Shown here piece by piece: positions 1 to 64,000 of a stretch of DNA of 64,000 nucleotides. The first letter of the stretch is position 1. Every line of letters begins with the position of its first letter. The position numbers and the translations under genes are program-made. A model generated the notes under the pieces. The model saw only the letters and a list, made by a program, of their open reading frames with translations, made no database searches and was not told where the DNA came from. Origin of the DNA: Desulfovibrio sp. MES5 (lineage in GTDB: Bacteria; Desulfobacterota; Desulfovibrionia; Desulfovibrionales; Desulfovibrionaceae); NCBI RefSeq assembly GCF_002237645.1, contig NZ_MJUZ01000008.1:1-64000 (forward strand), read 5' to 3'.

Positions 1-10
1 GGGAGGGGGC

Positions 11-50
11 GTGGGGGAGGGACCCTTTTACAAAAGGGTCCCTCCCCCAC
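11..50. repeat. Family A hairpin, copy 1 (18-bp perfect stem)
   Basis: The stretch GTGGGGGAGGGACCCTTTT followed by its exact reverse complement forms an 18-bp stem with a 3-4 nt loop. Near-identical hairpins occur at 52242-52281, 59904-59944 and, split, at 62042/62230. It lies just past the stop of the minus-strand YcaO gene, so it could stop that transcript, but there is no U-run after the stem. The upstream part of this copy is cut by the window edge. Confidence 0.85.
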
Positions 51-92
51 AAAGCACTTCAAGGTGAAATTGCTCCGGCTGCGTCAGCCGGG

Positions 93-1829
93 TTATCCCT
101 CCAGCTGGGCCAGATGCTGCCGGGCAAAATCCAGACTGGGGTCAAGCTCAAGCGCCGCGGTCAGATGCCGCCGTGCTTCTTCATTCTTGCCCATGAATTT
201 TTCGCACAGCCCAAGATTTGCCAGATCCATTGCAGAGCCTTTGTCTACGCGCAGCACGGCGGCAAAAGCATCAGCAGCCATAGCGTAATTGCCGGTCTTG
301 AAGTGGGCCACGCCCAGAAGGTTTCCGTACTCCTTCATTTCCGGGCACAGCTCCACAGCCTTGGTCAGTGCGGGTATGGCTTCGGCCCACTGACCCTGAA
401 GGGTGTCGGTATAGCCCTGATAAAAGGCCGCAAGAGCCTTGGCGTCCGCATCGGGTTGCAGGGGCATGGCCTCGGCAAACAGGTCGCGGGCACTGGCCCA
501 GTCTTCGGCGCGCAGGGCCAGCATCCCCCTGAAAAATGGCAGAAAATGCACCTTGGGGTAGCACTCTTCAAGAACCTTGAGGCCGTCCAGGGCCGTGGCG
601 GCATCGGCCTCTTCCACCAGCTTGCGGCCCACAAAAAGTCCCAGGCTCTGATTGCGGTCACGCTCCCTGAACGCCATGCCGGGCACGATGGTGTAATGCG
701 TGGGGATGCCAAGGCGCTGATGGGTCGTTTCTACCGCGTACATGGTCATCGGGCGCAAGCCTTTGAGCGCCGTGAGCAGTTCCTGCCGGATGTCGCTGTC
801 TTCCACCGTGGGCAGGCTGTCCAGGTTGACGGAGGGGCCTTCAAACAGCCAGGCAGCCTCTTCAAGAGTGTTGAACTTGGACAGGCCGGACGCCTCGTAG
901 CAGGCATTGGTGCAAAAATCTCCCGCAAGCTGGGCGATTTCGGTCACGGCGCGGATGGCCGCCTTGGCCGGAGAGGCCGCCGTGCCCGCCGTGAACACGA
1001 TTTCCGAGCTCTGCCCCAGTGTGGACGGGTCCCAGGCAATGGCCGCCACCGTGGGCAGGGGCATGTTCAGGGAAAAATCTTTGAGGATGATGTGCACGCC
1101 TTCCCTGGCAAAAGCTTCAAGCAGCTGGCAGAGCACGGGGTCCTGGCAGGTCGCGGGGTCGATAGTGGGGGTGGCGAGGCGTTCGCGGTCCGCCAGGCAG
1201 CAGACGTGGCGTTCGATAAGTTCGCTGAGGCCCTGAAGCAGAGATTCCTCTGCGCTGTTGCCCGCCGAGGTGCCGTTAAATTCGCCCAGCAGCTTGAACC
1301 AGTCAAGGGGCAGCCATACCGTGCTTTCATCGGGAAGGCGTGTGGCCGGATAGAAGTTCCAGCTGATAAGGTCCAGCACCCTGCGCGCTTTCGGGGCGTC
1401 CAGCTCTTCGTTGACGGAGCGCAGCATTTCGTCCAGCGGCAGCAGGGCCTCGCCGAAGCGCGCTTCAGCTTCGCTCCAGGTGGCGCGCACCATGTGCGGG
1501 CGTTCCTGCCAGAAGCTGAAAAAGGCAAAGCGTTCCATCAGTTCCATAAGGGCTGATGCTTCGGCCTGCTCCGGTGAAGAGCCCTTGCCCATCTGTTTGC
1601 GGGTGGGCATGACGCGTCGGGCATCCGCGCCGCACACGCTCAAAAATACGGGAATGCCCAGCCGGTTCACGTCAACTCTTGTGGTGCGGGCCAGAATGTC
1701 CAGATCGGCCTCGGCAAGACGCTGCTTCACGCGCGCAATGGTCTGCGGCGGACTCATGGTCTTGTCGAGGTCGCGGGTATAGCCCTTGGGGCAGGGGGCC
1801 AGATGGATGCAAGGCAGGTGGCTGTTCAT
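93..1829 (-). CDS. YcaO-family protein with C-terminal TPR repeats
   Basis: This 578-aa protein has a YcaO-type ATP-dependent cyclodehydratase-like core and a helical tail. YcaO enzymes activate a peptide backbone amide with ATP to form azolines, thioamides or amidines; some act on ribosomal or enzyme targets. The nucleotide/Mg-binding S-x-x-E-x-x-E-R signature is visible at about residues 92-100 (SALMELMER), and a second GLSELIERH block follows near 205. From about residue 430 to the end there are three to four TPR-like helix pairs (for example AIPALTKAVELCP and NLGLCEKFMGKNEEARRHL), which suggests protein-substrate docking. There is no TfuA, dehydrogenase or precursor-peptide gene beside it, so the substrate is unknown. 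It starts in an ATGA overlap with the upstream methyltransferase gene, so the two are probably co-translated. Met25 (MSPPQ) is an alternative start. Confidence 0.88.
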   Translation of the reverse strand: MNSHLPCIHLAPCPKGYTRDLDKTMSPPQTIARVKQRLAEADLDILARTTRVDVNRLGIPVFLSVCGADARRVMPTRKQMGKGSSPEQAEASALMELMERFAFFSFWQERPHMVRATWSEAEARFGEALLPLDEMLRSVNEELDAPKARRVLDLISWNFYPATRLPDESTVWLPLDWFKLLGEFNGTSAGNSAEESLLQGLSELIERHVCCLADRERLATPTIDPATCQDPVLCQLLEAFAREGVHIILKDFSLNMPLPTVAAIAWDPSTLGQSSEIVFTAGTAASPAKAAIRAVTEIAQLAGDFCTNACYEASGLSKFNTLEEAAWLFEGPSVNLDSLPTVEDSDIRQELLTALKGLRPMTMYAVETTHQRLGIPTHYTIVPGMAFRERDRNQSLGLFVGRKLVEEADAATALDGLKVLEECYPKVHFLPFFRGMLALRAEDWASARDLFAEAMPLQPDADAKALAAFYQGYTDTLQGQWAEAIPALTKAVELCPEMKEYGNLLGVAHFKTGNYAMAADAFAAVLRVDKGSAMDLANLGLCEKFMGKNEEARRHLTAALELDPSLDFARQHLAQLEG

Positions 1830-2548
1830 GAGCGCTCCAGAATCAGGATGCTATAAATGCGGCGCTGTTCTTCGCCGTTGTCATCATGAGTTTTGACGCC
1901 GATGCGGCCTTCGGTCACCTTGAATGTTTTGGCGGCCAGCTTGGCGAAATGGGGTTTGGCGCGGGCCATGTCCGTGCAGAACAGGGCCTTGCCGCCGGGG
2001 GCCAGATGGCGGTCAACAAACTTTACCAGCGGTCTGTGCAGTTCTTCAAGATAAAGAATTTCCGAAGCGGCCATGATGTCAAATCCCTGGCTGAAACGCG
2101 GATCGCGGCCAGGGGCGGTCACATCCACGCGGGCGACTTCCACGATGTCCTGAAGATCATTGCGCAACACGTTGGCGCGGGCAAAGCGCAGGGCTTCCTC
2201 GACCACGTCGCTGAGCACAATGCGGCTGAAGCCGTAACGGGCCGCCACAAGGCTGAGTACGCCGCAGCCAGCGCCCAGTTCCAGCAGGCTTTTGCCCTGT
2301 GGCTCGTATTTGCGCAGCAGGCGACCCAGTACAAAGGAGCCGGGCCATACCTTGGCCCAGAGGGGCAGGTCTTTCAGCGGATCGCGGATGGCGCGTTTTT
2401 GCAGCAGTTTGTCCAGATGGGACTGCATGTTATGAATGGACAGGATTTGCAGAGGATTTTCATCAATCTGCATGGGCTCGAAATCCACATCAAAATCGGC
2501 GCGGATCACGGCGAGAAGGTTTTCCAGTTCTTCCGTGCTTGTGGGCAT
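1826..2548 (-). CDS. Class I SAM-dependent methyltransferase (METTL21/Methyltransf_16-like)
   Basis: A 240-aa soluble methyltransferase. Motif I is LELGAGCGVLSL, followed by an acidic strand end (IVLSD) and a later SEILYLEEL block where NTMT/METTL21-type enzymes carry their post-motif II acidic/hydrophobic segment. These families usually methylate lysines or N-termini of proteins, though small-molecule substrates occur. I chose the internal ATG at 2548 (MPTSTEEL) because AAGGA lies 6-7 nt upstream. The ORF-track start at 2764 would translate repeat-family C DNA. The stop codon overlaps the YcaO start by 4 bp, so a shared protein-modification role is a reasonable inference but is not proven. 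The ribosomal-protein methyltransferase gene prmA lies on the opposite strand nearby. Confidence 0.85.
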   Translation of the reverse strand: MPTSTEELENLLAVIRADFDVDFEPMQIDENPLQILSIHNMQSHLDKLLQKRAIRDPLKDLPLWAKVWPGSFVLGRLLRKYEPQGKSLLELGAGCGVLSLVAARYGFSRIVLSDVVEEALRFARANVLRNDLQDIVEVARVDVTAPGRDPRFSQGFDIMAASEILYLEELHRPLVKFVDRHLAPGGKALFCTDMARAKPHFAKLAAKTFKVTEGRIGVKTHDDNGEEQRRIYSILILERS

Positions 2549-2572
2549 TTGTTTTCCTTGGAGCAGAGTACA

Positions 2573-2594
2573 TTTGAGAATATATATTCTCAAA
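2573..2594. repeat. 22-bp perfect palindrome (TTTGAGAATATATATTCTCAAA)
   Basis: A perfect 22-bp dyad lies 25 bp upstream of the methyltransferase start codon. The same core (TTGAGAATAT..ATTCTC) recurs at about 51913-51930 next to the other C-family copy, and a looser version (TTGAGAA-N6-TTCTCAA) is at 12218-12237. It is therefore probably part of a repeat element, although its position would also suit an operator. Confidence 0.75.
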
Positions 2595-2597
2595 GTT

Positions 2598-2780
2598 TTC
2601 GACACGCCCGCTTCGGCGCGTAACAGTGCAGATAGATAGCGGTGCTGTCCTGCCCCGTAAGACGGTTCCGTCAACGGTTCAGGCAAGCCTGCGGGTAACG
2701 GCTGAAGCTGCGCTTGCGCCTTTGCGGCGCGCGCCTGATCCCGCAGTCGCCAGAGCCGTTTCAAGGTGAAATAGCTCTAG
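2598..2780. repeat. Family C/D repeat, copy 1
   Basis: This stretch contains module X (cgcccgcttcggcgcgtaac...tagcggtgctgtc), module Y (ctgccccgtaag...ggttcaggcaagcctgcggg) and a terminal 27-nt hairpin starting AGAGCC and ending AGCTCT at 2754-2780. Module Y recurs inverted at 51936-52004 at roughly 90% identity by eye, module X recurs directly at 52122-52172, and the hairpin with its flank resembles 32230-32280. It is non-coding despite an open frame through it. Confidence 0.75.
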
Positions 2781-3020
2781 AAAAAGGCAGATTACAGCGG
2801 GCTTGCAATCCACTTTTTCTACTCGGAATCTCCCTGTATGGCAATACGCCTTGTGGTTCCACGACAACCAACCGCGCGCGGCCAGGAACAGGGCCAGACA
2901 TCGGGCGGGGCGTGTCGCCCGGATTCCGGGCCGATCCGCTATGACGTACTCGACCGCAAAGGCAAAATCTGGCATGATGAGAAGGATTTTCGACCTGTCA
3001 CAGCAAAACAGAGATGGATC
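2781..3020. other. Intergenic stretch upstream of prmA
   Basis: The remainder of the gap between the divergent methyltransferase and prmA genes. It is open in the prmA frame back to 2838, but the encoded residues do not look like PrmA and precede the family's normal N-terminus. I see no clear promoter or terminator. Confidence 0.5.
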
Positions 3021-3869
3021 ATGAACACTATTTTTCAGCTTGAGATAATTGTAGGCGAAGATGCCTATGACCTTGCCCTGGGCCTTCTGACCCTTGAAGT
3101 TTCTTTCGGGTGGGAAGAAGAAAGCCTGCCCACGGGCGAAAGCCGCTTTCGCGTGCATTGCGAGAACGCCGACTTCATCGAGGGCTTGCGCAAGATTATT
3201 GAAGGGCGCATTCCCGGCGCAAAATGCACGGTACACACGCTTGAAGCGCAGGACTGGCTGGCGGCGTGGCGGCAGTTTTTCACGCCAGTGCCCTGCGGCA
3301 AGCGTTTTGTGGTCTTGCCCCCGTGGCTGGCCGACAGCGAGGAGTTTCCTGGCCGCACCAAGGTGCTTATTGAACCCAAAAGCGCTTTCGGCACGGGCCA
3401 TCATGCGACCACAGCCCTGTGCCTCATGGTGCTGAGCGACTTGATCGACGCCGGGCGCGTGTCGCCGGGCGAAACTTTTCTGGATCTGGGCACAGGTTCC
3501 GGCGTGCTTGGCATTGCCTGCTGCAAAAGCGGGCTCAAGGGCGAGGGACTCGACATTGATACGCTCGCGGTGGAAAACGCTCTGGAAAACCGCGTGCTCA
3601 ACCATGTGGAAGACTTTGAAGTGCGGCAGGGCAGCATAGATGCCGTGCCGGGCAAGACCTATGACCTCGTGCTGGCCAATATTCTGGCCCGTCCTCTGAT
3701 CGAGCTTGCGCCGCTGATCGTGCGTGCCTGCAAACCCGGCGCATGCCTTATTTTGTCAGGGCTGCTGGAGATTCAGGCCGACAGCGTGGAAGAAGCCTAT
3801 ACGTCCCAGTGCCTGCCCAAGCCCCGCCGCGTTCTGGACGGGGAATGGTGCGCCCTGGTGTGGGAATAG
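3021..3869 (+). CDS. prmA: Ribosomal protein L11 methyltransferase
   Basis: A 282-aa SAM-dependent methyltransferase that trimethylates ribosomal protein L11. The small N-terminal L11-recognition domain is followed by the PrmA hallmark FGTGHHATT, then motif I (LDLGTGSGVLGIA), a DIDTLAVENALEN acidic block and LANILARPL, which matches the N-x-x-x catalytic loop of PrmA. The length is slightly under the usual 290 aa. I set the start at ATG 3021 (MNTIFQLEI), where the conserved N-terminus begins; the RBS (GAGATGG) is poor. The neighbouring minus-strand genes also encode protein-modification enzymes. Confidence 0.95.
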   Translation: MNTIFQLEIIVGEDAYDLALGLLTLEVSFGWEEESLPTGESRFRVHCENADFIEGLRKIIEGRIPGAKCTVHTLEAQDWLAAWRQFFTPVPCGKRFVVLPPWLADSEEFPGRTKVLIEPKSAFGTGHHATTALCLMVLSDLIDAGRVSPGETFLDLGTGSGVLGIACCKSGLKGEGLDIDTLAVENALENRVLNHVEDFEVRQGSIDAVPGKTYDLVLANILARPLIELAPLIVRACKPGACLILSGLLEIQADSVEEAYTSQCLPKPRRVLDGEWCALVWE

Positions 3870-3872
3870 CCT

Positions 3873-4256
3873 GTGCCGGACAGCCCTTCCATGGCAAGCG
3901 CCGCTGAAAAACTGCTTCACGGCAGTGGGCGGGGCGTTTCTGCCGCAGGGCTGCTGTTGGCGGATCAGCCGCAGGTTTACTGGCTGTCGTCCGACGCTGC
4001 CTTTTTATGGGCCTGGGGCCTGATGCTGGTTTTCGGAATCGGCGTTCAGGCTCTGGGCCTGTTTTTTCGGCGCAGACTTCTTATGGCGACGGGGGCGGCG
4101 CTTGTATGCGGAGCAGCCATTATGGACCGTGACCCCACGTTGTTTGCCGGGCAGATTTTGCTCACGCTCGGCCTTACAATGATGACCGCCCGCAGGCAAA
4201 ACACGCAACGCCCAGGCGCAGCCCGAAAGCGGGGAGCAAGAAACGCCCGGGCATAA
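3873..4256 (+). CDS. Small integral membrane protein, unknown function
   Basis: A predicted 127-aa protein starting at GTG 3873, only 3 bp after the prmA stop; ATG 3891 is the alternative start. Residues about 45-100 form two to three hydrophobic segments (FLWAWGLMLVFGIGVQ, LLMATGAALVCGAAIM, ILLTLGLTMM), followed by a very basic tail. The pattern recalls the small membrane domain found N-terminal to some lipid A and glycan enzymes, but I cannot assign a family. The tight spacing suggests co-transcription with prmA. Confidence 0.6.
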   Translation: MPDSPSMASAAEKLLHGSGRGVSAAGLLLADQPQVYWLSSDAAFLWAWGLMLVFGIGVQALGLFFRRRLLMATGAALVCGAAIMDRDPTLFAGQILLTLGLTMMTARRQNTQRPGAARKRGARNARA

Positions 4257-4350
4257 TGCGCCGGGCCGAATCGCGCAGACGGAATAACACCGGGCCGGAT
4301 TGAGACGGGCCGTAATCCGATAGGGCAAAGAGCTGTTGCACGAAGGGCTG

Positions 4351-5244
4351 TCAGCGTCGTTCATTCCAGAGGGGGATGGGCGGCGGAGCAAAATTTTCAA
4401 GCGCCTTGAGATCCTTGAGGCTGCGCCCCGCCCGCGCCGGGCGGCCATCAGGCCCCCGCGTCACTGGGCCGCAGGTCTGCGGAGTGAGTTGCTCCGGTAT
4501 GTCTTCCGGGGCAGGACGCAAAAGGTCTTCACCCCTGCTGAGGAAGGGCAGCGGGTCAACGAGTTTGCCCGACGCGTCCCGCAGGCCGAAGTGCAGATGA
4601 GCGCCGGTTGTGCGGCCTGTGCAGCCCACCAGCCCCACGGGTGTTCCCTGCGTTACCTCCTGCCCCTTGCTTACCAGCGTTTTTCCCAGGTGGGCGTAGC
4701 GAGCCGTCATGCCGTCATCCTGGCGGATGTCCACCACAATGCCCGACAACCCGCCCTTGCCCGCGTGGATGACCGTGCCGCTGCGAAAAGCCACTACCGG
4801 CCAGTTCTGGTGGGCGCGCAGGTCGATGCCCGTGTGATCCCGCACCACCATGCCCCGTCGACTGAGCCATGTGGGCATACGGCGCAGGCCAAAGCCAGAC
4901 GTGATCATTTCTTTGAGCGGCGGCAATTCTCGCTGACGCAACGCGGGGGGCAGGGCCTCCCCGTTGGTTTCTGGCGGTGTCGCGCTGTTTGCATCGGAGC
5001 CGTTGCCGCTGTGGCCCGTCTGTTCCTGAAGCGGTTTTTCGGCCTGTTTTTCAGCCTGCTCTTCATCGGGGGACGGTTCAGACCCCGGCGGCGGAGCAAC
5101 GGGACTTGCAACTGTTTCGACTGGGGCCTCAGTTTTTTGTTCGGACACGGAGCGGTTGCCTGCGGCATCAGTCGCTGATCCCGTCACGGGACACAGGATG
5201 GCGAACAGGAACAGCAGAGCCGGGATTGAAAAAGGGGTACGCAT
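4351..5244 (-). CDS. Secreted M23 (LytM/NlpD-type) metallopeptidase
   Basis: A 297-aa protein with an N-terminal signal peptide (FSIPALLFLFAILCPVTGSA), a Pro/Glu-rich linker of about 80 residues and a C-terminal M23 peptidase domain. The zinc-binding set is intact: H-x-G-I-D (HTGIDLRA) and H-L-H-F-G (HLHFGLRD), with the glycine-rich strand GLVGCTGRTTGAH between them. It should act in the periplasm as a peptidoglycan endopeptidase or, like NlpD/EnvC, as an amidase activator. Because the catalytic residues are present, enzymatic activity is the simpler reading. A tail of about 50 residues follows the domain. It is transcribed alone. Confidence 0.9.
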   Translation of the reverse strand: MRTPFSIPALLFLFAILCPVTGSATDAAGNRSVSEQKTEAPVETVASPVAPPPGSEPSPDEEQAEKQAEKPLQEQTGHSGNGSDANSATPPETNGEALPPALRQRELPPLKEMITSGFGLRRMPTWLSRRGMVVRDHTGIDLRAHQNWPVVAFRSGTVIHAGKGGLSGIVVDIRQDDGMTARYAHLGKTLVSKGQEVTQGTPVGLVGCTGRTTGAHLHFGLRDASGKLVDPLPFLSRGEDLLRPAPEDIPEQLTPQTCGPVTRGPDGRPARAGRSLKDLKALENFAPPPIPLWNERR

Positions 5245-5777
5245 GTTTTGGGGCGGGCGATGATCGCCGGGTAGATATTTAAGGAAACGCTGGTTTATTC
5301 CGTTTGGCGGCGTTGCTTCACTTTTTTGAAACAGTCGAGGACAGAAGAGTCCACTCCTGCTTCAAAAAAAGATCGCGCCTTGCCAAACGAAATAACTGCG
5401 CGTTTCCAGGAGGTTCTTTAGTCTGTGCTTCCTTAAGGTTCAGGGCGCGTTCGCAGTAAAAGCGCCCTGCGGCGGTATGTGCAGGCATTGTCGTGGAGGC
5501 CCCGGTGCGGGCTGCCGGGCTGTTGCGCGCCATAAGGGGCTGCATAAGCTTTGCGAATATGTTTTTCGAAACCTGATCTGTTCAAGACGCCTGTAAAGGA
5601 GGTTTTGCGACACAATGACACTGCGGGTGGTTGCCCCCGTCGCTGTTTTCTGCTTTGCTGAAAAAGGGAAACAGGACTTGCAGGCCGTAAAGGCGGAAGC
5701 ATGCCTTCTGAGGTACAGCATTCCACCAGTATCGGCAAGCTTTTCACATCCGCGCAAGCCTGCCCAAAGGAGTTGCC
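5245..5777. other. Intergenic region with long imperfect palindrome
   Basis: There is no convincing gene between the divergent M23 peptidase and pirin genes. ORFs here have no recognisable domains. The dominant feature is the 125-bp nested inverted repeat at 5283-5407, listed separately. A strong SD-like AAAGGAGG at 5595 precedes a 70-codon ORF that runs out of frame into pirin, which I regard as chance. Confidence 0.6.
5283..5407. repeat. 125-bp nested imperfect palindrome (MITE-like or structured RNA)
   Basis: The 26-bp outer arms at 5283-5308 and 5382-5407 match at 21 of 26 positions as inverted repeats (GGAAACGC...CGTTTGGC against GCCAAACG...GCGTTTCC). Inside is a second perfect pair, TTTTTTGAA at 5322-5330 with TTCAAAAAA at 5361-5369, and inside that GGAC/GTCC. 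All pairs are properly nested, so the element can fold into one long hairpin. I see no target-site duplication. Confidence 0.75.
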
Positions 5778-6638
5778 ATGAAAAAGCGTGCCATTGCCGA
5801 GCTGGTCACGGGCCGAAAGGCCATTGACGGAGCTGGCGTACATCTGGTGCGCGTGCTTGGTTCACCCACAGTACGCACTTTTGATCCTTTTCTTATGCTT
5901 GACGCCTTTGATTCTGAAAATCCTGAAGATTACACCAAGGGCTTCCCCACCCATCCGCACCGGGGCATCGAAACCTTTACCTATCTTATGCGGGGCCGCA
6001 TTGACCACGAAGACAGCCTTGGCAATGCCGGAAGCATTGTGGATGGCGGTTGCCAGTGGATGACGGCGGGCAGCGGCATTCTGCACCAGGAAATGCCGCA
6101 GGCCTCACGCCGCATGCTGGGCCTGCAACTTTGGATAAACCTGCCGCGCGCCCGCAAGATGGTTGATCCCGAATACAGGGACATCCGGTCTGAAATGGTT
6201 CCCAGAGTGGAAGACGGTGGGGCGCTGGTGGCGGTGGTGGCCGGAGACTATAATGGCGTTGCCGGAGCCACCAGGGGCGACTATGTTGATGTGGTCTTTC
6301 TCGACGTAACACTGAGGCCCGGCGCGCTCTGGACCGTAGCCACCAGACCGCAGGACACGGTTTTTGTCTATATGGTCGAGGGAAAATGTGAACTTGCAGG
6401 CGGCGGTGGCGAAATTCCCCATCGCAATGCCTGCCTGTTTACGCCGGGCGACAGCCTGAGCCTTGCAGCCGGGCCTGAAGGCGCGCGTTTTGTCCTGGTT
6501 TCCGGTGCGCCCCTGCATGAGCCGGTGGCCTGGGGCGGCCCCATTGTCATGAACACGGATGAAGAACTGAGACAGGCCTTCTTTGAACTGGAAGACGGCA
6601 CGTTTATCCGCCATGCCCCCCGAGGACAAGCGGGGTAG
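5778..6638 (+). CDS. Pirin-family cupin protein
   Basis: A 286-aa bicupin of the pirin family. The N-terminal cupin carries the metal ligands His59, His61 (THPHRGIETF), His103 and Glu105 (GILHQEMPQ). Pirins bind one metal ion; some have quercetin 2,3-dioxygenase activity and others act as regulators, so the substrate cannot be inferred. The second cupin, from residue 150 on, lacks ligands, as is usual. The start has an AAAGGAG site 7 nt upstream. It is transcribed alone. Confidence 0.93.
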   Translation: MKKRAIAELVTGRKAIDGAGVHLVRVLGSPTVRTFDPFLMLDAFDSENPEDYTKGFPTHPHRGIETFTYLMRGRIDHEDSLGNAGSIVDGGCQWMTAGSGILHQEMPQASRRMLGLQLWINLPRARKMVDPEYRDIRSEMVPRVEDGGALVAVVAGDYNGVAGATRGDYVDVVFLDVTLRPGALWTVATRPQDTVFVYMVEGKCELAGGGGEIPHRNACLFTPGDSLSLAAGPEGARFVLVSGAPLHEPVAWGGPIVMNTDEELRQAFFELEDGTFIRHAPRGQAG

Positions 6639-6719
6639 AACGGTTAGGGCATGCGACCTTTCCAAAGGGACATGCTCCACGGTAATCTGCTTGCGACCCT
6701 TGATCCATACCGCATATGA

Positions 6720-6752
6720 CGGGAGGCCGCCCCAGGCGGCCTCCTGGCATGC
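6720..6752. terminator. Stem-loop after pirin gene
   Basis: GGGAGGCCGCC and GGCGGCCTCC pair over about 10 bp, 80 bp downstream of the pirin stop. There is no T-run, so termination is uncertain. Confidence 0.45.
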
Positions 6753-6845
6753 TCAAGCTTGTCGCCCAGGCTGATCTGGCAGCCTTGACAGGCCCATAGT
6801 GGAAGCATAACCAAGAACGCTGACTTGGTGAAATGGAGTAATACC

Positions 6846-7892
6846 ATGAAAAAAAAGATATTTATGCTTTTTCGGTTCAGCGCTGCCGCAATCATGATCG
6901 CAGCCTGCCTCGCCAGTGCCGGTCTGCTCATGCCGCAGGCTGCTTCGGCCGCGTCCGGTCAGGGCAAATTGCGCATTCTTGCAACTACGTATCCCGTATA
7001 CCTTCTCGCGCGTAATGTGGTTCAGTCGAATCCCGGCGCGCAGGTTGATCTGCTTATCCCTGCCCAAACGGGTTGCCCGCACGACTACGCCCTGACCCCC
7101 AAGGACATGCAGAAGCTGGCCCAGGCCGATGTGCTGCTGCTCAACGGTCTTGGTCTGGACGATTTTATGCTCAAGGCCTTGCCCAACGCCAAGCCGGGCC
7201 TGGTTGTGGTAGACAGCAGCGCGGGCGTCGTCCCCCTGAAGGAAAACAGCGCCCACGAGGACGGGGATGAAGATCATGACGGCCACGAGCATGCCGCACG
7301 CCACGGGCATGAAGAAAGCGACCACGGTCATGACCATGATCATGACCACGGCCACCACCACGACCACGGCGGCATCAATCCCCATGCCTTTGCAAGCCCC
7401 AGTCAGGCGGCCATTATGGTGAAGAACATGGCTCAGGGGCTGGCCAAGGCCGATCCGCAGAATGCCGCGTCGTATGAATCCAGCGCCAGCGCGTACGAAA
7501 AGGTTCTGTCGGGCCTGAGCGAGCGTCTTGCCGCTCTGGGCGCCAAGGCACCCAACAGGGGCATAGCGCTTATGCACGACGCCCTGTCCTATATGGCGCA
7601 TGACGCTGGCCTTGAAGTGGTTGCCGTTATTCAGGAAAATGAGGAGGCTCAGCCTTCGGCGGGTCGTCTTATCAAGGTGGCGGAGATACTGCGGGAACAC
7701 AAGCCCGCCCTCATTGCCAGCGAGCCGCAGTACTCGGACAAGGCCGTGCAGACCCTTGCCCGTGAAGTGGGCATACCTGCGGCTCAACTGGACTCCCTGG
7801 CTTCCGGGCCGGCCAGTCCCGCGCTGGACCATTATGAAAAGATCATGAGCAACAACATCAACATTCTTGAGAAGTATTTTGAGCCGCGCTGA
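6846..7892 (+). CDS. znuA: Zinc-type ABC transporter substrate-binding protein
   Basis: A 348-aa periplasmic protein of the cluster A-I (ZnuA/TroA) family. It has a signal peptide ending in AASA, a histidine/aspartate-rich loop (from about residue 136, more than 15 His, e.g. HGHDHDHDHGHHHDHGG), the ligand-bearing INPHAF segment and later ALMHDALSYMA with a His ligand. The charged loop is typical of zinc rather than manganese proteins. I chose ATG 6846 (MKKKIF) over the upstream GTG because it begins the signal peptide and GGAG lies 10 nt before it. It is first in a three-gene operon with the ATPase and permease. A TTGACA at 6785 may be the -35 box; I cannot see a clear Zur box. Confidence 0.92.
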   Translation: MKKKIFMLFRFSAAAIMIAACLASAGLLMPQAASAASGQGKLRILATTYPVYLLARNVVQSNPGAQVDLLIPAQTGCPHDYALTPKDMQKLAQADVLLLNGLGLDDFMLKALPNAKPGLVVVDSSAGVVPLKENSAHEDGDEDHDGHEHAARHGHEESDHGHDHDHDHGHHHDHGGINPHAFASPSQAAIMVKNMAQGLAKADPQNAASYESSASAYEKVLSGLSERLAALGAKAPNRGIALMHDALSYMAHDAGLEVVAVIQENEEAQPSAGRLIKVAEILREHKPALIASEPQYSDKAVQTLAREVGIPAAQLDSLASGPASPALDHYEKIMSNNINILEKYFEPR

Positions 7893-8829
7893 CACTACCG
7901 CTCCTGCCCTTGTTTTTGACCATGTATGCGTGTGCCGTGGCGGCAGGCTCATCCTTGAGGATGTGTGCGCTACCGTGCCCGCAGGCAGCAGTACCGTGCT
8001 TGTTGGCCCCAACGGCGCAGGCAAGACCACGCTGCTGCTCTGTCTTATTGGCGAGATGAGCTATTCGGGCCGTATTGAGGCGGCAGGTCAGACTGGCCTG
8101 CCGCGTACGGCCTATGTGCCGCAGTATCTTCATATGGACGCCAGCCTGCCCCTGCGTGTGGAAGAGTTTTTGGCGCTCAACCGCCAACGCCGCCCACTGT
8201 GGTTTGGCCTCAGCCATTCTGTGCGCGCAGAGACACGCAGACTGTTGCGCATGGTGCAGGCCGAGCATCTTGAAGACAGACGGTTGAGCGATCTTTCGGG
8301 CGGCGAAATGCGCCGGGTGCTGCTGGCTGCGGCCCTTGGCCGCGAACCCCGGCTGCTGGTGCTCGACGAGCCTGCCGCCGGAGTCGATGTGCAGGGAGAG
8401 CGGCTGTTCTGGGAGGTGCTGGACAAAGTCCGCATGGAGCAGGGCTTTACCCAGATAATTGTCAGCCATAACCTGTCGCTGGCAGCCCACTATGCGACCC
8501 ACGTCATATGCCTCAACAAAAAGGTCTGCGCCGAGGGCGCGCCCCACGAGGCCCTTGGCGCGTCTGTGCTCATGCAGCTTTTCGGCGTGCCCATCCATCT
8601 TTATCCTGATCAGTGCGACCCCGCTGATCCGCCCTGCCCCCAGTGCGGGGCCGTGTGCGCGCCGGAGCGGCTGCTGCCTGCCTATGCCAGCATACAGCGC
8701 CGTGGCGGCGCGAGGGCGACGGAGGAAGGTTTGTTGACGCAGGATGGCGTCCCTGACGGGCACGCAGGCAAAGGCACGGGCAAAGGCGCGGGCGGCGGTT
8801 CAGTTTCCGGGGAGGCCGGGCATGCCTGA
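7867..8829 (+). CDS. znuC: Zinc-type ABC transporter ATP-binding protein with Cys-rich tail
   Basis: A 320-aa ABC ATPase. The motifs are Walker A GPNGAGKTT, signature LSGGEMRR, Walker B LLVLDEPAAGVD and the switch VSHN. It energises the znuA/znuB uptake system in the cytoplasm. No ATG lies near the domain start; TTG 7867 or TTG 7879 is likely, overlapping the znuA end. Compared with ordinary ZnuC proteins it carries about 70 extra C-terminal residues with a Cys cluster (CDPADPPCPQCGAVC), a possible metal-sensing site, then a low-complexity Gly/Lys tail. It overlaps znuB by 8 bp. Confidence 0.9.
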   Translation: MRSILSRADTTAPALVFDHVCVCRGGRLILEDVCATVPAGSSTVLVGPNGAGKTTLLLCLIGEMSYSGRIEAAGQTGLPRTAYVPQYLHMDASLPLRVEEFLALNRQRRPLWFGLSHSVRAETRRLLRMVQAEHLEDRRLSDLSGGEMRRVLLAAALGREPRLLVLDEPAAGVDVQGERLFWEVLDKVRMEQGFTQIIVSHNLSLAAHYATHVICLNKKVCAEGAPHEALGASVLMQLFGVPIHLYPDQCDPADPPCPQCGAVCAPERLLPAYASIQRRGGARATEEGLLTQDGVPDGHAGKGTGKGAGGGSVSGEAGHA

Positions 8830-9688
8830 TCTGACTTTTATCTATGATCTTTTGGGCCGCCTGCCGCTGGACTGCCTGCAAATGCGCTTCATGCAGCAGG
8901 CCATGTTAGGCCTGCTTTTGCTGGCTCCTATGGCTTCTGTGCTTGGGGTGGAGGTCATCAGCTTTCGCATGGCCTTTTTCTCCGACGCCATCGGGCATTC
9001 TGCCTTCGCCGGAGTGGCCCTTGGGCTTATTCTGGCCATAAATCCGCGTATTTCCATGCCGCTTTTCGGCGTGCTGGTGGGGCTGGGCATCATGGCCGTG
9101 CGGCGGCGCAGCAACCTTTCCGGCGATACGGTCATAGGCATAGTGTTTTCTGCTGTTGTGGCCTTTGGTCTTGCCGTGGTCAGCCGTGCCCCCGGAGTGG
9201 GGCGCGACATGCAGCGCTTTTTGTACGGCGATATTCTCACCATTACGGAAGCCGAAACGGGCTTTTTGTTGCTGCTTTTTTTCGCCATGCTGCTTTTTCA
9301 GATCGCGGGCTACAACAGACTGCTGTACATCGCCCTTAATCCCGTCATGGCCCGCGTGCACGGCGTGCGCGTTGCCCTGTGGCAATATGTTTTTGCGGCG
9401 CTGCTGGCCCTTGTGGTCATGTTTTCCGTATGGGCGGTGGGGGTGCTGCTTGTGACGGCCCTGCTCATCGTGCCAGCGGCCACGGCCAGAAATCTGGCCG
9501 CCACGGCTGGCGGCATGTTTTGGTGGGCCCTGGTTGTGGGGCTGAGTTCGGCCTTTATCGGCCTTGTGCTTTCAGCGCAGGAATGGATGTCCACGGCCAG
9601 CGGAGCCACCGTGATTCTTGTATCGTGCTGCTGGTTTGGCGTGAGCGCCCTGGTGGCTGGCCTGCGCGGAGGCCGAAAAAGCGCCTAA
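8822..9688 (+). CDS. znuB: Zinc-type ABC transporter membrane permease
   Basis: A 288-aa inner-membrane permease of the ABC-3 family with about eight hydrophobic segments. The typical segment AIGHSAFAGVALGLI and the later motif LLVTALLIVPAATARNLA are present. ATG 8822 is preceded by GGGAGG and lies inside the end of the ATPase gene, which implies translational coupling. The ORF-track start at 8744 would be read through the ATPase in another frame. Gene order is binding protein, ATPase, permease, as in other cluster-9 metal transporters. Confidence 0.93.
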   Translation: MPDLTFIYDLLGRLPLDCLQMRFMQQAMLGLLLLAPMASVLGVEVISFRMAFFSDAIGHSAFAGVALGLILAINPRISMPLFGVLVGLGIMAVRRRSNLSGDTVIGIVFSAVVAFGLAVVSRAPGVGRDMQRFLYGDILTITEAETGFLLLLFFAMLLFQIAGYNRLLYIALNPVMARVHGVRVALWQYVFAALLALVVMFSVWAVGVLLVTALLIVPAATARNLAATAGGMFWWALVVGLSSAFIGLVLSAQEWMSTASGATVILVSCCWFGVSALVAGLRGGRKSA

Positions 9689-9730
9689 CGCGCCGCCAGA
9701 GCAGCTTAGGAATGAAATGAGTCAACTGCT

Positions 9731-9773
9731 CAGCAAGGATTTTCCTGAAGGATTTTCCTGAAAATCCTTGCTG
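9731..9773. repeat. Hairpin with internal tandem duplication after znuB
   Basis: CAGCAAGGATTTTC at 9731-9744 is perfectly complementary to 9760-9773 (14 bp). The 13-mer AAGGATTTTCCTG occurs twice in tandem at 9735-9747 and 9748-9760. It could end the znu operon, but no T-run follows. Confidence 0.65.
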
Positions 9774-9868
9774 CGAAATGTGGGTAGGCAGGCTTTTTCC
9801 TGCTGTAGGCGAGCATTTCAAGTGTTACATGCTCGAGGCGCGCACGGGCCAAGGTGCTGTTTACAGAG

Positions 9869-9898
9869 AAAGCCTCCCTGTCATGACAGGGAGGCTTT
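9869..9898. terminator. Bidirectional stem-loop between znuB and tpx
   Basis: AAAGCCTCCCTGTC pairs perfectly with GACAGGGAGGCTTT around an AT centre. It sits between convergent genes, 40 bp past the tpx stop. Confidence 0.8.
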
Positions 9899-9937
9899 CA
9901 GTATGCGCTGGCAAGGAAGGGCAGTGTGCCTGCGCAT

Positions 9938-10441
9938 TTATGCAAGTTTTTTAACAGCGGCCAGGGCCGCGTCATAATCCGGCTCACTGGCGACTTCAGG
10001 AACAAGCTGGGTATAGGCAACCGTGCCGTCCGGGGCCACAACTACGATGGCGCGGGCCAGCAGGCGCAGTTCATCAATAAGCAGACCATAGTCCTTGCCG
10101 AAAGTCCTTTCTTTGTAGTCAGAGAGGGTTTCGACAGACTGAACGCCCGCAGCGCCGCACCAGCGGGCCTGGGCAAAGGGCAGGTCGCAGCTTACGGCCA
10201 CGATGCGCACCTTGTCGGAAAGGGCGGCGGCTTCCTTGTTGAAGCGGCGCACTTCCATATCGCATGTAGGAGTATCAAGAGAAGGCACGCTCACCAGCAC
10301 CAGAACCTTGCCCGCATAGTCCTTGAGGCTGCGGGGGCTGAGGTCATTGGCGGCCAGGGTAAAGTCGGGAGCTTTCTGCCCGACCGAAGGCCGGTTGCCG
10401 ATGAGATGAAGAGGTGTGCCCTTGAAAGTGACTGTATTCAT
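9938..10441 (-). CDS. tpx: Thiol peroxidase (atypical 2-Cys peroxiredoxin)
   Basis: A 167-aa peroxiredoxin of the Tpx subfamily that reduces hydroperoxides with thioredoxin as donor. The peroxidatic Cys60 lies in SLDTPTCD and the resolving Cys95 in ARWCGAAG, the standard Tpx arrangement. The N-terminus (VTFKGTPLHLIGNRPSVGQKAPDF) is typical. AAGGAGTTCC lies just upstream of the ATG. It is divergent from hslU; an AT-rich dyad (10498-10516) in the promoter gap could be a peroxide-regulator site. Confidence 0.95.
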   Translation of the reverse strand: MNTVTFKGTPLHLIGNRPSVGQKAPDFTLAANDLSPRSLKDYAGKVLVLVSVPSLDTPTCDMEVRRFNKEAAALSDKVRIVAVSCDLPFAQARWCGAAGVQSVETLSDYKERTFGKDYGLLIDELRLLARAIVVVAPDGTVAYTQLVPEVASEPDYDAALAAVKKLA

Positions 10442-10497
10442 ACGGAACTCCTTGTGCCTTTGTTTGTGGAACCATTGTGCTACAAGTGCCCTGGATA

Positions 10498-10516
10498 GTC
10501 AATAATTGTTATCAAC
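10498..10516. promoter_or_regulatory. Candidate Fur/PerR-like dyad upstream of tpx
   Basis: GTCAATAATTGTTATCAAC shows the dyad ATAA-N3-TTAT with GT/AC ends, a layout like Fur-superfamily boxes. It lies 57 bp upstream of the tpx start. This is pattern-based only. Confidence 0.3.
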
Positions 10517-10632
10517 AAGCGCGGGCCGAACCATGTTTCACTAAGGAGACGCCGCCCTTCAGGACTGCATCATGGCAAATCCGGGGCATGCCGTCGAGTG
10601 AATAATGGCGACATTTTTATGTCATGTTGGCA

Positions 10633-10648
10633 GACACGTAAGCGTGTC
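10633..10648. promoter_or_regulatory. Short perfect stem-loop upstream of hslU
   Basis: GACACG-TAAG-CGTGTC lies 78 bp before hslU. It could be an operator or a leader hairpin; no function can be assigned. Confidence 0.35.
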
Positions 10649-10725
10649 AAATTTGCAGTGCGCCATTGCCAGATTGGTTGCAGTGCCTATATTGACAGAC
10701 AGAGCAAACTTATCAGGAGCAATTG

Positions 10726-12036
10726 ATGAGCACCTTGACACCCCGTGAGATCGTGGCCGAGCTGAATAAATTTGTTGTGGGTCAGGAACAAGCCAAGCGC
10801 ATGGTTGCCGTTGCCGTTCGTAATCGCTGGCGCAGGCAGCATCTGCCGCTTGATCTGCGCGACGAGGTTTCGCCCAAGAACATCATCATGATGGGGCCGA
10901 CCGGCGTGGGCAAAACCGAAATCGCGCGCCGTCTGGCCAAACTTTCGGGCGCGCCCTTCATCAAGGTGGAGGCCACCAAGTTCACCGAGGTGGGTTACGT
11001 TGGGCGGGATGTGGAATCTATGGTGCGCGATCTGATGGAGATCGGCATAAACCTTGTGCGCGACGAGGAAAACTCCCGCGTGCGCAAAGCCGCTGAGGCC
11101 GCTGCGGAATCGCGCCTGATGGATCTTTTGCTGCCCAGCTCCTTCGGGTTGGAAGACCGCTCTTCCACGCGCGAAAAACTGTTGCAGCAGTTCCGCCTCG
11201 GTTTTCTGGACACCCGCGAAGTTGAAATGGAAGTGACGGAAATGGGCGGCGGGGTGGATATTTTTGCCATCCCCGGCATGGAGCAGATGGGCGGCCAGGT
11301 CAAGGACATGTTCAGCAAGGCCTTTCCGCCCAAGCGCAGCCGCCGCAAGATGAAGGTTCGCGACGCCTTCAATGTGCTGGTGCAGGAAGAATCCGGCAAG
11401 CTGGTGGATCAGGACGCCCTCGTGGAGCGCGCCAAGGAAAGGGTGGAGCAGACCGGCATCATCTTTATTGACGAAATAGACAAGATCGCCAGTTCGTCGC
11501 AAAACCGCACCTCGGATATTTCGCGCGAAGGCGTGCAGCGCGACCTGCTGCCCATTGTGGAGGGCAGTTCCGTGAATACCAAGTACGGCATGATCCGCAC
11601 GGACCATGTGCTGTTTATCGCGGCGGGCGCGTTCCACTTCAGTAAACCTTCGGACATGATTCCTGAATTGCAGGGGCGTTTTCCTTTGCGCGTGGAGCTT
11701 CAGCCCCTGGGCCGCGAAGAGTTTTTGCGCATTCTTACCGAGCCGGACAACGCCCTTACCAAGCAGTATGAAGCCCTGCTGGGCACAGAGCAGATACGGT
11801 TGAGCTTTACCGAAGACGGACTGGAAGAAGTTGCCGCCTTTGCTGAAGACATCAATTCCCGTACGGAAAACATCGGCGCGCGCCGTCTGTATACCATTAT
11901 GGAAAAGATACTGTCTGACATTTCATTTGACGCTCCGGACATGCCGGGCGCGCAAGTCGTGGTCAACAAGGCCTATGTGGCCGAGCATCTTCAGGACGTG
12001 CGCAACGATCAGGATTTGACGCAATACATCCTTTAG
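10726..12036 (+). CDS. hslU: HslUV protease ATPase subunit (ClpY)
   Basis: A 436-aa AAA+ unfoldase that feeds substrates to the HslV peptidase. The N-terminus [20 protein letters not shown] is diagnostic. Walker A is GPTGVGKTE (near residue 60), the intermediate (I) domain spans about 110-230, Walker B is [10 protein letters not shown], and the pore and sensor regions follow. The C-terminus ends QYIL, matching the HslV-docking tail. ATG 10726 has AGGAG 8 nt upstream. hslV is not adjacent, although it usually sits immediately upstream; here the upstream gene is tpx on the other strand. Confidence 0.96.
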
Positions 12037-12061
12037 AGCCATTTGGCGTTTAAATGGCTCT
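12035..12061. repeat. Family D 27-nt hairpin at the hslU stop codon
   Basis: AGAGCCATTT pairs perfectly with AAATGGCTCT (10 bp) and overlaps the hslU stop. Same-length relatives are at 2754-2780 and about 32253-32279. Confidence 0.6.
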
Positions 12062-12277
12062 GACTGCTGCGCAAGGGGCGCAGGCAGGCCGTGTTGGGCA
12101 TGAAGGCGTAAACGCCGCGTATACGGGCTGTTAGGCGCTGTAACGGATGTTCCCGCAAGGGGGCTGTATCCGCATTATTCCGCGCTGTTATGCACAGAAG
12201 CGGGCAGGCCGTCAGCGTTGAGAATTTGCTTTCTCAAAAGCATTCTGCTCCAAGGTTTTTCCTCTGACAATGTGCGA

Positions 12278-12316
12278 GTGAGCCTCTCTTTTGAAAGGAG
12301 AGGCTCACTTTTTTTG
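12278..12316 (+). terminator. Intrinsic terminator downstream of hslU
   Basis: GTGAGCCTCTC and GAGAGGCTCAC form an 11-bp perfect stem followed by seven T residues. Confidence 0.85.
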
Positions 12317-13212
12317 TAATATCGCTTTTTGGGAACAACCGCGCTACATCATCGGCGATTGTCTTTTCTGGCAATCAGTCGCCGTCCAGTCGGGCTGCTT
12401 CATCCTGGCCGTATGCTGGCAGGTCGTGAGCAGGCGTCTGTCGCAGAGGCGCAGCGCTGTTTGACTGCGCTGTAAGCGTCCACGCAGGCGTGCCGTACCC
12501 ATTGGAGGCGTGCATTCGCCAGAGTAATCTGCCCTGACATGGCTGCTCGCTTGTGCGTTGTCTGCCGTATGGCCAGGGCAGGCAAATGAGGCGCGCGAGG
12601 ACAGGGGCGTGGCAGGGCAGCAAAGCGTGCCGAAGCAGGAGGAAAAAATCCCCCTATGCCGCTTATGCCTTGAAATTGGCAGGACCAGTCACCAGAAAGG
12701 CGCTGGCCTCAAATTGAGGCCGCCCGCCGCCCGCTGGGCGCTGTAGCCTGGAATGAGGCCGCCAGCCGCCTGTAATGACACTGGCAGGTATGAAGCTGGG
12801 GATTCGCCGCCAACATGGCGCTGGCAGGTTTGACACTGCGTTTTTTCAGAAGCCGTCGCAGCACGGAACGACGCGGGCGTAAAGGAAAGATGGACTTGCT
12901 CTTCCAGTAGGGATAAAATCTCACTAATGCTGAGATGCTTAACGTCTTCCCTATGGGGTCACATGCTGTCTGTTGTTTATGGGACCGCTCGTGTAATTGC
13001 GAGGGGCAATATGCTTGTGTCCTGTTGTTGCCGTCTGCTTGCCAGAACCAAAAAAACAGCTCCGGTACAATCTGCGCGTACGCAAGAGTACTGCGGCAGC
13101 GTTGTTGCGTATGTGATTTCTGATGCGGACGTGTCGTATATGGCCGCAGTATGCGCCCGTGCGCTGCGTTGCGTCCGTGCAGGTGTTGCTATGCTGTATT
13201 GCAAATACCAAA

Positions 13213-13250
13213 AAAGGTTCGTGGCTTGTAACCACGAACCTTTGTTTTTT
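13213..13250. terminator. Terminator of tRNA-Lys
   Basis: AAAGGTTCGTGG and CCACGAACCTTT form a 12-bp stem. On the minus strand it is followed by a T-run and lies directly past the tRNA 3' end; on the plus strand GTTTTTT follows, so it could work both ways. Confidence 0.85.
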
Positions 13251-13251
13251 C

Positions 13252-13327
<76 letters not shown>

Positions 13328-13412
13328 GCATTGCGTGAAAAGGGGTTTACGCTGATGGGTACCGCCTGTCAAGCGAGTTTGAATAAAAAAATGGAAAGAA
13401 AGAGTTAACATA

Positions 13413-15416
13413 GTGAAATTTAAAAACAATTTTTTAAAAAAGTTTTTTAACCCAAAAAACGTCCCGCTGATCCTGTGGCTGATGCCCCTGTGTATGACCT
13501 TGTCTCTTATTGTTTTTTCAGGCCAGGTGCGCGCCAACCCACTGGGAGTCCGGCTTGAAACGGCTCAGGACGGCGATGCCGTTGTCGGCGCCTTGCGCCT
13601 TACGCTGCCCAAGGATGTGCACGCATATGCTCATGACCCCGGCGATGCGGGGCGTCCCACCACCCTGCGCTTCAGTGTCGCCGGTGGGCCGGCGCAGGCC
13701 GTGTGGTACCCGGAAGGAGCCGTGCAGCGCGACTTTTATGACCCTTCGGCCACCATTTTCGTTTATGAAGGCGAGGTGACCCTCTATGTGCTTTTGTCCC
13801 GTGAGGACGAAGGCAAGCCCTATATGGCGGACATAAGCATGCTCTTGTGCTCCACGCGCAACTGCATGCCCGTCAACCAGCAGGTGAAGGAGGTGGTGCC
13901 CCAGGCAACGCAGCCTCTTGAGGCCATGCCCTGGGCAGCCCAATGGCGCAGTCTGAAAAAGCAGCCGCCCAGGTCGGTTGCGGATGACGCGGCTGAAGGC
14001 GTGCAGCTTTTTGGCGAGGCCCCCGCCATAGCTGATCGGCAAGGGGCCCCGGCGGACGCTCCCGAGGCAGGGAGGTCTGAAGGCATAGCCCGTTGGCTTG
14101 AGTCGCAAGGGGAGACTGTGGGGGCTGGCAACGGCTCGGCCGCAGTTGAAGGCGGGCAAGTGCAAAAACCCTTGCCTCCCATGGATGATTTTGTGAACCT
14201 GACTCCACGGTATATCAATGAATCCATGGAGATATCCAGCCTTGGAAAGGCGCTGCTCTTTGGCATACTGGCCGGGTTGCTGCTCAATGCCATGCCCTGC
14301 GTACTGCCTGTATTGACTTTCAAGGTCAGCGGTCTGCTTATGGTGGGCGGCTGCGACAAGGAGGGCCTCAAGCATTTCAGGCGGCACAACATCTGCTTTG
14401 CCGCGGGCGTTATGACCCTTTTCAGCGCTCTTGCCCTTGTTCTCGGCCTTGCTGATCTTATGTGGGGGCAACTGTACCAGAACCAGGCAGTGCTGCTGGT
14501 CATGCTGCTGCTCGTATTTCTGATGGGCCTGTCCATGCTTGGAGTCTTCACCCTGCCAGTCATTGACCTCAAAACAGGGGCAAACACAAAAAATCCCTGC
14601 CTTCAGGCGTATTTCACCGGGCTTGTGTCCACGTTTCTGGCAACGCCCTGCAGCGGGCCGCTCTTGGGCGGCGTGCTCGGTTGGGCCTTTACCCAGCCGC
14701 TTATGGTGGTCATGGTCGTTTTTTGGTCCGTGGGGTTGGGAATGGCCTTGCCTTATGTGCTTTTCAGCATTTGGCCCGTACTGGCGCGCATTTTGCCAAA
14801 ACCGGGAGCCTGGATGCACATTTTTGAGCGCGTCGTGGGCTTTTTTCTGATGGGCACGGCACTGTACCTGCTTTCCATCCTGCCGGTGGAGAAACACATG
14901 CAGGTGTTAAGCGTACTGCTGGTTGTGGCCTTGTGCGCTTGGCTCTGGGGCCAGTACTGCGGCATATCCGCACCGCCTTTGCGTCGCAAGGTTGTGGGGG
15001 TTGCCTGTCTGGGACTTTTGCTGGCTTCTTTCATGTGGGTACTGCGCCCTGTGGCTCCCCTGCCGCAATGGCGTGAGTTCAGCCCGCAGACGTTTGAGGC
15101 TGGCCTGGGTAAAAAACCCATGCTGCTGGAATTTACCGCCGACTGGTGCCCCAATTGCAAATTTATGGAGGCTACCGTTCTGACGGACGAGCGCCTGCGG
15201 CGTTTGCAGGCCCGTTACAATATGGAACTTGTCCGCGTGGACCTCACCAACGCCAATGCCTACGCCGTGCGCCTGCTGGAGGCTCTGGGCAGCAAGAGCA
15301 TCCCCCTTACGGCGCTTTTTCCCGCAGGCGACATGGCCACAGCCCCTCTGGTGCTGCGTGATGTCTATGGGAGTGACAGTCTGGAGCAGGCCATGCGCGA
15401 CGTATTTGGCAGATAG
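13413..15416 (+). CDS. dsbD: Cytochrome c-type biogenesis/thiol:disulfide interchange protein DsbD
   Basis: A 667-aa membrane reductase that moves electrons from cytoplasmic thioredoxin to periplasmic thiols. A signal peptide is followed by the N-terminal alpha domain with Cys146 and Cys151 (CSTRNC), then a linker of about 80 residues. The eight-helix beta domain carries the redox Cys296 (AMPCVLP) and Cys413 (TPCSGP). The C-terminal thioredoxin-like gamma domain has Cys579-x-x-Cys582 (DWCPNC). All three Cys pairs are intact. The start is GTG 13413, which gives a plausible positively charged signal peptide; the RBS is weak, and ATG 13482 would remove most of the signal. Confidence 0.94.
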   Translation: MKFKNNFLKKFFNPKNVPLILWLMPLCMTLSLIVFSGQVRANPLGVRLETAQDGDAVVGALRLTLPKDVHAYAHDPGDAGRPTTLRFSVAGGPAQAVWYPEGAVQRDFYDPSATIFVYEGEVTLYVLLSREDEGKPYMADISMLLCSTRNCMPVNQQVKEVVPQATQPLEAMPWAAQWRSLKKQPPRSVADDAAEGVQLFGEAPAIADRQGAPADAPEAGRSEGIARWLESQGETVGAGNGSAAVEGGQVQKPLPPMDDFVNLTPRYINESMEISSLGKALLFGILAGLLLNAMPCVLPVLTFKVSGLLMVGGCDKEGLKHFRRHNICFAAGVMTLFSALALVLGLADLMWGQLYQNQAVLLVMLLLVFLMGLSMLGVFTLPVIDLKTGANTKNPCLQAYFTGLVSTFLATPCSGPLLGGVLGWAFTQPLMVVMVVFWSVGLGMALPYVLFSIWPVLARILPKPGAWMHIFERVVGFFLMGTALYLLSILPVEKHMQVLSVLLVVALCAWLWGQYCGISAPPLRRKVVGVACLGLLLASFMWVLRPVAPLPQWREFSPQTFEAGLGKKPMLLEFTADWCPNCKFMEATVLTDERLRRLQARYNMELVRVDLTNANAYAVRLLEALGSKSIPLTALFPAGDMATAPLVLRDVYGSDSLEQAMRDVFGR

Positions 15417-15547
15417 CGATTTTTTTGGCAGACCTATGGAGCTTTACCAATTTGTCGATAAGCTCTATAGTAAACATCGGCAGGCCCAAGGCTGATGATG
15501 CCAGCGGCCCCTAGAAGTTGAGCGGCTGGTTGCAACAAGGAGCGCAC

Positions 15548-16024
15548 ATGGATGTAAATCAGAGAAAACAGGAAGACGAACTTCTGCAACTGGTGACTTT
15601 CAGCATCGGTGAGGAGGAGTTTGGGGTTAATATCCTGAAAGTGCAGGAAATTATCCGCACTATGGAGATCACCAGGGTACCCCGCGCTCCGGAATTTGTC
15701 GAAGGCGTCATCAATTTGCGTGGAAAGGTGATTCCCATCATTGATCTGCGCCGTCGCTTCGGTCTTGCGTCAAAAACGCACGACAAGAACACGCGGATCA
15801 TTGTTATTGAAATCAACAATATCATCGTAGGCTTTGTGGTTGACGCTGTTTCCGAAGTGCTGCGCATTCCCGCCAGCACGGTTGAGCCGCCGCCGCCGGT
15901 GGTGGCCGGGGTGGACTCGGACTACATCAGCGGCGTTGGCAAGCTTCAGGATCGCCTGCTCATCATGCTTGATCTGGACAAGCTGCTTTCCAACGACGAT
16001 ATGGAAATGCTCGGCGGCATGTAA
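15548..16024 (+). CDS. cheW: Chemotaxis coupling protein CheW
   Basis: A 158-aa CheW-domain protein that links methyl-accepting receptors to the CheA kinase. The motifs are LVTFSIGEEEFGVNILKVQEI, NLRGKVIPIIDLRRRFGL and VDAVSEVLRI. ATG 15548 has AAGGAG 7 nt upstream, so the longer ORF-track start is unlikely. It stands alone, without cheA or receptor genes nearby. Confidence 0.95.
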   Translation: MDVNQRKQEDELLQLVTFSIGEEEFGVNILKVQEIIRTMEITRVPRAPEFVEGVINLRGKVIPIIDLRRRFGLASKTHDKNTRIIVIEINNIIVGFVVDAVSEVLRIPASTVEPPPPVVAGVDSDYISGVGKLQDRLLIMLDLDKLLSNDDMEMLGGM

Positions 16025-16049
16025 CCGCGCCGCGATAGCACGTTTTTCA

Positions 16050-16082
16050 GGGCGAAAGCTGATGGCTTTCGCCCTCTTTTTA
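16050..16082 (+). terminator. Intrinsic terminator downstream of cheW
   Basis: AGGGCGAAAGC and GCTTTCGCCCT form a stem with a short loop, followed by CTTTTT, 25 bp after the cheW stop. Confidence 0.88.
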
Positions 16083-16690
16083 TGTGCCTGCCGCGTTGGG
16101 CATGGCTACTTTTAGCCCGACAGGGCGGAACGTGGGCATGGGGGTAGCCATGCATGTGGCCTGGCCGCCTGTGTTTCACGTAAGGCAGAGCGTGTGAGAT
16201 CACGGTTTCAAAGTTAACCATATGCCATAGGGCGGCAGGCGCGCTAACACGCGGCAGTGGCAACCTGGCTGAAGCTGCTGGCCCACACTGTTCTGGACGC
16301 AAGGCTGCTGGCCCATAGTGATCCAGCCCCGCTGCTTTTCCACAACACTGCTGGCCCACAATGCTGTTGTCTGGCCGTCTGACGGTTTTGGCAATGGTGT
16401 AACCTGACCGTGGGCAAAAGCCTGCAACCGTGTGTGCGGCATGAGGGCGCTTCACCACAATCGGATATGCACGATCTTAAACCGCATGCGCATCGTCCGG
16501 CATTGCGGCGACGGCCAGCAGGAGCGGGAGGAGCCTTACGGAGCTTCCGCAGCACGCTGGCGAAGCTGCGCTCACGGCACTGCCGGGAGGGGCGCCGGTT
16601 CCGCTCTGGCGCTCTGTTGTCTGATGCCCCCGCAAACCCTTTGGGGACGAGCCCGGCAGTGTGCTGCGCCCTGAATCCGGTAGAGAGAGT
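16083..16690. other. Non-coding stretch with short direct repeats
   Basis: No supported gene. GCTGCTGGCCCA occurs at 16274-16285 and 16303-16314, and CTGCTGGCCCACA again at about 16349, with an eroded copy between. The spacings are irregular (29 and about 46 bp), so this is not a CRISPR array. The rest, up to the GNAT start, shows nothing I can name. Confidence 0.5.
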
Positions 16691-17140
16691 ATGCCTGTAT
16701 CCATCGCAATCATAAAAACGAACAAGAAGGACTTTCTGGCGCTTCTTTTGTTGGGCGACGAACAGGAAGACATGATTGACCGTTATCTTGAACGTGGCGA
16801 ACTTTTTGTGCTGCGAGACGGCGAGGTCAGGAGCGTATGCGTGGTCACGCGGGAAGGCGAAGGGGTCTTTGAAATAAAAAATCTGGCCACGGATGCCAGG
16901 TATCAGGGGCAGGGCTACGGAACCCGAATGGTGCGGCACGTATGCGAGGCTTATCGGGGCAAAGGGCACGCCATGCTGGTAGGTACGGGCGAAAATCCCC
17001 GAGTGCTGGGTTTTTATGGGCGGTGCGGATTTGCGTATTCGCACCGCCTCAAGGATTTTTTTGTGAAAAATTACCGCCACCCCATTGTGGAAGACGGCAT
17101 TCTTTTGCAAGACATGGTCTACCTGAAAAAGAAGCTGTGA
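16691..17140 (+). CDS. GNAT-family N-acetyltransferase
   Basis: A 149-aa acetyltransferase. The acetyl-CoA pyrophosphate loop is visible as R-x-x-G-x-G (ARYQGQGYGTRMV), followed by the FYGRCGF motif of the C-terminal part. The acceptor substrate is unknown. ATG 16691 is preceded by a weak GAGAG. It is transcribed towards the small minus-strand gene, with only a CCGG/CCGG mini-dyad between them. Confidence 0.9.
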   Translation: MPVSIAIIKTNKKDFLALLLLGDEQEDMIDRYLERGELFVLRDGEVRSVCVVTREGEGVFEIKNLATDARYQGQGYGTRMVRHVCEAYRGKGHAMLVGTGENPRVLGFYGRCGFAYSHRLKDFFVKNYRHPIVEDGILLQDMVYLKKKL

Positions 17141-17188
17141 GCTTTTCTTTCTTGCCATATCCGCGCCGGGTTTTCCGGCAGGCCCCGC

Positions 17189-17419
17189 CTATTTGGCTTC
17201 GGGCCGGGTATTTATGCGGCGACTGGAACGCAGGGTCAGTTCTTCCACAATGACTTTCTCATAGTCCGGCGCCAGAGAAAAATCAGCATGCAGTTCCGCA
17301 CAGATCATGCTTTCAATTTGCTGCGTTTCTTCCCATATTTCAAGCAGCTCGTCGTCAGCCAGAGTTTTGACGCGCTGTGCAAAGGGTTCTTCGTCAGCAA
17401 AGGGGATACAGGAAGCCAT
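17189..17419 (-). CDS. Small acidic protein of unknown function
   Basis: A 76-aa soluble protein rich in Glu/Asp and helical (LADDELLEIWEETQQIESMICAEL). The ATG at 17419 has GGGAG 9 nt upstream, which favours it over the ORF-track start at 17458. I do not recognise a family. It follows the radical SAM gene on the same strand at 82 bp and may be co-transcribed. Confidence 0.65.
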   Translation of the reverse strand: MASCIPFADEEPFAQRVKTLADDELLEIWEETQQIESMICAELHADFSLAPDYEKVIVEELTLRSSRRINTRPEAK

Positions 17420-17501
17420 ATGTTTTCTCCCGTGGGCAAAGACAAAAAGCCGACACAATGGTAGCCAGCGGACGTTGGCATCCCCATGAGGGGCCCCGTT
17501 C

Positions 17502-20360
17502 CTACGGATACAGTTTCTCGTCAGCGAATATTTGCGCGGTTTTTTCCAGTTTCAGCCTGGGACGCAGGGTATCAGGCATTCCCAGAGGCTGCAATATCGC
17601 CATGACGAAAAGCAGAGGCGACAAATAACCACTACTCCAGTCAGCTACAAATGTCACTGACTCAATGGCATTTTCGCGCTGCTCATGCGCGACGGTTTCC
17701 CATTGCCGCAACATTGCCCTGATATTGGCTGTGCGGGGGCCTTTTTGGGTGTCGCGCGTAAAATTCAGCTCAGGCAATGCGGCAAAGTCTTCAAAGCACC
17801 GGACCATCTGCCTGTTTTCTTCAGGGGTTGGCAGGGACAGGCAAAAAGCTTCGGCTATGGCCTGCTCGGTGCGGTGGCTTTTGTCCACATATTCAACACG
17901 CAGGATTTCCATACCGAGCGGCAGAAGAGGGTTCAGGCGGTCGGCAATTTCTTGCGGCGGAAGAATCTTGTGCAGGGTCAGAGCAAACCATTCCGCCCGG
18001 CTCTCAACACCAACCGGCAGGGCCCGGCCAAAGGACATGAGCGGCATGGGATGGAACCCCTGAGAAAAAGCCATGGGCAGACCGGCCCGACGCAGGGCGC
18101 GGTCAAGAACAGCTTGCAGTTCCAGTTGGCTCAGGTAGGCGCAGCCGCCAGCCTTGCTGTGCCAGATCCGGTATTGCGCCGCCTTGACGGTCAGTTCTGT
18201 GGTAATTTTGGGGGGGCGGCTGGCAGGCGGGCGGCACACAAGGCGACCCTCTTCATCCCGGCTGGGCTGATGGGCGCGCTGGTCGCGCTGCGAGAAAATG
18301 AGCCTGTTGCGGTGCTGATGGCTGTCCGGCAGGGGCGTGTCTTGCTCGCTGCGGGCGGGCACGGACTGATCGTGCGCGTTGTGCGTGAGAGGGTCACAGT
18401 CAGTGCCAGCGCTGGTCTGTGCGCCCACCGAGGCCTCGTTTAAAGGGGCTTTGCTTTGGGGGGCCGTATTGCATGACGCCCCTTTCAGGGGGGAGGCGTC
18501 ACGCAGAGCCTCGGCCAGGGTTGCGGCGCAATTGGGCGAAGGCGTGTGCGGCATGCGCGACGGCCCGGCCTTGGTGTCGCAGGCTCCGCACTGGCGGCAG
18601 GCCCCGTAGCGGCAGTCATCGGTAACTTTTTCCCCAAGAGCGCGCTGCCATTCACGCAGCAAAAATTCCTCGGAAATACCCGCCTCAAGGTGTCCCCAGG
18701 GCAGGGGGCTGCCCGGCTGGCGTTCACCCGTGCATTCCTGCGCGCTCAAGCCGCATTCTTCCAGCGCTTCAAGCCAGGGAGCAAGGGCAAAGTGTTCCAT
18801 CCAACTGGTGAAGATGGAACCCTTGCGGTAGGCCTTTTCAACCACATCGGCCATGCGGCGGTCGGCGCGGGACAAAATGCCCTCCAGATGGCTCATGGCG
18901 GGTTCGTGCCAACGCAATTTAAGGAATTTTTGCCCCTTGAACTGCTGTCGCACAAAATGGACTCGCCGCTGGATTTCCTCCTGGCTGATCTGGGGCACCC
19001 ACTGAAACGGCGTGAAGGGCTTGGGCACAAAGGGCGAAAGGGCCGCCGTGACCTGCAGGCGCGGGCTGCCGCGTCCGGCGGCGTCACGAACCTTGAGGCA
19101 CGTTTCGGTTATGGCAGCCAGGTCTTCGTCTGTTTCGGTCGGAAGCCCGATCATGAAATAGAGCTTTACCTGGCGCCAGCCGTGCTCAAGCAGCTTCTGG
19201 GCATGCAGCAGCAGGTCTTCTTCAGTCACGCCTTTGTTGATGACGTCGCGCAGGCGCTGGCTGCCAGCTTCGGGGGCCAGAGTGCAGCCGGTACGGCGCA
19301 GGTCGGCCATGCGCTCGATGATTTCGTCGTCAATGGAGCCCACCCGCAGCGACGGCAGGGAAAGGCCGATCTGTTCACGGGCGCAACGGTCCAGCGCGCT
19401 GAAGCACAGGGTCTTCAGAGCTGAAAAATCGCCAGTGCTGAGCGACAAAAAAGAAATTTCGTCAAAGCCAGTTTCGCTGAGGCAATCATCCATCAGGGTC
19501 TGGATGGTTTCCAGCGAGCGCTCGCGCACCGGGCGGTAGACCATACCCGCATGGCAAAAGCGGCAGCCGCGCGTACAGCCGCGCGCGATTTCCAATGACA
19601 GCCTGTTGTGCACGGCCCCCACGGGCACCACCTGTTTGGTGGGATAGGGCGTGTTGTTGATGTCCGCCACGATGCGGCGGGCCGGCCGCGTATAGTCGGC
19701 CAGCAGGGGTACGGGCGGGGCGGTGGGGGCATCAGGCCGGGCAGTGAAGAGCGAAGGCACGTATATGCCCGGGATATGCCGGGCCTCAAGCAGCAGGCGT
19801 TCACGGGTCCAGCCTGCATCCAGGGCTTTTTCAAGCAGTTCCAGAACGTCGGGCAGGCTTTCTTCACCATCGCCCAGCACCATGATGTCAATAAAGGGCG
19901 TCAGTGGTTCCGCGCTGAGCAGCGCGCCGCCCCCGGCAATGACAAGAGGGCAGGCCGCAAGGTCTTGCGGCCTGTCAGCCGTGCGCAGGGGAATGCCCGC
20001 CAGATCAAGCATGTAGAGGACGTTGGTATAGCAAAGCTCATGCGTGATGGAAAAGCTCAGGCAATGGGTCTGCCCCAGTGGGGTGTCTGATTCCAGCGTG
20101 GCCAGAGGCGTATTGTGGGCGCGCAGAATATCTCCTGCTTCGCGCTCGGGAGCCATGACCCGTTCAGCCCACCAGTGCGGGCGGCTGTTGACAATATTGT
20201 ACAGGATCTTTTGCCCCAGATAGGACATGCCGACGTCATAGGTGTCAGGAAAGGCCAGGGCCACACGCAGGCGCACATTCCGAGGGTCTTTTCGGCAGAC
20301 ATTGTCTTCAATGCCAGCATAGCGGCTGGGTTTGGGCAAAAGCGGCAGAAGGGAACGCAT
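17502..20360 (-). CDS. B12-binding-like radical SAM protein fused to DUF2344 (TIGR03960/TIGR03936 type)
   Basis: A 952-aa protein. The N-terminal 200 residues resemble the cobalamin-binding-like domain of YgiQ/TIGR03960 proteins (LAFPDTYDVGMSYLG, VIAGGGALLSAEP). The radical SAM core starts with the 4Fe-4S motif Cys262-x3-Cys266-x2-Cys269 (CTRGCRFC). A second Cys cluster (CRYGACRQCGAC) follows near residue 590. A variable Ser/Ala/Pro-rich linker leads to the C-terminal DUF2344 domain (from about 720, YRIWHSKAGGCAYLSQLELQ). Such fusions are common in anaerobes, often beside ribonuclease E/G and ribosomal-protein genes, but the reaction is unknown to me. The start codon region lacks a strong RBS. 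Confidence 0.92.
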   Translation of the reverse strand: MRSLLPLLPKPSRYAGIEDNVCRKDPRNVRLRVALAFPDTYDVGMSYLGQKILYNIVNSRPHWWAERVMAPEREAGDILRAHNTPLATLESDTPLGQTHCLSFSITHELCYTNVLYMLDLAGIPLRTADRPQDLAACPLVIAGGGALLSAEPLTPFIDIMVLGDGEESLPDVLELLEKALDAGWTRERLLLEARHIPGIYVPSLFTARPDAPTAPPVPLLADYTRPARRIVADINNTPYPTKQVVPVGAVHNRLSLEIARGCTRGCRFCHAGMVYRPVRERSLETIQTLMDDCLSETGFDEISFLSLSTGDFSALKTLCFSALDRCAREQIGLSLPSLRVGSIDDEIIERMADLRRTGCTLAPEAGSQRLRDVINKGVTEEDLLLHAQKLLEHGWRQVKLYFMIGLPTETDEDLAAITETCLKVRDAAGRGSPRLQVTAALSPFVPKPFTPFQWVPQISQEEIQRRVHFVRQQFKGQKFLKLRWHEPAMSHLEGILSRADRRMADVVEKAYRKGSIFTSWMEHFALAPWLEALEECGLSAQECTGERQPGSPLPWGHLEAGISEEFLLREWQRALGEKVTDDCRYGACRQCGACDTKAGPSRMPHTPSPNCAATLAEALRDASPLKGASCNTAPQSKAPLNEASVGAQTSAGTDCDPLTHNAHDQSVPARSEQDTPLPDSHQHRNRLIFSQRDQRAHQPSRDEEGRLVCRPPASRPPKITTELTVKAAQYRIWHSKAGGCAYLSQLELQAVLDRALRRAGLPMAFSQGFHPMPLMSFGRALPVGVESRAEWFALTLHKILPPQEIADRLNPLLPLGMEILRVEYVDKSHRTEQAIAEAFCLSLPTPEENRQMVRCFEDFAALPELNFTRDTQKGPRTANIRAMLRQWETVAHEQRENAIESVTFVADWSSGYLSPLLFVMAILQPLGMPDTLRPRLKLEKTAQIFADEKLYP

Positions 20361-20397
20361 GGTCTTCCTTATGGGGGCAAAAGGCGGAGGGTGCGAA

Positions 20398-20422
20398 AAG
20401 GGCGGCCTTGCGCGCCGCCCTT
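20398..20422 (-). terminator. Terminator downstream of the Sm-like gene
   Basis: AAGGGCGGC and GCCGCCCTT form a 9-bp stem, followed on the minus strand by TTTT. It is 26 bp past the stop and would separate this gene from the radical SAM gene. Confidence 0.7.
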
Positions 20423-20447
20423 GAAAAAAGCCAGAAAAGGAAACGGA

Positions 20448-20789
20448 CTACTTAATCAGGCCGCTGCCTGAACCACCAAGAGGATCGGAGCTGAACTGCA
20501 TCCTGCCCAGGCCGCCGGCCACGGTGAGGTTGGTGCAGGCTTCGATGTACTTATCCTGAAGTTCCTTGGGGGTATTGGCGTAGCGATAGAGGAAATTTTT
20601 TCCTTCAAGGCTGCCGCTGAACTCGGGTTCAAAGGGGTATCCGTAAGGCAGCATCATCATCTGCACGCCCTGTTGCGTGGGAATGCTCTGGATGGCGGCC
20701 ACATCATTGAGGCAATCTTTTTCGGCATCGTACTTGCCAATGACAAGTTCGCCCGTTACCAGCTTCATCAAACGAATATCGTAAGCCAT
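20448..20789 (-). CDS. Small Sm-like (LSm-fold) protein, putative
   Basis: A 113-aa protein starting MAYDIRLMKLVTGELVIGKYD. That strand pattern, followed by NDVAAIQSIPTQQG and MMMLPYGYPF, resembles the Sm1/Sm2-like fold seen in small phage and bacterial proteins, but this is inference from pattern. The ATG at 20789 has CAGGAG 7 nt upstream, so the 16 extra residues in the ORF track are not used. It ends with a Gly/Ser tail. Its terminator (20398-20422) lies between it and the downstream radical SAM gene. Confidence 0.7.
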   Translation of the reverse strand: MAYDIRLMKLVTGELVIGKYDAEKDCLNDVAAIQSIPTQQGVQMMMLPYGYPFEPEFSGSLEGKNFLYRYANTPKELQDKYIEACTNLTVAGGLGRMQFSSDPLGGSGSGLIK

Positions 20790-20855
20790 GCTTTGCTCCT
20801 GAGTGTTGATGGCTTTAGGTAGGCACTGGAGCAGCACATGTCAAGGCATTTTCTG

Positions 20856-20889
20856 TTGCCTTGCCTGCTGAAAACGCTAAAATAACGCC
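20856..20889 (+). promoter_or_regulatory. Candidate promoter of rnc giving a leaderless mRNA
   Basis: TTGCCT (20856-20861), a 16-bp spacer and TAAAAT (20878-20883) lie so close to the rnc ATG at 20890 that the predicted transcript start falls on the initiation codon. No SD sequence is present before the ATG. Confidence 0.5.
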
Positions 20890-21621
20890 ATGCAGAATTT
20901 TGACCTTACACCAGAAAGAACTTCGGATACGGCTTTTGAACTTGTCAAAAAACGGCTCGGGCACAGTTTTGCCCGGCGGGAATTGCTGGAACTGGCCCTG
21001 ACGCACAGTTCGTGGGCCAATGAGTATGCTTGTGGTCAGGAGCACAATGAGCGGCAGGAATTTCTCGGTGATGCTGTGCTTGAGCTTTGCGTCTCGTGGG
21101 AGCTCTACAAGCGCTTTCCCACCGCGCGAGAAGGCGAGCTCACCAAGATGCGCTCAAACCTTGTAAGCGCCGTGAGCCTTGCTGAAAGAGCGCGCGACCT
21201 TGGCCTTGATGTCTTCCTCAAGCTGGGCAGAGGAGAAGAAAATCAGGGGGGGCGCAAGCGCGATGCCGTACTCAGCGATGCCCTGGAAGCTGTATTGGCG
21301 GCTGTTTATGAAGATGGCGGTTTTGTGGCGGCCCAAAAGGCCGTGGCGCGTATATTCGCCGAGCAGTGGCCCGACAGGGCCGGGGACGGAAAAGCCTCAA
21401 AAGACTATAAAACCCGGCTGCAGGAAGCCTCACAGCAGCGTTTCGGACAGGCGCCTCTGTATACGCGCCTGGCCAGTCACGGCCCCGAGCACTCCAAGGT
21501 TTTTGAAGTTTCTCTTCGTTTGCCTGACGGCAGCCAGTTTGTCGCAAGCGGCAGCAGCTGCAAAAAAGCTGAACAGCAAGCAGCGCGCGATGCGCTGAAA
21601 ACGCTCGGGCACACGGAATAA
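20890..21621 (+). CDS. rnc: Ribonuclease III
   Basis: A 243-aa double-strand-specific endoribonuclease that processes rRNA and structured mRNA. The signature NERQEFLGDAVLEL (residues 53-66) holds the catalytic acidic residues, and a second acidic set lies in DALEAVLAAVYED. A double-stranded RNA-binding domain occupies about 165-240 (DYKTRLQEASQQRFG, CKKAEQQAARDAL). No SD precedes the ATG; see the possible leaderless promoter. It stands alone, without era or recO nearby. Confidence 0.96.
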   Translation: MQNFDLTPERTSDTAFELVKKRLGHSFARRELLELALTHSSWANEYACGQEHNERQEFLGDAVLELCVSWELYKRFPTAREGELTKMRSNLVSAVSLAERARDLGLDVFLKLGRGEENQGGRKRDAVLSDALEAVLAAVYEDGGFVAAQKAVARIFAEQWPDRAGDGKASKDYKTRLQEASQQRFGQAPLYTRLASHGPEHSKVFEVSLRLPDGSQFVASGSSCKKAEQQAARDALKTLGHTE

Positions 21622-21679
21622 GCCCTGCTGCGGCTGTGCGGGCAAAATCTATGGTTTGATGGGAGCGCCAGTTATTTGG

Positions 21680-21704
21680 CCTGGTCCGGGGGCACGGCCC
21701 CCGG
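21680..21704. terminator. GC-rich stem-loop downstream of flagellin and rnc
   Basis: GGTCCGGGGGC and GCCCCCGGACC form an 11-bp stem between the convergent rnc and flagellin genes. It lacks a T-run on either strand. Confidence 0.55.
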
Positions 21705-21747
21705 ACCTCCCATATCTTTGGTCTTCCACAACCTAGGGCACGATGGC

Positions 21748-22653
21748 CTAGCCGCCGATGAGCTTCATGGCCATCTGCGGCAGCGAGTTCGCCTGCGAGA
21801 GCATGGCCACCGCAGACTGGCTCAGAATCTGGTTGCGCACAAACTGCGTCATTTCCGTGGCGACGTCCACGTCTGAAATGCGCGATTCGGCAGCCTGCAG
21901 GTTTTCCGCCTGAGTATTCAGGTTGGTAATGGTATTTTCCAGGCGGTTCTGCATGGCGCCCAGGTGAGCGCGGATCTTGTCCTTGGAAATAATGGCGTTG
22001 GTGATGGCGTCCAAAGCCTGCTGCGCGGCCTGCTGCGTGGAGACGGTGCCGCCATTGCGCAGGTTGCCGTTTTCATCAACGGCCTGGTTGCCGACGCCAA
22101 GGGCCGAGGCCGTGCTGGTGCCGATCTTGATGTAGTAATAGTCTTCGGCCGAGTCGTTGCCCGTGCCAAAGTGGATCTTCATCTTGCCCGTGGCCGTTAT
22201 GCCGCTGCCGTCATGAAGATCGCCGGACAGAGAGCCGTTGAGCAGATGTATGCCGTTAAAGTCAGTGGCATTGGCGATACGGGTGATTTCCGAGGCCATG
22301 GCCTGATATTCGGATTCGATCATCAGGCGCTGGGTGGAATCGTACGTGCCCGTGGCCGCCTGTTCGGCCAGTTCCTTCATGCGGGTGAGCTTTTCGTCAA
22401 TTACGCCCAGAGCGCCGTCAGCGGTCTGAATCATTGAGATGGCGTCGTTGGCGTTGCGCGCGCCCTGTTGCAAGGTGGCGATGTCAGCACGCTGCAGTTC
22501 GCGAATGGCCAGACCTGCGGCGTCGTCCGCAGCGCTGTTGACGCGCAAACCTGTTGAAAGGCGCTGTACCGACTTGCTCAACTGGGAATAGTGAGCATTC
22601 AAATTTCTGGCCGTGTTTGCGGCCATCATGTTGTGGTTAATAACCAAAGACAT
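21748..22653 (-). CDS. Flagellin
   Basis: A 301-aa flagellin with the conserved helical D0/D1 ends (MSLVINHNMMAANTARNLN at the N-terminus, SQSAVAMLSQANSLPQMAMKLIG at the C-terminus) and a short variable centre of about 60 residues. It polymerises into the filament after type III export. The ATG at 22653 is preceded by AGGAGGTG, so the ORF-track start 12 codons upstream is wrong. A sigma-54 promoter motif lies 39-54 bp upstream. No fliD, fliS or csrA lies next to it. Confidence 0.95.
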   Translation of the reverse strand: MSLVINHNMMAANTARNLNAHYSQLSKSVQRLSTGLRVNSAADDAAGLAIRELQRADIATLQQGARNANDAISMIQTADGALGVIDEKLTRMKELAEQAATGTYDSTQRLMIESEYQAMASEITRIANATDFNGIHLLNGSLSGDLHDGSGITATGKMKIHFGTGNDSAEDYYYIKIGTSTASALGVGNQAVDENGNLRNGGTVSTQQAAQQALDAITNAIISKDKIRAHLGAMQNRLENTITNLNTQAENLQAAESRISDVDVATEMTQFVRNQILSQSAVAMLSQANSLPQMAMKLIGG

Positions 22654-22691
22654 GGGGCACCTCCTGGTGGTTGCTAAGCTGCTGGGCATTT

Positions 22692-22707
22692 TGCAATCTA
22701 TGTGCCA
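22692..22707 (-). promoter_or_regulatory. Sigma-54 (-24/-12) promoter of the flagellin gene
   Basis: On the minus strand TGGCAC-ATAGA-TTGCA matches the sigma-54 consensus TGGCAC-N5-TTGCA in all fixed positions. The transcript would start about 12 bp further on, leaving a 5' UTR of about 27 nt with the AGGAGGTG site. Confidence 0.85.
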
Positions 22708-24353
22708 TAAAAAAATATTTTTTTATATCAGTATGTTGTGCGCTTGATTTGCCCCTGGGAATTTTTTTCCGCCCTTTGGTGCGAAAATTTTGACGCTCTG
22801 GAGCGGGAAATGAAGCGGTGAACGGCAGATTGCGACCGTTGCGGCAACAACATTTTTTTAACGCAGTCACGCTACACGGCTGGAGAAGCCAAGGCGTCCG
22901 GTCCGGGTTCTTTGCTGGTGAGTATGCCCAGGCTCGTGCATCAGGTGCGGCCCAGGACGGGCTGGGGGCGTGATGGGGGCAGAACTAGGCACAGGTGCTC
23001 GCGCCCTCAGCTAACAGTGTATCCAGATAGCCTCGTGTCCATGTAACGGAGGCGTGGCTATAGCTTTGACACGTTTCGCCACGCATCCAAGCGAGCGGGC
23101 GGGGCGGTGCCGCCTGCAAAAAGCTTGGGCCGCAAATAGCCATCTATAATAGATACGCGAAGCCAAGTGGAGGCAGGGGAACCTCCGCACAGGCTTTCTG
23201 AAGACGTTCCGCAGTGATGGTACGCCGTTTGCCCAAGCATTCACGCGTAATGGGTTCAGGCGGTGACCGGAAGGGCTTTGCCTGTCTGTCGGCTTTCATC
23301 ATGACCGCGCTGTAAGGCAGAATGAGGAGCGACACGGCTTGCTTGCTGCAAGCTCTGCCGCCACCGGCAACTTTCAGGGCCTCGTCATCCCCCTGCTGTG
23401 ATAGCGCATGAGCGATGAGACGTTTTGTTCCATTGCCTCACCACAGCTTCCCGATTCACAACAGACAAAGCGCCAGCGCCGAGCGGCAACGCTCCTGAGC
23501 CGGACAGACAAAACTCCTGTGGCGGGCAGGCAGCGCTTTTATGGAGCTGCGTCGATCATATCGCCAGCACGGCTTTGTCTGCGCGGTTTAGGGCGTTTGT
23601 TTGTAAAAACTGTTTGTCCCTCAGTCCCTCAGTCCGGCAGTCTACCAGCACGACAGCGGATCAGTCAGTTGCGCGGGCAGGGCGCATGACGCTTCTTCAC
23701 GCCTGGGGCATCACGCAAGGTTTCGTAATGGCAAGCGCTGCCGTGAACAATCGTTCAGACTTTACAAGCGCCACAGAGCCAGACGTCGTCAGGCAACGCA
23801 CGCAGATCTGTATATAAATTGATCATAAAAACATGTAGTTAAAATGTTATAAACGTTTTTGCGCGATGTGCGCACTGTTTGCTGACGCGCACAAGTTGCT
23901 TAGCGCATATACAAGACTGATATGTGGAGCACAGAGATATTCATGCAGATGGGTTTTGCAAAAGCCGTGGCCTTTCATTGCTTACTCCTGGTTGCATTTG
24001 TCATGCTGAATGAAAAAATGAATGGCTGGTGGTTTTGTTGTGGGATAAATGCGAAAGACAGCTTTTTTTATTAGCGATTAGATAAAATGGGCGTGACAGG
24101 CATTAATTGTGGCGCTCACTGCCGCATGTTCTTTTTTGCGCGTAGGGTGCATTTTTGCGACATCCTGTCCTGGATTTTTTAAATCATCAAATGGATTGGA
24201 TAGTTGCTGCAATTTTGTAAAATACACAGTTTTGCCCGAAAAATGGCAGTCGTGAGAGGCTTAAGCACATGAGAATTCGGTTATAAGTACGCATTGTTAA
24301 ACTTTGAACTTGTACTTGACAATCTTGATCAGACAGGTAACTTTACGCAGGGT
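22708..24353. other. 1.6-kb region without a supported gene
   Basis: From 22.7 to about 23.8 kb there are only short overlapping ORFs without recognisable domains, with frames that change often, as in an eroded region. From 23.82 kb the composition turns AT-rich. A 43-codon ORF at 23943-24074 encodes a hydrophobic segment but has a poor RBS. GTGCGC...GCGCAC and similar dyads occur near 23.87-23.90 kb. Confidence 0.5.
24316..24343 (+). promoter_or_regulatory. Candidate promoter for the YeiH-family gene
   Basis: A perfect TTGACA at 24316-24321 is followed after 16 bp by TAACTT, a weak -10. The implied leader is about 190 nt and contains two stems. Confidence 0.4.
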
Positions 24354-24469
24354 GTCGCAGCATTTTTGTAAGGCGGCACCTTTTGGTCTTGGTATTCCTC
24401 ATTAGATGCTGCGGCAAATTTTGCCTTTTTTGCGCGATAGTGCCAGTTGGTACAAGCTCGCAAAAAGGG
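24354..24469 (+). promoter_or_regulatory. Structured leader of the YeiH-family gene
   Basis: A 10-bp stem joins 24354-24363 (GTCGCAGCAT) with 24406-24415 (ATGCTGCGGC; one G-T). A second, longer stem joins CCTTTTTTGCGCGA (24424) with TCGCAAAAAGGG (to 24469) and has an inner GTGCC/GGTAC helix. No known riboswitch consensus is evident to me. Confidence 0.5.
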
Positions 24470-24535
24470 CATTAGGTATCTGTGAGGAAGGTGTGTCAGT
24501 GATTACTTGCATCATTCGCATGGAGGACTATGGGT

Positions 24536-25978
24536 ATGGCATCACCAAAGGCAGCATTTAACGAAGATAAAGTAGCTCTGCTTATAGGCTGCCTTGTCTT
24601 TGTTTTAGCGCTCGGAAAAATGGTTGGCCTGGACATTATGGGCTGGGTCGTGGGCGTTGGCATGTGGGTCGACAACCCGCTTAACGCTTGGAAGGCCGCA
24701 ACCTGGAAGTGGCTTCCCGGTTGGGCCTCGCTGTTGGTAAGTTATGCGGTCATTACCGCTCTGATGGCTATGGGCATCAAGCTTATCAAGGGCAATGTGG
24801 CCAACTTCGTGCGTGGCTTCACCATCATCTTCTTTATTGCCATCGCGTGCTACACGCTTGGGGCCAATGCCTACATTGCGGCCAACCCCACGCAGCTGGC
24901 CAAGCAGGGCATTCCCTGGGCGCTGGGCCTCAGCACGGAAGCTGGCCTGATCGTGGCTCTTGTCGTGGGTATTCTTGTGGGCAACATTACCCCCAAGTTT
25001 GCCGAGAGCCTGCGCGAAGCCTGCCGCCCCGAACTTTTTGTTAAAATCGCCATCGTCATCATGGGCGCCGAACTGGGCGTGAAAGCCGCTGATGCCGCCG
25101 GTTTTGCCGGTCACATAATTTTCCGCGGTCTTTGCGCCATTGTTGAAGCGTATCTGCTTTACTGGTGCGTCGTTTACTACGTTGCCCGCAGATACTTCAA
25201 GTTCAATAAAGAGTGGGCTGCTCCTCTTGCCTCCGGCATCTCCATCTGCGGCGTTTCTGCGGCCATCGCCACGGGCGGCGCCATCCGCGCCCGGCCTGTG
25301 GTGCCCATCATGGTTTCTTCGCTGGTCGTGGTGTTCACCTGCATCGAAATGCTCGTGCTGCCTTTTGTGGCGCAGCACTTCCTTTCCACCGAGCCTCTGG
25401 TGGCCGGCGCCTGGATGGGCCTTGCCGTCAAGTCTGACGGCGGCGCCATTGCCAGCGGCGCCATCACCGAATCCCTCATTCTCGCCAAGATGGCTGGTCA
25501 GGGCATCAACTGGGAACCGGGCTGGATCGTGATGGTTACCACCACCGTCAAAATCTTCATTGACGTGTTCATCGGCGTGTGGGCTCTGGTGCTCGCATAC
25601 GTGTGGACCGCCAAGTTCGACAAGACCCGTGGCGAACGCACCATGACCTGGGGCGACGTTATGGACCGCTTCCCCCGCTTCGTGTTGGGGTACATCGCGA
25701 CCTTCCTGATCCTGTTGCTCATGTGCCTGTCCTCGCCCGAACTGCACAAGCTCGGCAAGAGCCTGTCCGGCACCATCAACGGATTCCGTGTGCTGTTCTT
25801 CCTCATGACCTTCTTCACCATTGGTGTTGTGTCCAACTTCCGCAAGCTGCGTGAAGAAGGCATTGGTCGTCTGGCTGTTGTGTATGTGGTGTGCCTGTTC
25901 GGCTTCATCATCTGGGTGGGCCTGTTCATTTCCTACGCCTTCTTCCACGGCATGACCCCGCCTGTTATCGGCGGCTAG
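24536..25978 (+). CDS. YeiH/UPF0324-family membrane protein (putative sulfate exporter family)
   Basis: A polytopic membrane protein of about 480 aa with 11-13 hydrophobic segments. The family (Cons_hypoth698) is annotated as putative sulfate exporters; substrate evidence is thin. Hallmarks here include LVVGILVGNITPKFAESLREA, FVKIAIVIMGAELGVK, SGISICGVSAAIATGGAI and AVKSDGGAIASGAI. GGAGG at 24522-24526 is too close to ATG 24530 but well placed for ATG 24536, so I start there; the difference is two residues. It has a long structured leader and is followed 15 bp later by a 54-aa membrane protein. Confidence 0.88.
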   Translation: MASPKAAFNEDKVALLIGCLVFVLALGKMVGLDIMGWVVGVGMWVDNPLNAWKAATWKWLPGWASLLVSYAVITALMAMGIKLIKGNVANFVRGFTIIFFIAIACYTLGANAYIAANPTQLAKQGIPWALGLSTEAGLIVALVVGILVGNITPKFAESLREACRPELFVKIAIVIMGAELGVKAADAAGFAGHIIFRGLCAIVEAYLLYWCVVYYVARRYFKFNKEWAAPLASGISICGVSAAIATGGAIRARPVVPIMVSSLVVVFTCIEMLVLPFVAQHFLSTEPLVAGAWMGLAVKSDGGAIASGAITESLILAKMAGQGINWEPGWIVMVTTTVKIFIDVFIGVWALVLAYVWTAKFDKTRGERTMTWGDVMDRFPRFVLGYIATFLILLLMCLSSPELHKLGKSLSGTINGFRVLFFLMTFFTIGVVSNFRKLREEGIGRLAVVYVVCLFGFIIWVGLFISYAFFHGMTPPVIGG

Positions 25979-25995
25979 CATATACGGAGTGAGAT

Positions 25996-26160
25996 ATGGA
26001 AAATAGCAATGAAGTAAAACTCCATGAAGAAATTGAAAAAATGGAGTATGAGCCCCTGGACCCCGTAGAAATGAAGCTCATCAAGGGCGGCGTGGGTCTT
26101 GGCATCTTTCTGCTGGTGGTTCTGTTTGTCATCAGCAAGTTTGTAATGACCACGCACTAG
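25996..26160 (+). CDS. 54-aa single-span membrane protein, partner of the YeiH-family gene
   Basis: This gene is too short for the ORF track. It encodes MENSNEVKLHEEIEKM followed by an acidic stretch, KLIKGG, a single membrane helix (GLGIFLLVVLFVISKFV) and a short tail. CGGAG lies 7-8 nt before the ATG, and the gene begins 15 bp after the transporter stop, with a terminator-like hairpin after it. Codon use (GGC GTG GGT CTT GGC ATC) matches the neighbours. It probably is a small accessory subunit or regulator of the transporter; that role is inferred from the arrangement only. Confidence 0.75.
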   Translation: MENSNEVKLHEEIEKMEYEPLDPVEMKLIKGGVGLGIFLLVVLFVISKFVMTTH

Positions 26161-26185
26161 GCACTGCCATCGCGTAATGCACAAC

Positions 26186-26215
26186 ACACCGGGAAGAGCC
26201 AGCTCTTCCCGGTGT
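26186..26215 (+). terminator. Stem-loop after the transporter operon
   Basis: ACACCGGGAAGAGC and GCTCTTCCCGGTGT form a 14-bp perfect stem around CA. The following T-run is poor (TCGCGTT). Confidence 0.7.
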
Positions 26216-26236
26216 TCGCGTTAATAAGGATCTGTT

Positions 26237-26467
26237 ATGCCGCGCTATCATCTGCGCTTTATGAAGGGGCCCAATTACACGCTTAATCTCGAATATGAAG
26301 CTGTGGTTGAAGCGCCTTCCTTTCAAGAAGCACTGGCCCCGCATACTGACTGGCCCATAACTGAAAGTTACGACCACGCCACGGCCACTGCCTGGAATCC
26401 CGGTACCTGCGTGTATTATCAGGAAATGTGGGAAGCTGCGCTCTTGCCGGAGAATACGCCGGAATGA
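26237..26467 (+). CDS. Small protein of unknown function
   Basis: A 76-aa soluble protein (MPRYHLRFMKGPNYTL...) with an AAGGA site 8 nt upstream. It ends in an ATGA overlap with the following DUF523 gene, which supports it being real and co-translated. I do not recognise a family; aromatic residues are frequent (Y, W, F about 13%). Confidence 0.7.
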   Translation: MPRYHLRFMKGPNYTLNLEYEAVVEAPSFQEALAPHTDWPITESYDHATATAWNPGTCVYYQEMWEAALLPENTPE

Positions 26468-26907
26468 CGCGCCCACGCTATATCGTCAGCGCTTGCCTCG
26501 CTGGAATTGCCTGCCGGTATGATGGCCGCGCCAACGCGTGCGCTGCTGTCGTGCAGATGGTGGCAGAGGGCAGGGCGGTTGCGGCCTGCCCGGAGTGCCT
26601 CGGTGGATTGCCTACGCCCCGTATGCCGAGCGAAATTGCGCACGGCAAGGTTATGACCAGGGACGGGCATGACGTAACCCGGTTCTTCAAGCTTGGGGCA
26701 CAGGCTGCTACCGATCTCGCCAGACAACAGGGCTGTACTGCCGCCATACTGAAAAGTCGTTCGCCTTCCTGCGGATATGGGCAGGTTTATGACGGCACCT
26801 TCAGCAAAGGTCTGTGTGAAGGGGACGGAATATGGGCCGCACAATTGCGTCAGGCGGGATTTGCCCTGTTCAGCGAAGAGTGTTTGCCGCCGGAAGAGCA
26901 GGGGTAG
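26464..26907 (+). CDS. DUF523 family protein (YbbK-like)
   Basis: A 147-aa cysteine-rich protein. The family pattern is clear: SACLAGIACRYDG at the N-terminus, CPECLGGLPTPR in the middle and ILKSRSPSCGYG towards the end. These invariant Cys residues suggest metal or cofactor binding, but the function is not established. The ATG at 26464 overlaps the upstream gene by 4 bp, so the longer ORF-track start at 26428 is unnecessary. Confidence 0.92.
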   Translation: MTRPRYIVSACLAGIACRYDGRANACAAVVQMVAEGRAVAACPECLGGLPTPRMPSEIAHGKVMTRDGHDVTRFFKLGAQAATDLARQQGCTAAILKSRSPSCGYGQVYDGTFSKGLCEGDGIWAAQLRQAGFALFSEECLPPEEQG

Positions 26908-26983
26908 AAAAAAAAGTAATTCAGAAACTGCGCAGGTACATCAGCATTCCTGATTGGTGACGAAACAGCAGTTTTTTATGAAT

Positions 26984-27026
26984 AAAAGCCCGGATCAGCG
27001 CAGTGTCGCCGATCCGGGCTTTTTTG
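26984..27026. terminator. Bidirectional terminator between DUF523 and the hydrogenase protease gene
   Basis: AAAGCCCGGATC and GATCCGGGCTTT form a 12-bp stem with flanking A- and T-runs, between convergent genes. Confidence 0.88.
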
Positions 27027-27043
27027 TGAAAATGGGCTAATCG

Positions 27044-27529
27044 TCAGATTTTTTCAGCGCAAATGCCTTGAAGGGCCAACTCTGCTACAACTTTTTCACA
27101 GAATTCCGGCAGCTTGGCTTGAATCTCGGACGTGAGGTTCAAGCCCATACTTTTGTAGTCGAGAGGCTGTATGCCGAAAACCACAGCGTTGGGGCGATGG
27201 CCCGCCAATTCGCAGGTCGCCAGGGTGTCCAGCAGGTCGGTCTGGTGCATTGAGTCCCTGAAGCTCAGGCTCTGACGCAAATTTTCACCTTCAAGCCTGT
27301 AGATGGTACCTGGCTCCTTGGGGCCGAGCACGACATCCAGCACGACCAGTAAATCGCAGTCCATCAGCTCGCTCATGAGCATGAGCCCCTGCGTGCCGCC
27401 ATCCATAAGGGTCACGTTGTCAGGCCAGCGATAGTGCGCTTCAAGATATGCTGCGGCGCGTACGCCAAAGCCTTCGTCAGTCAACAGGATATTGCCTACC
27501 CCAAGGATAAGCACTTTCTGCTCGCTCAT
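27044..27529 (-). CDS. hynC: [NiFe] hydrogenase maturation protease (HyaD/HupD type)
   Basis: A 161-aa endopeptidase that trims the C-terminus of the hydrogenase large subunit once nickel is inserted. The N-terminal LGVGNILLTDEGFGV contains the metal-binding Glu of the family, and VLDVVLGPKEPG and LPEFCEKVV follow. It is last in the hydrogenase gene order, 77 bp after the large-subunit gene, but a hairpin with a T-run lies between them, so its expression may be lower. The symbol follows Desulfovibrio usage for the third gene of the hyn operon. Confidence 0.9.
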   Translation of the reverse strand: MSEQKVLILGVGNILLTDEGFGVRAAAYLEAHYRWPDNVTLMDGGTQGLMLMSELMDCDLLVVLDVVLGPKEPGTIYRLEGENLRQSLSFRDSMHQTDLLDTLATCELAGHRPNAVVFGIQPLDYKSMGLNLTSEIQAKLPEFCEKVVAELALQGICAEKI

Positions 27530-27553
27530 GTGTCAGCTCGTTTGCTTGAAGAG

Positions 27554-27586
27554 AAAAAGGGCGGGGGATTTGGCCCCCGCCCTTTT
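27554..27586 (-). terminator. Hairpin terminator between hydrogenase large subunit and protease genes
   Basis: On the minus strand AAAAGGGCGGGGG and CCCCCGCCCTTTTT pair around a short loop, with a T-run after the stem. It should reduce read-through into the protease gene. Confidence 0.8.
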
Positions 27587-27605
27587 GCGTCATGATTATT
27601 GTAAC

Positions 27606-29282
27606 TTACAGGACCTTGAACTCATTGACTTCGTTGGTTTCGCCGTCAATGACATGCACCGAGCAGGCGATGCAGGGGTCGAAGGAGTGGATGGTGCGCA
27701 GAATTTCCACCGGGCGCTTGGGGTCGGCCACGGGCGTTCCCACAAGGGCTGTTTCGGCGGCGCTGGGCACGTCCTTGTCATCCCGCGGTCCCAGGTTCCA
27801 GGTGGTGGGCACCACAAGCTGGAAGTTGTCGATCTTGCTGTCCTTGATGGTCATCCAATGCGACAAACCGCCACGGGGCGCGTCCACAAAGCCCACGCCG
27901 CGACCGGAGACCGGCACGGTGTAGTTTTCAACGATCTGCTTGTCCTTGCCGATGTTGTTTTCGTACTCGTTGAGCCAGTTTTCCATCTGCTGGGCGATAA
28001 CCAGGGTCTGGATACCGCGAGCGGCAGTACGGCCAAGGGTGGAGAACAGGGCTTCGGGGCCCACGTTCAGCTTGGCAAGTACGGCATCAATGGTGGGCTT
28101 GATGGTCTTGTGGTTGTGACCATAGGCAACGAGCATCTGGGCAAGGGGGCCGGTTTCCACGGCATGGTTGTCGTAGCGCGGAGCCTTGTTCCAGGAGTAC
28201 TTGGCCTTGTCGCCCATAAAGGTGAAGTGCGGATTGGTCTCACCGTTATAGGGCTCGCGGGCCTGACCTTCGTACCAGCTGTGCTTGACCTGCTCGTTGA
28301 TCTTGCTGGGATCAAAGGGCTGTACGGAGCCGACCTTGCGGTCATAGATGACGCCGGGCTTGTACCAGCGGCTGTTGAGGTCGCGTTCGCCGCCGACAGC
28401 GGGGAATTCGCCGAAAGCCATGAAGTTGCTGGTGCCGCCGATGCCGGCCCAGTCCTTGTAGTAGCTGGCCACAAGCAGCAGGTCGGGAATGTAAACTTCT
28501 TCAATGAACGCGCGGGACTTGGCGTAAATGTCGCGGAATTCCTTGATGCGTTTGGGGGTCAGGGCATCGTAACAGGTCACGCCGCCAGCCACAGTAAACT
28601 GGGTGTGCGGGTTTTTGGCGCCGAAAACGGCCATGCCCTTGGCCACTTCAACCTGCGCGCGCAGGGCCTGCAGATAGTGGGCCGTGCATACGAGGTTGGC
28701 TTCGGGGTCCATGTAATAACCCTGATGCCCGCCAAGGAAGTAGGCGTTGGTGAAGGGGCCGAGCTGGCCGCTGTTCACGAAGGTCTTCAGCTTGGCCTGC
28801 ACGGCGGCAAAGTCTTCAGCCGTGGCCTTGCGGGGCGAAATGGAAGAAGCCAGCTTGGCGGCTTTGGCCGGGTCAGCCTGAAGGGCGTTGGCGACATCCA
28901 CAAAGTCCAGGGCATGCAGGTGATAGAAATGCACCAGATGGTCATGCATGAACTGGTTGGCAAGCACGAGGTTGCGGATATAGGTGGCGTTGGCCGGAAT
29001 GGGCTTGTTGATGGCGTCTTCAAGGCAGCGCGTGGAAGCCAGGGCGTGGGTGTACGTACAGACGCCACAGGTGCGCTGGGTGAAATGCTGCGCGTCACGC
29101 GGATCGCGTCCCTTGAGGATGGTTTCAAGACCACGGAAAAGGGTGGCGCTGCTGCGGGCTTCCTTGATTTTGCCGCCTTCAACTTCAACTTCAATGCGCA
29201 GATGCCCTTCGATACGGGTCAACGGGTCCACAACAATGGGGCCAGTGTAGCTGCTCTGGGGCGTTTTGGTGACTTGGCTCAT
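27606..29282 (-). CDS. hynA: Periplasmic [NiFe] hydrogenase large subunit
   Basis: A 558-aa catalytic subunit that binds the Ni-Fe(CN)2CO centre and oxidises or produces H2. The proximal ligands are Cys72 and Cys75 (RTCGVC) and the distal ones Cys537 and Cys540 (DPCIAC), so this is the all-cysteine enzyme, not the [NiFeSe] form. Cleavage by the maturation protease is expected after His543, removing the 15-residue tail VIDGETNEVNEFKVL. It has no signal peptide and should be exported by the Tat system together with the small subunit. It lies 11 bp downstream of the small-subunit gene. Naming follows D. vulgaris (hynB small, hynA large); other species use the opposite letters. Confidence 0.97.
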   Translation of the reverse strand: MSQVTKTPQSSYTGPIVVDPLTRIEGHLRIEVEVEGGKIKEARSSATLFRGLETILKGRDPRDAQHFTQRTCGVCTYTHALASTRCLEDAINKPIPANATYIRNLVLANQFMHDHLVHFYHLHALDFVDVANALQADPAKAAKLASSISPRKATAEDFAAVQAKLKTFVNSGQLGPFTNAYFLGGHQGYYMDPEANLVCTAHYLQALRAQVEVAKGMAVFGAKNPHTQFTVAGGVTCYDALTPKRIKEFRDIYAKSRAFIEEVYIPDLLLVASYYKDWAGIGGTSNFMAFGEFPAVGGERDLNSRWYKPGVIYDRKVGSVQPFDPSKINEQVKHSWYEGQAREPYNGETNPHFTFMGDKAKYSWNKAPRYDNHAVETGPLAQMLVAYGHNHKTIKPTIDAVLAKLNVGPEALFSTLGRTAARGIQTLVIAQQMENWLNEYENNIGKDKQIVENYTVPVSGRGVGFVDAPRGGLSHWMTIKDSKIDNFQLVVPTTWNLGPRDDKDVPSAAETALVGTPVADPKRPVEILRTIHSFDPCIACSVHVIDGETNEVNEFKVL

Positions 29283-29293
29283 TTTTTATCCCC

Positions 29294-30250
29294 TTAGTTC
29301 TGGTAGAACGGCGTCATATCGTCCCAGAAATTGGGCTCGCTGCAACCAATGCAGGGGTGCCCCGCGCCTACAGGCCAGTTGGTCTCGTTGAAAAGAACCT
29401 TGGGACAGTTGTTATAGGTCTCCGGTCCTTTGCAGCCCACATCATACAGGCACCAGCCCTTGCGCGCTTCTTCCGAGTTGAAGGAAGGCGCAAATTCGCC
29501 GGCGTCGAAATGTTTGCGGCGTTCGCAAAGGTCATGCACGGTCTGACCGAAGAACATGACGGGACGGCCCACTTCGTCAAGCTCAATCTTCTGGCCCTTA
29601 AGGAAGGCCACGAGGGCTCCAACCATATTGATGGGGTTGGGGGGACAGCCAGGCACGTTGATGGCCTTGATGCCAATGCTGCCGTAGCAGTCATTGACGC
29701 CCTTGGCGCCGGTGGGATTGGGCTTGGCGGCCTGGATGCCGCCGTAGCAGGCACAGGTGCCCACGCTGACCACGGCCTTGGCCTTGGGCAGAATGTCCTT
29801 GCAGATGTCATACATGGTGTGGCCGGCAATGTAGCCGTACTTGCCGTCCATGCCGGTGGGAATGGCGCCTTCGACAATACAGACAAAACCTTCAGGGCTG
29901 TTGACGGCGGCATGAAGCGCTTCTTCAGCGGCTTCGCCGGCGGCGGCCATAATGGTTTCGTGGTAATCAAGAGAAATGGTGTCGAGAATGAGAGTATCGA
30001 TGAAGGGTTGATAGGTGCGCAACAGCGCTTCAGAACAGCCCGTGCACTCTGCGCCGTGCAGATAGACTACCGAGGGGCGACGCCCGGTAAGAGCGGCGGC
30101 CACCTCAGAGGCGAAAGCCGGGCCCATGCCCATGGCTACGGCCACTGCTGTGCAGAATTTCATGAAATCGCGGCGGCTGATGCCCTGGCGCTCCAAACGC
30201 TCCAAACGCTCTTCTCCGCCTTCTTTGCCCAGACCCACGGCAATACGCAT
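29294..30250 (-). CDS. hynB: Periplasmic [NiFe] hydrogenase small subunit
   Basis: A 318-aa FeS subunit carrying the electron relay of three clusters. A Tat signal (SRRDFMKFC followed by a hydrophobic stretch) directs the heterodimer to the periplasm. Cys ligands are visible in [30 protein letters not shown], the [11 protein letters not shown] block and the C-terminal [16 protein letters not shown] and [13 protein letters not shown]. The ATG at 30250 has AGGAGG upstream; the ORF-track start at 30334 adds 28 unrelated residues. It is the first gene of the operon, with a long AT-rich gap before the divergent metY. Confidence 0.97.
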
Positions 30251-30865
30251 AATAGCCTCCTGGCAAGAGTGAATGAACAACTGCGGCGCAGTCCCCTGCC
30301 ACCGGGGCCTGCTGTGCGGCGCGAAAAAAATCACGCCGTTCCGTGTCAGGACAGCGGCGTAGCAACGTCCGGCTCAGGGCCGTGCGCCCGGCGGCGCTGT
30401 CAGTGTATAATTCAGGAACAAACTTAATGCGGGAGACCCATTGACCTTGGCACGTGCGACATTCATGCCCCTCATGTTTTCGCACAATCAACTGGCCGTC
30501 ATTTGCAAAAAATTATACGCCGTAACCTGTGCGCGGTCAATAGGGTTGTGATTTTTTGCGTGCGCCTGAATCAGACGACAGCCATGCGAAATATGGTGTG
30601 ATTTTCTCTTATGCCGCAGCCTGAAAGCGCTTGCGGGCAGATGCTCCCCAACACTTCGTGCCAATAAAAAATTGCACATGCACACACGGTGCAACAGATA
30701 CCGAATACAGTAGAGCAAACAATTATTGGCTCAATAGATAAAAGGCGCAGCGGTCCTGCAAAAAGTGCGGTTGCCAGCAGCAAGGGCTTGCGCTATTTTT
30801 CGAAACCGCGCGGCTTAGGCCCCGGGCAATATACTTTCTTTACCACCGCATACTTCGAGGATGGC
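30251..30865. other. Intergenic region between hydrogenase operon and metY
   Basis: Divergent control region of about 615 bp. It is AT-rich at 30.53-30.73 kb. I checked for a sigma-54 site and a SAM-type riboswitch and found neither. A GC-rich leader part (30.74-30.83 kb) before metY has no obvious aptamer pattern. No gene is supported. Confidence 0.5.
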
Positions 30866-32131
30866 ATGAAAACGGAATCCCTTTGTCTGCACGCCGGATA
30901 CGAGCCCAAAAACGGCGAACCCCGCGTGGTGCCCATAGCACAGAGCACCACATTCAGATACGAGTCCACGGCGGCCGTTGCGAGACTTTTTGATCTTGAG
31001 GACGCGGGCTTTTTCTACACCCGTCTTGGCAACCCCACCGTGGACGCAGTGGAGCGCAAAATCGCGGCTCTTGAGGGCGGGGTGGGCGCGCTGTGCACTT
31101 CATCCGGCCAGGCCGCCAGCATGCTCTCCCTGCTCAATATCGCGCAAAGCGGCGAGCATGTGGTCAGCGCGTCCAGCATTTACGGGGGCACCTTCAATCT
31201 TTTTGCCGTCACGCTGAAAAAACTGGGCATCGAAGTTACCTTTGTAGACCAGAACGCCTCGGACGCGGAAATTGAAAAGGCTTTTCGGCCCAATACCCGT
31301 GCGGTTTTTGGCGAAACACTGACCAATCCATCTATGGACGTGCTGGACATAGAGCGTTTCGCGCGGCTGGCGCACCGCCATCGTCTGCCCCTGATCATCG
31401 ACAGCACCTTTGCCACGCCTATTCTGTGCCGTCCCTTTGAGTACGGCGCGGACATTGTTGTGCACTCCACAACAAAGTATATGGACGGGCATGCCCTGCA
31501 GATGGGCGGCGTTATCGTTGACAGCGGCAATTTCGACTGGACCAGCGGCAAATTCCCCGAATTTACCGAACCAGACCCCTCATATCATGGGCTTGTGTAT
31601 ACCAAAGCCTTTGGAAAAGCGGCCTATATCGTCAAAGCCCGGGTTCAGCTCATGCGCGACATGGGGTGCTGCCAAAGCCCGCAGGGCGCTTTTTACATCA
31701 ATCAGGGCCTTGAAACCCTGCCGCTGCGTATGGAGCGGCACTGCCGCAATGCCGAAAAGGTGGCCGTTTATCTTGAGGGGCACGACAAGGTCGAATCCGT
31801 CAGTTATCCGCGCCTGCCGGGCAACGCCAACAAGGCGCTGGCCGACAAGTATCTGCCCGAAGGGTGCAGCGGCGTCATTTCCTTTTCGCTCAAGGGCGGG
31901 CGGGATGCCGGCGCGCGCTTTATCGACAGTCTGAAGATGATCTCTCTTGAGGTGCATGTGGCGGACATCCGTACCTGCGTTCTGCATCCGGCCAGCTCCA
32001 CGCACCGCCAGCTGACCGATGAGCAGCTGCGCGATGCCGGCATTGCCCCCGGCACCATCCGTCTTTCTGTGGGACTTGAACATGTGGACGACACCCTTGC
32101 CGACCTCGCTCAGGCCCTGGAACAGGCATAG
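30866..32131 (+). CDS. metY: O-acetylhomoserine sulfhydrylase (PLP enzyme, Cys/Met metabolism family)
   Basis: A 421-aa PLP-dependent enzyme that should make homocysteine from O-acetylhomoserine and sulfide, apt for a sulfide-producing organism. The motifs are YTRLGNPTVDAVERKIAALEGG, the SGQAA PLP-phosphate loop and HSTTKYMDGH with the Schiff-base lysine. The length and the EPDPSYHGLVYT block favour MetY over cystathionine enzymes, though methionine gamma-lyase cannot be excluded. ATG 30866 has GAGG 6 nt upstream; the ORF-track start is 59 codons too early. Confidence 0.9.
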   Translation: MKTESLCLHAGYEPKNGEPRVVPIAQSTTFRYESTAAVARLFDLEDAGFFYTRLGNPTVDAVERKIAALEGGVGALCTSSGQAASMLSLLNIAQSGEHVVSASSIYGGTFNLFAVTLKKLGIEVTFVDQNASDAEIEKAFRPNTRAVFGETLTNPSMDVLDIERFARLAHRHRLPLIIDSTFATPILCRPFEYGADIVVHSTTKYMDGHALQMGGVIVDSGNFDWTSGKFPEFTEPDPSYHGLVYTKAFGKAAYIVKARVQLMRDMGCCQSPQGAFYINQGLETLPLRMERHCRNAEKVAVYLEGHDKVESVSYPRLPGNANKALADKYLPEGCSGVISFSLKGGRDAGARFIDSLKMISLEVHVADIRTCVLHPASSTHRQLTDEQLRDAGIAPGTIRLSVGLEHVDDTLADLAQALEQA

Positions 32132-32229
32132 CCCAAAGGCGCAAACAGGGTGCGAGAACAGACATCCTGAAGATTGAAAGACGCCCTCTACGGCGTTTGC
32201 CAGCGCGGACAGCGCCTGTGCCTTCACGG

Positions 32230-32280
32230 CAAAAGCCCGTTCACGCAGCCGCCAGAGCGCTTGCGCCATGAAACGGCTCT
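32230..32280. repeat. Family D repeat copy downstream of metY
   Basis: GCAGCCGCCAGAGC followed by a 27-nt dyad ending GGCTCT closely resembles 2742-2780. The similarity extends about 25 bp to the left (gccttcacggc against gcctttgcggc). Confidence 0.55.
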
Positions 32281-32307
32281 GGTTGCGAAAATGGTGTTTG
32301 CCAATAA

Positions 32308-32342
32308 ATAAAGGCGGCGGAAGAAATTCCGCCGCCTTTATG
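32308..32342. terminator. Bidirectional terminator between metY and the D,D-carboxypeptidase gene
   Basis: ATAAAGGCGGCGGAA and TTCCGCCGCCTTTAT form a 15-bp perfect stem between convergent genes. Confidence 0.85.
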
Positions 32343-32359
32343 GTGATGTCGGGCCTGCG

Positions 32360-33322
32360 TCAGCGCTTTCTTTTGCCCGCGAAGATTTGCTGAATTTTTT
32401 TGGGCGACGTGGGGTAGCGGAATCCGGCCTCAATGAGCCTGCGCGCCGCGTTGTCGCGTCCCACCCGGCTGGTGCCGCCCATAACCACGGCCAGCATGCG
32501 GGTTTTCCCCCTCTGGGCCGTTACAATGAGATTGTAGCCCGAGGCCACGGTCCATCCGGTTTTGAGTCCGTTGACGCCCGGAACCTGCCCCAGCAAGGCG
32601 TTGGTATTGCGCGTCATTCTGCCGCGATAGGTGAACAGGGGCACATTGTGATAGCGCAGGGCCGATGGGTGGGCGCGAAGATAGGCGCGCGCCAGGGTGG
32701 ACATGTCCCTGGCTGTGGTTTTTTGCCCGGCGGCGGGCAGACCTGTGGGATTTTTGAACGTGCTGCGCTGCATGCCGATGGCTTTGGCCTTCTGGTTCAT
32801 GGCCCGGACAAACAGGCGCTCATTGCCGCCCACACGGCGGCTCACAGCCGTGGCCGCGTCATTGCCCGAAACAACGGCCATGCCGGTAAGCAGCTGAGAC
32901 ATAGGCACCCGTTCGCCTGCACGCAGATACATGGATGAACCGCCGACAGAGGCTATCTCGGGCGTAATCCTGATTTTTTCTTCAACCTTGATTTTTCCGG
33001 CCCGTATCTGGTCCATGGCAAGAAACATGCTCATGACCTTGGTGAGCGAGGCTGGCGGTATGGCCATGTCCGCATTTTTGGCGTAAAGCACAGCGCCCGT
33101 GTCCATATTGATAAGTATGGCGGATCGGACGGGCATGGCCGCCATAGACCGGCCGGGCAGGGCGCAGAGCAAAATGAAGCAGACCAGAAAGACGCTGGCC
33201 ATGCGCAAGAAGCTGCGGCGTTGCGTGGCGGAGCCATATCCCTCGTCGTCAGTAATATGCCTGATGTCCCGACGAAGCGTGGCGGCAATCGTAGGGATGG
33301 CGCAAAAATCTGTTTTAAACAT
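32360..33322 (-). CDS. D-alanyl-D-alanine carboxypeptidase (S11, low-molecular-weight PBP)
   Basis: A 320-aa S11 serine peptidase that trims the terminal D-Ala of peptidoglycan stem peptides in the periplasm. The catalytic triad motifs are ASLTK (Ser92/Lys95 from this start), SGN and KTG (LKTGWTVASG). A hydrophobic signal sits at about residues 42-61 (MASVFLVCFILLCALPGRSMAA), unusually far in, so the true start could be Met41 at 33202; neither has a good RBS. The C-terminal PBP5 anchor domain is missing, as in PBP7-like enzymes. It overlaps the upstream permease gene by 8 bp. Confidence 0.9.
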   Translation of the reverse strand: MFKTDFCAIPTIAATLRRDIRHITDDEGYGSATQRRSFLRMASVFLVCFILLCALPGRSMAAMPVRSAILINMDTGAVLYAKNADMAIPPASLTKVMSMFLAMDQIRAGKIKVEEKIRITPEIASVGGSSMYLRAGERVPMSQLLTGMAVVSGNDAATAVSRRVGGNERLFVRAMNQKAKAIGMQRSTFKNPTGLPAAGQKTTARDMSTLARAYLRAHPSALRYHNVPLFTYRGRMTRNTNALLGQVPGVNGLKTGWTVASGYNLIVTAQRGKTRMLAVVMGGTSRVGRDNAARRLIEAGFRYPTSPKKIQQIFAGKRKR

Positions 33323-34421
33323 TATACCTGTATGCGCGGTTTGCTTCTTCCACCGCCTGCATGGCAAAAGCCAGCAGAACAGGGCCGGCGATAAGTCCCA
33401 CCGGGCCAAAGCTGGAAAGTCCGCAGAGAATGGAGATGATCAGTATAAAGAACGGGGCCTTGATGCCCTGCCGCAAAAATAGCGGGCGCAGCACATTGTC
33501 CACGCCAGCGACAGCCAGTAAGCCCCACAGCGCCAGGCCAACAGCAGCCATGGTCTTGCCTGTGAACCAGAGTGAAATGCAAAGGGGAACCCACACAAGC
33601 GCCGTGCCAACCATAGGGATGGGAGCCACAAGGGTGGCAAGCAGCCCCCAGAACGCGGGCTGGTTGACGCCAGCCACGGCAAAGGCGACGCCGCACATAA
33701 GCCCCTGAGCAAGAGCCACCAGAACAATGCCGAGCATGATGCCGCGCAGGGCTCTGTGAATGGCGGCAATAAAGCGCCTGAGCAAGGGCTGGGAAATGTG
33801 GAATATCCTGCCGGTAATCTTGCGGATGCGGCGGGAATAGACCGTGAAGATCACGGTCAGGCTTATGAAAAGAAAGCTGGTCCAGAGCACGGTCATGGTG
33901 CCGCCCAGAAAATCCACGCCGCGCGACAGCAGCACGCTCATGGCGCTGTCAAAAAAACTGTCCAACTTCAGAAGCAGGTCGTTGAAAACGCGCTCCAGGC
34001 GGGGGTGTTCAGTCAGGCTTTGCCGCCACTCCTGTATGTAAGCCACCCATTCCATCGGCAACTGAAAATTGTTGGCCTGCAGTTCACGCAGGCGCGTAAA
34101 CCCGGCCGCCGCCTGAGGCGACACCAGAAGCACCAGTACGGCCACAGGCACCACGAGCGACGAAACCAACATGCCGATATATGCGTAAAGCGGCATGGAG
34201 TGCGAAAGGGAAAGCATGGTGCGGCGTTTGTGGGAGTCTGGCGTGTTTCTCTCAATCCGCATGCGCCAGGCCCGCGCTTTCTGGCGAAGCCTGCGGTACT
34301 GCGGCAGGGTCAGGCAAGACAGGCAGGCAGCCATAAAAATCGTGACAGGATTGGGCATCAGCAACAGATAGCAGGCCAATACAGCTAGCAGATAGAGCAA
34401 ACGGGGCAATGTCTGTGTCAT
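33315..34421 (-). CDS. AI-2E (PerM) family membrane protein
   Basis: A 368-aa polytopic membrane protein of the AI-2E/PerM family, with the paired N-terminal helices, a periplasmic-size central segment and a C-terminal helical bundle (IMLGIVLVALAQGLMCGVAF, GPVGLIAGPVLLAFAMQAVEE). The family includes the TqsA autoinducer exporter and Na/H antiporters, so the substrate is open. I start at ATG 34421 (MTQTLPRLL), which begins the first helix; the ORF-track start adds 54 unlikely residues. It overlaps the carboxypeptidase gene. Confidence 0.85.
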   Translation of the reverse strand: MTQTLPRLLYLLAVLACYLLLMPNPVTIFMAACLSCLTLPQYRRLRQKARAWRMRIERNTPDSHKRRTMLSLSHSMPLYAYIGMLVSSLVVPVAVLVLLVSPQAAAGFTRLRELQANNFQLPMEWVAYIQEWRQSLTEHPRLERVFNDLLLKLDSFFDSAMSVLLSRGVDFLGGTMTVLWTSFLFISLTVIFTVYSRRIRKITGRIFHISQPLLRRFIAAIHRALRGIMLGIVLVALAQGLMCGVAFAVAGVNQPAFWGLLATLVAPIPMVGTALVWVPLCISLWFTGKTMAAVGLALWGLLAVAGVDNVLRPLFLRQGIKAPFFILIISILCGLSSFGPVGLIAGPVLLAFAMQAVEEANRAYRYNV

Positions 34422-34586
34422 GCAAAATAAGCCTTGAGTTGCGTATGCCGTGGCGGATATGGCCGAAAACAGGCCAAGCGGCGTAAGCCTAGCAAATAGA
34501 TGCGGGGTCTGCCAAGCCTTGCTGGCAAATAAAAGATCTCCGGTAGTTGCATTGCGCCCCTTGAGGGGCTGGTATATAGACAAAAC

Positions 34587-37500
34587 ATGTCTAGCCTTCC
34601 TTCAGATCGCCCCTGGCTGACCGTACTTCTTGCCTGCCTGCCGGAATTTTCGGCCCGGCCCGCTCTGGACGCCCTGATCCGTGCTGGCGGCCGGGGTCAG
34701 GTGGTTTTGCTGCTTTGTGAAGAAGCCGAGCGCGAGCCAATGACCGCCCTGGGGCGGGAAATGGTGCGTAGTGGCGATTTGCGCGCCTTTCGTTGCCAGT
34801 GCCCGCAGGCTGGCCAAAATCTGTGGCATGTGCGCAATGCCGCGTCGGCACTGGTTCGCACGCCGTGGCTCCTGCTGCTTTCATCTTCGGTTCTGCTGCA
34901 AGAAAATGCCTTGCCGCCACTGCGGCGCGCGCTGGAAACCCACAGGGATCTGGCAGGCGTTAATCCCTTTTTTCTGTATCCTGCCGGAACTGGAGGGCCG
35001 CCCGCGCGATCGGACGAGCCGCTCCATACCAGCCCCGCGCTGCCGCGAATTGCCCACATGGGCACAGTGGTCGATTGCCTTGGCCAACAGCACTATCTTT
35101 ATGAAGGGCTGCCCCTGGGCCATACGCTTGCGCGGCGCGAGCGCCGCTTCCAGCTGGCGCATACGGCGGCGCTGCTGTTGCGCACATCTGACGTGGCGGC
35201 TGCTGGCGGCTTCAATCCATCTCTGGACAGCCTTGCCGATGTGGATTTCTGTCTGCGTCTTGGGGCCTTATTGCACCAAACGGCTGGCGGCGGCGCGGCG
35301 GGCGCTTTTGGCAGTATCCCCGTATCGTTGGCCCGTCTGGGCGATTATTTCGATTCGTGGCAAACCTGCGGCTTGTGGAACAGTCTGCTGCAGCGGGAGC
35401 GCATCGAGCCGGGCGTGCTGCACCCGGACTACGCGGCCCATGTGTCGGCCGACGGGCTGGAGTATGGCTGCACTGACTGGCTCTGGCAGGGGCCCTGTCC
35501 GCAGCCGGGATCGTGGGTTGACGCGGGGAAGGAGCCGGAATCGAGCGGAGCAGGGGAGCCCGGCACGGGTTTTCCTCTTGAGGCATGGCTTCGCTGGCGG
35601 TGGCAGCCACAGCCCGACACCCTGCTGGGCTTTTTACACGCCCTGACGCCCCATCAGCGCACCCAGGCCGTGCAGATGTGCCGCGACCTGCCGGTGAGCC
35701 TGCCGTACGCGCACTCCTGGTATGCCTCCACAGCCAGAAATCTTCTGGCCTGCAGCCACCGGGGCGCTGTGGCTCCACTGGTGCATGATGCACAGCGGTG
35801 GCTGGAGCGGGCGGAAGATTTTCGGCGTAACCATCTGCATGCGGGCATGCGGGCATTGCAGGCGGAGGGCGTTTACGACAGTGGCCTCGATGACTGCCCG
35901 GCCTCTTTTGACGCCTGGGTGGAACTGGTTGAACCCGCACTGCAAAGCGGACAGGACTGCACACCCGACGCTGCCCAGTTCGACCTGCTGCACACAGGAG
36001 CCGACTGGCCCGCCATAGCCGTGGTTATGCCCGTCTACAACCCCAGGCCAGACCACCTGCGCGCGGCTTTGGACTCCGTGCTGGCACAGGAATACCCACA
36101 CTGGCAGCTCTGCATTGCCGATGATGCCTCCACAAAAAATGAAATCCCTGAAATTTTGCGTAGCTACGCTGCTGATGACAAAAGGCTGCGCCTCGTGCTG
36201 CGGGGAAAAAACGGGCACATCTCCCGTGCCTCCAATTCTGCCCTGGAGCTGGTTGACGCCCCCTGGACCGGCTTTCTTGACCATGATGATCTGCTGACCA
36301 ATCACGCCCTGAGCGAAGTGGCGTCGCTTGTTCGGCATAAGCCAGATCTGGGGCTGATGTATTCTGACGAGGACAAGCTGGACAGCCGTGGGGTTCGTCG
36401 CACGCCGGTTTTTCGTGCGGATTTTGATCCCTGGACCTGTTTTACAGGGCACTTTTCCGTCTACGCCACAAAAGAATTGCGGGCAGCCGGGGGCTTCAGG
36501 ACTGGTTTTGAGGGCTCGCAGGATTTTGATCTCAGCCTGCGCGTCATTGAAAGGCTGGCTCCTGGGCGTATCGCCCACATGCCGCGGATTCTTTATCACT
36601 GGCGTGTGCATGACGGAAGCACCAGCGGCTCGCTTGGGGCAAAACCCTATGTGCTGGAAGCCACCCGCAGAGCCCTTGAAGAAAGCGTGCGTCGCCGAGG
36701 CTTCAAGGCTGAGGCCGTGCCAACGGCGCTCAACAACTTTTTTGTGCTGCGGCATGAGGTTGATCCACGCATGCGGTGCAGCGCTGTTCTGCTCGCTGCG
36801 GACAGTCGCCCCGTACAGGCGGGCCTGTGGGAAGAACTGGAAAAACTCGCGGGTACGCTTGATCTGGAAGTCCTCTGTCAGCCTCTGAGCAATGACGCTG
36901 CGGAGGCTTTCAGAAGCATGCCCACAGCAACTTTTGCGGGCGCGCGCCTTCTGCCCCCACCAGAGGGCAAGGAGAACGGGGACTGGCATGCAGCCTGCAA
37001 TGGGGCCGCCAGTGCTGCTTCAGGCCAGGTGTTGCTTTTTCTGGATGCCCGCTTGAGTCCCTTGCCGGGCAGCCTGCCCGGTCAGCTTGCTGCTCTGGCT
37101 CTCCAGGAAAACGTGGGAGCTGTGGGCGGCACCCTGTGGCGCGGCAACCGCCTCTGGCACGCCGGGCTGATGCCGGATGTCACAGGGCTGCCTTTTGCCC
37201 TGCACCGGGGTGCGCATAGAGACCTGCTCTCGTCCATCTGCTGGGGGCAGCTTTTGCTCACACGGCGTGCGCTCGCCGCGCCGGAGCAGGCTATGGCCGT
37301 GCGTCGCGCCGTTTTTCTTGAGCATGGAGGCTATGACATTGCCATGGGGCCTTGGGCCGGAGCGGATCTGGGGTTGCGGCTGGCAGCGGCAGGAATGCAC
37401 AGTCTGAGTTGCCCGTGGGGACAGTGGCATGTTCCTTTGCAGCCTGGAAAGGCCTTAGAAAATGTGGCGTGGGCGGAAGATGTACAGGGGCGGCAACGCA

Positions 37501-37664
37501 TTACGCCCCAGACGCGGGAGAGTTTTCTCGCGCGCTGGGGCGGGATCGTGCGTGGGAGCGGCCTACGTAATGCGCTGTTGCACGCGGCTCCCGATCAGAG
37601 CTGGGCCCTGACGCTGAAAATTTTTTCAGAGCACTTTGCCTCTGAAAAAGGATGCATGCTCTAA
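34587..37664 (+). CDS. Multidomain family 2 glycosyltransferase
   Basis: A 1025-aa cytoplasmic protein with three GT-A-like segments. The N-terminal one (about 10-260) is divergent. The central one (about 470-720) is a clear GT2 domain with VVMPVYNPRPDHLRAALDS, DDAS and the metal-binding FLDHDD, followed by GFEGSQDFDL and YHWRVHDGSTS. The C-terminal one (about 735-1000) resembles a third, degenerate GT2 fold. It likely builds a surface polysaccharide or a glycan on flagellin or LPS; acceptors are unknown. There is no SD; a TATAGA at 34575 sits 7 bp before the ATG. The last codons and the stop belong to a family B repeat. Confidence 0.88.
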   Translation: MSSLPSDRPWLTVLLACLPEFSARPALDALIRAGGRGQVVLLLCEEAEREPMTALGREMVRSGDLRAFRCQCPQAGQNLWHVRNAASALVRTPWLLLLSSSVLLQENALPPLRRALETHRDLAGVNPFFLYPAGTGGPPARSDEPLHTSPALPRIAHMGTVVDCLGQQHYLYEGLPLGHTLARRERRFQLAHTAALLLRTSDVAAAGGFNPSLDSLADVDFCLRLGALLHQTAGGGAAGAFGSIPVSLARLGDYFDSWQTCGLWNSLLQRERIEPGVLHPDYAAHVSADGLEYGCTDWLWQGPCPQPGSWVDAGKEPESSGAGEPGTGFPLEAWLRWRWQPQPDTLLGFLHALTPHQRTQAVQMCRDLPVSLPYAHSWYASTARNLLACSHRGAVAPLVHDAQRWLERAEDFRRNHLHAGMRALQAEGVYDSGLDDCPASFDAWVELVEPALQSGQDCTPDAAQFDLLHTGADWPAIAVVMPVYNPRPDHLRAALDSVLAQEYPHWQLCIADDASTKNEIPEILRSYAADDKRLRLVLRGKNGHISRASNSALELVDAPWTGFLDHDDLLTNHALSEVASLVRHKPDLGLMYSDEDKLDSRGVRRTPVFRADFDPWTCFTGHFSVYATKELRAAGGFRTGFEGSQDFDLSLRVIERLAPGRIAHMPRILYHWRVHDGSTSGSLGAKPYVLEATRRALEESVRRRGFKAEAVPTALNNFFVLRHEVDPRMRCSAVLLAADSRPVQAGLWEELEKLAGTLDLEVLCQPLSNDAAEAFRSMPTATFAGARLLPPPEGKENGDWHAACNGAASAASGQVLLFLDARLSPLPGSLPGQLAALALQENVGAVGGTLWRGNRLWHAGLMPDVTGLPFALHRGAHRDLLSSICWGQLLLTRRALAAPEQAMAVRRAVFLEHGGYDIAMGPWAGADLGLRLAAAGMHSLSCPWGQWHVPLQPGKALENVAWAEDVQGRQRITPQTRESFLARWGGIVRGSGLRNALLHAAPDQSWALTLKIFSEHFASEKGCML

Positions 37665-37780
37665 CACTGCACGAGAGCGCAGCGAGCCACAACGTGGCGT
37701 GGATTCTGCCAGAAGCGCATTTTTGGCAGAATGACCATTAAAATGTAAAGCATTTCAAAGTGATTCTGATCTAGAGCGAT
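37655..37780 (+). repeat. Family B hairpin-array element, copy 1
   Basis: CTCTAAC-CTGCACGAGAGCGCAG, GCCAC/GTGGC, ATTCTGCCA...TGGCAGAAT (9 bp) and AAATG/CATTT stem-loops follow one another and end at CTGATCTAGAG. The order and most bases match copy 2 (62061-62213). The innermost pair of the 9-bp stem is A-T here and G-C in copy 2. Confidence 0.8.
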
Positions 37781-37970
37781 TTTTTCTGCACTGCTCAAAC
37801 GATTGCACGGGCAGGTGTTCGCCGTGAAGACGTGAGCGCGGTTTCAGCCGTTGCCTTTAGGGCCTGCGGTGAAGGCCGCGCTGCTGGTTCTTCGCGCTGG
37901 TTGGTGCAATCATGGCGCGGATCAAACGTTGCGAAGAATATTCGCGCGTCGTCCGCTCCAGGCCCGATGG
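37781..37970. other. Intergenic remainder before greA
   Basis: Between the B element and the greA stop. I see no gene and no clear terminator; AGAGCG...GCTC at 37775 may be a worn D-family hairpin. Confidence 0.45.
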
Positions 37971-38459
37971 TTATTTGAGGGCCTTGCTGCCTTTGAAGCT
38001 GATGCCGATGATTTCGTAGGTGACGCGGCCGCGCGGAATTTCCACAGAAACTTCATCCCCCACTTCCCTACCCAGCAGGGCTTGCCCCACAGGCGAGAGA
38101 AAAGAGATGGAGCCCTTGGTGGGGTCGGCCTCGTCGGGCCCCAGAATGGTGTAGGTCTTGGTTTCGCCGCTGTCCACGTCTTCCATTTCAACGGTTGCGC
38201 CAAAAATGACCTTGTCGCCGCGAAGCGTATCAAGGTCGATAACCTGGTAAAGAGCCATGCGCGATTCAATGTACTTGATGCGCGCTTCGGCCATGCCCTG
38301 ACGCTCGCGCGCGGCGTCATAGCCGGCGTTTTCGCGCAGGTCGCCTTCTTCTCTGGCTTCCTTGATGGCCTGAATAATGGCCGGGCGCTCGCTCTTGAGG
38401 CGAGCCAGTTCGTCTTCCAGAGCCTTGTAGCCTTGTACGGAAATGGGGATGCTAGTCAT
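37971..38459 (-). CDS. greA: Transcription elongation factor GreA
   Basis: A 162-aa factor that rescues backtracked RNA polymerase by stimulating transcript cleavage. The N-terminal coiled coil (GYKALEDELARLKSERP...IKEAREEGDLRENAGYDAARERQG) carries the acidic tip residues, and the C-terminal FKBP-like domain ends with the conserved TYEIIGI strand. The ATG at 38459 has GAGG 8 nt upstream; 69 upstream residues in the ORF track are read from leader DNA. An intrinsic terminator lies just 18 bp before the start codon, so expression may be attenuated. Confidence 0.96.
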   Translation of the reverse strand: MTSIPISVQGYKALEDELARLKSERPAIIQAIKEAREEGDLRENAGYDAARERQGMAEARIKYIESRMALYQVIDLDTLRGDKVIFGATVEMEDVDSGETKTYTILGPDEADPTKGSISFLSPVGQALLGREVGDEVSVEIPRGRVTYEIIGISFKGSKALK

Positions 38460-38476
38460 GTTGAACCTCACAACGC

Positions 38477-38508
38477 AAAAAAAGCGCCGCTGCCCAGGCA
38501 GCGGAGCA
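38477..38508 (-). terminator. Leader terminator (attenuator) upstream of greA
   Basis: Read on the minus strand, GCTCCGCTGCC and GGCAGCGGCGC form a GC-rich stem followed by seven T residues, ending 18 nt before the greA ATG. No gene lies upstream on this strand, so it must end a leader transcript or small RNA. Confidence 0.8.
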
Positions 38509-38917
38509 TGCGTTATCCAATAAATGTTTTTTACGAGTAAAATCTGGCTGCCCGGCAAAACCCAGCTGTGCCCGCATGAGCGTTTAGAGCGCTTGAGCTG
38601 CCGCCTTGAGGCAAAATATCTGGCCTTGCGACAATCTCGCGGCGTGAATTTTGCCGGAAAATTCACACCGAGCAGCTACCGTATATAGCGAAACCACTCT
38701 GGCCAAGGCGGGACGGGAGTAAACCCCTTACCCGGCTCCCACATTACCCTCTGCTCAGATTTCGGTCAAGCCCTGCGAAAAAATTCCAGCCCTGTAAGTA
38801 AGATAACGATGTTAATGGTATGCAGTTGACACTTGCGCGGGGCTGGCACAGCGTATATGCTTAAAAAATGTTTTCAGAACGCTCCGGGCATCAGCCGCAT
38901 CTAAGCAATAGCAGATT
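38509..38917. other. Intergenic region between greA and the MprF-like gene
   Basis: Divergent gap of about 400 bp. It includes GAGCGTTTAGAGCGCTTGAGC (38578-38599) and a GAATTTTGCCGG-AAAATTC dyad at about 38645-38667, which look like worn repeat fragments. No gene is seen. Confidence 0.45.
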
Positions 38918-40471
38918 ATGAAAAAATACTTACGTTATATCGGTCCGTTACTGATCACCGCCGTGTTTCTGCTGGCGGTATATCTTTTGTATCACAAGCT
39001 CAAAAGCTACAGCGTTGCCCAGATTCGTGAAAGTCTCAACCAGATATCCAGTGCGCGCATTGCCTTGTCACTCGTGCTGATGGTGATAAACTACATGATT
39101 CTGGTTGGTTATGACTGGCTGGCCCTCAAGGCCATCCATAAAAGTCTGCCCCTGCCGCGCGTTGGCCTTGTGTCCTTTGTGGGACAGGCCGTGAGCTACA
39201 ACTTTGGCGCTCTTTTGGGCGGCACCAGCGTGCGCTACCGGTTTTATTCCGCGTGGGGTTTTTCGCTGACGGATATCGTGCGCCTCGTGCTCATGCTGGC
39301 CGTGACATTCTGGGTTGGGGCTCTGGGGCTGTGCGGCGTCATCTTTATGGTTGCGCCGCCCATCATCCCCGATGAGCTGCTGGCCAGGATGCCCCTGAAA
39401 GACGTACGCATTCTTGGCGTGATTCTTTTTGCCATTGCCTGCTCCTACCTGGCTCTCTGTTTCTTCGTGCGCAAGCCTGTGCATATTTTCGGCAAGGAAT
39501 TCGTCTTTCCCCCGCCGCGCATAGCCATTGCTCAGGCTCTGGTGGCCGGGGTCGACATTGTGGCTGCGGCTGCCTGCATGTATGTGCTTTTGCCCGGCGA
39601 TATGGGCATCAGCTTTATCGACTTTTTACCAAGCTATCTCATGGCTCAGGTGGCGGTGGTGCTGACGCACATTCCTGGCGGGGTGGGCGTATTTGAGCTG
39701 GTTATCCTGCACCTGACCCACACGTCGCACGAGCAGATGGTTTTTGCCGCCGTGCTGCTGTTCAGACTTATCTATTTCATTATTCCCCTGCTGGCAGCGG
39801 CCCTGCTGCTGGCTGTCTACGAAGTGCGCCAGCGGCGTGACATGCTGCGCAGCACAGGTCGCTGGCTTTCGGTGCTTTCGCACACCATTTCGGCCTACAT
39901 GTGTTTTTCGGCAGGTGTTATTCTGCTGGTGTCATCCACATTGCCCCTGGGGCGTCATGCCCTTGCCATGCTGCATATGATGGGCCCCTATCATGTAACG
40001 ACCATAGGGCATTTTGTCAGTTGCCTGTCGGGCGCGGCCTTGCTGTTTGTCTCCTACGGTCTGGAGCGCCGTCAGGCGCGCGCGTTCCGCATGGCTGTGG
40101 TCTTTTTGTGTCTGGGCATTCTCGGCGCGCTGCTCAACGGCTTTTCCTGGCTCACGGCGTCAATGGTATGCGTGGTGCTGCTGGCCCTGTGCATGGCCAA
40201 GAGGCGCTTTTACAGGACGTCTTTTTTCTGGCAGGAGCCCATCCCCCTGTTCTGGCTGGGAGGCGCGTTTGCCGTACTTGTGCTGGTTGCCGCTCTGGGC
40301 TGGACATTATACCACACGGCATGGAGCCATGCAGCCAACTGGTGGGCCAATGCCGCTCCCAATGCCACGCGCAACACTTATGCCTTTATCGGCATTGTGG
40401 TGGGGCTGGTGCTTTCGTGGATGTGGCGCTCGGCTTTGCGTGCCCGAGCCCGGCGGCATAAAAAGGCGTGA
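38918..40471 (+). CDS. Lysylphosphatidylglycerol synthase TM-domain protein (MprF flippase/AglD type)
   Basis: A 517-aa integral membrane protein with about 12-14 helices. The first 300 residues match the LPG_synthase_TM fold: SYNFGALLGGTSVRYRFY, IPGGVGVFELVILHL and LLFRLIYFIIPLLAA are typical. The cytosolic aminoacyltransferase domain of MprF is missing; instead, extra helices follow and the protein ends with a basic tail. It is likely to flip or transport a lipid or prenyl-linked substrate. No RBS is obvious. A terminator follows it. Confidence 0.87.
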   Translation: MKKYLRYIGPLLITAVFLLAVYLLYHKLKSYSVAQIRESLNQISSARIALSLVLMVINYMILVGYDWLALKAIHKSLPLPRVGLVSFVGQAVSYNFGALLGGTSVRYRFYSAWGFSLTDIVRLVLMLAVTFWVGALGLCGVIFMVAPPIIPDELLARMPLKDVRILGVILFAIACSYLALCFFVRKPVHIFGKEFVFPPPRIAIAQALVAGVDIVAAAACMYVLLPGDMGISFIDFLPSYLMAQVAVVLTHIPGGVGVFELVILHLTHTSHEQMVFAAVLLFRLIYFIIPLLAAALLLAVYEVRQRRDMLRSTGRWLSVLSHTISAYMCFSAGVILLVSSTLPLGRHALAMLHMMGPYHVTTIGHFVSCLSGAALLFVSYGLERRQARAFRMAVVFLCLGILGALLNGFSWLTASMVCVVLLALCMAKRRFYRTSFFWQEPIPLFWLGGAFAVLVLVAALGWTLYHTAWSHAANWWANAAPNATRNTYAFIGIVVGLVLSWMWRSALRARARRHKKA

Positions 40472-40498
40472 TCAGCAGGCATTCTGGCTTGTGATGCT

Positions 40499-40530
40499 AA
40501 AAGGCCCGTGGCTCTTGCCACGGGCCTTTT
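40499..40530. terminator. Bidirectional terminator after the MprF-like gene
   Basis: AAAAGGCCCGTGGC and GCCACGGGCCTTTT form a 14-bp perfect stem with loop TCTT. Confidence 0.85.
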
Positions 40531-40670
40531 GCTTTGCAATGGCGGTTGGAGCGGACAAACCTTGAGATAATGTGATGACCGCAAGCCGCTGCCTCTGGAA
40601 CCACCGCTCCAGACGAGAAAAACACGCTAACGTTTTTGACAGCGTCGTCACGAGCAGGGCCGCTGGCGCG

Positions 40671-41456
40671 TCATTCTTCCCTGGCGTCGTTGTCTGCGCC
40701 GGAAGGTTTGACGCACATCAGCTTGGCCCCAGCCTGCACAAAGGGCTGGCAAAGATTTTCATCCGCGTCCGTGACAAGGGTCCAGTCCAGCGGCAGTTGC
40801 GCCCAGATCGGCTGCGACGCGCAGCCCAGTTTGGAGGAATCAACCAGCACGAATGTTTCCTTGGCCTGACGCATCATGAGAAGCTTGAGCGATATTTGTT
40901 CCAGCGTGGCTTCGCACAGGCCACGGTCAGACACAAGGCCGTTGCCGCTGGTAAAAGCCCTGTCGGCCGTAAGGCAGCGCAGGGCGCTTTCGGCAAAAGG
41001 GCCGTATGCGCTCATGCTGATTGGCCTGATGGAGCCGCCCAGAAAGATGGTTTTTATGTTGGGCGCATCCGCAAGAATGGCGGTGAGCTTAATATTATTG
41101 GTAATGACAGTAAGCTCTTTGTCATACAGAAAGCGGGCCATGGAGGTAATGGTGGAACCACCGTCAAGGATGATGGTTTCTCCGTCCCCAACTTGAGCCG
41201 CCGCAGCCTGGGCAATGGTCTGTTTGGCCGCGCGGTGCTGCCATTCGCGGACGGGATAGTTTTCTTCCTGAATACAAGGCGCAAGCATTGCGCCGCCATA
41301 GGTACGGGCCACGGCTTTTTCTTTGGAGAGCCTTTGCAAATCGCGCCGTACAGTGGAAAATGAAACTCCAAATTTTTCAGCCAATAATTTTATGTCGTTG
41401 GCTCCACTCGCGATGGCTTCGAGCATGGCCGTACGCCGTTCTCTGCTTCGTCGCAT
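40671..41456 (-). CDS. DeoR-family transcriptional regulator
   Basis: A 261-aa repressor-type protein. The N-terminal winged HTH (AEKFGVSFSTVRRDLQRLSKE) and the C-terminal sugar-phosphate-binding DeoRC domain (DGGSTITSMARFL, ITNNIKL, FLGGSIR) are intact. It faces away from the kdgT-kinase-pdxA2 operon and probably controls it, with a sugar-phosphate intermediate as inducer. AGGAAGGG precedes the ATG. A 15-bp palindrome at 41536-41550 in the shared promoter gap is a candidate operator. Confidence 0.92.
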   Translation of the reverse strand: MRRSRERRTAMLEAIASGANDIKLLAEKFGVSFSTVRRDLQRLSKEKAVARTYGGAMLAPCIQEENYPVREWQHRAAKQTIAQAAAAQVGDGETIILDGGSTITSMARFLYDKELTVITNNIKLTAILADAPNIKTIFLGGSIRPISMSAYGPFAESALRCLTADRAFTSGNGLVSDRGLCEATLEQISLKLLMMRQAKETFVLVDSSKLGCASQPIWAQLPLDWTLVTDADENLCQPFVQAGAKLMCVKPSGADNDAREE

Positions 41457-41766
41457 AGTTACCCTTCCTGTACGTAATTAGCAGTTATATACCTTGAAGT
41501 GGGAATAAATGTAAGGCTTCCTGAAGTAAATAATATGCGTGAATTACGCAAAAAAATTTGTAAAAAACGGATTATCCCGGTAAAAATAAAAATTCTTGCG
41601 CATTTTGCCCAATCTGCTATGAATTCCTGGGGGTGCCAGAAAACGGCGTATTTTTGTGTTTTCTGCGTGTTCTTCCTGGTTTTTGGTGTTGTTTTATTGC
41701 GCGGATCAATCATTTTTAACTTGCCCCGATATGCGGGATGCGGTTACGCAGCTGGAGGGTTCAGTC
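41457..41766. promoter_or_regulatory. Divergent control region, DeoR regulator and kdgT
   Basis: This 310-bp AT-rich gap contains the palindrome TGCGTGAATTACGCA at 41536-41550 and a CAGAAAAC...GTTTTCTG inverted repeat at 41637-41665. Either could be a DeoR-type operator. No gene is seen. Confidence 0.55.
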
Positions 41767-42741
41767 ATGCAGATCAAACGGACGATGGAACGGGTTCCTG
41801 GCGGGCTTATGGTCATTCCGCTGTTGCTTGGCGCGCTTTGCAACACCTTTTTTCCCAATACGCCCAAAATATTTGGTTCTTTTACTGGCGGCCTTTTTAC
41901 CGGGGCAACAAGCATTCTGGCTGTTTACTATGTCTGCATGGGCGCGACCATCAGTTTTAAAACAACTCCCTACATCATCAAGAAGGGAGGCGTTCTCTTT
42001 ATGGCCAAGGTGGGCGTGGCCGCGATCATCGGCATTATCGTGGGGCAGTTTCTTGGCGAGGCCCCGGTGGAAGAAGGCTTTTTTGCGGGTATTTCCACTC
42101 TGGCCATAGTGGCCGCCCTTAATGACACCAACGGCGGGCTGTATATGGCCCTCATGGGGCAATACGGCAGACCCAAGGATGTTGCCGCATACTCCATCAT
42201 GTGTCTTGAGTCCGGCCCATTTCTTACCATGGTAACATTGGGCGTAGCCGGGCTTTCGGCCTTTCCCTGGCAGATGATGGTTGGCGCTATCTTCCCCCTG
42301 GTTCTGGGCATGATTCTTGGCAACCTTGACAAGGACATGAGGGATTTTCTCAAAGCTGCTCCTGCGGTGCTCATTCCGTTTTTCGCCTTTGCGCTTGGCA
42401 CCGGGCTTGATCTTTCCAAGGTCTGGAATGCGGGTCTGCTTGGCATTGGCCTTGGCGTCTGTGTTGTGCTGCTCACCGGCATAGTTCTTTTTATTGGGGA
42501 TCGCCTGACCGGAGGCACTGGTGTTGCCGGATTGGCCGCTTCCTCAACCGCTGGCAACGCCGCCGCCGTGCCTATGATCATTGCCCAGGCCAACCCCGTC
42601 TATGCGCCTGCCGCGCAGCAGGCGACAGTGCTTGTGGCGTCCTGCGTGGTGGTCACGGCCATTCTCACCCCCATTGTCACCGCGTGGGGCGTCAAAGTTT
42701 TTGGAGCTCCCAAGGATTTGCCGGATGAAAATGAGGCTTAG
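41767..42741 (+). CDS. kdgT: KdgT-family sugar-acid permease
   Basis: A 324-aa membrane symporter that lines up along its length with 2-keto-3-deoxygluconate permease (start [19 protein letters not shown], then [22 protein letters not shown] and [10 protein letters not shown]). In this operon the substrate is more likely a four-carbon acid sugar such as threonate or erythronate, or a precursor of one; that is inference from the neighbours. ATG 41767 has GGAGGG upstream. It is the first of three genes in one direction. Confidence 0.92.
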
Positions 42742-42804
42742 CCGAGGATGCCTGCGGGCGGGCGCAAGGGCGCATTCGTCGCAGGTTCGTAACAGGGGAA
42801 CGCT

Positions 42805-44064
42805 ATGAATCCATCTTGGTTTATTGTCGCGGATGATCTCACAGGCGCGGCAGATTGCGCCATCGCCTTTGCCAAAAGCGGCATGCCCGCATCAGTGCTT
42901 TTTGAGGGCGGCGAGGCTGCGGACGTACCCGGCGGGGTAGTGGCAGTGGATGTGGCAAGCCGGGCTCTTTCGGCAACAGCGGCGGCAAAGGCCCATGTTT
43001 GCCTGCTGGAGCAGCGGTTTGCTCGACCCATGCGGCTTTATAAAAAGCTTGATTCCCTCATGCGCGGACAGCCCATGGCGGAAACTGCGGCCACCATTGA
43101 AGTGCTGCGCAAGCTCGGCGGCCCTTCGTTTTTGGTTATGGCTCCTGCCTTTCCGGCCACTGGCAGAACAACGGTCAATGGCTGCGTGCTGGTCAACGGC
43201 GAGCCCCTTGAAGCCACAGAGGTCTGGGCAAGGGATCATACGTACCCCAGCGGCAATCTGGTGGAAAACCTTGGCGCGGTCGGAGTAAAAACGTACGGCA
43301 TCACGCTGGATGTGGTGCGGAGCGGCGTTGGCGGCATCACGGCTCTGGTTCAGGACTGCATGAATAAAGGCTTTTACGGCGTTGTTTGCGATGCTGAAAC
43401 GCCAGATGACCTTGCAATCATTGCCGAGGCTACCTATCCTTTAGCTGATAGGGTTTTCTTCGCGGGGACCGGGGGCCTTGCCGTGCCGCTGGCGCGCATG
43501 TCCGCTCCGGATCGCGGTGGCGTGACCATTTCCGTTCCGGCAACGGAGCGCGGCGTCCTTATGGTGGTGGGCAGTCTGGTACGGGTTTCGCGTCAGGCCT
43601 TGCGGTTTGTGCTGGATACAAAGCCTGTGCTTCATGTGCCCTTTACGCCCGCTGAACTGACTTCCGCCAGTGACGCGGCACTTGAAGAGCGCGGGCGGGA
43701 AATCAAAGAGGCTCTGCTTGCAGGCCGTGACGTTGTGGCGGAAATCGTTGAGGTTGACGATCCGGACCTTTCGAAGGGCGGCAGCCTGGCCAGTCGTCTT
43801 GCCGCAGCTCTGCATGGCGTTCTTGAGGCTTCGGGCGGTCTTGTGGCCACCGGAGGAGAAACGGCCGCCATGCTCATGGCCCGTGCGGGTATTCACGGCA
43901 TACAGCTTGTGACCGAGGTTGAAAGCGGCGTGCCTGTGGGCCTGACCTTGGGCAGGCATGCCTTGCCCATTATCACCAAGGCCGGTTCTTTCGGCACCGA
44001 GCATACCCTGGCCAGGTGCATAGAATATATACGCGCTGCAAATTATAAAGGAGAATTGGCTTGA
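42805..44064 (+). CDS. Four-carbon acid sugar kinase (DUF1537 family)
   Basis: A 419-aa kinase of the DUF1537 family, which phosphorylates threonate, erythronate or related acids at C4. The N-terminal WFIVADDLTGAADCAIAFAKSG is the family hallmark for the acid-sugar-binding domain, and the C-terminal nucleotide-binding domain shows LVATGGETAAMLM and KAGSFGTEHTL. It lies between the permease and pdxA2, the standard context for this pathway. The exact stereoisomer (DtnK, DenK or LtnK type) cannot be told by eye. The stop overlaps the next start (TTGA). Confidence 0.92.
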   Translation: MNPSWFIVADDLTGAADCAIAFAKSGMPASVLFEGGEAADVPGGVVAVDVASRALSATAAAKAHVCLLEQRFARPMRLYKKLDSLMRGQPMAETAATIEVLRKLGGPSFLVMAPAFPATGRTTVNGCVLVNGEPLEATEVWARDHTYPSGNLVENLGAVGVKTYGITLDVVRSGVGGITALVQDCMNKGFYGVVCDAETPDDLAIIAEATYPLADRVFFAGTGGLAVPLARMSAPDRGGVTISVPATERGVLMVVGSLVRVSRQALRFVLDTKPVLHVPFTPAELTSASDAALEERGREIKEALLAGRDVVAEIVEVDDPDLSKGGSLASRLAAALHGVLEASGGLVATGGETAAMLMARAGIHGIQLVTEVESGVPVGLTLGRHALPIITKAGSFGTEHTLARCIEYIRAANYKGELA

Positions 44065-45050
44065 AGCTTCCAATTGTGGCCATTACCATGGGCGATGCCT
44101 CCGGCATCGGGCCTGAAATCATAGTCAAGGCCATGGCCAGGCCCGATATGGCCGCATGGGCAAGGATACTTGTGGTTGGCGACGCAGAACGACTGCGTGA
44201 AGCCGCGGAGATCACGGGCAGCGCGGTTACTGTCAATGCGCTTGCCGACCCGGGTGATGCTCAGTATGTAGCTGGCGCCATTGATTGTATCGATGTGCCG
44301 GTTATTCCCAAGGGGCATCCCTTCGGCGTGGTTTCGCCCATATCCGGCGAAGGAGCCTACCAGTTCATCAAGAAAGCGGTGGAACTTGTGCAGGCGGGCA
44401 AGGCCCAGGCCATCTGCACCGCCCCTCTGAACAAGGAAGCCTTGCACGCGGCAGGGCGCATGTTTCCCGGGCATACGGAAATGCTGGCCCATCTTACGGA
44501 CACGCCTGAAGTCTCGATGATGCTCATGACGCCCATCCTGCGGGTTGTGCATGTGACCACCCACCTGGGCCTCATTGACGCCATCAACAAGATAGAGCCC
44601 GCCCTTGTGGAGCGTACCATAGCAAGGGCGCACGACACGCTTGTGCGTGCGGGCATCGCCAATCCGCGTATAGCGGTTTGCGCCATCAATCCCCATGCCG
44701 GAGAAAACGGCCTGTTTGGCAATGGAGAAGAAGAAACAAAGATTCTTCCCGCTGTGAAGGCCACGCAGGCCAGAGGGTGGAATGTGGAAGGCCCGCTGCC
44801 GTCGGATACGCTTTTCTTCCGTGCCGGAAGAGGTGACTTTGACGTCGTGATAGCCATGTACCACGATCAGGGCCACGGGCCGATCAAGGTTATGGGAATC
44901 GCCGATGGCGTGAACATCACCATCGGACTTCCCGTGATCCGGACTTCTGTGGACCACGGAACAGCCTTTGACATAGCCGGAAAAGGCGTTGCCAGTGAAG
45001 ACAGCCTCATTGAGGCCGTGCGCCAGGCGGCCTTGCTGAGCGCTCGGTAG
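44061..45050 (+). CDS. pdxA2: 4-hydroxythreonine-4-phosphate dehydrogenase family protein (PdxA2 type)
   Basis: A 329-aa metal-dependent NAD dehydrogenase. MGDASGIGPEII, PGHTEMLAHLT, the His ligands (VTTHLGLIDA, CAINPHAGENG) and YHDQGHGPIKV are all present. Beside a DUF1537 kinase this is the PdxA2 role: oxidation and decarboxylation of a 4-phospho-threonate or -erythronate to dihydroxyacetone phosphate, rather than vitamin B6 synthesis. The start is TTG 44061, overlapping the kinase stop, with AAAGGAG 8 nt upstream. A biosynthetic PdxA role is less likely given the operon. Confidence 0.9.
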   Translation: MKLPIVAITMGDASGIGPEIIVKAMARPDMAAWARILVVGDAERLREAAEITGSAVTVNALADPGDAQYVAGAIDCIDVPVIPKGHPFGVVSPISGEGAYQFIKKAVELVQAGKAQAICTAPLNKEALHAAGRMFPGHTEMLAHLTDTPEVSMMLMTPILRVVHVTTHLGLIDAINKIEPALVERTIARAHDTLVRAGIANPRIAVCAINPHAGENGLFGNGEEETKILPAVKATQARGWNVEGPLPSDTLFFRAGRGDFDVVIAMYHDQGHGPIKVMGIADGVNITIGLPVIRTSVDHGTAFDIAGKGVASEDSLIEAVRQAALLSAR

Positions 45051-45077
45051 AACAACCGCCCGTCATAACGGCAGGCG

Positions 45078-45121
45078 AAAAACACCCCGAATCCGGCCAA
45101 CGCAGAATTCGGGGTGTTTTT
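45078..45121 (+). terminator. Terminator of the acid-sugar operon
   Basis: AAAAACACCCCGAAT and ATTCGGGGTGTTTTT form a 15-bp stem with a T-run, 28 bp after pdxA2. Confidence 0.9.
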
Positions 45122-45374
45122 GTAATTAGCCTCCCGCCCGACCTTTCCGCTGCGCCTCGGATATGCCAACACGCAGAGGCTTTGGCGTATACGGCTTACT
45201 GCCCCCCGCATGTTGCAGCAACTCATTTCAACGGCCATACACGGCGCAGAGCGCCCTCGGACGCATGAACCTGAGAGCAACGAAATATCTCTCCACAACC
45301 TTGGGGTTGATAGGGGAGAGCGCAGATATTTTTGTGTCCATCACGAATAGAATCACGAATGGCGATGAGCTACC
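45122..45374. other. Gap between pdxA2 and tRNA-Ser
   Basis: No gene is supported. An imperfect long hairpin (AAATATCT at 45283, CTCC/GGAG, ACAACC/GGTTG and AGATATTT to 45331) precedes TTGTG and might be a small RNA or a relic on the 3' side of tRNA-Ser. Confidence 0.4.
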
Positions 45375-45407
45375 AAAAGAAAAGGGCTACTGTTTCCAGT
45401 AGCCCTT
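45375..45407 (-). terminator. Terminator of tRNA-Ser
   Basis: AAGGGCTACTG and CAGTAGCCCTT form an 11-bp stem. On the minus strand TTTTCTTTT follows, just past the tRNA 3' end. Confidence 0.88.
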
Positions 45408-45413
45408 GAAATA

Positions 45414-45507
45414 TGGCGGAGAGGGAGAGATTCGAACTCTCGGTACGCTATTAACGTACACACGATTTCCAATCGTGCTCCTTCGACCAGCTCGGACACC
45501 TCTCCGC
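45414..45507 (-). tRNA. tRNA-Ser (anticodon GGA)
   Basis: The minus strand reads GCGGAGAGGTGTCCGAGCTGG at the 5' end and ends TCTCCGCCA with CCA encoded. The anticodon stem CACGA/TCGTG encloses TTGGAAA (anticodon GGA). The long variable arm (TGTACGTTAATAGCGTAC) is typical of class II tRNA-Ser. Confidence 0.96.
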
Positions 45508-45654
45508 ATTGCTTCGTCGTGCAAAGCCGAACCTGTATATGGCATATGCACAAAGAAGGCAAGAAAAAAATGGTAAAAATTATGGGCTAATGCCGTTCAA
45601 ACGTATGTCAGCCACCTAAGGTTTGTTCTCGGGCGGCGTTTTTTCGCTCTCTGA

Positions 45655-45681
45655 CTTTTTTTCATCCCTCCGCCGGAGGGG
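45655..45681 (-). terminator. Terminator after the fabI-linked small ORFs
   Basis: CCCTCC and GGAGGG pair around GCC, followed on the minus strand by ATGAAAAAAA-complement T-run context; the stem is short (6 bp). It lies 19 bp past the 27-aa ORF. Confidence 0.5.
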
Positions 45682-45699
45682 GGGCGGGCGAAAGCCCAT

Positions 45700-45783
45700 T
45701 CAGCAGATGCCGCCGCCAGTCTTGGTCAGCATCCAGAACAGGCCCCCTACAATGGCCACTGTCAGCAGGATTTTTATAAGCAT
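45700..45783 (-). CDS. 27-aa membrane peptide
   Basis: Below the ORF-track cutoff. It encodes MLIKILLTVAIVGGLFWMLT and a short KTGGGIC end: one membrane helix with a C-terminal glycine run and terminal Cys. CAGGAG lies 7 nt before the ATG, inside the end of the previous small ORF, with only 3 bp between stop and start. The tight spacing and strong RBS argue that it is translated. I know no family for it. Confidence 0.6.
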   Translation of the reverse strand: MLIKILLTVAIVGGLFWMLTKTGGGIC

Positions 45784-45786
45784 TGC

Positions 45787-45927
45787 CTACTCCTGCCCAG
45801 GAGTATTTTTCTTTTTGCGTTCTTCATCCGCCCGCTTTTTTTCAATTTTTGCCGAGCGGTAGAAAACCCAAAGACCCAGGGCCGACAGCACCGTGATGGC
45901 TAAGGCGTTGAGCGTCAGGTTGCCCAT
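45787..45927 (-). CDS. 46-aa single-span membrane protein
   Basis: Below the ORF-track cutoff. It encodes MGNLTLNALAITVLSALGLW as a membrane helix, then a highly charged tail (KIEKKRADEERKKK). TGAGGAT lies 8 nt before the ATG, and the gene starts 12 bp after the fabI stop, so it should be on the fabI transcript. The layout resembles small cytochrome-oxidase-assembly (CcoQ-like) or secretion accessory peptides, but no assignment is possible. Confidence 0.65.
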   Translation of the reverse strand: MGNLTLNALAITVLSALGLWVFYRSAKIEKKRADEERKKKNTPGQE

Positions 45928-45939
45928 AGTTTGTTATCC

Positions 45940-46710
45940 TCAGGCGGACGCGCCCACCTTGCTGAAGCCGCTGTCCACGTAAATGACCTGCCCCGTAACG
46001 GCGTGGGCCAGATCAGAAGCCAGAAAAGCCGCCACGCCGCCGACATCGGCGGTCGTCACATTGCGGCGCAGGGGGGAGTTGTTCTCCACCATATTGAAAA
46101 TATCCTTGAGACTGGACACGGCGGAGGCGGCCAGCGTCTTGATGGGGCCAGCGCTGATGGCATTGACGCGCACGCCCTTGGGGCCAAGATCATACGCCAG
46201 GTAGCGCACTGAGGCTTCAAGCGCGGCCTTGGCGACGCCCATAACGTTGTAGCCGGGGATGACCTGCGTGGATCCGTGGTAGGTCATGCTGAGCACAGAG
46301 GCGTTTTCGGTAAGGAGCGGTTCAAAAGCGCGGCAAAGCCCGGTAAGGGAATAGGCCGAAACTTCGAGCGCAAGTTTGAAGCCGTCGCGCGACGTGTCCA
46401 CAAAGCGGCCGCAGAGGTCATCCCGGTTGGCAAAAGCCACGGAGTGCACCAGAATGTCCAGATCGCCCCATTTTTCTTTAACAATGGCCGCAGCGTCGTT
46501 AATCTGCCCATCGTCGCACACGTCACACTGGAAGGTAAATTCGCCGCCCAGTTCTTCACTCAGAGGTTCCACGCGCTTTTTAATGGCGTCGCCCACATAG
46601 TTGAAAGCAAGGCGCGCGCCCTGGGCTTTGAGGGCGGCGGCGATGCCGTATGCGATGCTTCTATTGTTGGCCAGTCCCATTATAAGGGCTTTCTTTCCTT
46701 GCAGCAGCAT
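45940..46710 (-). CDS. fabI: Enoyl-[acyl-carrier-protein] reductase (NADH), FabI
   Basis: A 256-aa short-chain dehydrogenase-type enoyl-ACP reductase, the last step of each fatty-acid elongation cycle. The atypical nucleotide motif GLANNRSIAYGIA, HSVAFA, the catalytic Tyr-x6-Lys (YNVMGVAKAA) and AGPIKTLAAS identify FabI. AGGAGG precedes the ATG at 46710; the 107 upstream residues in the ORF track are not part of it. Two tiny membrane ORFs follow in the same direction. Confidence 0.95.
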   Translation of the reverse strand: MLLQGKKALIMGLANNRSIAYGIAAALKAQGARLAFNYVGDAIKKRVEPLSEELGGEFTFQCDVCDDGQINDAAAIVKEKWGDLDILVHSVAFANRDDLCGRFVDTSRDGFKLALEVSAYSLTGLCRAFEPLLTENASVLSMTYHGSTQVIPGYNVMGVAKAALEASVRYLAYDLGPKGVRVNAISAGPIKTLAASAVSSLKDIFNMVENNSPLRRNVTTADVGGVAAFLASDLAHAVTGQVIYVDSGFSKVGASA

Positions 46711-47070
46711 GAGTCCTCCTAAGAGAATACGGTCCGGCCATGGCCGGCAATGGTTGTTTTTTACCGCCTGTCGTCTGTGACGGCGCGGCTGTACAAAAAA
46801 TCTGTCGAAAGCGTCAGCGGTGCGATTGTCCGCCGCGCGCCCTCGGGGCGGCCTTGGCCAGTGCGCATGGCAAAGAGCCACGGCAGCCTGAAGCCGCCTG
46901 GGGGTACACTGCAGGCACGTCTGAAGTGTGCCTGTCGCCGGCCCGTGTTGCGACAAAAGCCGACGTGTGCCCCCGGCCTTTGCCTGCGCACGGCTGCATA
47001 GCGCGTCGTGCACAGGCAAAGGCCGGGTCAACCGATGCGCCGCAACATGGCGTCGCGTTGGCTGAAGGAA
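46711..47070. other. Gap between purC and fabI with long hairpin
   Basis: No gene is seen in this 360-bp gap. A 15-bp perfect inverted repeat (46972-46986 with 47013-47027) is listed separately. Confidence 0.5.
46972..47027. repeat. 15-bp perfect inverted repeat with secondary inner pairing
   Basis: CCCGGCCTTTGCCTG and CAGGCAAAGGCCGGG are exact complements separated by 26 nt, which hold a further GCACG/CGTGC pair. It lies 44 bp past the purC stop. No T-run follows, so it may be a repeat relic or a rho-protected 3' end. Confidence 0.65.
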
Positions 47071-47952
47071 TTATTTTGTAAGAATTTCGTAAGCTTCTTT
47101 GTATTTATTGGCAGTGGCCGTGATGACCTCTTCGGGCAGCGGCGGTGGCGGAGGCTGCATGTTCCAGGGCTGTTTTTTCAGCCAGTCGCGCAGGTACTGC
47201 TTGTCAAAACTGGGCTGACCCTGCCCGGGCTTGTACTGGTCCGCAGGCCAGAAGCGCGAAGAGTCGGGCGTGAGCACTTCATCAATAAGGTGCAGCGTGC
47301 CGTCAATCATGCCGAATTCAAATTTGGTGTCAGCCACGATGATTCCACGGCCAGCGGCGTACGTGCGGCCTGCCTCATAGATGGCCAAAGACGTTTCTTC
47401 AACCTTGCGGGCCAGGTCTTCACCCAGAAGCTGCGCAGCCTGGGCCACGCTGATGTTTTCGTCATGCTGCCCCAGTTCCGCCTTGGTGGAAGGGGTGAAG
47501 ATGGCGGGCTCCAACTTGTCGGATTCGCGCAGGTTGGCAGGCAGGGCGTACCCGCACAGAGAGCCGGTGGCCTGGTAGTCCTTCCAGCCGGATCCGGTGA
47601 TGTAGCCCCGCACGATGCACTCCACGGGCAGCGGGCTGGCTTTGCGCACCAGTACCGAGCGGCCTTCAAGCTCGTCCTTCCACGGGGCCAGTTCCGCCGG
47701 GAAGCGGTTGACGTCGCTTTCGACCAGGTGGTTGGGGATGATGTGCTTGAATTTTTCCATCCAGAACAGGGTGATCTGATTCAGGATCACGCCCTTGTAC
47801 GGGATGGGCTCGTTCATTATCACGTCAAAGGCCGACATGCGGTCTGTGGTGACGATGAGCAGAGTTTTTTCGTCCACGTTGTAGATGTCGCGAACCTTCC
47901 CGCGAGAGAGCAGGGGATAGGCGCTGATGTCTGTCTTGACAACAACTTTCAT
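47071..47952 (-). CDS. purC: Phosphoribosylaminoimidazole-succinocarboxamide synthase
   Basis: A 293-aa SAICAR synthetase that joins CAIR and aspartate with ATP in purine synthesis. The motifs are RGKVRDIYNV, DRMSAFDVIMNEPIPYKG, VECIVRGYITGSGWKDY and DTKFEFG. Its length fits the longer PurC class. CAGGAG precedes the ATG. hisD lies 27 bp upstream on the same strand, so the two are probably co-transcribed. Confidence 0.96.
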   Translation of the reverse strand: MKVVVKTDISAYPLLSRGKVRDIYNVDEKTLLIVTTDRMSAFDVIMNEPIPYKGVILNQITLFWMEKFKHIIPNHLVESDVNRFPAELAPWKDELEGRSVLVRKASPLPVECIVRGYITGSGWKDYQATGSLCGYALPANLRESDKLEPAIFTPSTKAELGQHDENISVAQAAQLLGEDLARKVEETSLAIYEAGRTYAAGRGIIVADTKFEFGMIDGTLHLIDEVLTPDSSRFWPADQYKPGQGQPSFDKQYLRDWLKKQPWNMQPPPPPLPEEVITATANKYKEAYEILTK

Positions 47953-47979
47953 GAGGGCTCCTGATACTTGTCAGCCTGA

Positions 47980-49284
47980 TTATTTTTTTGCGCGTGCTTC
48001 CACGCTGCGGGCGTGCGCTTCAAGCCCTTCCATACGGGCGAGAGCGGCTATGGCCTGCATGTTTTGCTGTAAAAAGGTCGATGACGCGGCCACGATGCTG
48101 GTCTTTTTGCAAAATGTCTGCACCGAAAGGGCTGAGGAAAAACGTGCCGTGCCCAGAGTGGGCAGCACATGGTTGGGCCCTGCAAAGTAGTCGCCCACGG
48201 CTTCGGGGCTGTGCTGCCCCATAAAGACGGCCCCTGCATGGCGGATATGCGGCAACACGCCCCAAGGGTCGCGCGTGCAGATTTCCAGGTGCTCGGGGGC
48301 CACCATATTCGCCACAGCCACGGCCACGCTCAGATTGGGCGTAACCACGATGGCTCCCCACTCTTCAAGCGACCGGGCGGCGGTGGTGGCTCTGGGCAGG
48401 GCCATGCACTGCTTGTCCAGCTCCTGCCGGATGCTTTCGGCCAGACGCGGGTCGTCAGTGACGCAGATGGCAGAGGCAAGCGTGTCGTGTTCTGCCTGCG
48501 AAAGCATGTCCGCCGCCACCCACGTGGGGTTGGCAGAGGAATCAGCCAGGATGAGAACTTCACTGGGGCCTGCGATCATGTCGATGCCGACCATGCCCTG
48601 CACCAGGCGTTTGGCAGTCGTGACGAAAATATTGCCCGGCCCGGCAATGACGTCAACGGGCGCGATGCTTTCCGTGCCGTAGGCCAGGGCCGCAATGGAC
48701 CACGCCCCGCCCACGCGGTAAACTTCTTCAATATCCAGCAGATGAGCGGCAGCGAGAATGTGCGGGTTGACGCTGCCGTCCTTGCGCGGCGGAGTGCAGA
48801 TGGCAAGGCGCGGAACCCCGGCCACCTGCGCGGGGATGGCGCACATAAGCAGGCTGGAGATAAGTGGGGTATTGCCGCCCTGTCCGCCGGGCACGTAAAG
48901 CCCTGCTGCGTCCATGGGCAGAACGTGCTGCCCAAGAATGCTGCCGTCAGGCCGTGTGGTGAACCACGATTTTTCCAGTTGGGCTTCGTGAAAAGCGCGG
49001 ATGTGGATAGCAGCCTGACTGATGACTTCCCTGTCTTCGGCAGGAACAGCAGCGGCTGCGCGCGCTATTTCTTGTTCGCTCACGCGAAGCGGCGGCGCAA
49101 AGTCCGGGCAGTCAAAATTGCGGGTATACTCTACCAGCCCTTCATCGCCTTTTGCGCGTACCGCGGCGATAATATCACGCACGGCGCTTTCCACCCCGTC
49201 ACCGGGGTTGTTGCGCCCTTGCAGCCATTGGGCGAGCTTGGGCCATTCCTGCTCGCTATGCAGTGTCAGTGTCCGGCATGTCAT
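47980..49284 (-). CDS. hisD: Histidinol dehydrogenase
   Basis: A 434-aa zinc enzyme that oxidises L-histidinol to histidine in two NAD-dependent steps. DVIAGPGNIFVTTAKRLVQG, IAGPSEVLI and the zinc-binding SQAEHD block are clear, and NHVLPTLGTARF is the C-terminal signature. GAGGAAAA lies upstream of the ATG. It leads a hisD-purC pair; the other his genes are not nearby. Confidence 0.96.
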   Translation of the reverse strand: MTCRTLTLHSEQEWPKLAQWLQGRNNPGDGVESAVRDIIAAVRAKGDEGLVEYTRNFDCPDFAPPLRVSEQEIARAAAAVPAEDREVISQAAIHIRAFHEAQLEKSWFTTRPDGSILGQHVLPMDAAGLYVPGGQGGNTPLISSLLMCAIPAQVAGVPRLAICTPPRKDGSVNPHILAAAHLLDIEEVYRVGGAWSIAALAYGTESIAPVDVIAGPGNIFVTTAKRLVQGMVGIDMIAGPSEVLILADSSANPTWVAADMLSQAEHDTLASAICVTDDPRLAESIRQELDKQCMALPRATTAARSLEEWGAIVVTPNLSVAVAVANMVAPEHLEICTRDPWGVLPHIRHAGAVFMGQHSPEAVGDYFAGPNHVLPTLGTARFSSALSVQTFCKKTSIVAASSTFLQQNMQAIAALARMEGLEAHARSVEARAKK

Positions 49285-49431
49285 AGTATTTTCCTCACCT
49301 CAGTTGGGGGGAATATACAGAAGGGCCGGAGGAATGTCGAGGCTCCCCTGATCCGCTGCGGCAGCGAGAATGGGGTCAGTAGACGAGCGAAAGCGGGGGG
49401 CAGCGGGGTGAGCGCTGACGTGGACTGTCGG

Positions 49432-50715
49432 CTATTTGCCCATGCCAAAACCTGGTGTGGCGAATCGGGACATCCCCGTGGTGGTGATGGGGCCGCCATA
49501 AGGGCTGCCTTTCCCGATCGGAGGATCCGGCAGGGTGGCAAGGTAGTCAAGCGCCGGAAGGCATATCTCACGCAAGCGGGCGGTAAGCGCGTTCCTGCGG
49601 GCGCGCTCAGCGGCCATATCCGCTTCTTGCCGCACCTGGAAGTTCCGCAGCCAGGCTACGGCGCTGATGGTGGCCTCCGCCTGGTCTTGAGCATCAAGCT
49701 GCCGTAATCCTTTGGCAAATTTTGTAACCTGACTAAACTGCTTTTCTGTATTGCTCAAGGAAGAATGTGGGGGCATGAGCACATACCTGGCGTACCCAAG
49801 CACATCGTCAAAGGTTACAGGCTTGACTGTGGGCAGGGGCCTGCCAACCAGCAAAAGCCCGTCTTCCAAGTCTTCAAGAGCACGGCCTATCTGCGTGTAC
49901 ATGTAGGCGTCTTTCAGGCGGGCCTGGGCATCTTCTCCGGTGAGTATCTCATAAACAGCGTCGCCAAAGGCACGGGCATGCCCTTTGTTCATGGCAATGA
50001 CGAGGTATTTGTGGGCCAGGGCCTGGTCAGGGGAATTGGGCAGGGCATAACCGCATTTTTCGCCACCAAAGCGGTACCAGCGTGATATCTCATGCGCTGC
50101 AGGGGCGTAGCCTGCATCGGCCGCCAAAAGCAGCCACTGCAGGTTTGCCCCCGTGTTCCAGCGGGTCGCGTAGGCATGCATGGATTTGGGGTCGCCAAGA
50201 AAGGCTCCTTTGGTAAAGGCGCTGCGGGTATGTCCGATGCCTTCGTCATACAAAGCCAGTCGTGCGTAGACCCAGCCTGGCGAAGTGTACTGGGCAGCCC
50301 AGTCAAGCCAGAAGGCCGTGGAATGCATAAAGTCGGGAATGTCTGGATAGGCGAGGGGCAGAGAGGATGAAGTGCACTGTACCCGTATGATAAGGTCGGC
50401 CATGGCCACAGGATTGCCCTGCAGGGCCTCCTTGAGAACGAACAGATACTGTGTTTCTCCCCAGCAGCCCACATAGCGGGGTTTGGGTCTGTTGCTGCCT
50501 GGCGGTGAAACATACCAGTCCGGGTCTTCAATAACGGGGGCAGTAACCTGAAGCTGATGCGGCAACCGCTGACCGCAATATTTGAACTTCTTGTCAGTAC
50601 AAACGAGTTCTGGCAGGGACTGGATGCCAATTTTTGGTGTAAAAGATGGCTCCTCAGCCAGGGCAGGTAGAGGGAATAGTAAGAAACAGAAAACAAAAAC
50701 GTTGCGCCATGACAT
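49432..50715 (-). CDS. Secreted Sel1-like repeat protein, unknown function
   Basis: A 427-aa protein with a signal peptide (VFVFCFLLFPLPALA) and helical repeats of the Sel1/TPR kind across about residues 90-300 (for example AYATRWNTGANLQWLLLAADAGYAPAAHEISRWYRFGG). A charged coiled segment (NFQVRQEADMAAERARR) and a Gly/Pro-rich tail follow. Sel1 proteins usually scaffold protein complexes; here it would work in the periplasm or be exported. GGAGG precedes the ATG. It is not in an obvious operon. Confidence 0.75.
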   Translation of the reverse strand: MSWRNVFVFCFLLFPLPALAEEPSFTPKIGIQSLPELVCTDKKFKYCGQRLPHQLQVTAPVIEDPDWYVSPPGSNRPKPRYVGCWGETQYLFVLKEALQGNPVAMADLIIRVQCTSSSLPLAYPDIPDFMHSTAFWLDWAAQYTSPGWVYARLALYDEGIGHTRSAFTKGAFLGDPKSMHAYATRWNTGANLQWLLLAADAGYAPAAHEISRWYRFGGEKCGYALPNSPDQALAHKYLVIAMNKGHARAFGDAVYEILTGEDAQARLKDAYMYTQIGRALEDLEDGLLLVGRPLPTVKPVTFDDVLGYARYVLMPPHSSLSNTEKQFSQVTKFAKGLRQLDAQDQAEATISAVAWLRNFQVRQEADMAAERARRNALTARLREICLPALDYLATLPDPPIGKGSPYGGPITTTGMSRFATPGFGMGK

Positions 50716-51050
50716 AATATTAGCCTCCAGGGCGGAAAAAACAGATTTTGGAGTACGCTAACTCAGGAACATGTCGGCAATGAATTTCCAATAGTAACTA
50801 ATAGCATGACATGAAGCGACATTGCGTAATTGAGGGGCAAAATTAATCAGCAGGCATGATATTGGGTTGGCTTGAAGGCCGGTCGGTCATGAATTTATTG
50901 AACTTTTAAATACCATAATGTCTATCTATTAACTTATATTTTAAAATGTAAAAAGGTCAAGCGCTTTTACAGCCTTGACAGCCAGGGAGGGGGAACTTAG
51001 TTACATCAGATGAACGCGCCGCTGCTGGCGGGGCGACTTTGGGAGGAATC
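50716..51050. other. Divergent control region upstream of grpE
   Basis: An AT-rich gap of 335 bp. A TTGACA at about 50983 lies 64 bp before grpE, with a poor -10. I looked for a CIRCE element and a sigma-32 consensus and found neither. No gene is seen. Confidence 0.45.
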
Positions 51051-51674
51051 ATGCAGCGTCACAAAATGCAGAAAACTTATGGAGAGACAGCGCCGACAGA
51101 AGATCAGTTTTCTGAGGACGGCCTGAATTTTAACAATCCCGGAGATCCTCAGGGTTTGGATGGCGTGGTGGATCCTGTCTCGCTGGACGATATGCCTGAA
51201 GTCCATTGGGGGCAATCAGCTGAACCCTCCGCTGCTGAAGTAGAAGCGCGTTGCAAGGCTGAGCAGGAAGAAATGCGTCTGCGCATGGCCGCTGAAATGG
51301 ACAATTTTCAAAAGCGCCTCAAGCGGGAACATGAGGAACAGGTACGCTACGCCTCTGAAAGCGTTTTGAGCGATCTGCTGCCGAGCCTTGATAACCTTGA
51401 TCTGGCGTTGCAGTATGGCAGCACCAATGAGGTGTGCAAGGATATGATGCAGGGAATCGCCATGACGCGCAAACTCTTGCTTGAAGCGACAGGCAAGCGC
51501 GGGCTGTGCCCCATCGGTGAAGAAGGGGAGGAATTCAATCCTGCCCTGCACGAAGCCGTGGGATTTGACGCGCGGCCCGACCTGGCCCCCGGATCTGTCG
51601 CACGCGTGTTGCAGCGCGGTTATAAATTGGGCGACCGTTTGTTGCGCCCGGCAAAGGTTATGGTTAATCCCTGA
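51051..51674 (+). CDS. grpE: Nucleotide exchange factor GrpE
   Basis: A 207-aa co-chaperone that speeds ADP release from DnaK. An acidic, disordered N-terminus is followed by the long helix (EMDNFQKRLKREHEEQVRYASESVLSDLLPSLDNLDLAL) and the C-terminal beta domain (HEAVGF, GYKLGDRLLRPAKVMV). GGGAGGA precedes ATG 51051. dnaK does not follow; the gene is transcribed alone and ends at a terminator. Confidence 0.95.
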   Translation: MQRHKMQKTYGETAPTEDQFSEDGLNFNNPGDPQGLDGVVDPVSLDDMPEVHWGQSAEPSAAEVEARCKAEQEEMRLRMAAEMDNFQKRLKREHEEQVRYASESVLSDLLPSLDNLDLALQYGSTNEVCKDMMQGIAMTRKLLLEATGKRGLCPIGEEGEEFNPALHEAVGFDARPDLAPGSVARVLQRGYKLGDRLLRPAKVMVNP

Positions 51675-51769
51675 CCTAACAGCACTGCACACGGATTTTT
51701 TCGGGTGTAATCCCCGGTTTGTGCAGATTTTTTCGTAGGGCAGGATGCCCTTTCGGATGCGGATAAACA

Positions 51770-51810
51770 TAAAATGTGCCCGACGGATATACCGGCGGGC
51801 ACATTTTTTT
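51770..51810 (+). terminator. Terminator downstream of grpE
   Basis: AAATGTGCCCG and CGGGCACATTT form an 11-bp stem followed by a T-run. Confidence 0.88.
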
Positions 51811-51861
51811 GTACTGCTGAAGCGAACACGGTGGGCTTTGTACTGCCTGGAAGACGCTGCC

Positions 51862-52218
51862 TGCTTTAAATCCCCCGCTCCAGATCGGAAAAACCCTTAG
51901 ACCCTTTTCGCATTGAGAATATCCATTCTCGCGGTAGCCGTTGCCCGCAGGGCTTGCCTGAACCGTTGGCGAGAACCGCCTTACGGGGCAGGACAGCATC
52001 GCTATGGATGGCGACAGCGATTGTATGGAACAAGCTGTGTCGTTACGCATGCTGTCTTCAAGCGTAGTTTCCTGCGTCACAACGCTTTAAGCCTGCGTCA
52101 CAACGCCTGAATCAATGCTTCCAAGACGCCCGCTTCGGCGCGTAACCGCGCAAATAAATAGCGGTGCTGTCTTTATTGAAAATACCGCACACTTCAATGG
52201 TAACATGCTCTCGACACA
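51862..52218. repeat. Family A left half interrupted by family C material
   Basis: 51862-51901 (gaagacgct...ccgctccagatcggaaaaaccctt) is the left module of family A. The right module (aaaagttttagggggtgggg) resumes only at 52219. Between them lie the TTGAGAATAT..ATTCTC palindrome, inverted module Y (51936-52004), a 22-bp-period duplication of CCTGCGTCACAACGC and module X (52122-52172) of family C. Confidence 0.7.
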
Positions 52219-52241
52219 GCAAAAGTTTTAGGGGGTGGGGC

Positions 52242-52281
52242 GTAGGGGAGGGACCCTTTTGTAAAAGGGTCCCTCCCCCAC
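52242..52281. repeat. Family A hairpin, copy 2
   Basis: GGGGAGGGACCCTTTT and AAAAGGGTCCCTCCCC pair around a GT loop. It lies 25 bp past the stop of the HD-GYP gene and, like copy 1, could close a minus-strand operon. Confidence 0.85.
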
Positions 52282-52305
52282 AGAGCAGTTCAACGCGACA
52301 TTTTC

Positions 52306-53379
52306 CTAATCGCTGTACCGTTCGGCAATGGCCTTGAACTCGTCCTGAATTGCCAGAAATGCTTCCACCACTTCAGGATCGAACTGCGTGCCCTTGCCGT
52401 CAAGAATAATATAGGCCGAAGTTTCGTGCGGCATGGCGGGCTTGTATACCCGCTGGCTGCGCAAGGCGTCGTATACGTCAGCCAGGCTCATGAGCCGGGC
52501 CGACAATGGGATTTCATCTTCCCCGAGCCCTCGGGGATAGCCGCGCCCGTCCCACCGTTCGTGGTGGCAGTAGGCAATGTCGCTGGCAACTTTCAAAAAA
52601 GAGTCTTCACCCAAAAATTTGTCCGCAGCGGCAAGAACGGCTCTTCCATACGTGGTATGCTCCTTCATTGCCTCATATTCTCCATCGGTGAGCGGGCCGG
52701 GCTTGTGGAGTACTGTGTCGGCTATGGCGACCTTGCCCACGTCGTGCAGCGGGGCAGAAAGGTACAGCCATGAAATGGCGTCGGCATTCAGCGTGTCGCG
52801 GTATTTGGGCAGGTTGGCCATGCGCAGGGCAAGCGCCTTGACGTAGTTTTGCGTACGTTTGATGTGCGCCCCGGTTTCTGTGTCCCGCCATTCCGCCAGG
52901 GTGGCCATGGCGTGAATGGTGGCCTCCTGCGTGAGAACCAGCTGGCGGGTGCGCTCGTGCACCAGTTCGTTGAGGTGGTCGCGGTAGCGCTTGTACTTGA
53001 GCTGGTTTGCAACGCGGTTGCGAACCAGGGATACGCGGAAGGGTTTGACGATATAATCCTGCGCTCCAAGAGAGAGCCCGGTTGCCTCGTCTGTCTCTTC
53101 ATTCTGCGCTGTGATGAACATGACGGGAATGTCGCGCGTGGCCGGTTCTTCCTTGAGGCGTCGGCATACTTCATAGCCATCCATACCGGGCATTATGACG
53201 TCCAGCAGGATAAGGTCAGGCTGCGGCGTGCCATTGGCCAGACGCAACGCGTCCGGCCCGTTTTTGGCAAACATGATGGTGTAGTCCGCGCGCAGGCTTT
53301 CGCTCAGGATACGCAGATTTTCCGGCGCGTCGTCAACCAGCAGTATGCGGCTGCGTTGCGCTGCCGCATACCTGCTCAC
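52306..53379 (-). CDS. Response regulator with HD-GYP domain
   Basis: A 357-aa two-domain protein. The receiver domain (about 11-125) has the acidic pair DDAPENLR, the phospho-acceptor Asp in LLDVIMPGMDG and the Lys in VKPF. The HD-GYP domain (about 150-350) has PLHDVGKVAI and HHERWDGRGYPRGL, the full metal and GYP signatures, so cyclic-di-GMP phosphodiesterase activity is expected. It overlaps the lipoprotein gene by 4 bp and is the last gene of the Mla-type operon, an unusual partnership. No cognate histidine kinase is present. Confidence 0.92.
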   Translation of the reverse strand: MSRYAAAQRSRILLVDDAPENLRILSESLRADYTIMFAKNGPDALRLANGTPQPDLILLDVIMPGMDGYEVCRRLKEEPATRDIPVMFITAQNEETDEATGLSLGAQDYIVKPFRVSLVRNRVANQLKYKRYRDHLNELVHERTRQLVLTQEATIHAMATLAEWRDTETGAHIKRTQNYVKALALRMANLPKYRDTLNADAISWLYLSAPLHDVGKVAIADTVLHKPGPLTDGEYEAMKEHTTYGRAVLAAADKFLGEDSFLKVASDIAYCHHERWDGRGYPRGLGEDEIPLSARLMSLADVYDALRSQRVYKPAMPHETSAYIILDGKGTQFDPEVVEAFLAIQDEFKAIAERYSD

Positions 53380-53972
53380 TGTTTGCCTCCCGTGATGCCG
53401 GGAAGCCGACGGGACAGGTGTTCCGCCATTTTTTGCACCAGGTGGCTCTCTGTGGCGGTCAGCACGTCATAGCCCTTGCCCGGCACAGGCTCTTCATCAA
53501 CAAAAATGCCGCGCGCCAGCACGTCATTGAATTTGTTGCGCAGGGTCCAGCGCACGTCCAGCACGGCTTTTTGATCAAAATTGCCGTCAAGGCGCTGCAC
53601 ATCAAGATACAGCACGTAGTCGGCGGTGGATTCGTCACCGGAAGGCAAAACATTGATCCCGGCTTCCAGCATGGGCCGGGTCAGCACTTCGCGCGTAACG
53701 CGGCGCACGCCGTGGCTCAGAGGTTCGCCCCAACTGTGAAATTGGGCCACGATAAGCTGTGTTGATTCGCCCACCCGGCTCACGATGCCCTCGCGATCCA
53801 GATACTCCGGCACGCTCACAGGAGCCACCCGCAGGCTTTTGGCGGGCAGGCTGTCTGTGGAGACGGGAGTGAGGCGACTTTCAAGCAGGTAAAAGTTGGT
53901 GGGCGTGCTGCGCGCGCAGGCGGCCAGCAAAACCGTGAGCGCCAGAAAAATAAACAGGGCTTGGCGTTGCAT
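53376..53972 (-). CDS. ABC-type transport auxiliary lipoprotein (PqiC/MlaB-associated LPS-type)
   Basis: A 198-aa outer-membrane-type lipoprotein. The signal peptide ends in the lipobox LLAAC (Cys19), followed by NFYLLES and a fold typical of the PqiC/ABC_trans_aux family, which assembles with MCE proteins. The genes for MlaE, MlaF and MlaD lie upstream on the same strand; it abuts the mlaD gene at one shared base and overlaps the HD-GYP gene by ATGA. Confidence 0.85.
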   Translation of the reverse strand: MQRQALFIFLALTVLLAACARSTPTNFYLLESRLTPVSTDSLPAKSLRVAPVSVPEYLDREGIVSRVGESTQLIVAQFHSWGEPLSHGVRRVTREVLTRPMLEAGINVLPSGDESTADYVLYLDVQRLDGNFDQKAVLDVRWTLRNKFNDVLARGIFVDEEPVPGKGYDVLTATESHLVQKMAEHLSRRLPGITGGKQ

Positions 53973-54940
53973 CAGCGTTTTCCTTGTCTGCCCATAATCA
54001 GGGCTTCAGGGTTGCGTTCAAGCATTTGCGCGACATTGCGGATGGCCCGCAAGGTTTCTATGCTGTCCTTGATCAACCGGCGAACGTCGTTGACGGTGGG
54101 GGAATCCCGACCGAGCAGGCCCTGGGCCGAGGCCGTGACCACGCGCAACTGGTCCGCCGCAAGGCTCATGCTTTCAAGGGCGGAACGCAGGGTGGCAAGG
54201 GTAGCGGGCAGTTGATTGTCCACAGTGGCCACTGTCTTGTTGAGACTTTGCAGGATGGTTTCGGCATTTTGGCGCAGTGTGCTGTTCTTGAGAATACCAT
54301 CAAGTTCTTCAAACGTCTGCGTAAAGGCTCTGAGGCCCCGCCCAAGGCTGTCGTCGGCAAGACCCTGAGCCAGATTTTGCAGTATTTTGTCCAGGGCTCT
54401 GGCCATGGACTCCAGCGGCAACTGTGAAAGCGTGGTTTGCAGGGTGTCGATGGGGGAGGGTATGGTGGGGATTTCCGAATCCGGCGTGCCGGAGCGGAAG
54501 ACAGCCGGAGTGCCGGGGAAAAAGTCCAACTCGATGCGGTACTGCCCCGTGATAAGACTTTGCAGCTGCAGGCGGGCGCGCAGGCCGCGTTGCACCATCC
54601 GGCGCACGATTTCTTCACGCACGGATTCTGAAATGGGGGCCGAGCCCCTGGCGCGCACAAAGCTTTGTTCGTCAATGCGGATGTAGACGGGGATGGTGAC
54701 GTTGGAATCCCGCGTGTTTGCCACAAGGTTGATGCGCGTCACGCTGCCCATGGGAACCCCGCGAAACACTACCGGAGCGCCAGTGGAAAGGCCGCTGACA
54801 GAGCCGTCGAAGTAGAGCACGTACTGCATGTCGTTGCTGAACAGACGGCCCCCGCCCAGCACGATGAATCCCAGTGCCAGAAGGGCCAGCCCCCCCAGCA
54901 CAAAGGCGCCGACCGTGGTTTTGTATTTTTGTGAACTCAT
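53972..54940 (-). CDS. mlaD: MCE-domain protein (MlaD/PqiB type)
   Basis: A 322-aa protein with one N-terminal membrane anchor (VGAFVLGGLALLALGFIVLGGG), an MCE domain at about 38-115 (GLSTGAPVVFRGVPMGSVTRI) and a long helical C-terminal region with repeated heptads (about 165-300). MCE rings bind lipids between the inner-membrane ABC transporter and outer-membrane partners. It overlaps the ATPase gene by 4 bp. The long coiled tail is larger than in E. coli MlaD (183 aa) and closer to Mce-like proteins. Confidence 0.88.
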   Translation of the reverse strand: MSSQKYKTTVGAFVLGGLALLALGFIVLGGGRLFSNDMQYVLYFDGSVSGLSTGAPVVFRGVPMGSVTRINLVANTRDSNVTIPVYIRIDEQSFVRARGSAPISESVREEIVRRMVQRGLRARLQLQSLITGQYRIELDFFPGTPAVFRSGTPDSEIPTIPSPIDTLQTTLSQLPLESMARALDKILQNLAQGLADDSLGRGLRAFTQTFEELDGILKNSTLRQNAETILQSLNKTVATVDNQLPATLATLRSALESMSLAADQLRVVTASAQGLLGRDSPTVNDVRRLIKDSIETLRAIRNVAQMLERNPEALIMGRQGKR

Positions 54941-55866
54941 TGGGCCGTTCCTTTGTCCGGCTCGGAGTCGCCGGACGTTTCCGTCTGATCGGTTTCGGCG
55001 TGACTGCGTTCACCCCTGGTCAGAAAGAGCATGGCGCTGGGCGCTGTGCCGGGGTCGTGCAGCAACTGGTGCGGATTGCCGCAGGCGGCCACCTGGCGGG
55101 TCTGGGCATCCAGAAAAATAAGATTGCTGGCAATGGCGTAAATGCTGGCCAGTTCGTGTGAAACAATCACAAAGGTCGTGCCGAGGCTTGCGCGCAGCTC
55201 AAGGATGAGATCATCCAAAAGACGGGAACTGACGGGGTCAAGCCCGGCCGAGGGCTCGTCAAGAAAAAGAATTTTGGGGTCAAGGGCCAGAGCGCGGGCC
55301 AATCCGGCGCGCTTGCACATGCCGCCGCTGATTTCAGACGGATAGTAGTCTTCAAAACCGGCAAGGCCTGCCAGGGCCAGCTTGAGTTTGGCCTGTTCGC
55401 GTATGGCCTCGTCGCTGAGGTCGGTATACTGCTGCAGGGGCAGGCCCACGTTTTCCGCCAGGGTCATTGAACTCCACAGCGCGCCGCTTTGAAAAAGCAC
55501 GCCTGTTTCACGCACCAACTGGTGGCGCTCATCTTCGTTGCTGCCCCAGAAGTCGGTTTTGCCATACAGGACGTTTCCGGACTGCGGCGGCTTCAGCCCC
55601 ATGAGTACCCGCAAAAGCGTGCTTTTGCCGCATCCCGAGCCGCCGGTGATAAAAAAGATGTCTCCGGCACGCACGTCAAATGTCACATCGCGCATGAGAA
55701 CGTAAGAACCATACCCGACCTGCAACTGGTTTACGCTGATGCGCACTTCCTGCTGATCCGGCTGGACGGGCTGCCCCTGTTCCCCATCCGGGGCAGGGCG
55801 GGCATTTTCGGCGATTCCGGCGGGCAGGGGGGATGGGGATGGTGTCATGGTATTGCTGCTGGGCAT
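54937..55866 (-). CDS. mlaF: MlaF-type ABC transporter ATP-binding protein
   Basis: A 309-aa ATPase of the Ttg2A/MlaF group. After a proline-rich N-terminal extension of about 40 residues come Walker A GGSGCGKST, the group's variant signature ISGGMCKRAGLARA, Walker B ILFLDEPSAGLDP and the switch VSHE. It drives lipid movement through the MlaE permease at the inner membrane. One base separates it from the permease gene. Confidence 0.92.
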   Translation of the reverse strand: MPSSNTMTPSPSPLPAGIAENARPAPDGEQGQPVQPDQQEVRISVNQLQVGYGSYVLMRDVTFDVRAGDIFFITGGSGCGKSTLLRVLMGLKPPQSGNVLYGKTDFWGSNEDERHQLVRETGVLFQSGALWSSMTLAENVGLPLQQYTDLSDEAIREQAKLKLALAGLAGFEDYYPSEISGGMCKRAGLARALALDPKILFLDEPSAGLDPVSSRLLDDLILELRASLGTTFVIVSHELASIYAIASNLIFLDAQTRQVAACGNPHQLLHDPGTAPSAMLFLTRGERSHAETDQTETSGDSEPDKGTAQ

Positions 55867-55867
55867 G

Positions 55868-56995
55868 TCAGATGTTCATCACGTTGCAGATGACGGTTAT
55901 TATGGCTGTGGACACAATAATGCCCACAATGGCGTGCACCACGGCAGTGGTAGTGGCCTGCCCCACGGCCTGGGCGCTGCGCCCGCAGCGCATGCCCTGA
56001 AAGCAGCCGGTCATGGCAATGATAACGCCAAAAACCGTGCCATAGGTGAGGCCGATGAAGACGTGCTTGTAGGGGACCATCTGCATGGTGGCGTTGACGT
56101 ATTCCATAGGGCTGATCTTCAGCATGGTGATGGCCACCACATAGCCGCCTATAACGCCCATAAGGTCCGCGTACAGAGTCAGCAGGGGGATCATGGCCGT
56201 CAGCGCCACCACGCGGGGCAGCACCAGAAAATCGATGGGAGAAATGCCCAGGGTGGCCAGGGCGTCCACCTCTTCATTAACCTGCATGGTGCCGATGAGG
56301 GCGGCATAGGCGGCGCCGACCCTGCCCGCCATGACCACGCCAACCATAACAGCGCCCATAACACGCAGCATGCCTATGCCCACAAGCCCCGCCACATATA
56401 TTTGCGCGCCGAACTGCGTTAGCTGCACCGCGCCCACAAAGGCCAGGATAAGGCCAAAAAGCATGCTGGTTATGGAAATGATGGGCAGCGCCTGCACTCC
56501 GCATTCCTGCATGGCTGCCAGCAGATCTTGCGGGCGCATTTGCGAACGGCCAACGATAAGACGGCCCACGGCCAGAGTCACCTCGCCCACAAAACTTACA
56601 AAGTCTGTTACGCGCGGCGGCAGGTCGAGGGTGGCCTGACCCACACGCTGCACAAAATTGAGGCTTTCTTTTTTGCGGTCAGACCCCGCTTTGGCAGGCA
56701 CGGCAAAAGCCAGTTTGAGGAGACGCTCGAGACCTTCAGGCAAATGGTTCTGGATGCGCAGCTTGCGATCCTCTGCCGTCTTTGTCAGCTGCACAAGAAA
56801 GACCAGCAGGCTGCTGTCCCAGGTTTCGAGATTGTCGGCCTCAAGGCAAAGTTCCTGAATACTCTGATCGGCCAGAGATTCGAGGGCGGTTCTGGCTTCA
56901 GGGGGCCAGGCCGTATCTATATTCCAGCAGCCCCCCACGCTCACGCGCAGGAGCGGCCCCTGAATGGAAGCTGTCACTTGCGGACTTGTTTCCAT
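55868..56995 (-). CDS. mlaE: MlaE-type permease with N-terminal STAS domain
   Basis: A 375-aa inner-membrane protein. Residues 1-95 form a STAS-like domain (LCLEADNLETWDSSLLVFLVQL), the role played by separate MlaB in E. coli, so this is an MlaB-MlaE fusion. The permease part has the family motifs (AGRVGAAYAALIGTMQVNEEVDALATLGI, LVLPRVVALTAMIPLLT). ATG 56995 (METSPQ) is chosen; GTG 57037 would add 14 residues. Neither start has a strong RBS. The gene is divergent from polA, 90 bp away. Confidence 0.88.
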   Translation of the reverse strand: METSPQVTASIQGPLLRVSVGGCWNIDTAWPPEARTALESLADQSIQELCLEADNLETWDSSLLVFLVQLTKTAEDRKLRIQNHLPEGLERLLKLAFAVPAKAGSDRKKESLNFVQRVGQATLDLPPRVTDFVSFVGEVTLAVGRLIVGRSQMRPQDLLAAMQECGVQALPIISITSMLFGLILAFVGAVQLTQFGAQIYVAGLVGIGMLRVMGAVMVGVVMAGRVGAAYAALIGTMQVNEEVDALATLGISPIDFLVLPRVVALTAMIPLLTLYADLMGVIGGYVVAITMLKISPMEYVNATMQMVPYKHVFIGLTYGTVFGVIIAMTGCFQGMRCGRSAQAVGQATTTAVVHAIVGIIVSTAIITVICNVMNI

Positions 56996-57085
56996 CAATA
57001 TAGTATACGCATGGCTTGGTTTATCCGCAAGAGCCACATGCGCAAAAAGCGCAGAGGCTTTTTTACCTTCAACCCACGATCCGTC

Positions 57086-59881
57086 ATGTCTTTAAAAAAC
57101 CGCCTTGATCTTGCCACGGACCCTGTTTTTCTGATGGATGGCTCCGCCTTTATCTATCGGGGATTTTTCGCCAACAGAAACATGCAGCGTTCCGACGGTT
57201 TTCCCACCAACGCGCTGGTGGTGGTGACCCGTGTGCTTCTGCGCATTCTGCGCGAGGAAAGGCCGCAGTATTTTCTGTTCGTCAAGGATGGCAAGGGCAA
57301 GAATTTCAGGCATGACATCTACCCCCTGTACAAGGCGAACCGTGACGCCACCCCCGAAGACCTGATCCGGCAGATGGACCCCATCGAACGCATGGTCACT
57401 GCCCTCGGCATGAGCCTTGAGGTTTCCGACGGCTGCGAGGCCGACGACTGCATAGCATCCCTGGCAGCGCGCCTCTCAAAAGAGCGCCCTGTGGTCATTG
57501 TCAGCGGCGACAAGGACCTCAAGCAATGCCTTGGCCCCAATGTTTTTATGTGGGACCCGGCCTTCAAGGACGAAAAACTGCTTACTTCCGACCAGTTTAC
57601 GAAAGAAAGCGGCCTGACCCCGGCCCAATGGCCCGATGTGCAGGCTCTTGTGGGCGACACCAGCGACAATATCCCCGGCGTGCCCGGCATTGGCCCCAAA
57701 ACCGCCGCCAAGATTTTTGAGATATGCCCAACCCTTGAGGATATCCGCGACCATTTTGCCCTGCTGCCTCCCAAGCTTCAGGACAAGCTGCGCGACCATC
57801 TGGACGACATGTTCACCTGGCGCAAGCTGACCACGCTGTCGCTGGACGTCTGCACCGGCCTTGAACTGAGCGACCTTCAGGTGCGGCCCATCGACGCGGC
57901 CCGTTGCGCGGCCATGGCCGAAGAATTCGAGCTGCACGCCCTGCGCCGCGAAATGGCGTCGCTGGAGAGGATGCAGCTTGCCGGCCAGTCTGGCGCTGCC
58001 GCAGAAGGGGCAAAGCCCCGCGCGCAAAACGGCGCTTCATCCGCCGCATCCGCCGCATCCGCCACATCCGCCACATCCCTCGCATCCGGCTCGCCCGCTA
58101 CGCCTTTGGCAGAAAAAACCGGCGGGGCCAGCCCTGCTGCTCAGGGGCAGGGGGCGCAGCCACAGCCGCCCAAGGGTGCAGGAGCGCAGATGAGCCTTCT
58201 TGATGTGGCCGAAGAAAAAACTGCTCCGCAAGTGAATGCTGTTGCGGATATGCCGGACTGCAATGGCGTTGACGTGGCCCTGGTATGGCCCAGAGGCGCG
58301 GGGGCCGCTCCTCATGCGGCTGTGACAGGTGGCGAGGATGTCTGCTGGATGGGCCGCGCGGACGAACTTTGCGCCTGGGCCTCCCACGCGCGGCGCATAA
58401 TCACGCCTGACCTCAAAGTATTGCTGGCCGCTGCTCCTTGCTGGCGTGAGCTTGCGCGAAAAAAATCCCCGGATTTCTTTATGGATATTGGCCTGGCCGC
58501 CTATCTTATAAATCCTGAGGAAAGTGATTACGGCTGGCCGCGCCTTGCCGTGCACTGGGGCGCGCCCTTGCGCGACGACGGCCCCGGCCCCGCGCTGTTG
58601 GCTCTGCGCATGGCGGCGGTGCTTGAAGCGCGCATGCTGCAGGATGATCTGCTGCGGCTCTATAATGACCTTGAACTGCCCTTGACCCCGGTGCTGGCGG
58701 ATATGGAAGGCCGGGGCATAGCCATTGACGTTGCCGCGTTCGAGGCTTTTCTTGCCGATGTGCAGGCCGAGCTCGACAAGCTGACGGCCGCAGTTTACGC
58801 GGCGGCGGGCAAGGAATTCAATATCCGCTCGGCGCAGCAGCTTGGCGACGTGCTTTTCAGTACGCTTGATCTTCCTTCGCCGCGCAAAACCAGGGGCGGG
58901 CAGGCGTCCACCAGCCAGGAAACCCTTGAAAAACTGGCGGGTCGCCATCCCGTTGTGGAAAGTATCCTGCAATTCCGCAAGCTTGAAAAGATGCGCTCCA
59001 CCTATCTTGACCCTCTGCCGCGTCTTATGGACAGCCAGGGGCGCGTCCACACGACCTTTAACCAGAAGGCCACGGCCACAGGGCGTCTTTCATCCAGCAA
59101 TCCGAATTTGCAGAACATCCCCGTGCGTGGCGAACTCGGCAAGCGCATGCGCTCCTGCTTCATCGCCAGGCCCGATCATTTCCTGGTGTCCGCCGACTAC
59201 TCGCAGGTGGAACTGCGCGTTCTGGCGCACATGTCGCAAGATAAAGCCCTGCTTGAAGCTTTTCGCAAAGGCGAGGACATTCACGCCCGTACGGCCGCCC
59301 TGGTCTATGACCTGCCGGCTGACCAGGTGACCCCTGACCAGCGCCGTAATGCCAAGACCATCAACTTTGGCCTCATTTACGGTATGGGTGCGCAAAAACT
59401 GGCCCAGGAGCTTAAAATCACCACCAATGAGGCCAAGGAATTCATTGCGCGCTATTTCTCGCGCCTCACGGGCCTCAAGGAATTTTACGAATCAATTGAA
59501 GCCACGGCCAAGCGCCAAGGCTACGTGGTTACGCTTGGCGGCCGCCGCCGCCTTCTGCCCGACATCCATTCGGCCAACGGGCAGGCTTACGCGCTGGCCA
59601 GACGCCAGGCCATCAATACGGTGATTCAGGGCTCAGCCGCAGACATCATCAAGATGGCCATGCTGGCCGTGGCCAGGGACGCGCAACTGCAGGACTGCAA
59701 AGCCAGCCTGCTGCTTCAGGTGCACGACGAACTGCTGCTGGAAGTGCCGCAGGACGCCGCCAAGGCTGCCGGAGCGCGCGTCGCCGAGCTTATGAGCGCG
59801 GTTATGCCGGGCAACGAACCCCTTTCAGTGCCGCTGGTGGTCGACTGGGGCGTGGGCAATGACTGGGGTTCCGCGCATTAA
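57086..59881 (+). CDS. polA: DNA polymerase I
   Basis: A 931-aa repair and Okazaki-fragment polymerase. The 5' nuclease domain (about 1-300) has FLMDGSAFIYRGFF, CEADDCIAS and GDTSDNIPGVPGIGPKTAA. A low-complexity Ser/Ala/Thr/Gly/Pro linker (about 305-370) follows, then a middle domain (about 380-530) without the DTET-type exonuclease carboxylates. The polymerase domain has motif A DYSQVELRVLAH (near 705), motif B RRNAKTINFGLIYG (near 752) and motif C QVHDELLLE (near 877). Proofreading is therefore probably lost. ATG 57086 is chosen; ATG 57038 is possible. The linker DNA contains a 9-bp tandem repeat. Confidence 0.96.
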   Translation: MSLKNRLDLATDPVFLMDGSAFIYRGFFANRNMQRSDGFPTNALVVVTRVLLRILREERPQYFLFVKDGKGKNFRHDIYPLYKANRDATPEDLIRQMDPIERMVTALGMSLEVSDGCEADDCIASLAARLSKERPVVIVSGDKDLKQCLGPNVFMWDPAFKDEKLLTSDQFTKESGLTPAQWPDVQALVGDTSDNIPGVPGIGPKTAAKIFEICPTLEDIRDHFALLPPKLQDKLRDHLDDMFTWRKLTTLSLDVCTGLELSDLQVRPIDAARCAAMAEEFELHALRREMASLERMQLAGQSGAAAEGAKPRAQNGASSAASAASATSATSLASGSPATPLAEKTGGASPAAQGQGAQPQPPKGAGAQMSLLDVAEEKTAPQVNAVADMPDCNGVDVALVWPRGAGAAPHAAVTGGEDVCWMGRADELCAWASHARRIITPDLKVLLAAAPCWRELARKKSPDFFMDIGLAAYLINPEESDYGWPRLAVHWGAPLRDDGPGPALLALRMAAVLEARMLQDDLLRLYNDLELPLTPVLADMEGRGIAIDVAAFEAFLADVQAELDKLTAAVYAAAGKEFNIRSAQQLGDVLFSTLDLPSPRKTRGGQASTSQETLEKLAGRHPVVESILQFRKLEKMRSTYLDPLPRLMDSQGRVHTTFNQKATATGRLSSSNPNLQNIPVRGELGKRMRSCFIARPDHFLVSADYSQVELRVLAHMSQDKALLEAFRKGEDIHARTAALVYDLPADQVTPDQRRNAKTINFGLIYGMGAQKLAQELKITTNEAKEFIARYFSRLTGLKEFYESIEATAKRQGYVVTLGGRRRLLPDIHSANGQAYALARRQAINTVIQGSAADIIKMAMLAVARDAQLQDCKASLLLQVHDELLLEVPQDAAKAAGARVAELMSAVMPGNEPLSVPLVVDWGVGNDWGSAH
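58036..58092 (+). repeat. 9-bp tandem repeat in the polA linker
   Basis: About six imperfect copies of TCCGCCGCA encode SAA-SAA-SAT-SAT-SLA-SGS. Length variation here would stay in frame. Confidence 0.7.
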
Positions 59882-59884
59882 TTT

Positions 59885-60255
59885 GGTGGGGAGGAAATGC
59901 TCTGTGGGGGAGGGACCCTTTTGAAAAAGGGTCTCCTCCCCCACGCCCCCACCCCCTAAAACTTTTATTGTGTGTTAGAACAATACCAAGGGTTTTCTGA
60001 TTTGGGGCGGGGGTTTCAGAGAAAGCGTCTTCAGGCGTCGCACGGTTCAGGATTGTCCCGCTCCAGCCACAGTACATGTTGTACATGTTGATGCCGTCGT
60101 TTTCAGCTTTCCGGCTGTGCGTCCGCATGATGGCAGTTGGCACAGCCGTTTCGGGTGTCAGCGTCAGGCCGCATGCGTCCGCAATGGGCGTTGGAGTCTG
60201 ACGGGGCGCTTCATCGAAAAAAACAGGTCTATTTTCACTCATTGCTGGTGCTGCC
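59885..60255. other. Gap between polA and the AraC gene, holding an inverted family A element
   Basis: The first 150 bp are an inverted family A element (59885-60035). The rest, up to the AraC start, has only shadow ORFs and no clear promoter. Confidence 0.6.
59904..60029 (-). repeat. Family A element, copy 3 (inverted), hairpin at 59904-59944
   Basis: The reverse complement reads tgaagacgct...gaaacccccgcc...cagaaaacccttgg...aaaagttttagggggtgggggcgtgggggagg, then the hairpin. It is the most complete uninterrupted copy in the window and lies directly after polA. Confidence 0.8.
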
Positions 60256-61089
60256 ATGGCGCATGAATCCCATTCTGCCGTACAGAAGTTTGCCGTTCCG
60301 CAAGCCTTGCCCTTTGTGGAGGTGCGGACAACGTTGGACAGCGTGCAGCCCTACGCGGAACACTTTCATTCCAGCTGGTCTCTCGGGGCTATTCTTGAAG
60401 GGCGCACGCGGTTTCGGCTCCACGGCCAGATGCACGAGGCGCAGGTGGGCGATCTTGTGCTTATCGGGCCGGGCGTCGCTCACAGCTGCAACCCTGTGGA
60501 CGGCCAGCCCAGAAGCTACCACATGGCGCACGTGGATTGCCGCTGGTTCGCGCAACGCGTCTGCCCGGTTTTGGGGCTGCCTGAAAACTGTGAAGCGGCG
60601 CTTCCCCTGATTCGGGACAGCGCGCTTTTTGCGGACGGCCTTGAAGCCATACAGGCAATGCTGGTTGGCCGTGCAGACAGCGAGCAGGCGCTGCTGGATA
60701 TGCTGGTTAGAATGCAGGTTGCGCATGGCTGCTTCAGGCCCGCCGCCGAGGACAGCGCCAATATCGCGCGGTTTTTGCCAGCCGGGGAGGAGGGCAGCCT
60801 GTCCACGGAGCGTCACGCTGTGGGCCAACTGGCGGAAATATCCGGTCTGCGCCGTGAAAGCTATTCCCGCGCCTTCAGGCGGGGTACAGGCCTGCCCCCT
60901 GTAAGTTATCTGCACTGCCTGCGCCTTGAAAAGGCCCGCCGCCTGCTGCGCCAGGGCAAAAGCATCGCGGAGGCCGCCGCTGCCGCCGGGTATGCGGATC
61001 AGAGCCACCTGCACCGCATGTTTGTAAAGTTCTACTCAGTAACGCCTGGTTGCTACCGCAAGAGCGCGTCACATTCGTACAAGAAATAA
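60256..61089 (+). CDS. AraC-family regulator with N-terminal cupin
   Basis: A 277-aa regulator. The N-terminal cupin-like sensor (about 20-110; HFHSSWSLGAILEGRTRF, GDLVLIGPGVAHSCNP) is of the AraC-ligand-binding type. Two C-terminal HTHs are present, the second with SIAEAAAAAGYADQSHLHRMFVKFYSVTPGCYR. It lies 40 bp upstream of a LysE-family exporter and probably controls it in response to the exported amino acid or a related compound. The RBS is weak. Confidence 0.9.
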   Translation: MAHESHSAVQKFAVPQALPFVEVRTTLDSVQPYAEHFHSSWSLGAILEGRTRFRLHGQMHEAQVGDLVLIGPGVAHSCNPVDGQPRSYHMAHVDCRWFAQRVCPVLGLPENCEAALPLIRDSALFADGLEAIQAMLVGRADSEQALLDMLVRMQVAHGCFRPAAEDSANIARFLPAGEEGSLSTERHAVGQLAEISGLRRESYSRAFRRGTGLPPVSYLHCLRLEKARRLLRQGKSIAEAAAAAGYADQSHLHRMFVKFYSVTPGCYRKSASHSYKK

Positions 61090-61129
61090 TCCGGCAGGGG
61101 ATTAGGGTCTGTGCAGGAGGCAATATCTC

Positions 61130-61771
61130 ATGACACAGATTCTTGCGGAGTTCATAGCTCCCACATTTCCCGCGTTGGCGCTGGCGCATTTTATGGCCTT
61201 GCTCAGCCCCGGCCCGGATTTTTTTCTGGTGGTGGGGCACGCGGCGCGGCGTGGTTTGCGCGGGGCTGCGTTCATCTGTCTTGGCATTGCGCTGGGCAAT
61301 GCCCTGTATATTGCCCTGGCCATTTCGGGCTGGTCGCTCATCCGGCAATGGCCTTGGCTTTATCGCTGCATGGAACTGGCTGGGGCGGGATATCTGCTGT
61401 GGGTGGGCTGGGCGCTTGTGCGTTCCGGACGGCAGCCCGCGAATTTTCACCTTGACGCGGCCGCACCCCTTGCGGCTGGCAGACAACTGCTTACCGGGCT
61501 GGCGTCAGCCTTGCTCAATCCCAAGAATGCCATTTTCTACCTCACGCTCATGACCACCATAATGGGTTCAGCCGCCAGCCTGAAACAGCAGCTTTTTGCG
61601 GGTGCATGGATGGCGGGACTCGTTTTCGCCTGGGACGCCGGGCTTGCCGCCGCCATCGGACATCCGGCGGTGCGGAGCCTTTTGAGCAGACGTCTTACGC
61701 TCATTGAAATCCTGGCCGGGGCCTGCCTCATGATAATGGCTGGCCTGCTTGTGGCCGTGCCCTTGCTGTAG
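61130..61771 (+). CDS. LysE/RhtB-family amino-acid exporter
   Basis: A 213-aa inner-membrane exporter with six hydrophobic segments. The family motif near the start is LSPGPDFFLVVGHAARRGLRGA, followed by GAGYLLWVGW and LNPKNAIFYLTL. The substrate may be a basic or neutral amino acid or homoserine-type compound. GGAGG precedes the ATG. It is paired with the AraC regulator. Confidence 0.92.
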   Translation: MTQILAEFIAPTFPALALAHFMALLSPGPDFFLVVGHAARRGLRGAAFICLGIALGNALYIALAISGWSLIRQWPWLYRCMELAGAGYLLWVGWALVRSGRQPANFHLDAAAPLAAGRQLLTGLASALLNPKNAIFYLTLMTTIMGSAASLKQQLFAGAWMAGLVFAWDAGLAAAIGHPAVRSLLSRRLTLIEILAGACLMIMAGLLVAVPLL

Positions 61772-61954
61772 GCGACGTATGAGTGAAAGCTCTGGCAGCA
61801 ATGCCAATCAGGCATGCGCTGCAGTAGGGACTCCACCACGCCGTATGACGATAGCCCGCGTACAACGGTATGACGTATGAGTCAGGAAGGGGGAATCTAT
61901 GCTGGTCAGGGCGGCGAGCGCGAGAGCAGATAATTTTGAGAAGGTGTGATGTTA

Positions 61955-62230
61955 GAAAGACGCTGTTTCTGAAACCCCTGCTCCAGATCAGAAAACCCTT
62001 GGTGCGTCACGTAAATACACCAAGAGTTTTAGGGGGGGGGCGTGGGGGAGGGGGCCCTTTTTTAGGGCATTTAACTTTTTTCAAAGTTAAATGCCCTAAC
62101 GCTGCATGAGAGTGCAGCGCGCCACAACGTGGCGTGGATTCTGCCGTAAATCGCATTTTCGGCAGAATGACAACTTTGAAATGTGAAGCATTTCAAAGTT
62201 AATCTGATCTAAAGAGGGTCCCTCCCCCAC
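61955..62230 (+). repeat. Family A element, copy 4, split by a B element
   Basis: The left module (gaaagacgct...agatcagaaaacccttgg...gagttttagggggg) and the left hairpin arm end at about 62060; the right arm AGAGGGTCCCTCCCCCAC is at 62213-62230. Without the insert the arms would form the same hairpin as copies 1-3. Confidence 0.8.
62061..62213 (+). repeat. Family B hairpin-array element, copy 2 (nested)
   Basis: Five perfect stem-loops in series: TTAGGGCATTTAACTTT (17 bp), CGCTGCA/TGCAGCG (7 bp), CGCCAC/GTGGCG (6 bp), ATTCTGCCG/CGGCAGAAT (9 bp) and AACTTTGAAATG/CATTTCAAAGTT (12 bp). It ends with GATCTAAA, which mirrors TTTAG at the left edge. The last four stems have counterparts in copy 1. 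Confidence 0.85.
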
Positions 62231-62292
62231 AAAGTATTTCTTCCCTCCACAAAAATCTTTCCTCACCATAAACATTTCAAAATAATATCGCC

Positions 62293-63078
62293 CTATTTTC
62301 GCAAAATGGTTCGCAGGGTTTCCGCCCTCGGGCCGGAAAGTCCCTTAAGTCTCTGCTGCACGCGGTCGTGGACGGCGTCGTGGCGCGGGCTCATTTCGTA
62401 CAGGGAGGCGGCGGCTGTCTGGCTCACGGAAAAAGCCGGATCATTCTGCCTGCCGCTGGAGTTGAGGTCAGCGTAGCGAAGGGCCGCATCAATAATGGCG
62501 TCCAGATAGGCCACATTGCCCGAAGCTGTGTATGCGGCCCAATACATTTGCAACACGGTCTTTTCGCTGGTGATGTCCCAGTTCAGCAGAGGCGTGGGAT
62601 TCTGGTGGATCTGCTGCAGGAGTATGGCGTCCTGTCTGTCCAGCAACTGGTTCATAAGGGCCGCTTCGTCCGTCAGTTGGGCCAGATGCACGGCCCAGGC
62701 CAGCGTGCGCTTGCCGTCCCTGCTCAGCGTGGGAACCTGCGCCAGCAGCGTCTGGCGGGCTGTGGGCTCGGACTTGAGGGCTTCGGCAAGAAACGCGGCC
62801 AGGGTGAGCTGTTTTTGTCGGTCGTACAGGACGTTCTGCGCGTCAAACGTGCGCAGAATGCCCGGCAGGGTTTCAGGCCGCTTTTCCTTGTAATAGTACT
62901 CCATATCCCGCGCGTAAAAAGAAAGGCCCTTGGAGGCGGTGAGCGCCAAAGCTTCAGTGGATGGCGCAAGCCATGCCGTCAGTGCGAGAAACAGGGCGAG
63001 CAGGGCTGTCCGACCATGCGTTGCAGCGCCGGGAACCGGGGAGGGCAAAGTGGTACAAAGGCGTGTGATGGTATGCAT
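62293..63078 (-). CDS. Secreted protein of unknown function
   Basis: A 261-aa protein with a signal peptide (LLALFLALTAWLAPSTEALA) and an all-helical body. It has the look of a helical repeat (TPR or HEAT-like) protein: LTLAAFLAEALKSEPTARQTLL, AWAVHLAQLTDEAALMNQLL and LDAIIDAALRYADL. I do not recognise the family. It lies 20 bp downstream of the HD-domain gene and is likely co-transcribed. Confidence 0.75.
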   Translation of the reverse strand: MHTITRLCTTLPSPVPGAATHGRTALLALFLALTAWLAPSTEALALTASKGLSFYARDMEYYYKEKRPETLPGILRTFDAQNVLYDRQKQLTLAAFLAEALKSEPTARQTLLAQVPTLSRDGKRTLAWAVHLAQLTDEAALMNQLLDRQDAILLQQIHQNPTPLLNWDITSEKTVLQMYWAAYTASGNVAYLDAIIDAALRYADLNSSGRQNDPAFSVSQTAAASLYEMSPRHDAVHDRVQQRLKGLSGPRAETLRTILRK

Positions 63079-63098
63079 GGCGGTGGTAAGCCTGGCGG

Positions 63099-64000
63099 CT
63101 AGTCAAAGTCTGCCAGAAGAGAGTCCAGTTTGAGGCAGGTGAGGGGGCTTTGGCGCAGCAGGGTCAGCAGACGGACGCGGGCTTCAAGCAGGTGCGGTGA
63201 CGAAACGCCGTTGCGGATGGAACTGTGGGCTTCAAGAAAGGCCGCGAGGTTGTCGCAATCCTTGATGAGGCGGCCATCCTTGGGATCCAGCGTATCCTGG
63301 TTGCAGTCTTGCTGCAATGCGGCGAAGTCGTCTATTTTCTCAATCTTGCCGTTGCGCCGCACGCACTCCTGAAATTCGGACCGTACATCAAGCCCAAGGT
63401 AGTAGGATATGCGTTCCACCAGCGCGGTGAAGCCCTGCTGGCGAAGAGGGGCAAAAATGCGGCGCTCCAGCTCTTTTTCTTCATACTCTTTGATAATTTT
63501 GGGCAGGTCTGCCACGGATCGCTTGACCGGCGAGATAATGTCGCGGGTGAGCACCTCTGGCAGGTCATGAAAAAGCCCACAGAAAAAATTATTGTTGGCC
63601 CGCGCGGGGCAGGCGTTTACAGACAGGCTGAAAAAATAGGCGAAGCTGGCCACAATGAACATGTGCCCAAGAACGGAGGTGGCCGGAATGCGCGGCGCTT
63701 GCGTCCAACGAATCTGAAAGCGCAGCTGCCCGCAAAGGTTGGCCAGGCGGATAAGCGCCGTACCCTGTTGACGCATCTGATCAAGGCCGTTGAGGTCGCT
63801 GAAGCTGTCCAGCCTGTCCACAAAGGACTGGCCGATATCATCCATCTCTTCGTCAAAGGGGCTGTTGAGCGGCTTGATGAGGTTGAATTCCCACTGTGAG
63901 GCGTAGAGGTGGGCGGCGGTCAGTATGCGGCGGGGCAAATTGTCTTCGTCGGGGCTGTGGTGCCAGCGGCACATGCGCTGCCAGAAGTCTCCCAGGGGCG
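63099..64000 (-). CDS. HD-domain hydrolase (YfbR-like), 5' end outside the window
   Basis: The frame stays open to the window end: upstream of the ORF-track Met at 63974 the codons read LGDFWQR, continuous with the protein, so the true start lies beyond 64000. The HD signature comprises His in GHMFIVAS and the HD pair in GLFHDLPEVLTRD, with conserved SPVKRS after it, a layout like YfbR-type nucleotidases. The visible 300 residues probably lack part of the N-terminus. A phosphohydrolase acting on nucleotides is likely; the substrate is not known. Confidence 0.85.
   Translation of the reverse strand, partial: PLGDFWQRMCRWHHSPDEDNLPRRILTAAHLYASQWEFNLIKPLNSPFDEEMDDIGQSFVDRLDSFSDLNGLDQMRQQGTALIRLANLCGQLRFQIRWTQAPRIPATSVLGHMFIVASFAYFFSLSVNACPARANNNFFCGLFHDLPEVLTRDIISPVKRSVADLPKIIKEYEEKELERRIFAPLRQQGFTALVERISYYLGLDVRSEFQECVRRNGKIEKIDDFAALQQDCNQDTLDPKDGRLIKDCDNLAAFLEAHSSIRNGVSSPHLLEARVRLLTLLRQSPLTCLKLDSLLADFD

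Follow-up and report, generated by a model that had tools for sequence, protein, structure and literature searches.

A putative IS630-type miniature element of Desulfovibrio, its copies on stop codons and a changed glycosyltransferase C-terminus

Introduction

At the end of a glycosyltransferase gene of Desulfovibrio sp. MES5 a series of small hairpins is found that recurs at 62.1 kb of the window, i.e. the whole 64,000-nt stretch of DNA analysed here. One of the stems is closed by A-T at the first place and by G-C at the second. The initial annotation took this paired change as a sign of selection on the fold and suspected that the insertion had set the C-terminus of the protein. The locus raises the question what kind of sequence forms the hairpins, whether their fold is kept at each locus and how they came to lie across the end of a gene. 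We consider the feature, with a probability of about 0.85, to be a non-autonomous IS630-type MITE that inserts into TA targets, at times those of stop codons. In the following, G000 denotes the genome under study, and G017 and the other G numbers denote relatives. The presence of dsrB (491 bits) identifies the host as a sulfite or sulfate reducer.

Results and discussion

Limits, parts and spread of the element

The whole element in the window is 147 nt long, with limits obtained from a 41-copy alignment and from empty sites (Table 1). The initial annotation had described a repeat at 37655-37780. Its agreement with the 62.1-kb copy holds, with the same hairpin order and identities of 91% (37656-37710 against 62091-62145) and 87% (37738-37776 against 62176-62214), but its limits were misplaced and the first hairpin was missed. 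What was taken for a common left edge, CTCTAAC/CCCTAAC, belongs to H1 as its right arm, and the element starts approximately 30 nt further left, within the open reading frame. The family start in the 41-copy alignment is TAGAGCA, which has mutated to CAGAGCA at 37627; the end at 37773 is TCTA. Copies are 147-151 nt long and have no coding capacity. They fold into five consecutive local hairpins and carry terminal inverted repeats of ~21 bp (consensus left end TAGAGCATTTTAACTTTGAAAA; right end, reversed, TAGAGCAGATTAACTTTGAAATG), such that each end forms a hairpin of its own.

Table 1. Positions of the element, its hairpins and the overlapping gene in the window
Feature	Position	Strand	Remarks
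Whole element	37627..37773	+	left target TA (now CA) to right target TA; match to covariance model R2 over 1-151 of 151, 120.6 bits
H1, left terminal inverted repeat and first hairpin, CAGAGCACTTTGCCTCTGAAAAAGGATGCATGCTCTA	37627..37663	+	inside glycosyltransferase ORF
H2 hairpin	37665..37684	+	two pairs broken in window copy
H3 hairpin	37686..37699	+	
H4 hairpin, carries the reported A-T / G-C pair (37711 with 37724)	37703..37732	+	
H5 hairpin	37737..37761	+	H5 and tail form the right terminal inverted repeat
Right end GATTCTGATCTA, last bases are the duplicated TA	37762..37773	+	
Second full copy in window	62063..62211	+	H1 loop inverted, every stem intact
Glycosyltransferase ORF, 1025 aa, Pfam Glycos_transf_2	34587..37664	+	residues 1014-1025 (SEHFASEKGCML) and TAA are element sequence
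TAA stop in present use, end of H1	37662..37664	+	

The 62.1-kb relative had been described as the other member of a pair, which understates the family. BLAST found 41 places in the genome at E values from 1e-60 to 2e-20, which excludes a chance resemblance, and the five-hairpin covariance model R2 counts at least 150 copies in the draft genome G000. Many copies were also found in the same-genus genomes G017, G002, G020, G021, G022, G023 and G010, while no copy was found in 16 genomes that represent other genera within the order. An Rfam scan of the window at the gathering score returned two tRNAs only, leaving the element unmatched. At a contig end (G000:C15:29-325, L029) two copies lie head to tail with a common junction.

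Mobility and the putative transposase

Most intact copies have TA at both ends. Occupied and empty sites were compared between G000 and G017; several empty sites have diverged, so that a clean TA duplication is limited to some of the copies. The 62.1-kb copy has gone into the loop of a hairpin repeat, called 'A', which in G017 is uninterrupted and lacks the copy. The reverse case is given by G017 L190:11062-11211, which is occupied while the corresponding 'A' hairpin at 52242-52281 of the window is intact. The copy at L125:139-289 is likewise missing from G017.

A 995-bp IS630 element in G022 (L201:1432-2426) with the ends TAGAGCGTTTCAACTTTGAAATG / TAGAGCAATTCAACTTTGAAATG is matched by the IS630 model; its two overlapping frames code for HTH and DDE_3 Pfam domains. 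The MITE consensus agrees with these ends at 19/21 positions on the left and 18/21 on the right, and the left end of the G020 MITE is identical to the IS630 end (21/21). Matches to the IS630 transposase model NF033545 were obtained in G002, G010, G020 and G022. None was found at E<=1e-5 in G000 or G017, draft assemblies that break at repeats, so we infer the mobiliser from the relatives. An IS630-family transposase would recognise the ~21-bp ends (TAGAGCANNTTAACTTTGAAA) and paste the element into TA, with a preference for YTAR. The order of target preference found is CTAG>TTAG/CTAA>TTAA. IS630 is known to prefer the TA in CTAG (Tenzen and Ohtsubo 1991, cited in PMC2170065), and ISY100 inserts nearly only at TA.

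The G022 transposase gene is split into two overlapping frames (L201:1441-2377), probably a programmed frameshift. In G002 a copy lies within an IS630-family transposase gene (L220:455-594), possibly disabling its own mobiliser. An IS5/IS427-type element was rejected as mobiliser: the only abutting case (C22:109347) has unrelated ends, GGTAGTGTCTACACG, and has itself gone into the closing CTA|G of the MITE copy (G000:C22:108537-109497, L232; IS ends GGTAGTGTCTACACGAG).

The element is known in kind as a MITE and new as a family, compared with RUP, BOX, Correia and ERIC by anatomy as published. RUP (repeat unit of pneumococcus), for which mobilisation by IS630-Spn1 has been proposed, shares a length of ~100-150 nt, the lack of coding sequence, the TA target, IS630-matching ends, a copy number above 100 and stop codons at its ends (PMC2229807). 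In anatomy the present element differs from it by five serial hairpins, longer terminal repeats and exact stop-codon placement. Correia/NEMIS and ERIC are likewise small MITEs flanked by TA, with strongly folding transcripts, but they pair their two ends, whereas the hairpins here are local and serial (PMC2229807). BOX repeats encode the stops of 36 pneumococcal genes; they are modular (A/B/C), and neither truncated nor extended proteins were demonstrated for them (PMC3049150), whereas here a pre-insertion stop and a changed C-terminus are seen in orthologues. With IS630 and Tc1-mariner elements the family has in common the TA duplication, the CTAG preference and, in its putative partner, a DDE_3 transposase with HTH, but it has no transposase gene itself. 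The TA target and IS630-like ends point away from REP/BIME with RAYT.

Origin of the glycosyltransferase C-terminus

The TAA listed in Table 1 is the stop of the 1025-aa frame, as previously annotated, and the suspicion that the insertion determined the end of the protein proved right. The window protein ends with ...WALTLKIFSEHFASEKGCML before the stop, of which the last 12 residues (SEHFASEKGCML) and the TAA are encoded by the element. Alignment with same-genus orthologues ends at residue 1011, and their stops lie at ~1011-1013. The five closest orthologues (G017, G074, G021, G002 and G071) stop at most 4 residues from 1011 and carry no typical element copy; the G017 protein ends with ...WALMLKRNF and a stop (TTTCTAG), the G074 protein with ...WALMMKENF and a stop (TTTTTAG), neither with the element.

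On the far side of the element the sequence reads TA-G, from which the site before insertion is read as TAG. Compared with the relatives, the present reading frame is shifted by two bases in an A/T run, and the first TA has become CA; with these two changes the remade stop disappeared, and the ribosome reads on to the TAA of H1. The element would thus have landed on the TA of the stop codon (TTTTTAG/TTTCTAG in relatives), and the TA to CA change and the frame shift in the adjacent A/T run would have followed later, taking translation 12 codons into H1. At L007 the first TA is likewise lost, and the stop lies at element position 29.

Landing on stop codons

Elements that insert into tRNA genes or terminators are familiar examples of safe-harbour insertion. 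Among 150 copies examined in four species, 50 sit exactly on a stop codon, with gene ends taken from a codon-usage gene caller built for the analysis. In 14 of the 52 G000 copies within 850 kb the stop is formed by element positions 1-3, i.e. the target TA and the G of the element, one of them having mutated to TAA. Further sets gave 10/27 for other G000 loci and 8/25 for G017, as well as 8/30 for G002 and 10/16 for G021, the latter two being hand counts of stops at position 3, as the automatic label missed terminal repeats with changed bases. Since the first base of the element behind the TA is G, a TAA or TAG that receives the element is remade as TAG, which turns stop codons into safe landing sites. 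Read from the far side, TAG or TAA is restored in 15/15 stop-codon copies, a check that is weak alone because the base after TA is mostly G or A in non-stop copies too. For the copy at C11:104222 the landing is proved: in G017 the orthologous protein stops at the very same residue, with TAA. ArgJ-, GlmM- and MotA-like proteins with copies at the stop look complete at their C-termini.

How much of this pattern follows from the target preference was judged against two expectations computed from G000: 5.6% of copies on stops for a uniform choice of TA outside genes, and 14.6% with the measured YTAR preference. The preference might by itself explain the placement, such sites being seldom met within genes and frequent at stops; CTAG is weighted highest, and of the 434 CTAG counted outside coding sequence on both strands, 166 belong to stop codons. 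We regard this explanation as possible, at rather lower than even odds. Its prediction is exceeded in G000 and G017, where 32/104 copies (31%) lie on stops (p=9e-16 against the uniform and p=2e-5 against the YTAR expectation). In addition, the fraction is highest in the more diverged G021 copies and lower in the near-identical G002 copies, which fits survival acting on top of preference; part of the excess may thus reflect survival, not targeting. A transcription terminator at gene ends would also account for the location after stops and for the 17/52 copies between convergent genes, compared with 72/451 intergenic gaps. We hold this to be improbable, and reject it as the main function: a T-run is absent after H5 as well as after H1, copies occur inside operons too, e.g. 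between motA-like and motB-like genes, and a convergent bias is expected of a tolerated parasite as well (PMC3049150).

We give about an even chance to the reading that the MITE lineage is adapted to stop codons. A YTAR-preferring transposase and an invariant first G would together provide a self-repairing, nearly cost-free safe harbour, used by approximately one third of the copies in several species, and remade stops that are later lost would give rise to new C-terminal tails. What seems to bring the cut-and-paste element into its safe harbour is a first base that suits the stop codon, and the glycosyltransferase is an example, followed in detail, of a protein end that changed. The literature searched, from which most subscription papers were left out, yielded no account of stop codons being remade by an element in this manner.

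Truncation of genes by chance insertion was dismissed as an explanation for the stops in G000 and G017, where 32 stops lie at position 3, three lie later (29, 38 and 44) and none at 15. Three G002 genes appear to end deeper in the element, at positions 17, 19 and 29. In one operon (G000:C52:94897-96975) copies are found at the stops of both the motA-like and the motB-like gene. The gene caller gave 254 TAG, 181 TGA and 173 TAA stops in the G000 contigs C11, C41, C22, C52 and C8; TAG as the commonest stop is unusual for bacteria.

Pairing, covariation and decay of copies

RNAalifold, run on the alignment of 41 copies, left out H1 and paired H2 wrongly, and a hand-made structure was used, under which 88.5% of the stem cells pair. 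In this alignment 69 cells carry double changes, compared with 31.6 in shuffled and 13-31 in slid controls. Across species the covariation is stronger: 13 sequences from six genomes pair in 95.8% of the cells of H4 and H5, with 36 double-change cells compared with 9.5 (shuffled) and 1-6 (slid). This count covers these two hairpins, as H1-H3 of G002/G010 align out of register, and leaves aside the G022/G020 types, in which H3 encloses H4. The same five hairpins occur in G010 and G002 with largely different stems.

The A-T versus G-C difference between the two window copies is a true paired change (ATTCTGCCA/TGGCAGAAT here, ATTCTGCCG/CGGCAGAAT at 62.1 kb). Within the family it is a minor case: in the corresponding alignment columns 89/104, 33 copies have G-C and 2 have A-U. 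A structured RNA, i.e. a small RNA or an mRNA-tail element, that is selected at each locus would leave such a compensatory pair as its trace and would agree with the overall pairing and with a covariation above both controls. The changes private to one or two copies speak strongly against it: 74 break a pair, 30 are one-sided and keep it, and 2 are compensatory, with 1.7 expected by chance. Under looser definitions of rare changes compensations are still few, at 6 (3.8 expected), 9 (3.1 expected) and 14 (11.5 expected). Private transitions keep a G-U pair in 23 cases and break the pair in 23. The commonest flip, T-A to A-T in columns 85/108, splits the family 20 to 15 and requires just two changes on the tree, which was built leaving H4 out and in which most forks are weak. 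In the window copy itself 8 of 43 pairs are broken and 1 is compensated, while the 62.1-kb copy has no broken pair. Together with the missing Rfam match these data make a structured RNA selected at each locus very improbable.

Unpaired stem substitutions are thus frequent among further copies, the outcome that the initial annotation had named as speaking against its proposal. Given how common they are and the 8 broken pairs, the single A-T/G-C pair is no evidence for selection or for a small RNA at the window copy. Compensatory changes do not preserve the stems of single inserted copies. Selection on the fold finds support among source lineages and between species, where stems covary, and fails for individual copies: since stem changes in single copies mostly break pairs, the fold is kept in the propagating elements and not in each insertion. 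The five-hairpin fold would be maintained in source lineages that still transpose, while copies drift once inserted, and nothing was seen to preserve the fold at the window locus. With many insertions in one genome the family forms a natural experiment in hairpin evolution. It also carries a warning for work on repeats: covariation between copies can be strong though single copies are unconstrained.

Recurrent inversion of loops

Loops are often reverse-complemented while the stems remain unchanged (G000 L010, L012, L022, L024, L027, L035 and L040; G017 L167:16939-17089). In H5 the loop TGAAG has become CTTCA-like in 7/66 copies (400 null draws gave a mean of 0.11 and at most 2), in H2 GAGA/GAAA has become TCTC/TTTC in 2/69 copies, and about 5-7 copies show an inverted H1 loop. 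The H4 loop TCGCA is TGCGA-like in 5 copies, which represent five separate changes on the tree; the 4A/5T asymmetry of H4 is flipped in L012 and L040. These inversions are independent events, likely caused by template switching or arm exchange, and the copies record them at the DNA level. Template switching in rRNA hairpins likewise produces loop inversions and compensatory changes (PMC8794818); here they occur within a single genome, among the many scattered copies of a mobile element of bacteria.

By such a mechanism some paired changes could arise neutrally. Extended to the whole fold, it would have template switching or arm exchange repair the stems and flip the loops, such that the fold is kept without selection and paired changes are a mutational by-product. 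The recurrence of inversions in four of the hairpins fits this scenario, which we nevertheless consider somewhat unlikely. Instantaneous compensation is nearly absent in the inserted copies, so arm repair is too rare to keep their stems, and some inverted hairpins, such as that of L024, retain mismatches.

Other repeats in the window and in the relatives

The hairpin repeat 'A' (GGGGGAGGGACCCTTTT..AAAAGGGTCCCTCCCCC) occurs in the window at 1-71, 52232-52302, 59894-59964 and around 62063-62211, and its loop is a recurrent landing site of the MITE, with several copies in G000 and G017. A longer repeat family at 2559-2779, 12179-12255 and 51973-52171 has, at least in part, TAGAGCA-like ends and is probably a second MITE type of the same transposase. 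An element type of ~128 bp (TAGAGCAGTTTACGAATGAAA ... TTTCAAGTGTTAAATGCTCTA) was found in many places, among them G017 L167:9788-9914, L172:4846-4973 and L193:9918-10045.

Follow-up and report, generated by a model that had tools for sequence, protein, structure and literature searches.

RUP, the repeat unit of pneumococcus, is a simple 107-bp repeat for which mobilisation by IS630-Spn1 has been proposed and whose terminal repeats pair together (PMC2229807, PMC3049150). The Correia or NEMIS elements of Neisseria are MITEs of about 105-155 bp that have inverted repeats and fold in transcripts, and the CIR elements of Caulobacter consist of separate conserved stem-loops (PMC2229807). Insertion sequences of the IS630 family, such as ISY100, transpose by cut and paste and duplicate a TA on insertion (PMC2170065), and the title of Tenzen and Ohtsubo 1991, cited in that paper, gives the IS630 preference as the TA in CTAG.

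We analysed a 64,000-nucleotide stretch of Desulfovibrio sp. MES5 (positions 1 to 64,000 of contig NZ_MJUZ01000008.1; hereafter the window) that holds a 145-bp element, B, at 62065-62209 (+ strand), within the loop of the hairpin of another repeat, A, and with a TA on each side. Like RUP, B is about 100-150 bp long, high in copy number, non-coding and strongly folded, with a TA target and IS630-like ends, but it differs from RUP in its five separate hairpins in a row, its paired changes across species and its nesting in another repeat. B also falls in the size range of the Correia/NEMIS elements and, like them, is a MITE with inverted repeats, whereas they form one main stem-loop from their two ends and each end of B forms or borders a hairpin of its own. 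Correia elements target TA. IS630 and ISY100 share the TA duplication with B, and CTAG is close to B's YTAR target, but these elements are autonomous, about 1 kb long and encode a transposase, which B does not. REP and BIME repeats with RAYT resemble B in being palindromes with a tetranucleotide foot, and the Caulobacter CIR elements in having separate conserved stem-loops; in contrast to both, no Y1 enzyme tracks B, and B has a TA duplication and IS630-like ends. B is best read as a new family of a known kind (an IS630-type MITE, like RUP and Correia), of which the conserved five-hairpin shape is the unusual part. The statement in an earlier note on this DNA that no described family has such a layout therefore holds for the five-hairpin body, within reach of our searches, but not for the mode of mobility. 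In the openly accessible literature, we found no paper on such repeats in Desulfovibrio.

All five consecutive stem-loops that the earlier note had read between the arms of A are present on the + strand. Hairpin 1 (62062-62099) is a perfect 17-bp stem that includes the left terminal repeat, hairpin 2 (62100-62119) has 7 perfect pairs, or 8 with a G-U, hairpin 3 (62120-62134) has 6 pairs, and hairpin 5 (62172-62200) is a perfect 12-bp stem adjoining the right terminal repeat. These four stems agree with the lengths first given (17, 7, 6, 9 and 12 bp, all perfect), but hairpin 4 (62138-62168) is 14 bp long with one mismatch. Folding of the B region gave z-scores of -10.4 on the + strand and -13.2 on the - strand, and none of 200 shuffled sequences was as stable. 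A covariance-model search of the window at Rfam gathering scores returned only two tRNAs and no family matching B, and a terminator scan of the locus yielded one weak match, no more than in shuffles.

The edges of B are set by what is common to its copies and by a TA target fixed at other sites, which place the left TA of the target duplication at 62063-62064 (within T-TA) and the right one at 62210-62211 (within TA-A). Directly inside lies an imperfect terminal inverted repeat of about 18-20 bp, GAGCANNTTNACTTTGA; the first base of B after the duplicated TA is G, and the right terminal repeat spans 62193-62211. The inverted repeat reported earlier as TTTAG...CTAAA thus exists, but it is longer and imperfect. 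The assignment of the whole element draws on own-genome copies, on an empty orthologous site and on a covariance-model match at 62062-62213.

A search of the window's own genome (G000; 3.47 Mb in 52 contigs) found about 40 copies of B at 81-100% identity, among them a decayed second copy in the window, outside any A (37626-37776, + strand). Seven copies have A arms on both sides; the others sit in unrelated flanks. The B-end pattern YTAGAGCANNTTNACYTTGA had 407 matches at no more than 3 mismatches, compared to 18 for a reversed-pattern control, and B is therefore one class of a larger superfamily with common ends, which also includes elements with CGCCCGCTTCGGCG and B copies that have gained additional DNA within or next to hairpin 4.

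Comparison with a sister genome (G017, about 90% nucleotide identity here) revealed the locus with both flanks syntenic and exactly B missing: query positions 4-962 and 1113-1900 are adjacent in G017, and the orthologous A is a complete hairpin with the loop TTTTGCAAAA. Because this A is empty, A is older than B at the locus, which bears out the age order drawn earlier from the nesting. Four further B sites (L017, L010, L185, L191) are filled in one of the two genomes and empty in the other, in both directions, and three (L008, L021, L034) are filled in both. The claim that B is, or was, mobile or copied is thereby upheld, by the polymorphic sites as well as by the many own-genome copies.

Two sites give the target. 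At L013, B is present in both G000 and G017, and the corresponding codon in G021 and G023 is a plain TAG or TAA stop of the gene; at L189, B is present in G017, and G000, G021 and G023 have an empty TTAG or CTAG stop. The target is accordingly YTAR, with TA duplicated on insertion, and a TA stood on both edges of all 20 copies sampled from genome G002. Insertion of the IS701 type generates a 4-bp YTAR duplication. We rejected this for B, as the tetranucleotides on its two sides are frequently unequal (TTAG/CTAA), in keeping with a TA duplicated within YTAR, and empty sites show a single YTAR. At both sites the stop codon was restored as TAG, because B begins with G after the duplicated TA. A copy of B in a TAA or TAG stop thus leaves a TAG stop, which helps explain how many copies are tolerated in a gene-dense genome. 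Stop codons as such do not appear to be targeted: of 36 copies, 11 provide the TAG at which an adjacent open frame stops, but about one third of the YTAR sites in the window are open-frame stops anyway.

Repeat A provides the second half of the nesting history. At this locus its left arm lies at 62042-62061 and its right arm at about 62211/62212 to 62230, both on the + strand; taken as 62042-62061 and 62211-62230, the two 20-nt arms show 80% complementarity, which makes this an imperfect copy of A. The segment just upstream (61957-62041, + strand) travels with the A repeat, has an inverted match to 59985-60031 and belongs to a high-copy repeat in three genomes. The G-rich hairpin occurs intact at 1-71, 52232-52302 and 59894-59964, the three copies noticed at first reading. 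The A repeat as a whole is about 140 bp long and reached at least 40 scored matches in each of G000, G017 and G094, and its stretches in the window include 59894-60031 and 61957-62240. Its stem varies among copies, yet both arms keep matching.

Most A copies lack B, and G017 alone has about 18 A-B composites. A tree of 53 B copies drawn from four genomes placed the 13 A-inserted copies together on one side of a single branch of weak support (53/27), and on this ground B probably entered an A loop once, with the composite then spreading as a unit. A is a separate high-copy repeat that was already present here before B; one A would have gained B in its loop, and the composite may have been copied to many places, this locus included, as the weakly supported tree suggests. 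The chances are about even that a different A-B composite was the source of B at the present locus, through gene conversion or recombination, and that B did not transpose into the local A. All composites fall in one clade, and the orthologous loop in G017 lacks a TA, which makes recombination rather than direct insertion possible; on the other hand, the loop of the direct ancestor may have differed from that of G017, and the composite clade is weakly supported.

Profile searches of the genomes covered IS630 DDE transposases (DDE_3) and Y1 transposases (PF01797). Five genomes of the genus (G002, G016, G022, G025 and G073) hold IS630-family insertion sequences of about 1 kb whose terminal repeats start with TAGAGC or nearly so, resembling the ends of B; those in G022 are TAGAGCGTTTCAACTTTGAAATG and TAGAGCAATTCAACTTTGAAATG. 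NCBIfam and Pfam both identify the proteins of G016 and G022 as IS630 transposases, the G022 copy being split into two frames, and in G073 a B-like element occupies the TA bordering the IS630. B thus combines a TA duplication, ends that match those of autonomous IS630 elements of the same lineage, and short, non-coding copies dispersed at non-orthologous positions, and we consider it very probable that B is a MITE of the IS630 (Tc1/mariner-like) kind, mobilised in trans, with the nesting history proposed. In the mechanism we favor, an IS630-family DDE transposase, supplied in trans by the 1-kb insertion sequences with the same terminal repeats, would bind the ends of B, excise it and insert it into the TA within a YTAR, duplicating that TA. 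Target and ends are observed; cut-and-paste in trans is what we infer from the family.

The evidence points to the DNA ends, and not the hairpins, as what the enzyme recognises. Of the earlier proposal of a non-autonomous element moved by a hairpin-recognising transposase encoded elsewhere, we therefore retain the non-autonomous element, probably moved in trans, and replace hairpin recognition by IS630-type ends and a TA target. A BIME- or REP-like B, moved as single-stranded DNA by a Y1 transposase (of RAYT or IS200/IS605 type) that recognises hairpins and a YTAG foot, would account for palindromes with such a tetranucleotide foot and for two ends in inverted arrangement, and Y1 genes are common in the genus. 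They do not track B, however: G017, G020, G023 and G010 carry B and gave no PF01797 match, the Y1 genes in the genome of the window itself are of an IS200-like type and interrupted by in-frame stop codons (L073 and L090, at G000:C2:46788 and C32:10072), and TA duplication with IS630-matching ends fits a DDE enzyme. We regard mobilisation by Y1 as highly improbable, and disfavour RAYT- or Y1-driven REP or BIME repeats on account of the B-rich genomes that lack Y1 genes.

The 20 B copies sampled from G002, a genome whose IS630 has matching ends, are nearly identical to one another, with a median all-pairs identity of 97.9%, compared to medians of 73.6-93.5% in genomes without an IS630 gene; the samples from G002, G094 and G082 are largely top matches and thus biased upward, so that G002 against G094 and G082 is the fairest contrast. 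What speaks against an IS630 helper is that we detected no IS630 (DDE_3) gene in most B-rich genomes, including the closed G079 and G094, and no DDE_3 match in the window's own genome. Such genomes are most simply explained by a helper that was lost repeatedly, or else an undetected relative may serve as helper. With no detectable IS630 gene in their own genome today, the B copies of the window's genome are probably stranded, their helper having presumably gone.

Of 79 sampled genomes of the genus, 41 contain B according to a covariance model, so that B, as the earlier note had expected if it were mobile, has many further copies both in its own genome and in relatives, and its A hairpins do not always contain it. 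A plain DNA search, which would miss diverged forms, found no B in 24 sampled genomes from other families of the order. Among named genomes, Desulfovibrio sp. MAG STF2_171 was the only B holder matched in a pattern search. The family constitutes a natural experiment, with filled and empty sister sites, a nested composite that probably spread as one piece, and young copies with a candidate helper in some genomes against old copies with none in others.

B-like elements in other species share this layout of five hairpins, but their stems are for the most part different: hairpin 4 is TTCTGCCG..CGGCAGAA in G000, for example, and TTTTGGAA..TTCCAAAA in G010. We aligned 16 copies from seven genomes over 45 predicted pairs, and found pairing kept in 94.6% of cells and changes on both sides in 26 of the 45 pairs. 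The covariation score was 0.423, with all five helices contributing, whereas shuffled controls scored 0.170 and slid controls no more than 0.103; as the copies share ancestry and the structure itself came from this alignment, these are counts and not probabilities. The proposal to align copies for covariation thus brought out paired substitutions in every helix. Within G000, one-sided changes broke a pair more often than they kept it (123 versus 68), paired positions changed at a rate of 0.095 versus 0.164 at unpaired ones, and pair-keeping double changes occurred in 36 cells. Lineages retain the shape and single copies lose it.

The usual view of MITEs is that their ends suffice. In B, the shape persists where stem sequences differ strongly while single copies decay, and selection, or a mutational process, therefore acts on the shape during propagation. 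It is a tentative possibility that the five-hairpin fold itself, as RNA or single-stranded DNA, is needed for the spread or persistence of B, which would make B a DDE-type MITE under selection for the form of its entire body in addition to its ends. Propagating lineages keep the five hairpins in shape, most probably since a terminator-like body that pairs with itself would render copies tolerable or help them propagate, the least certain step of our scheme; individual inserted copies decay.

Two explanations of the shape remain, the other being that pairing is unselected and that hairpin-templated repair or template switching corrects the arms against each other, so that pairs mutate together. 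The matching arms of A despite its varying stem, and the pair-keeping double changes inside G000, speak for such correction, but old single copies build up unrepaired mismatches, so any correction is slow relative to decay. We hold this, too, to be possible but doubtful; it bears on the cause of the shape alone and agrees with B being a MITE.

A B kept by the host primarily as a functional structured RNA or terminator, its spread by transposition being incidental, would explain the paired substitutions across species, the slower change of paired positions in G000 and the many copies at gene ends. No Rfam family matches, however, the excess of pair-breaking changes in G000 indicates that individual loci are not maintained, sister genomes differ in their B sites, and copies lie at stop codons as expected from the availability of YTAR. 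We judge such a role unlikely. The earlier alternative of a structured RNA gene that spread may still hold, but nothing we found requires it.

Several other arrangements accompany B in these genomes. Four own-genome copies (L096, L103, L116, L123) carry an extra insert, about 240-390 bp long and located within hairpin 4 or next to it, that is built of further palindromic modules (GCCGTTGCCCGCAGGGCTTGCCTGAACCGTTGGCGG...). A repeat class with the ends of B but a different body, with CGCCCGCTTCGGCGCG motifs, occurs in the window at 2564-2780 and 51900-52215 and elsewhere as L098, L099, L100, L104 and L118. Tandem B copies that share one TA, the arrangement predicted for insertion of B into the TA at another copy's edge, were seen at G017:C3:91555-91878 and in the own genome on contig C15 (L025 and L029). 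Finally, a site in G017 (L207, on C18) has a solo hairpin that is the reverse complement of hairpin 1, with TA on both sides, where the orthologous G000 site (L020, on C52) has a full B; hairpin 1 may move independently.
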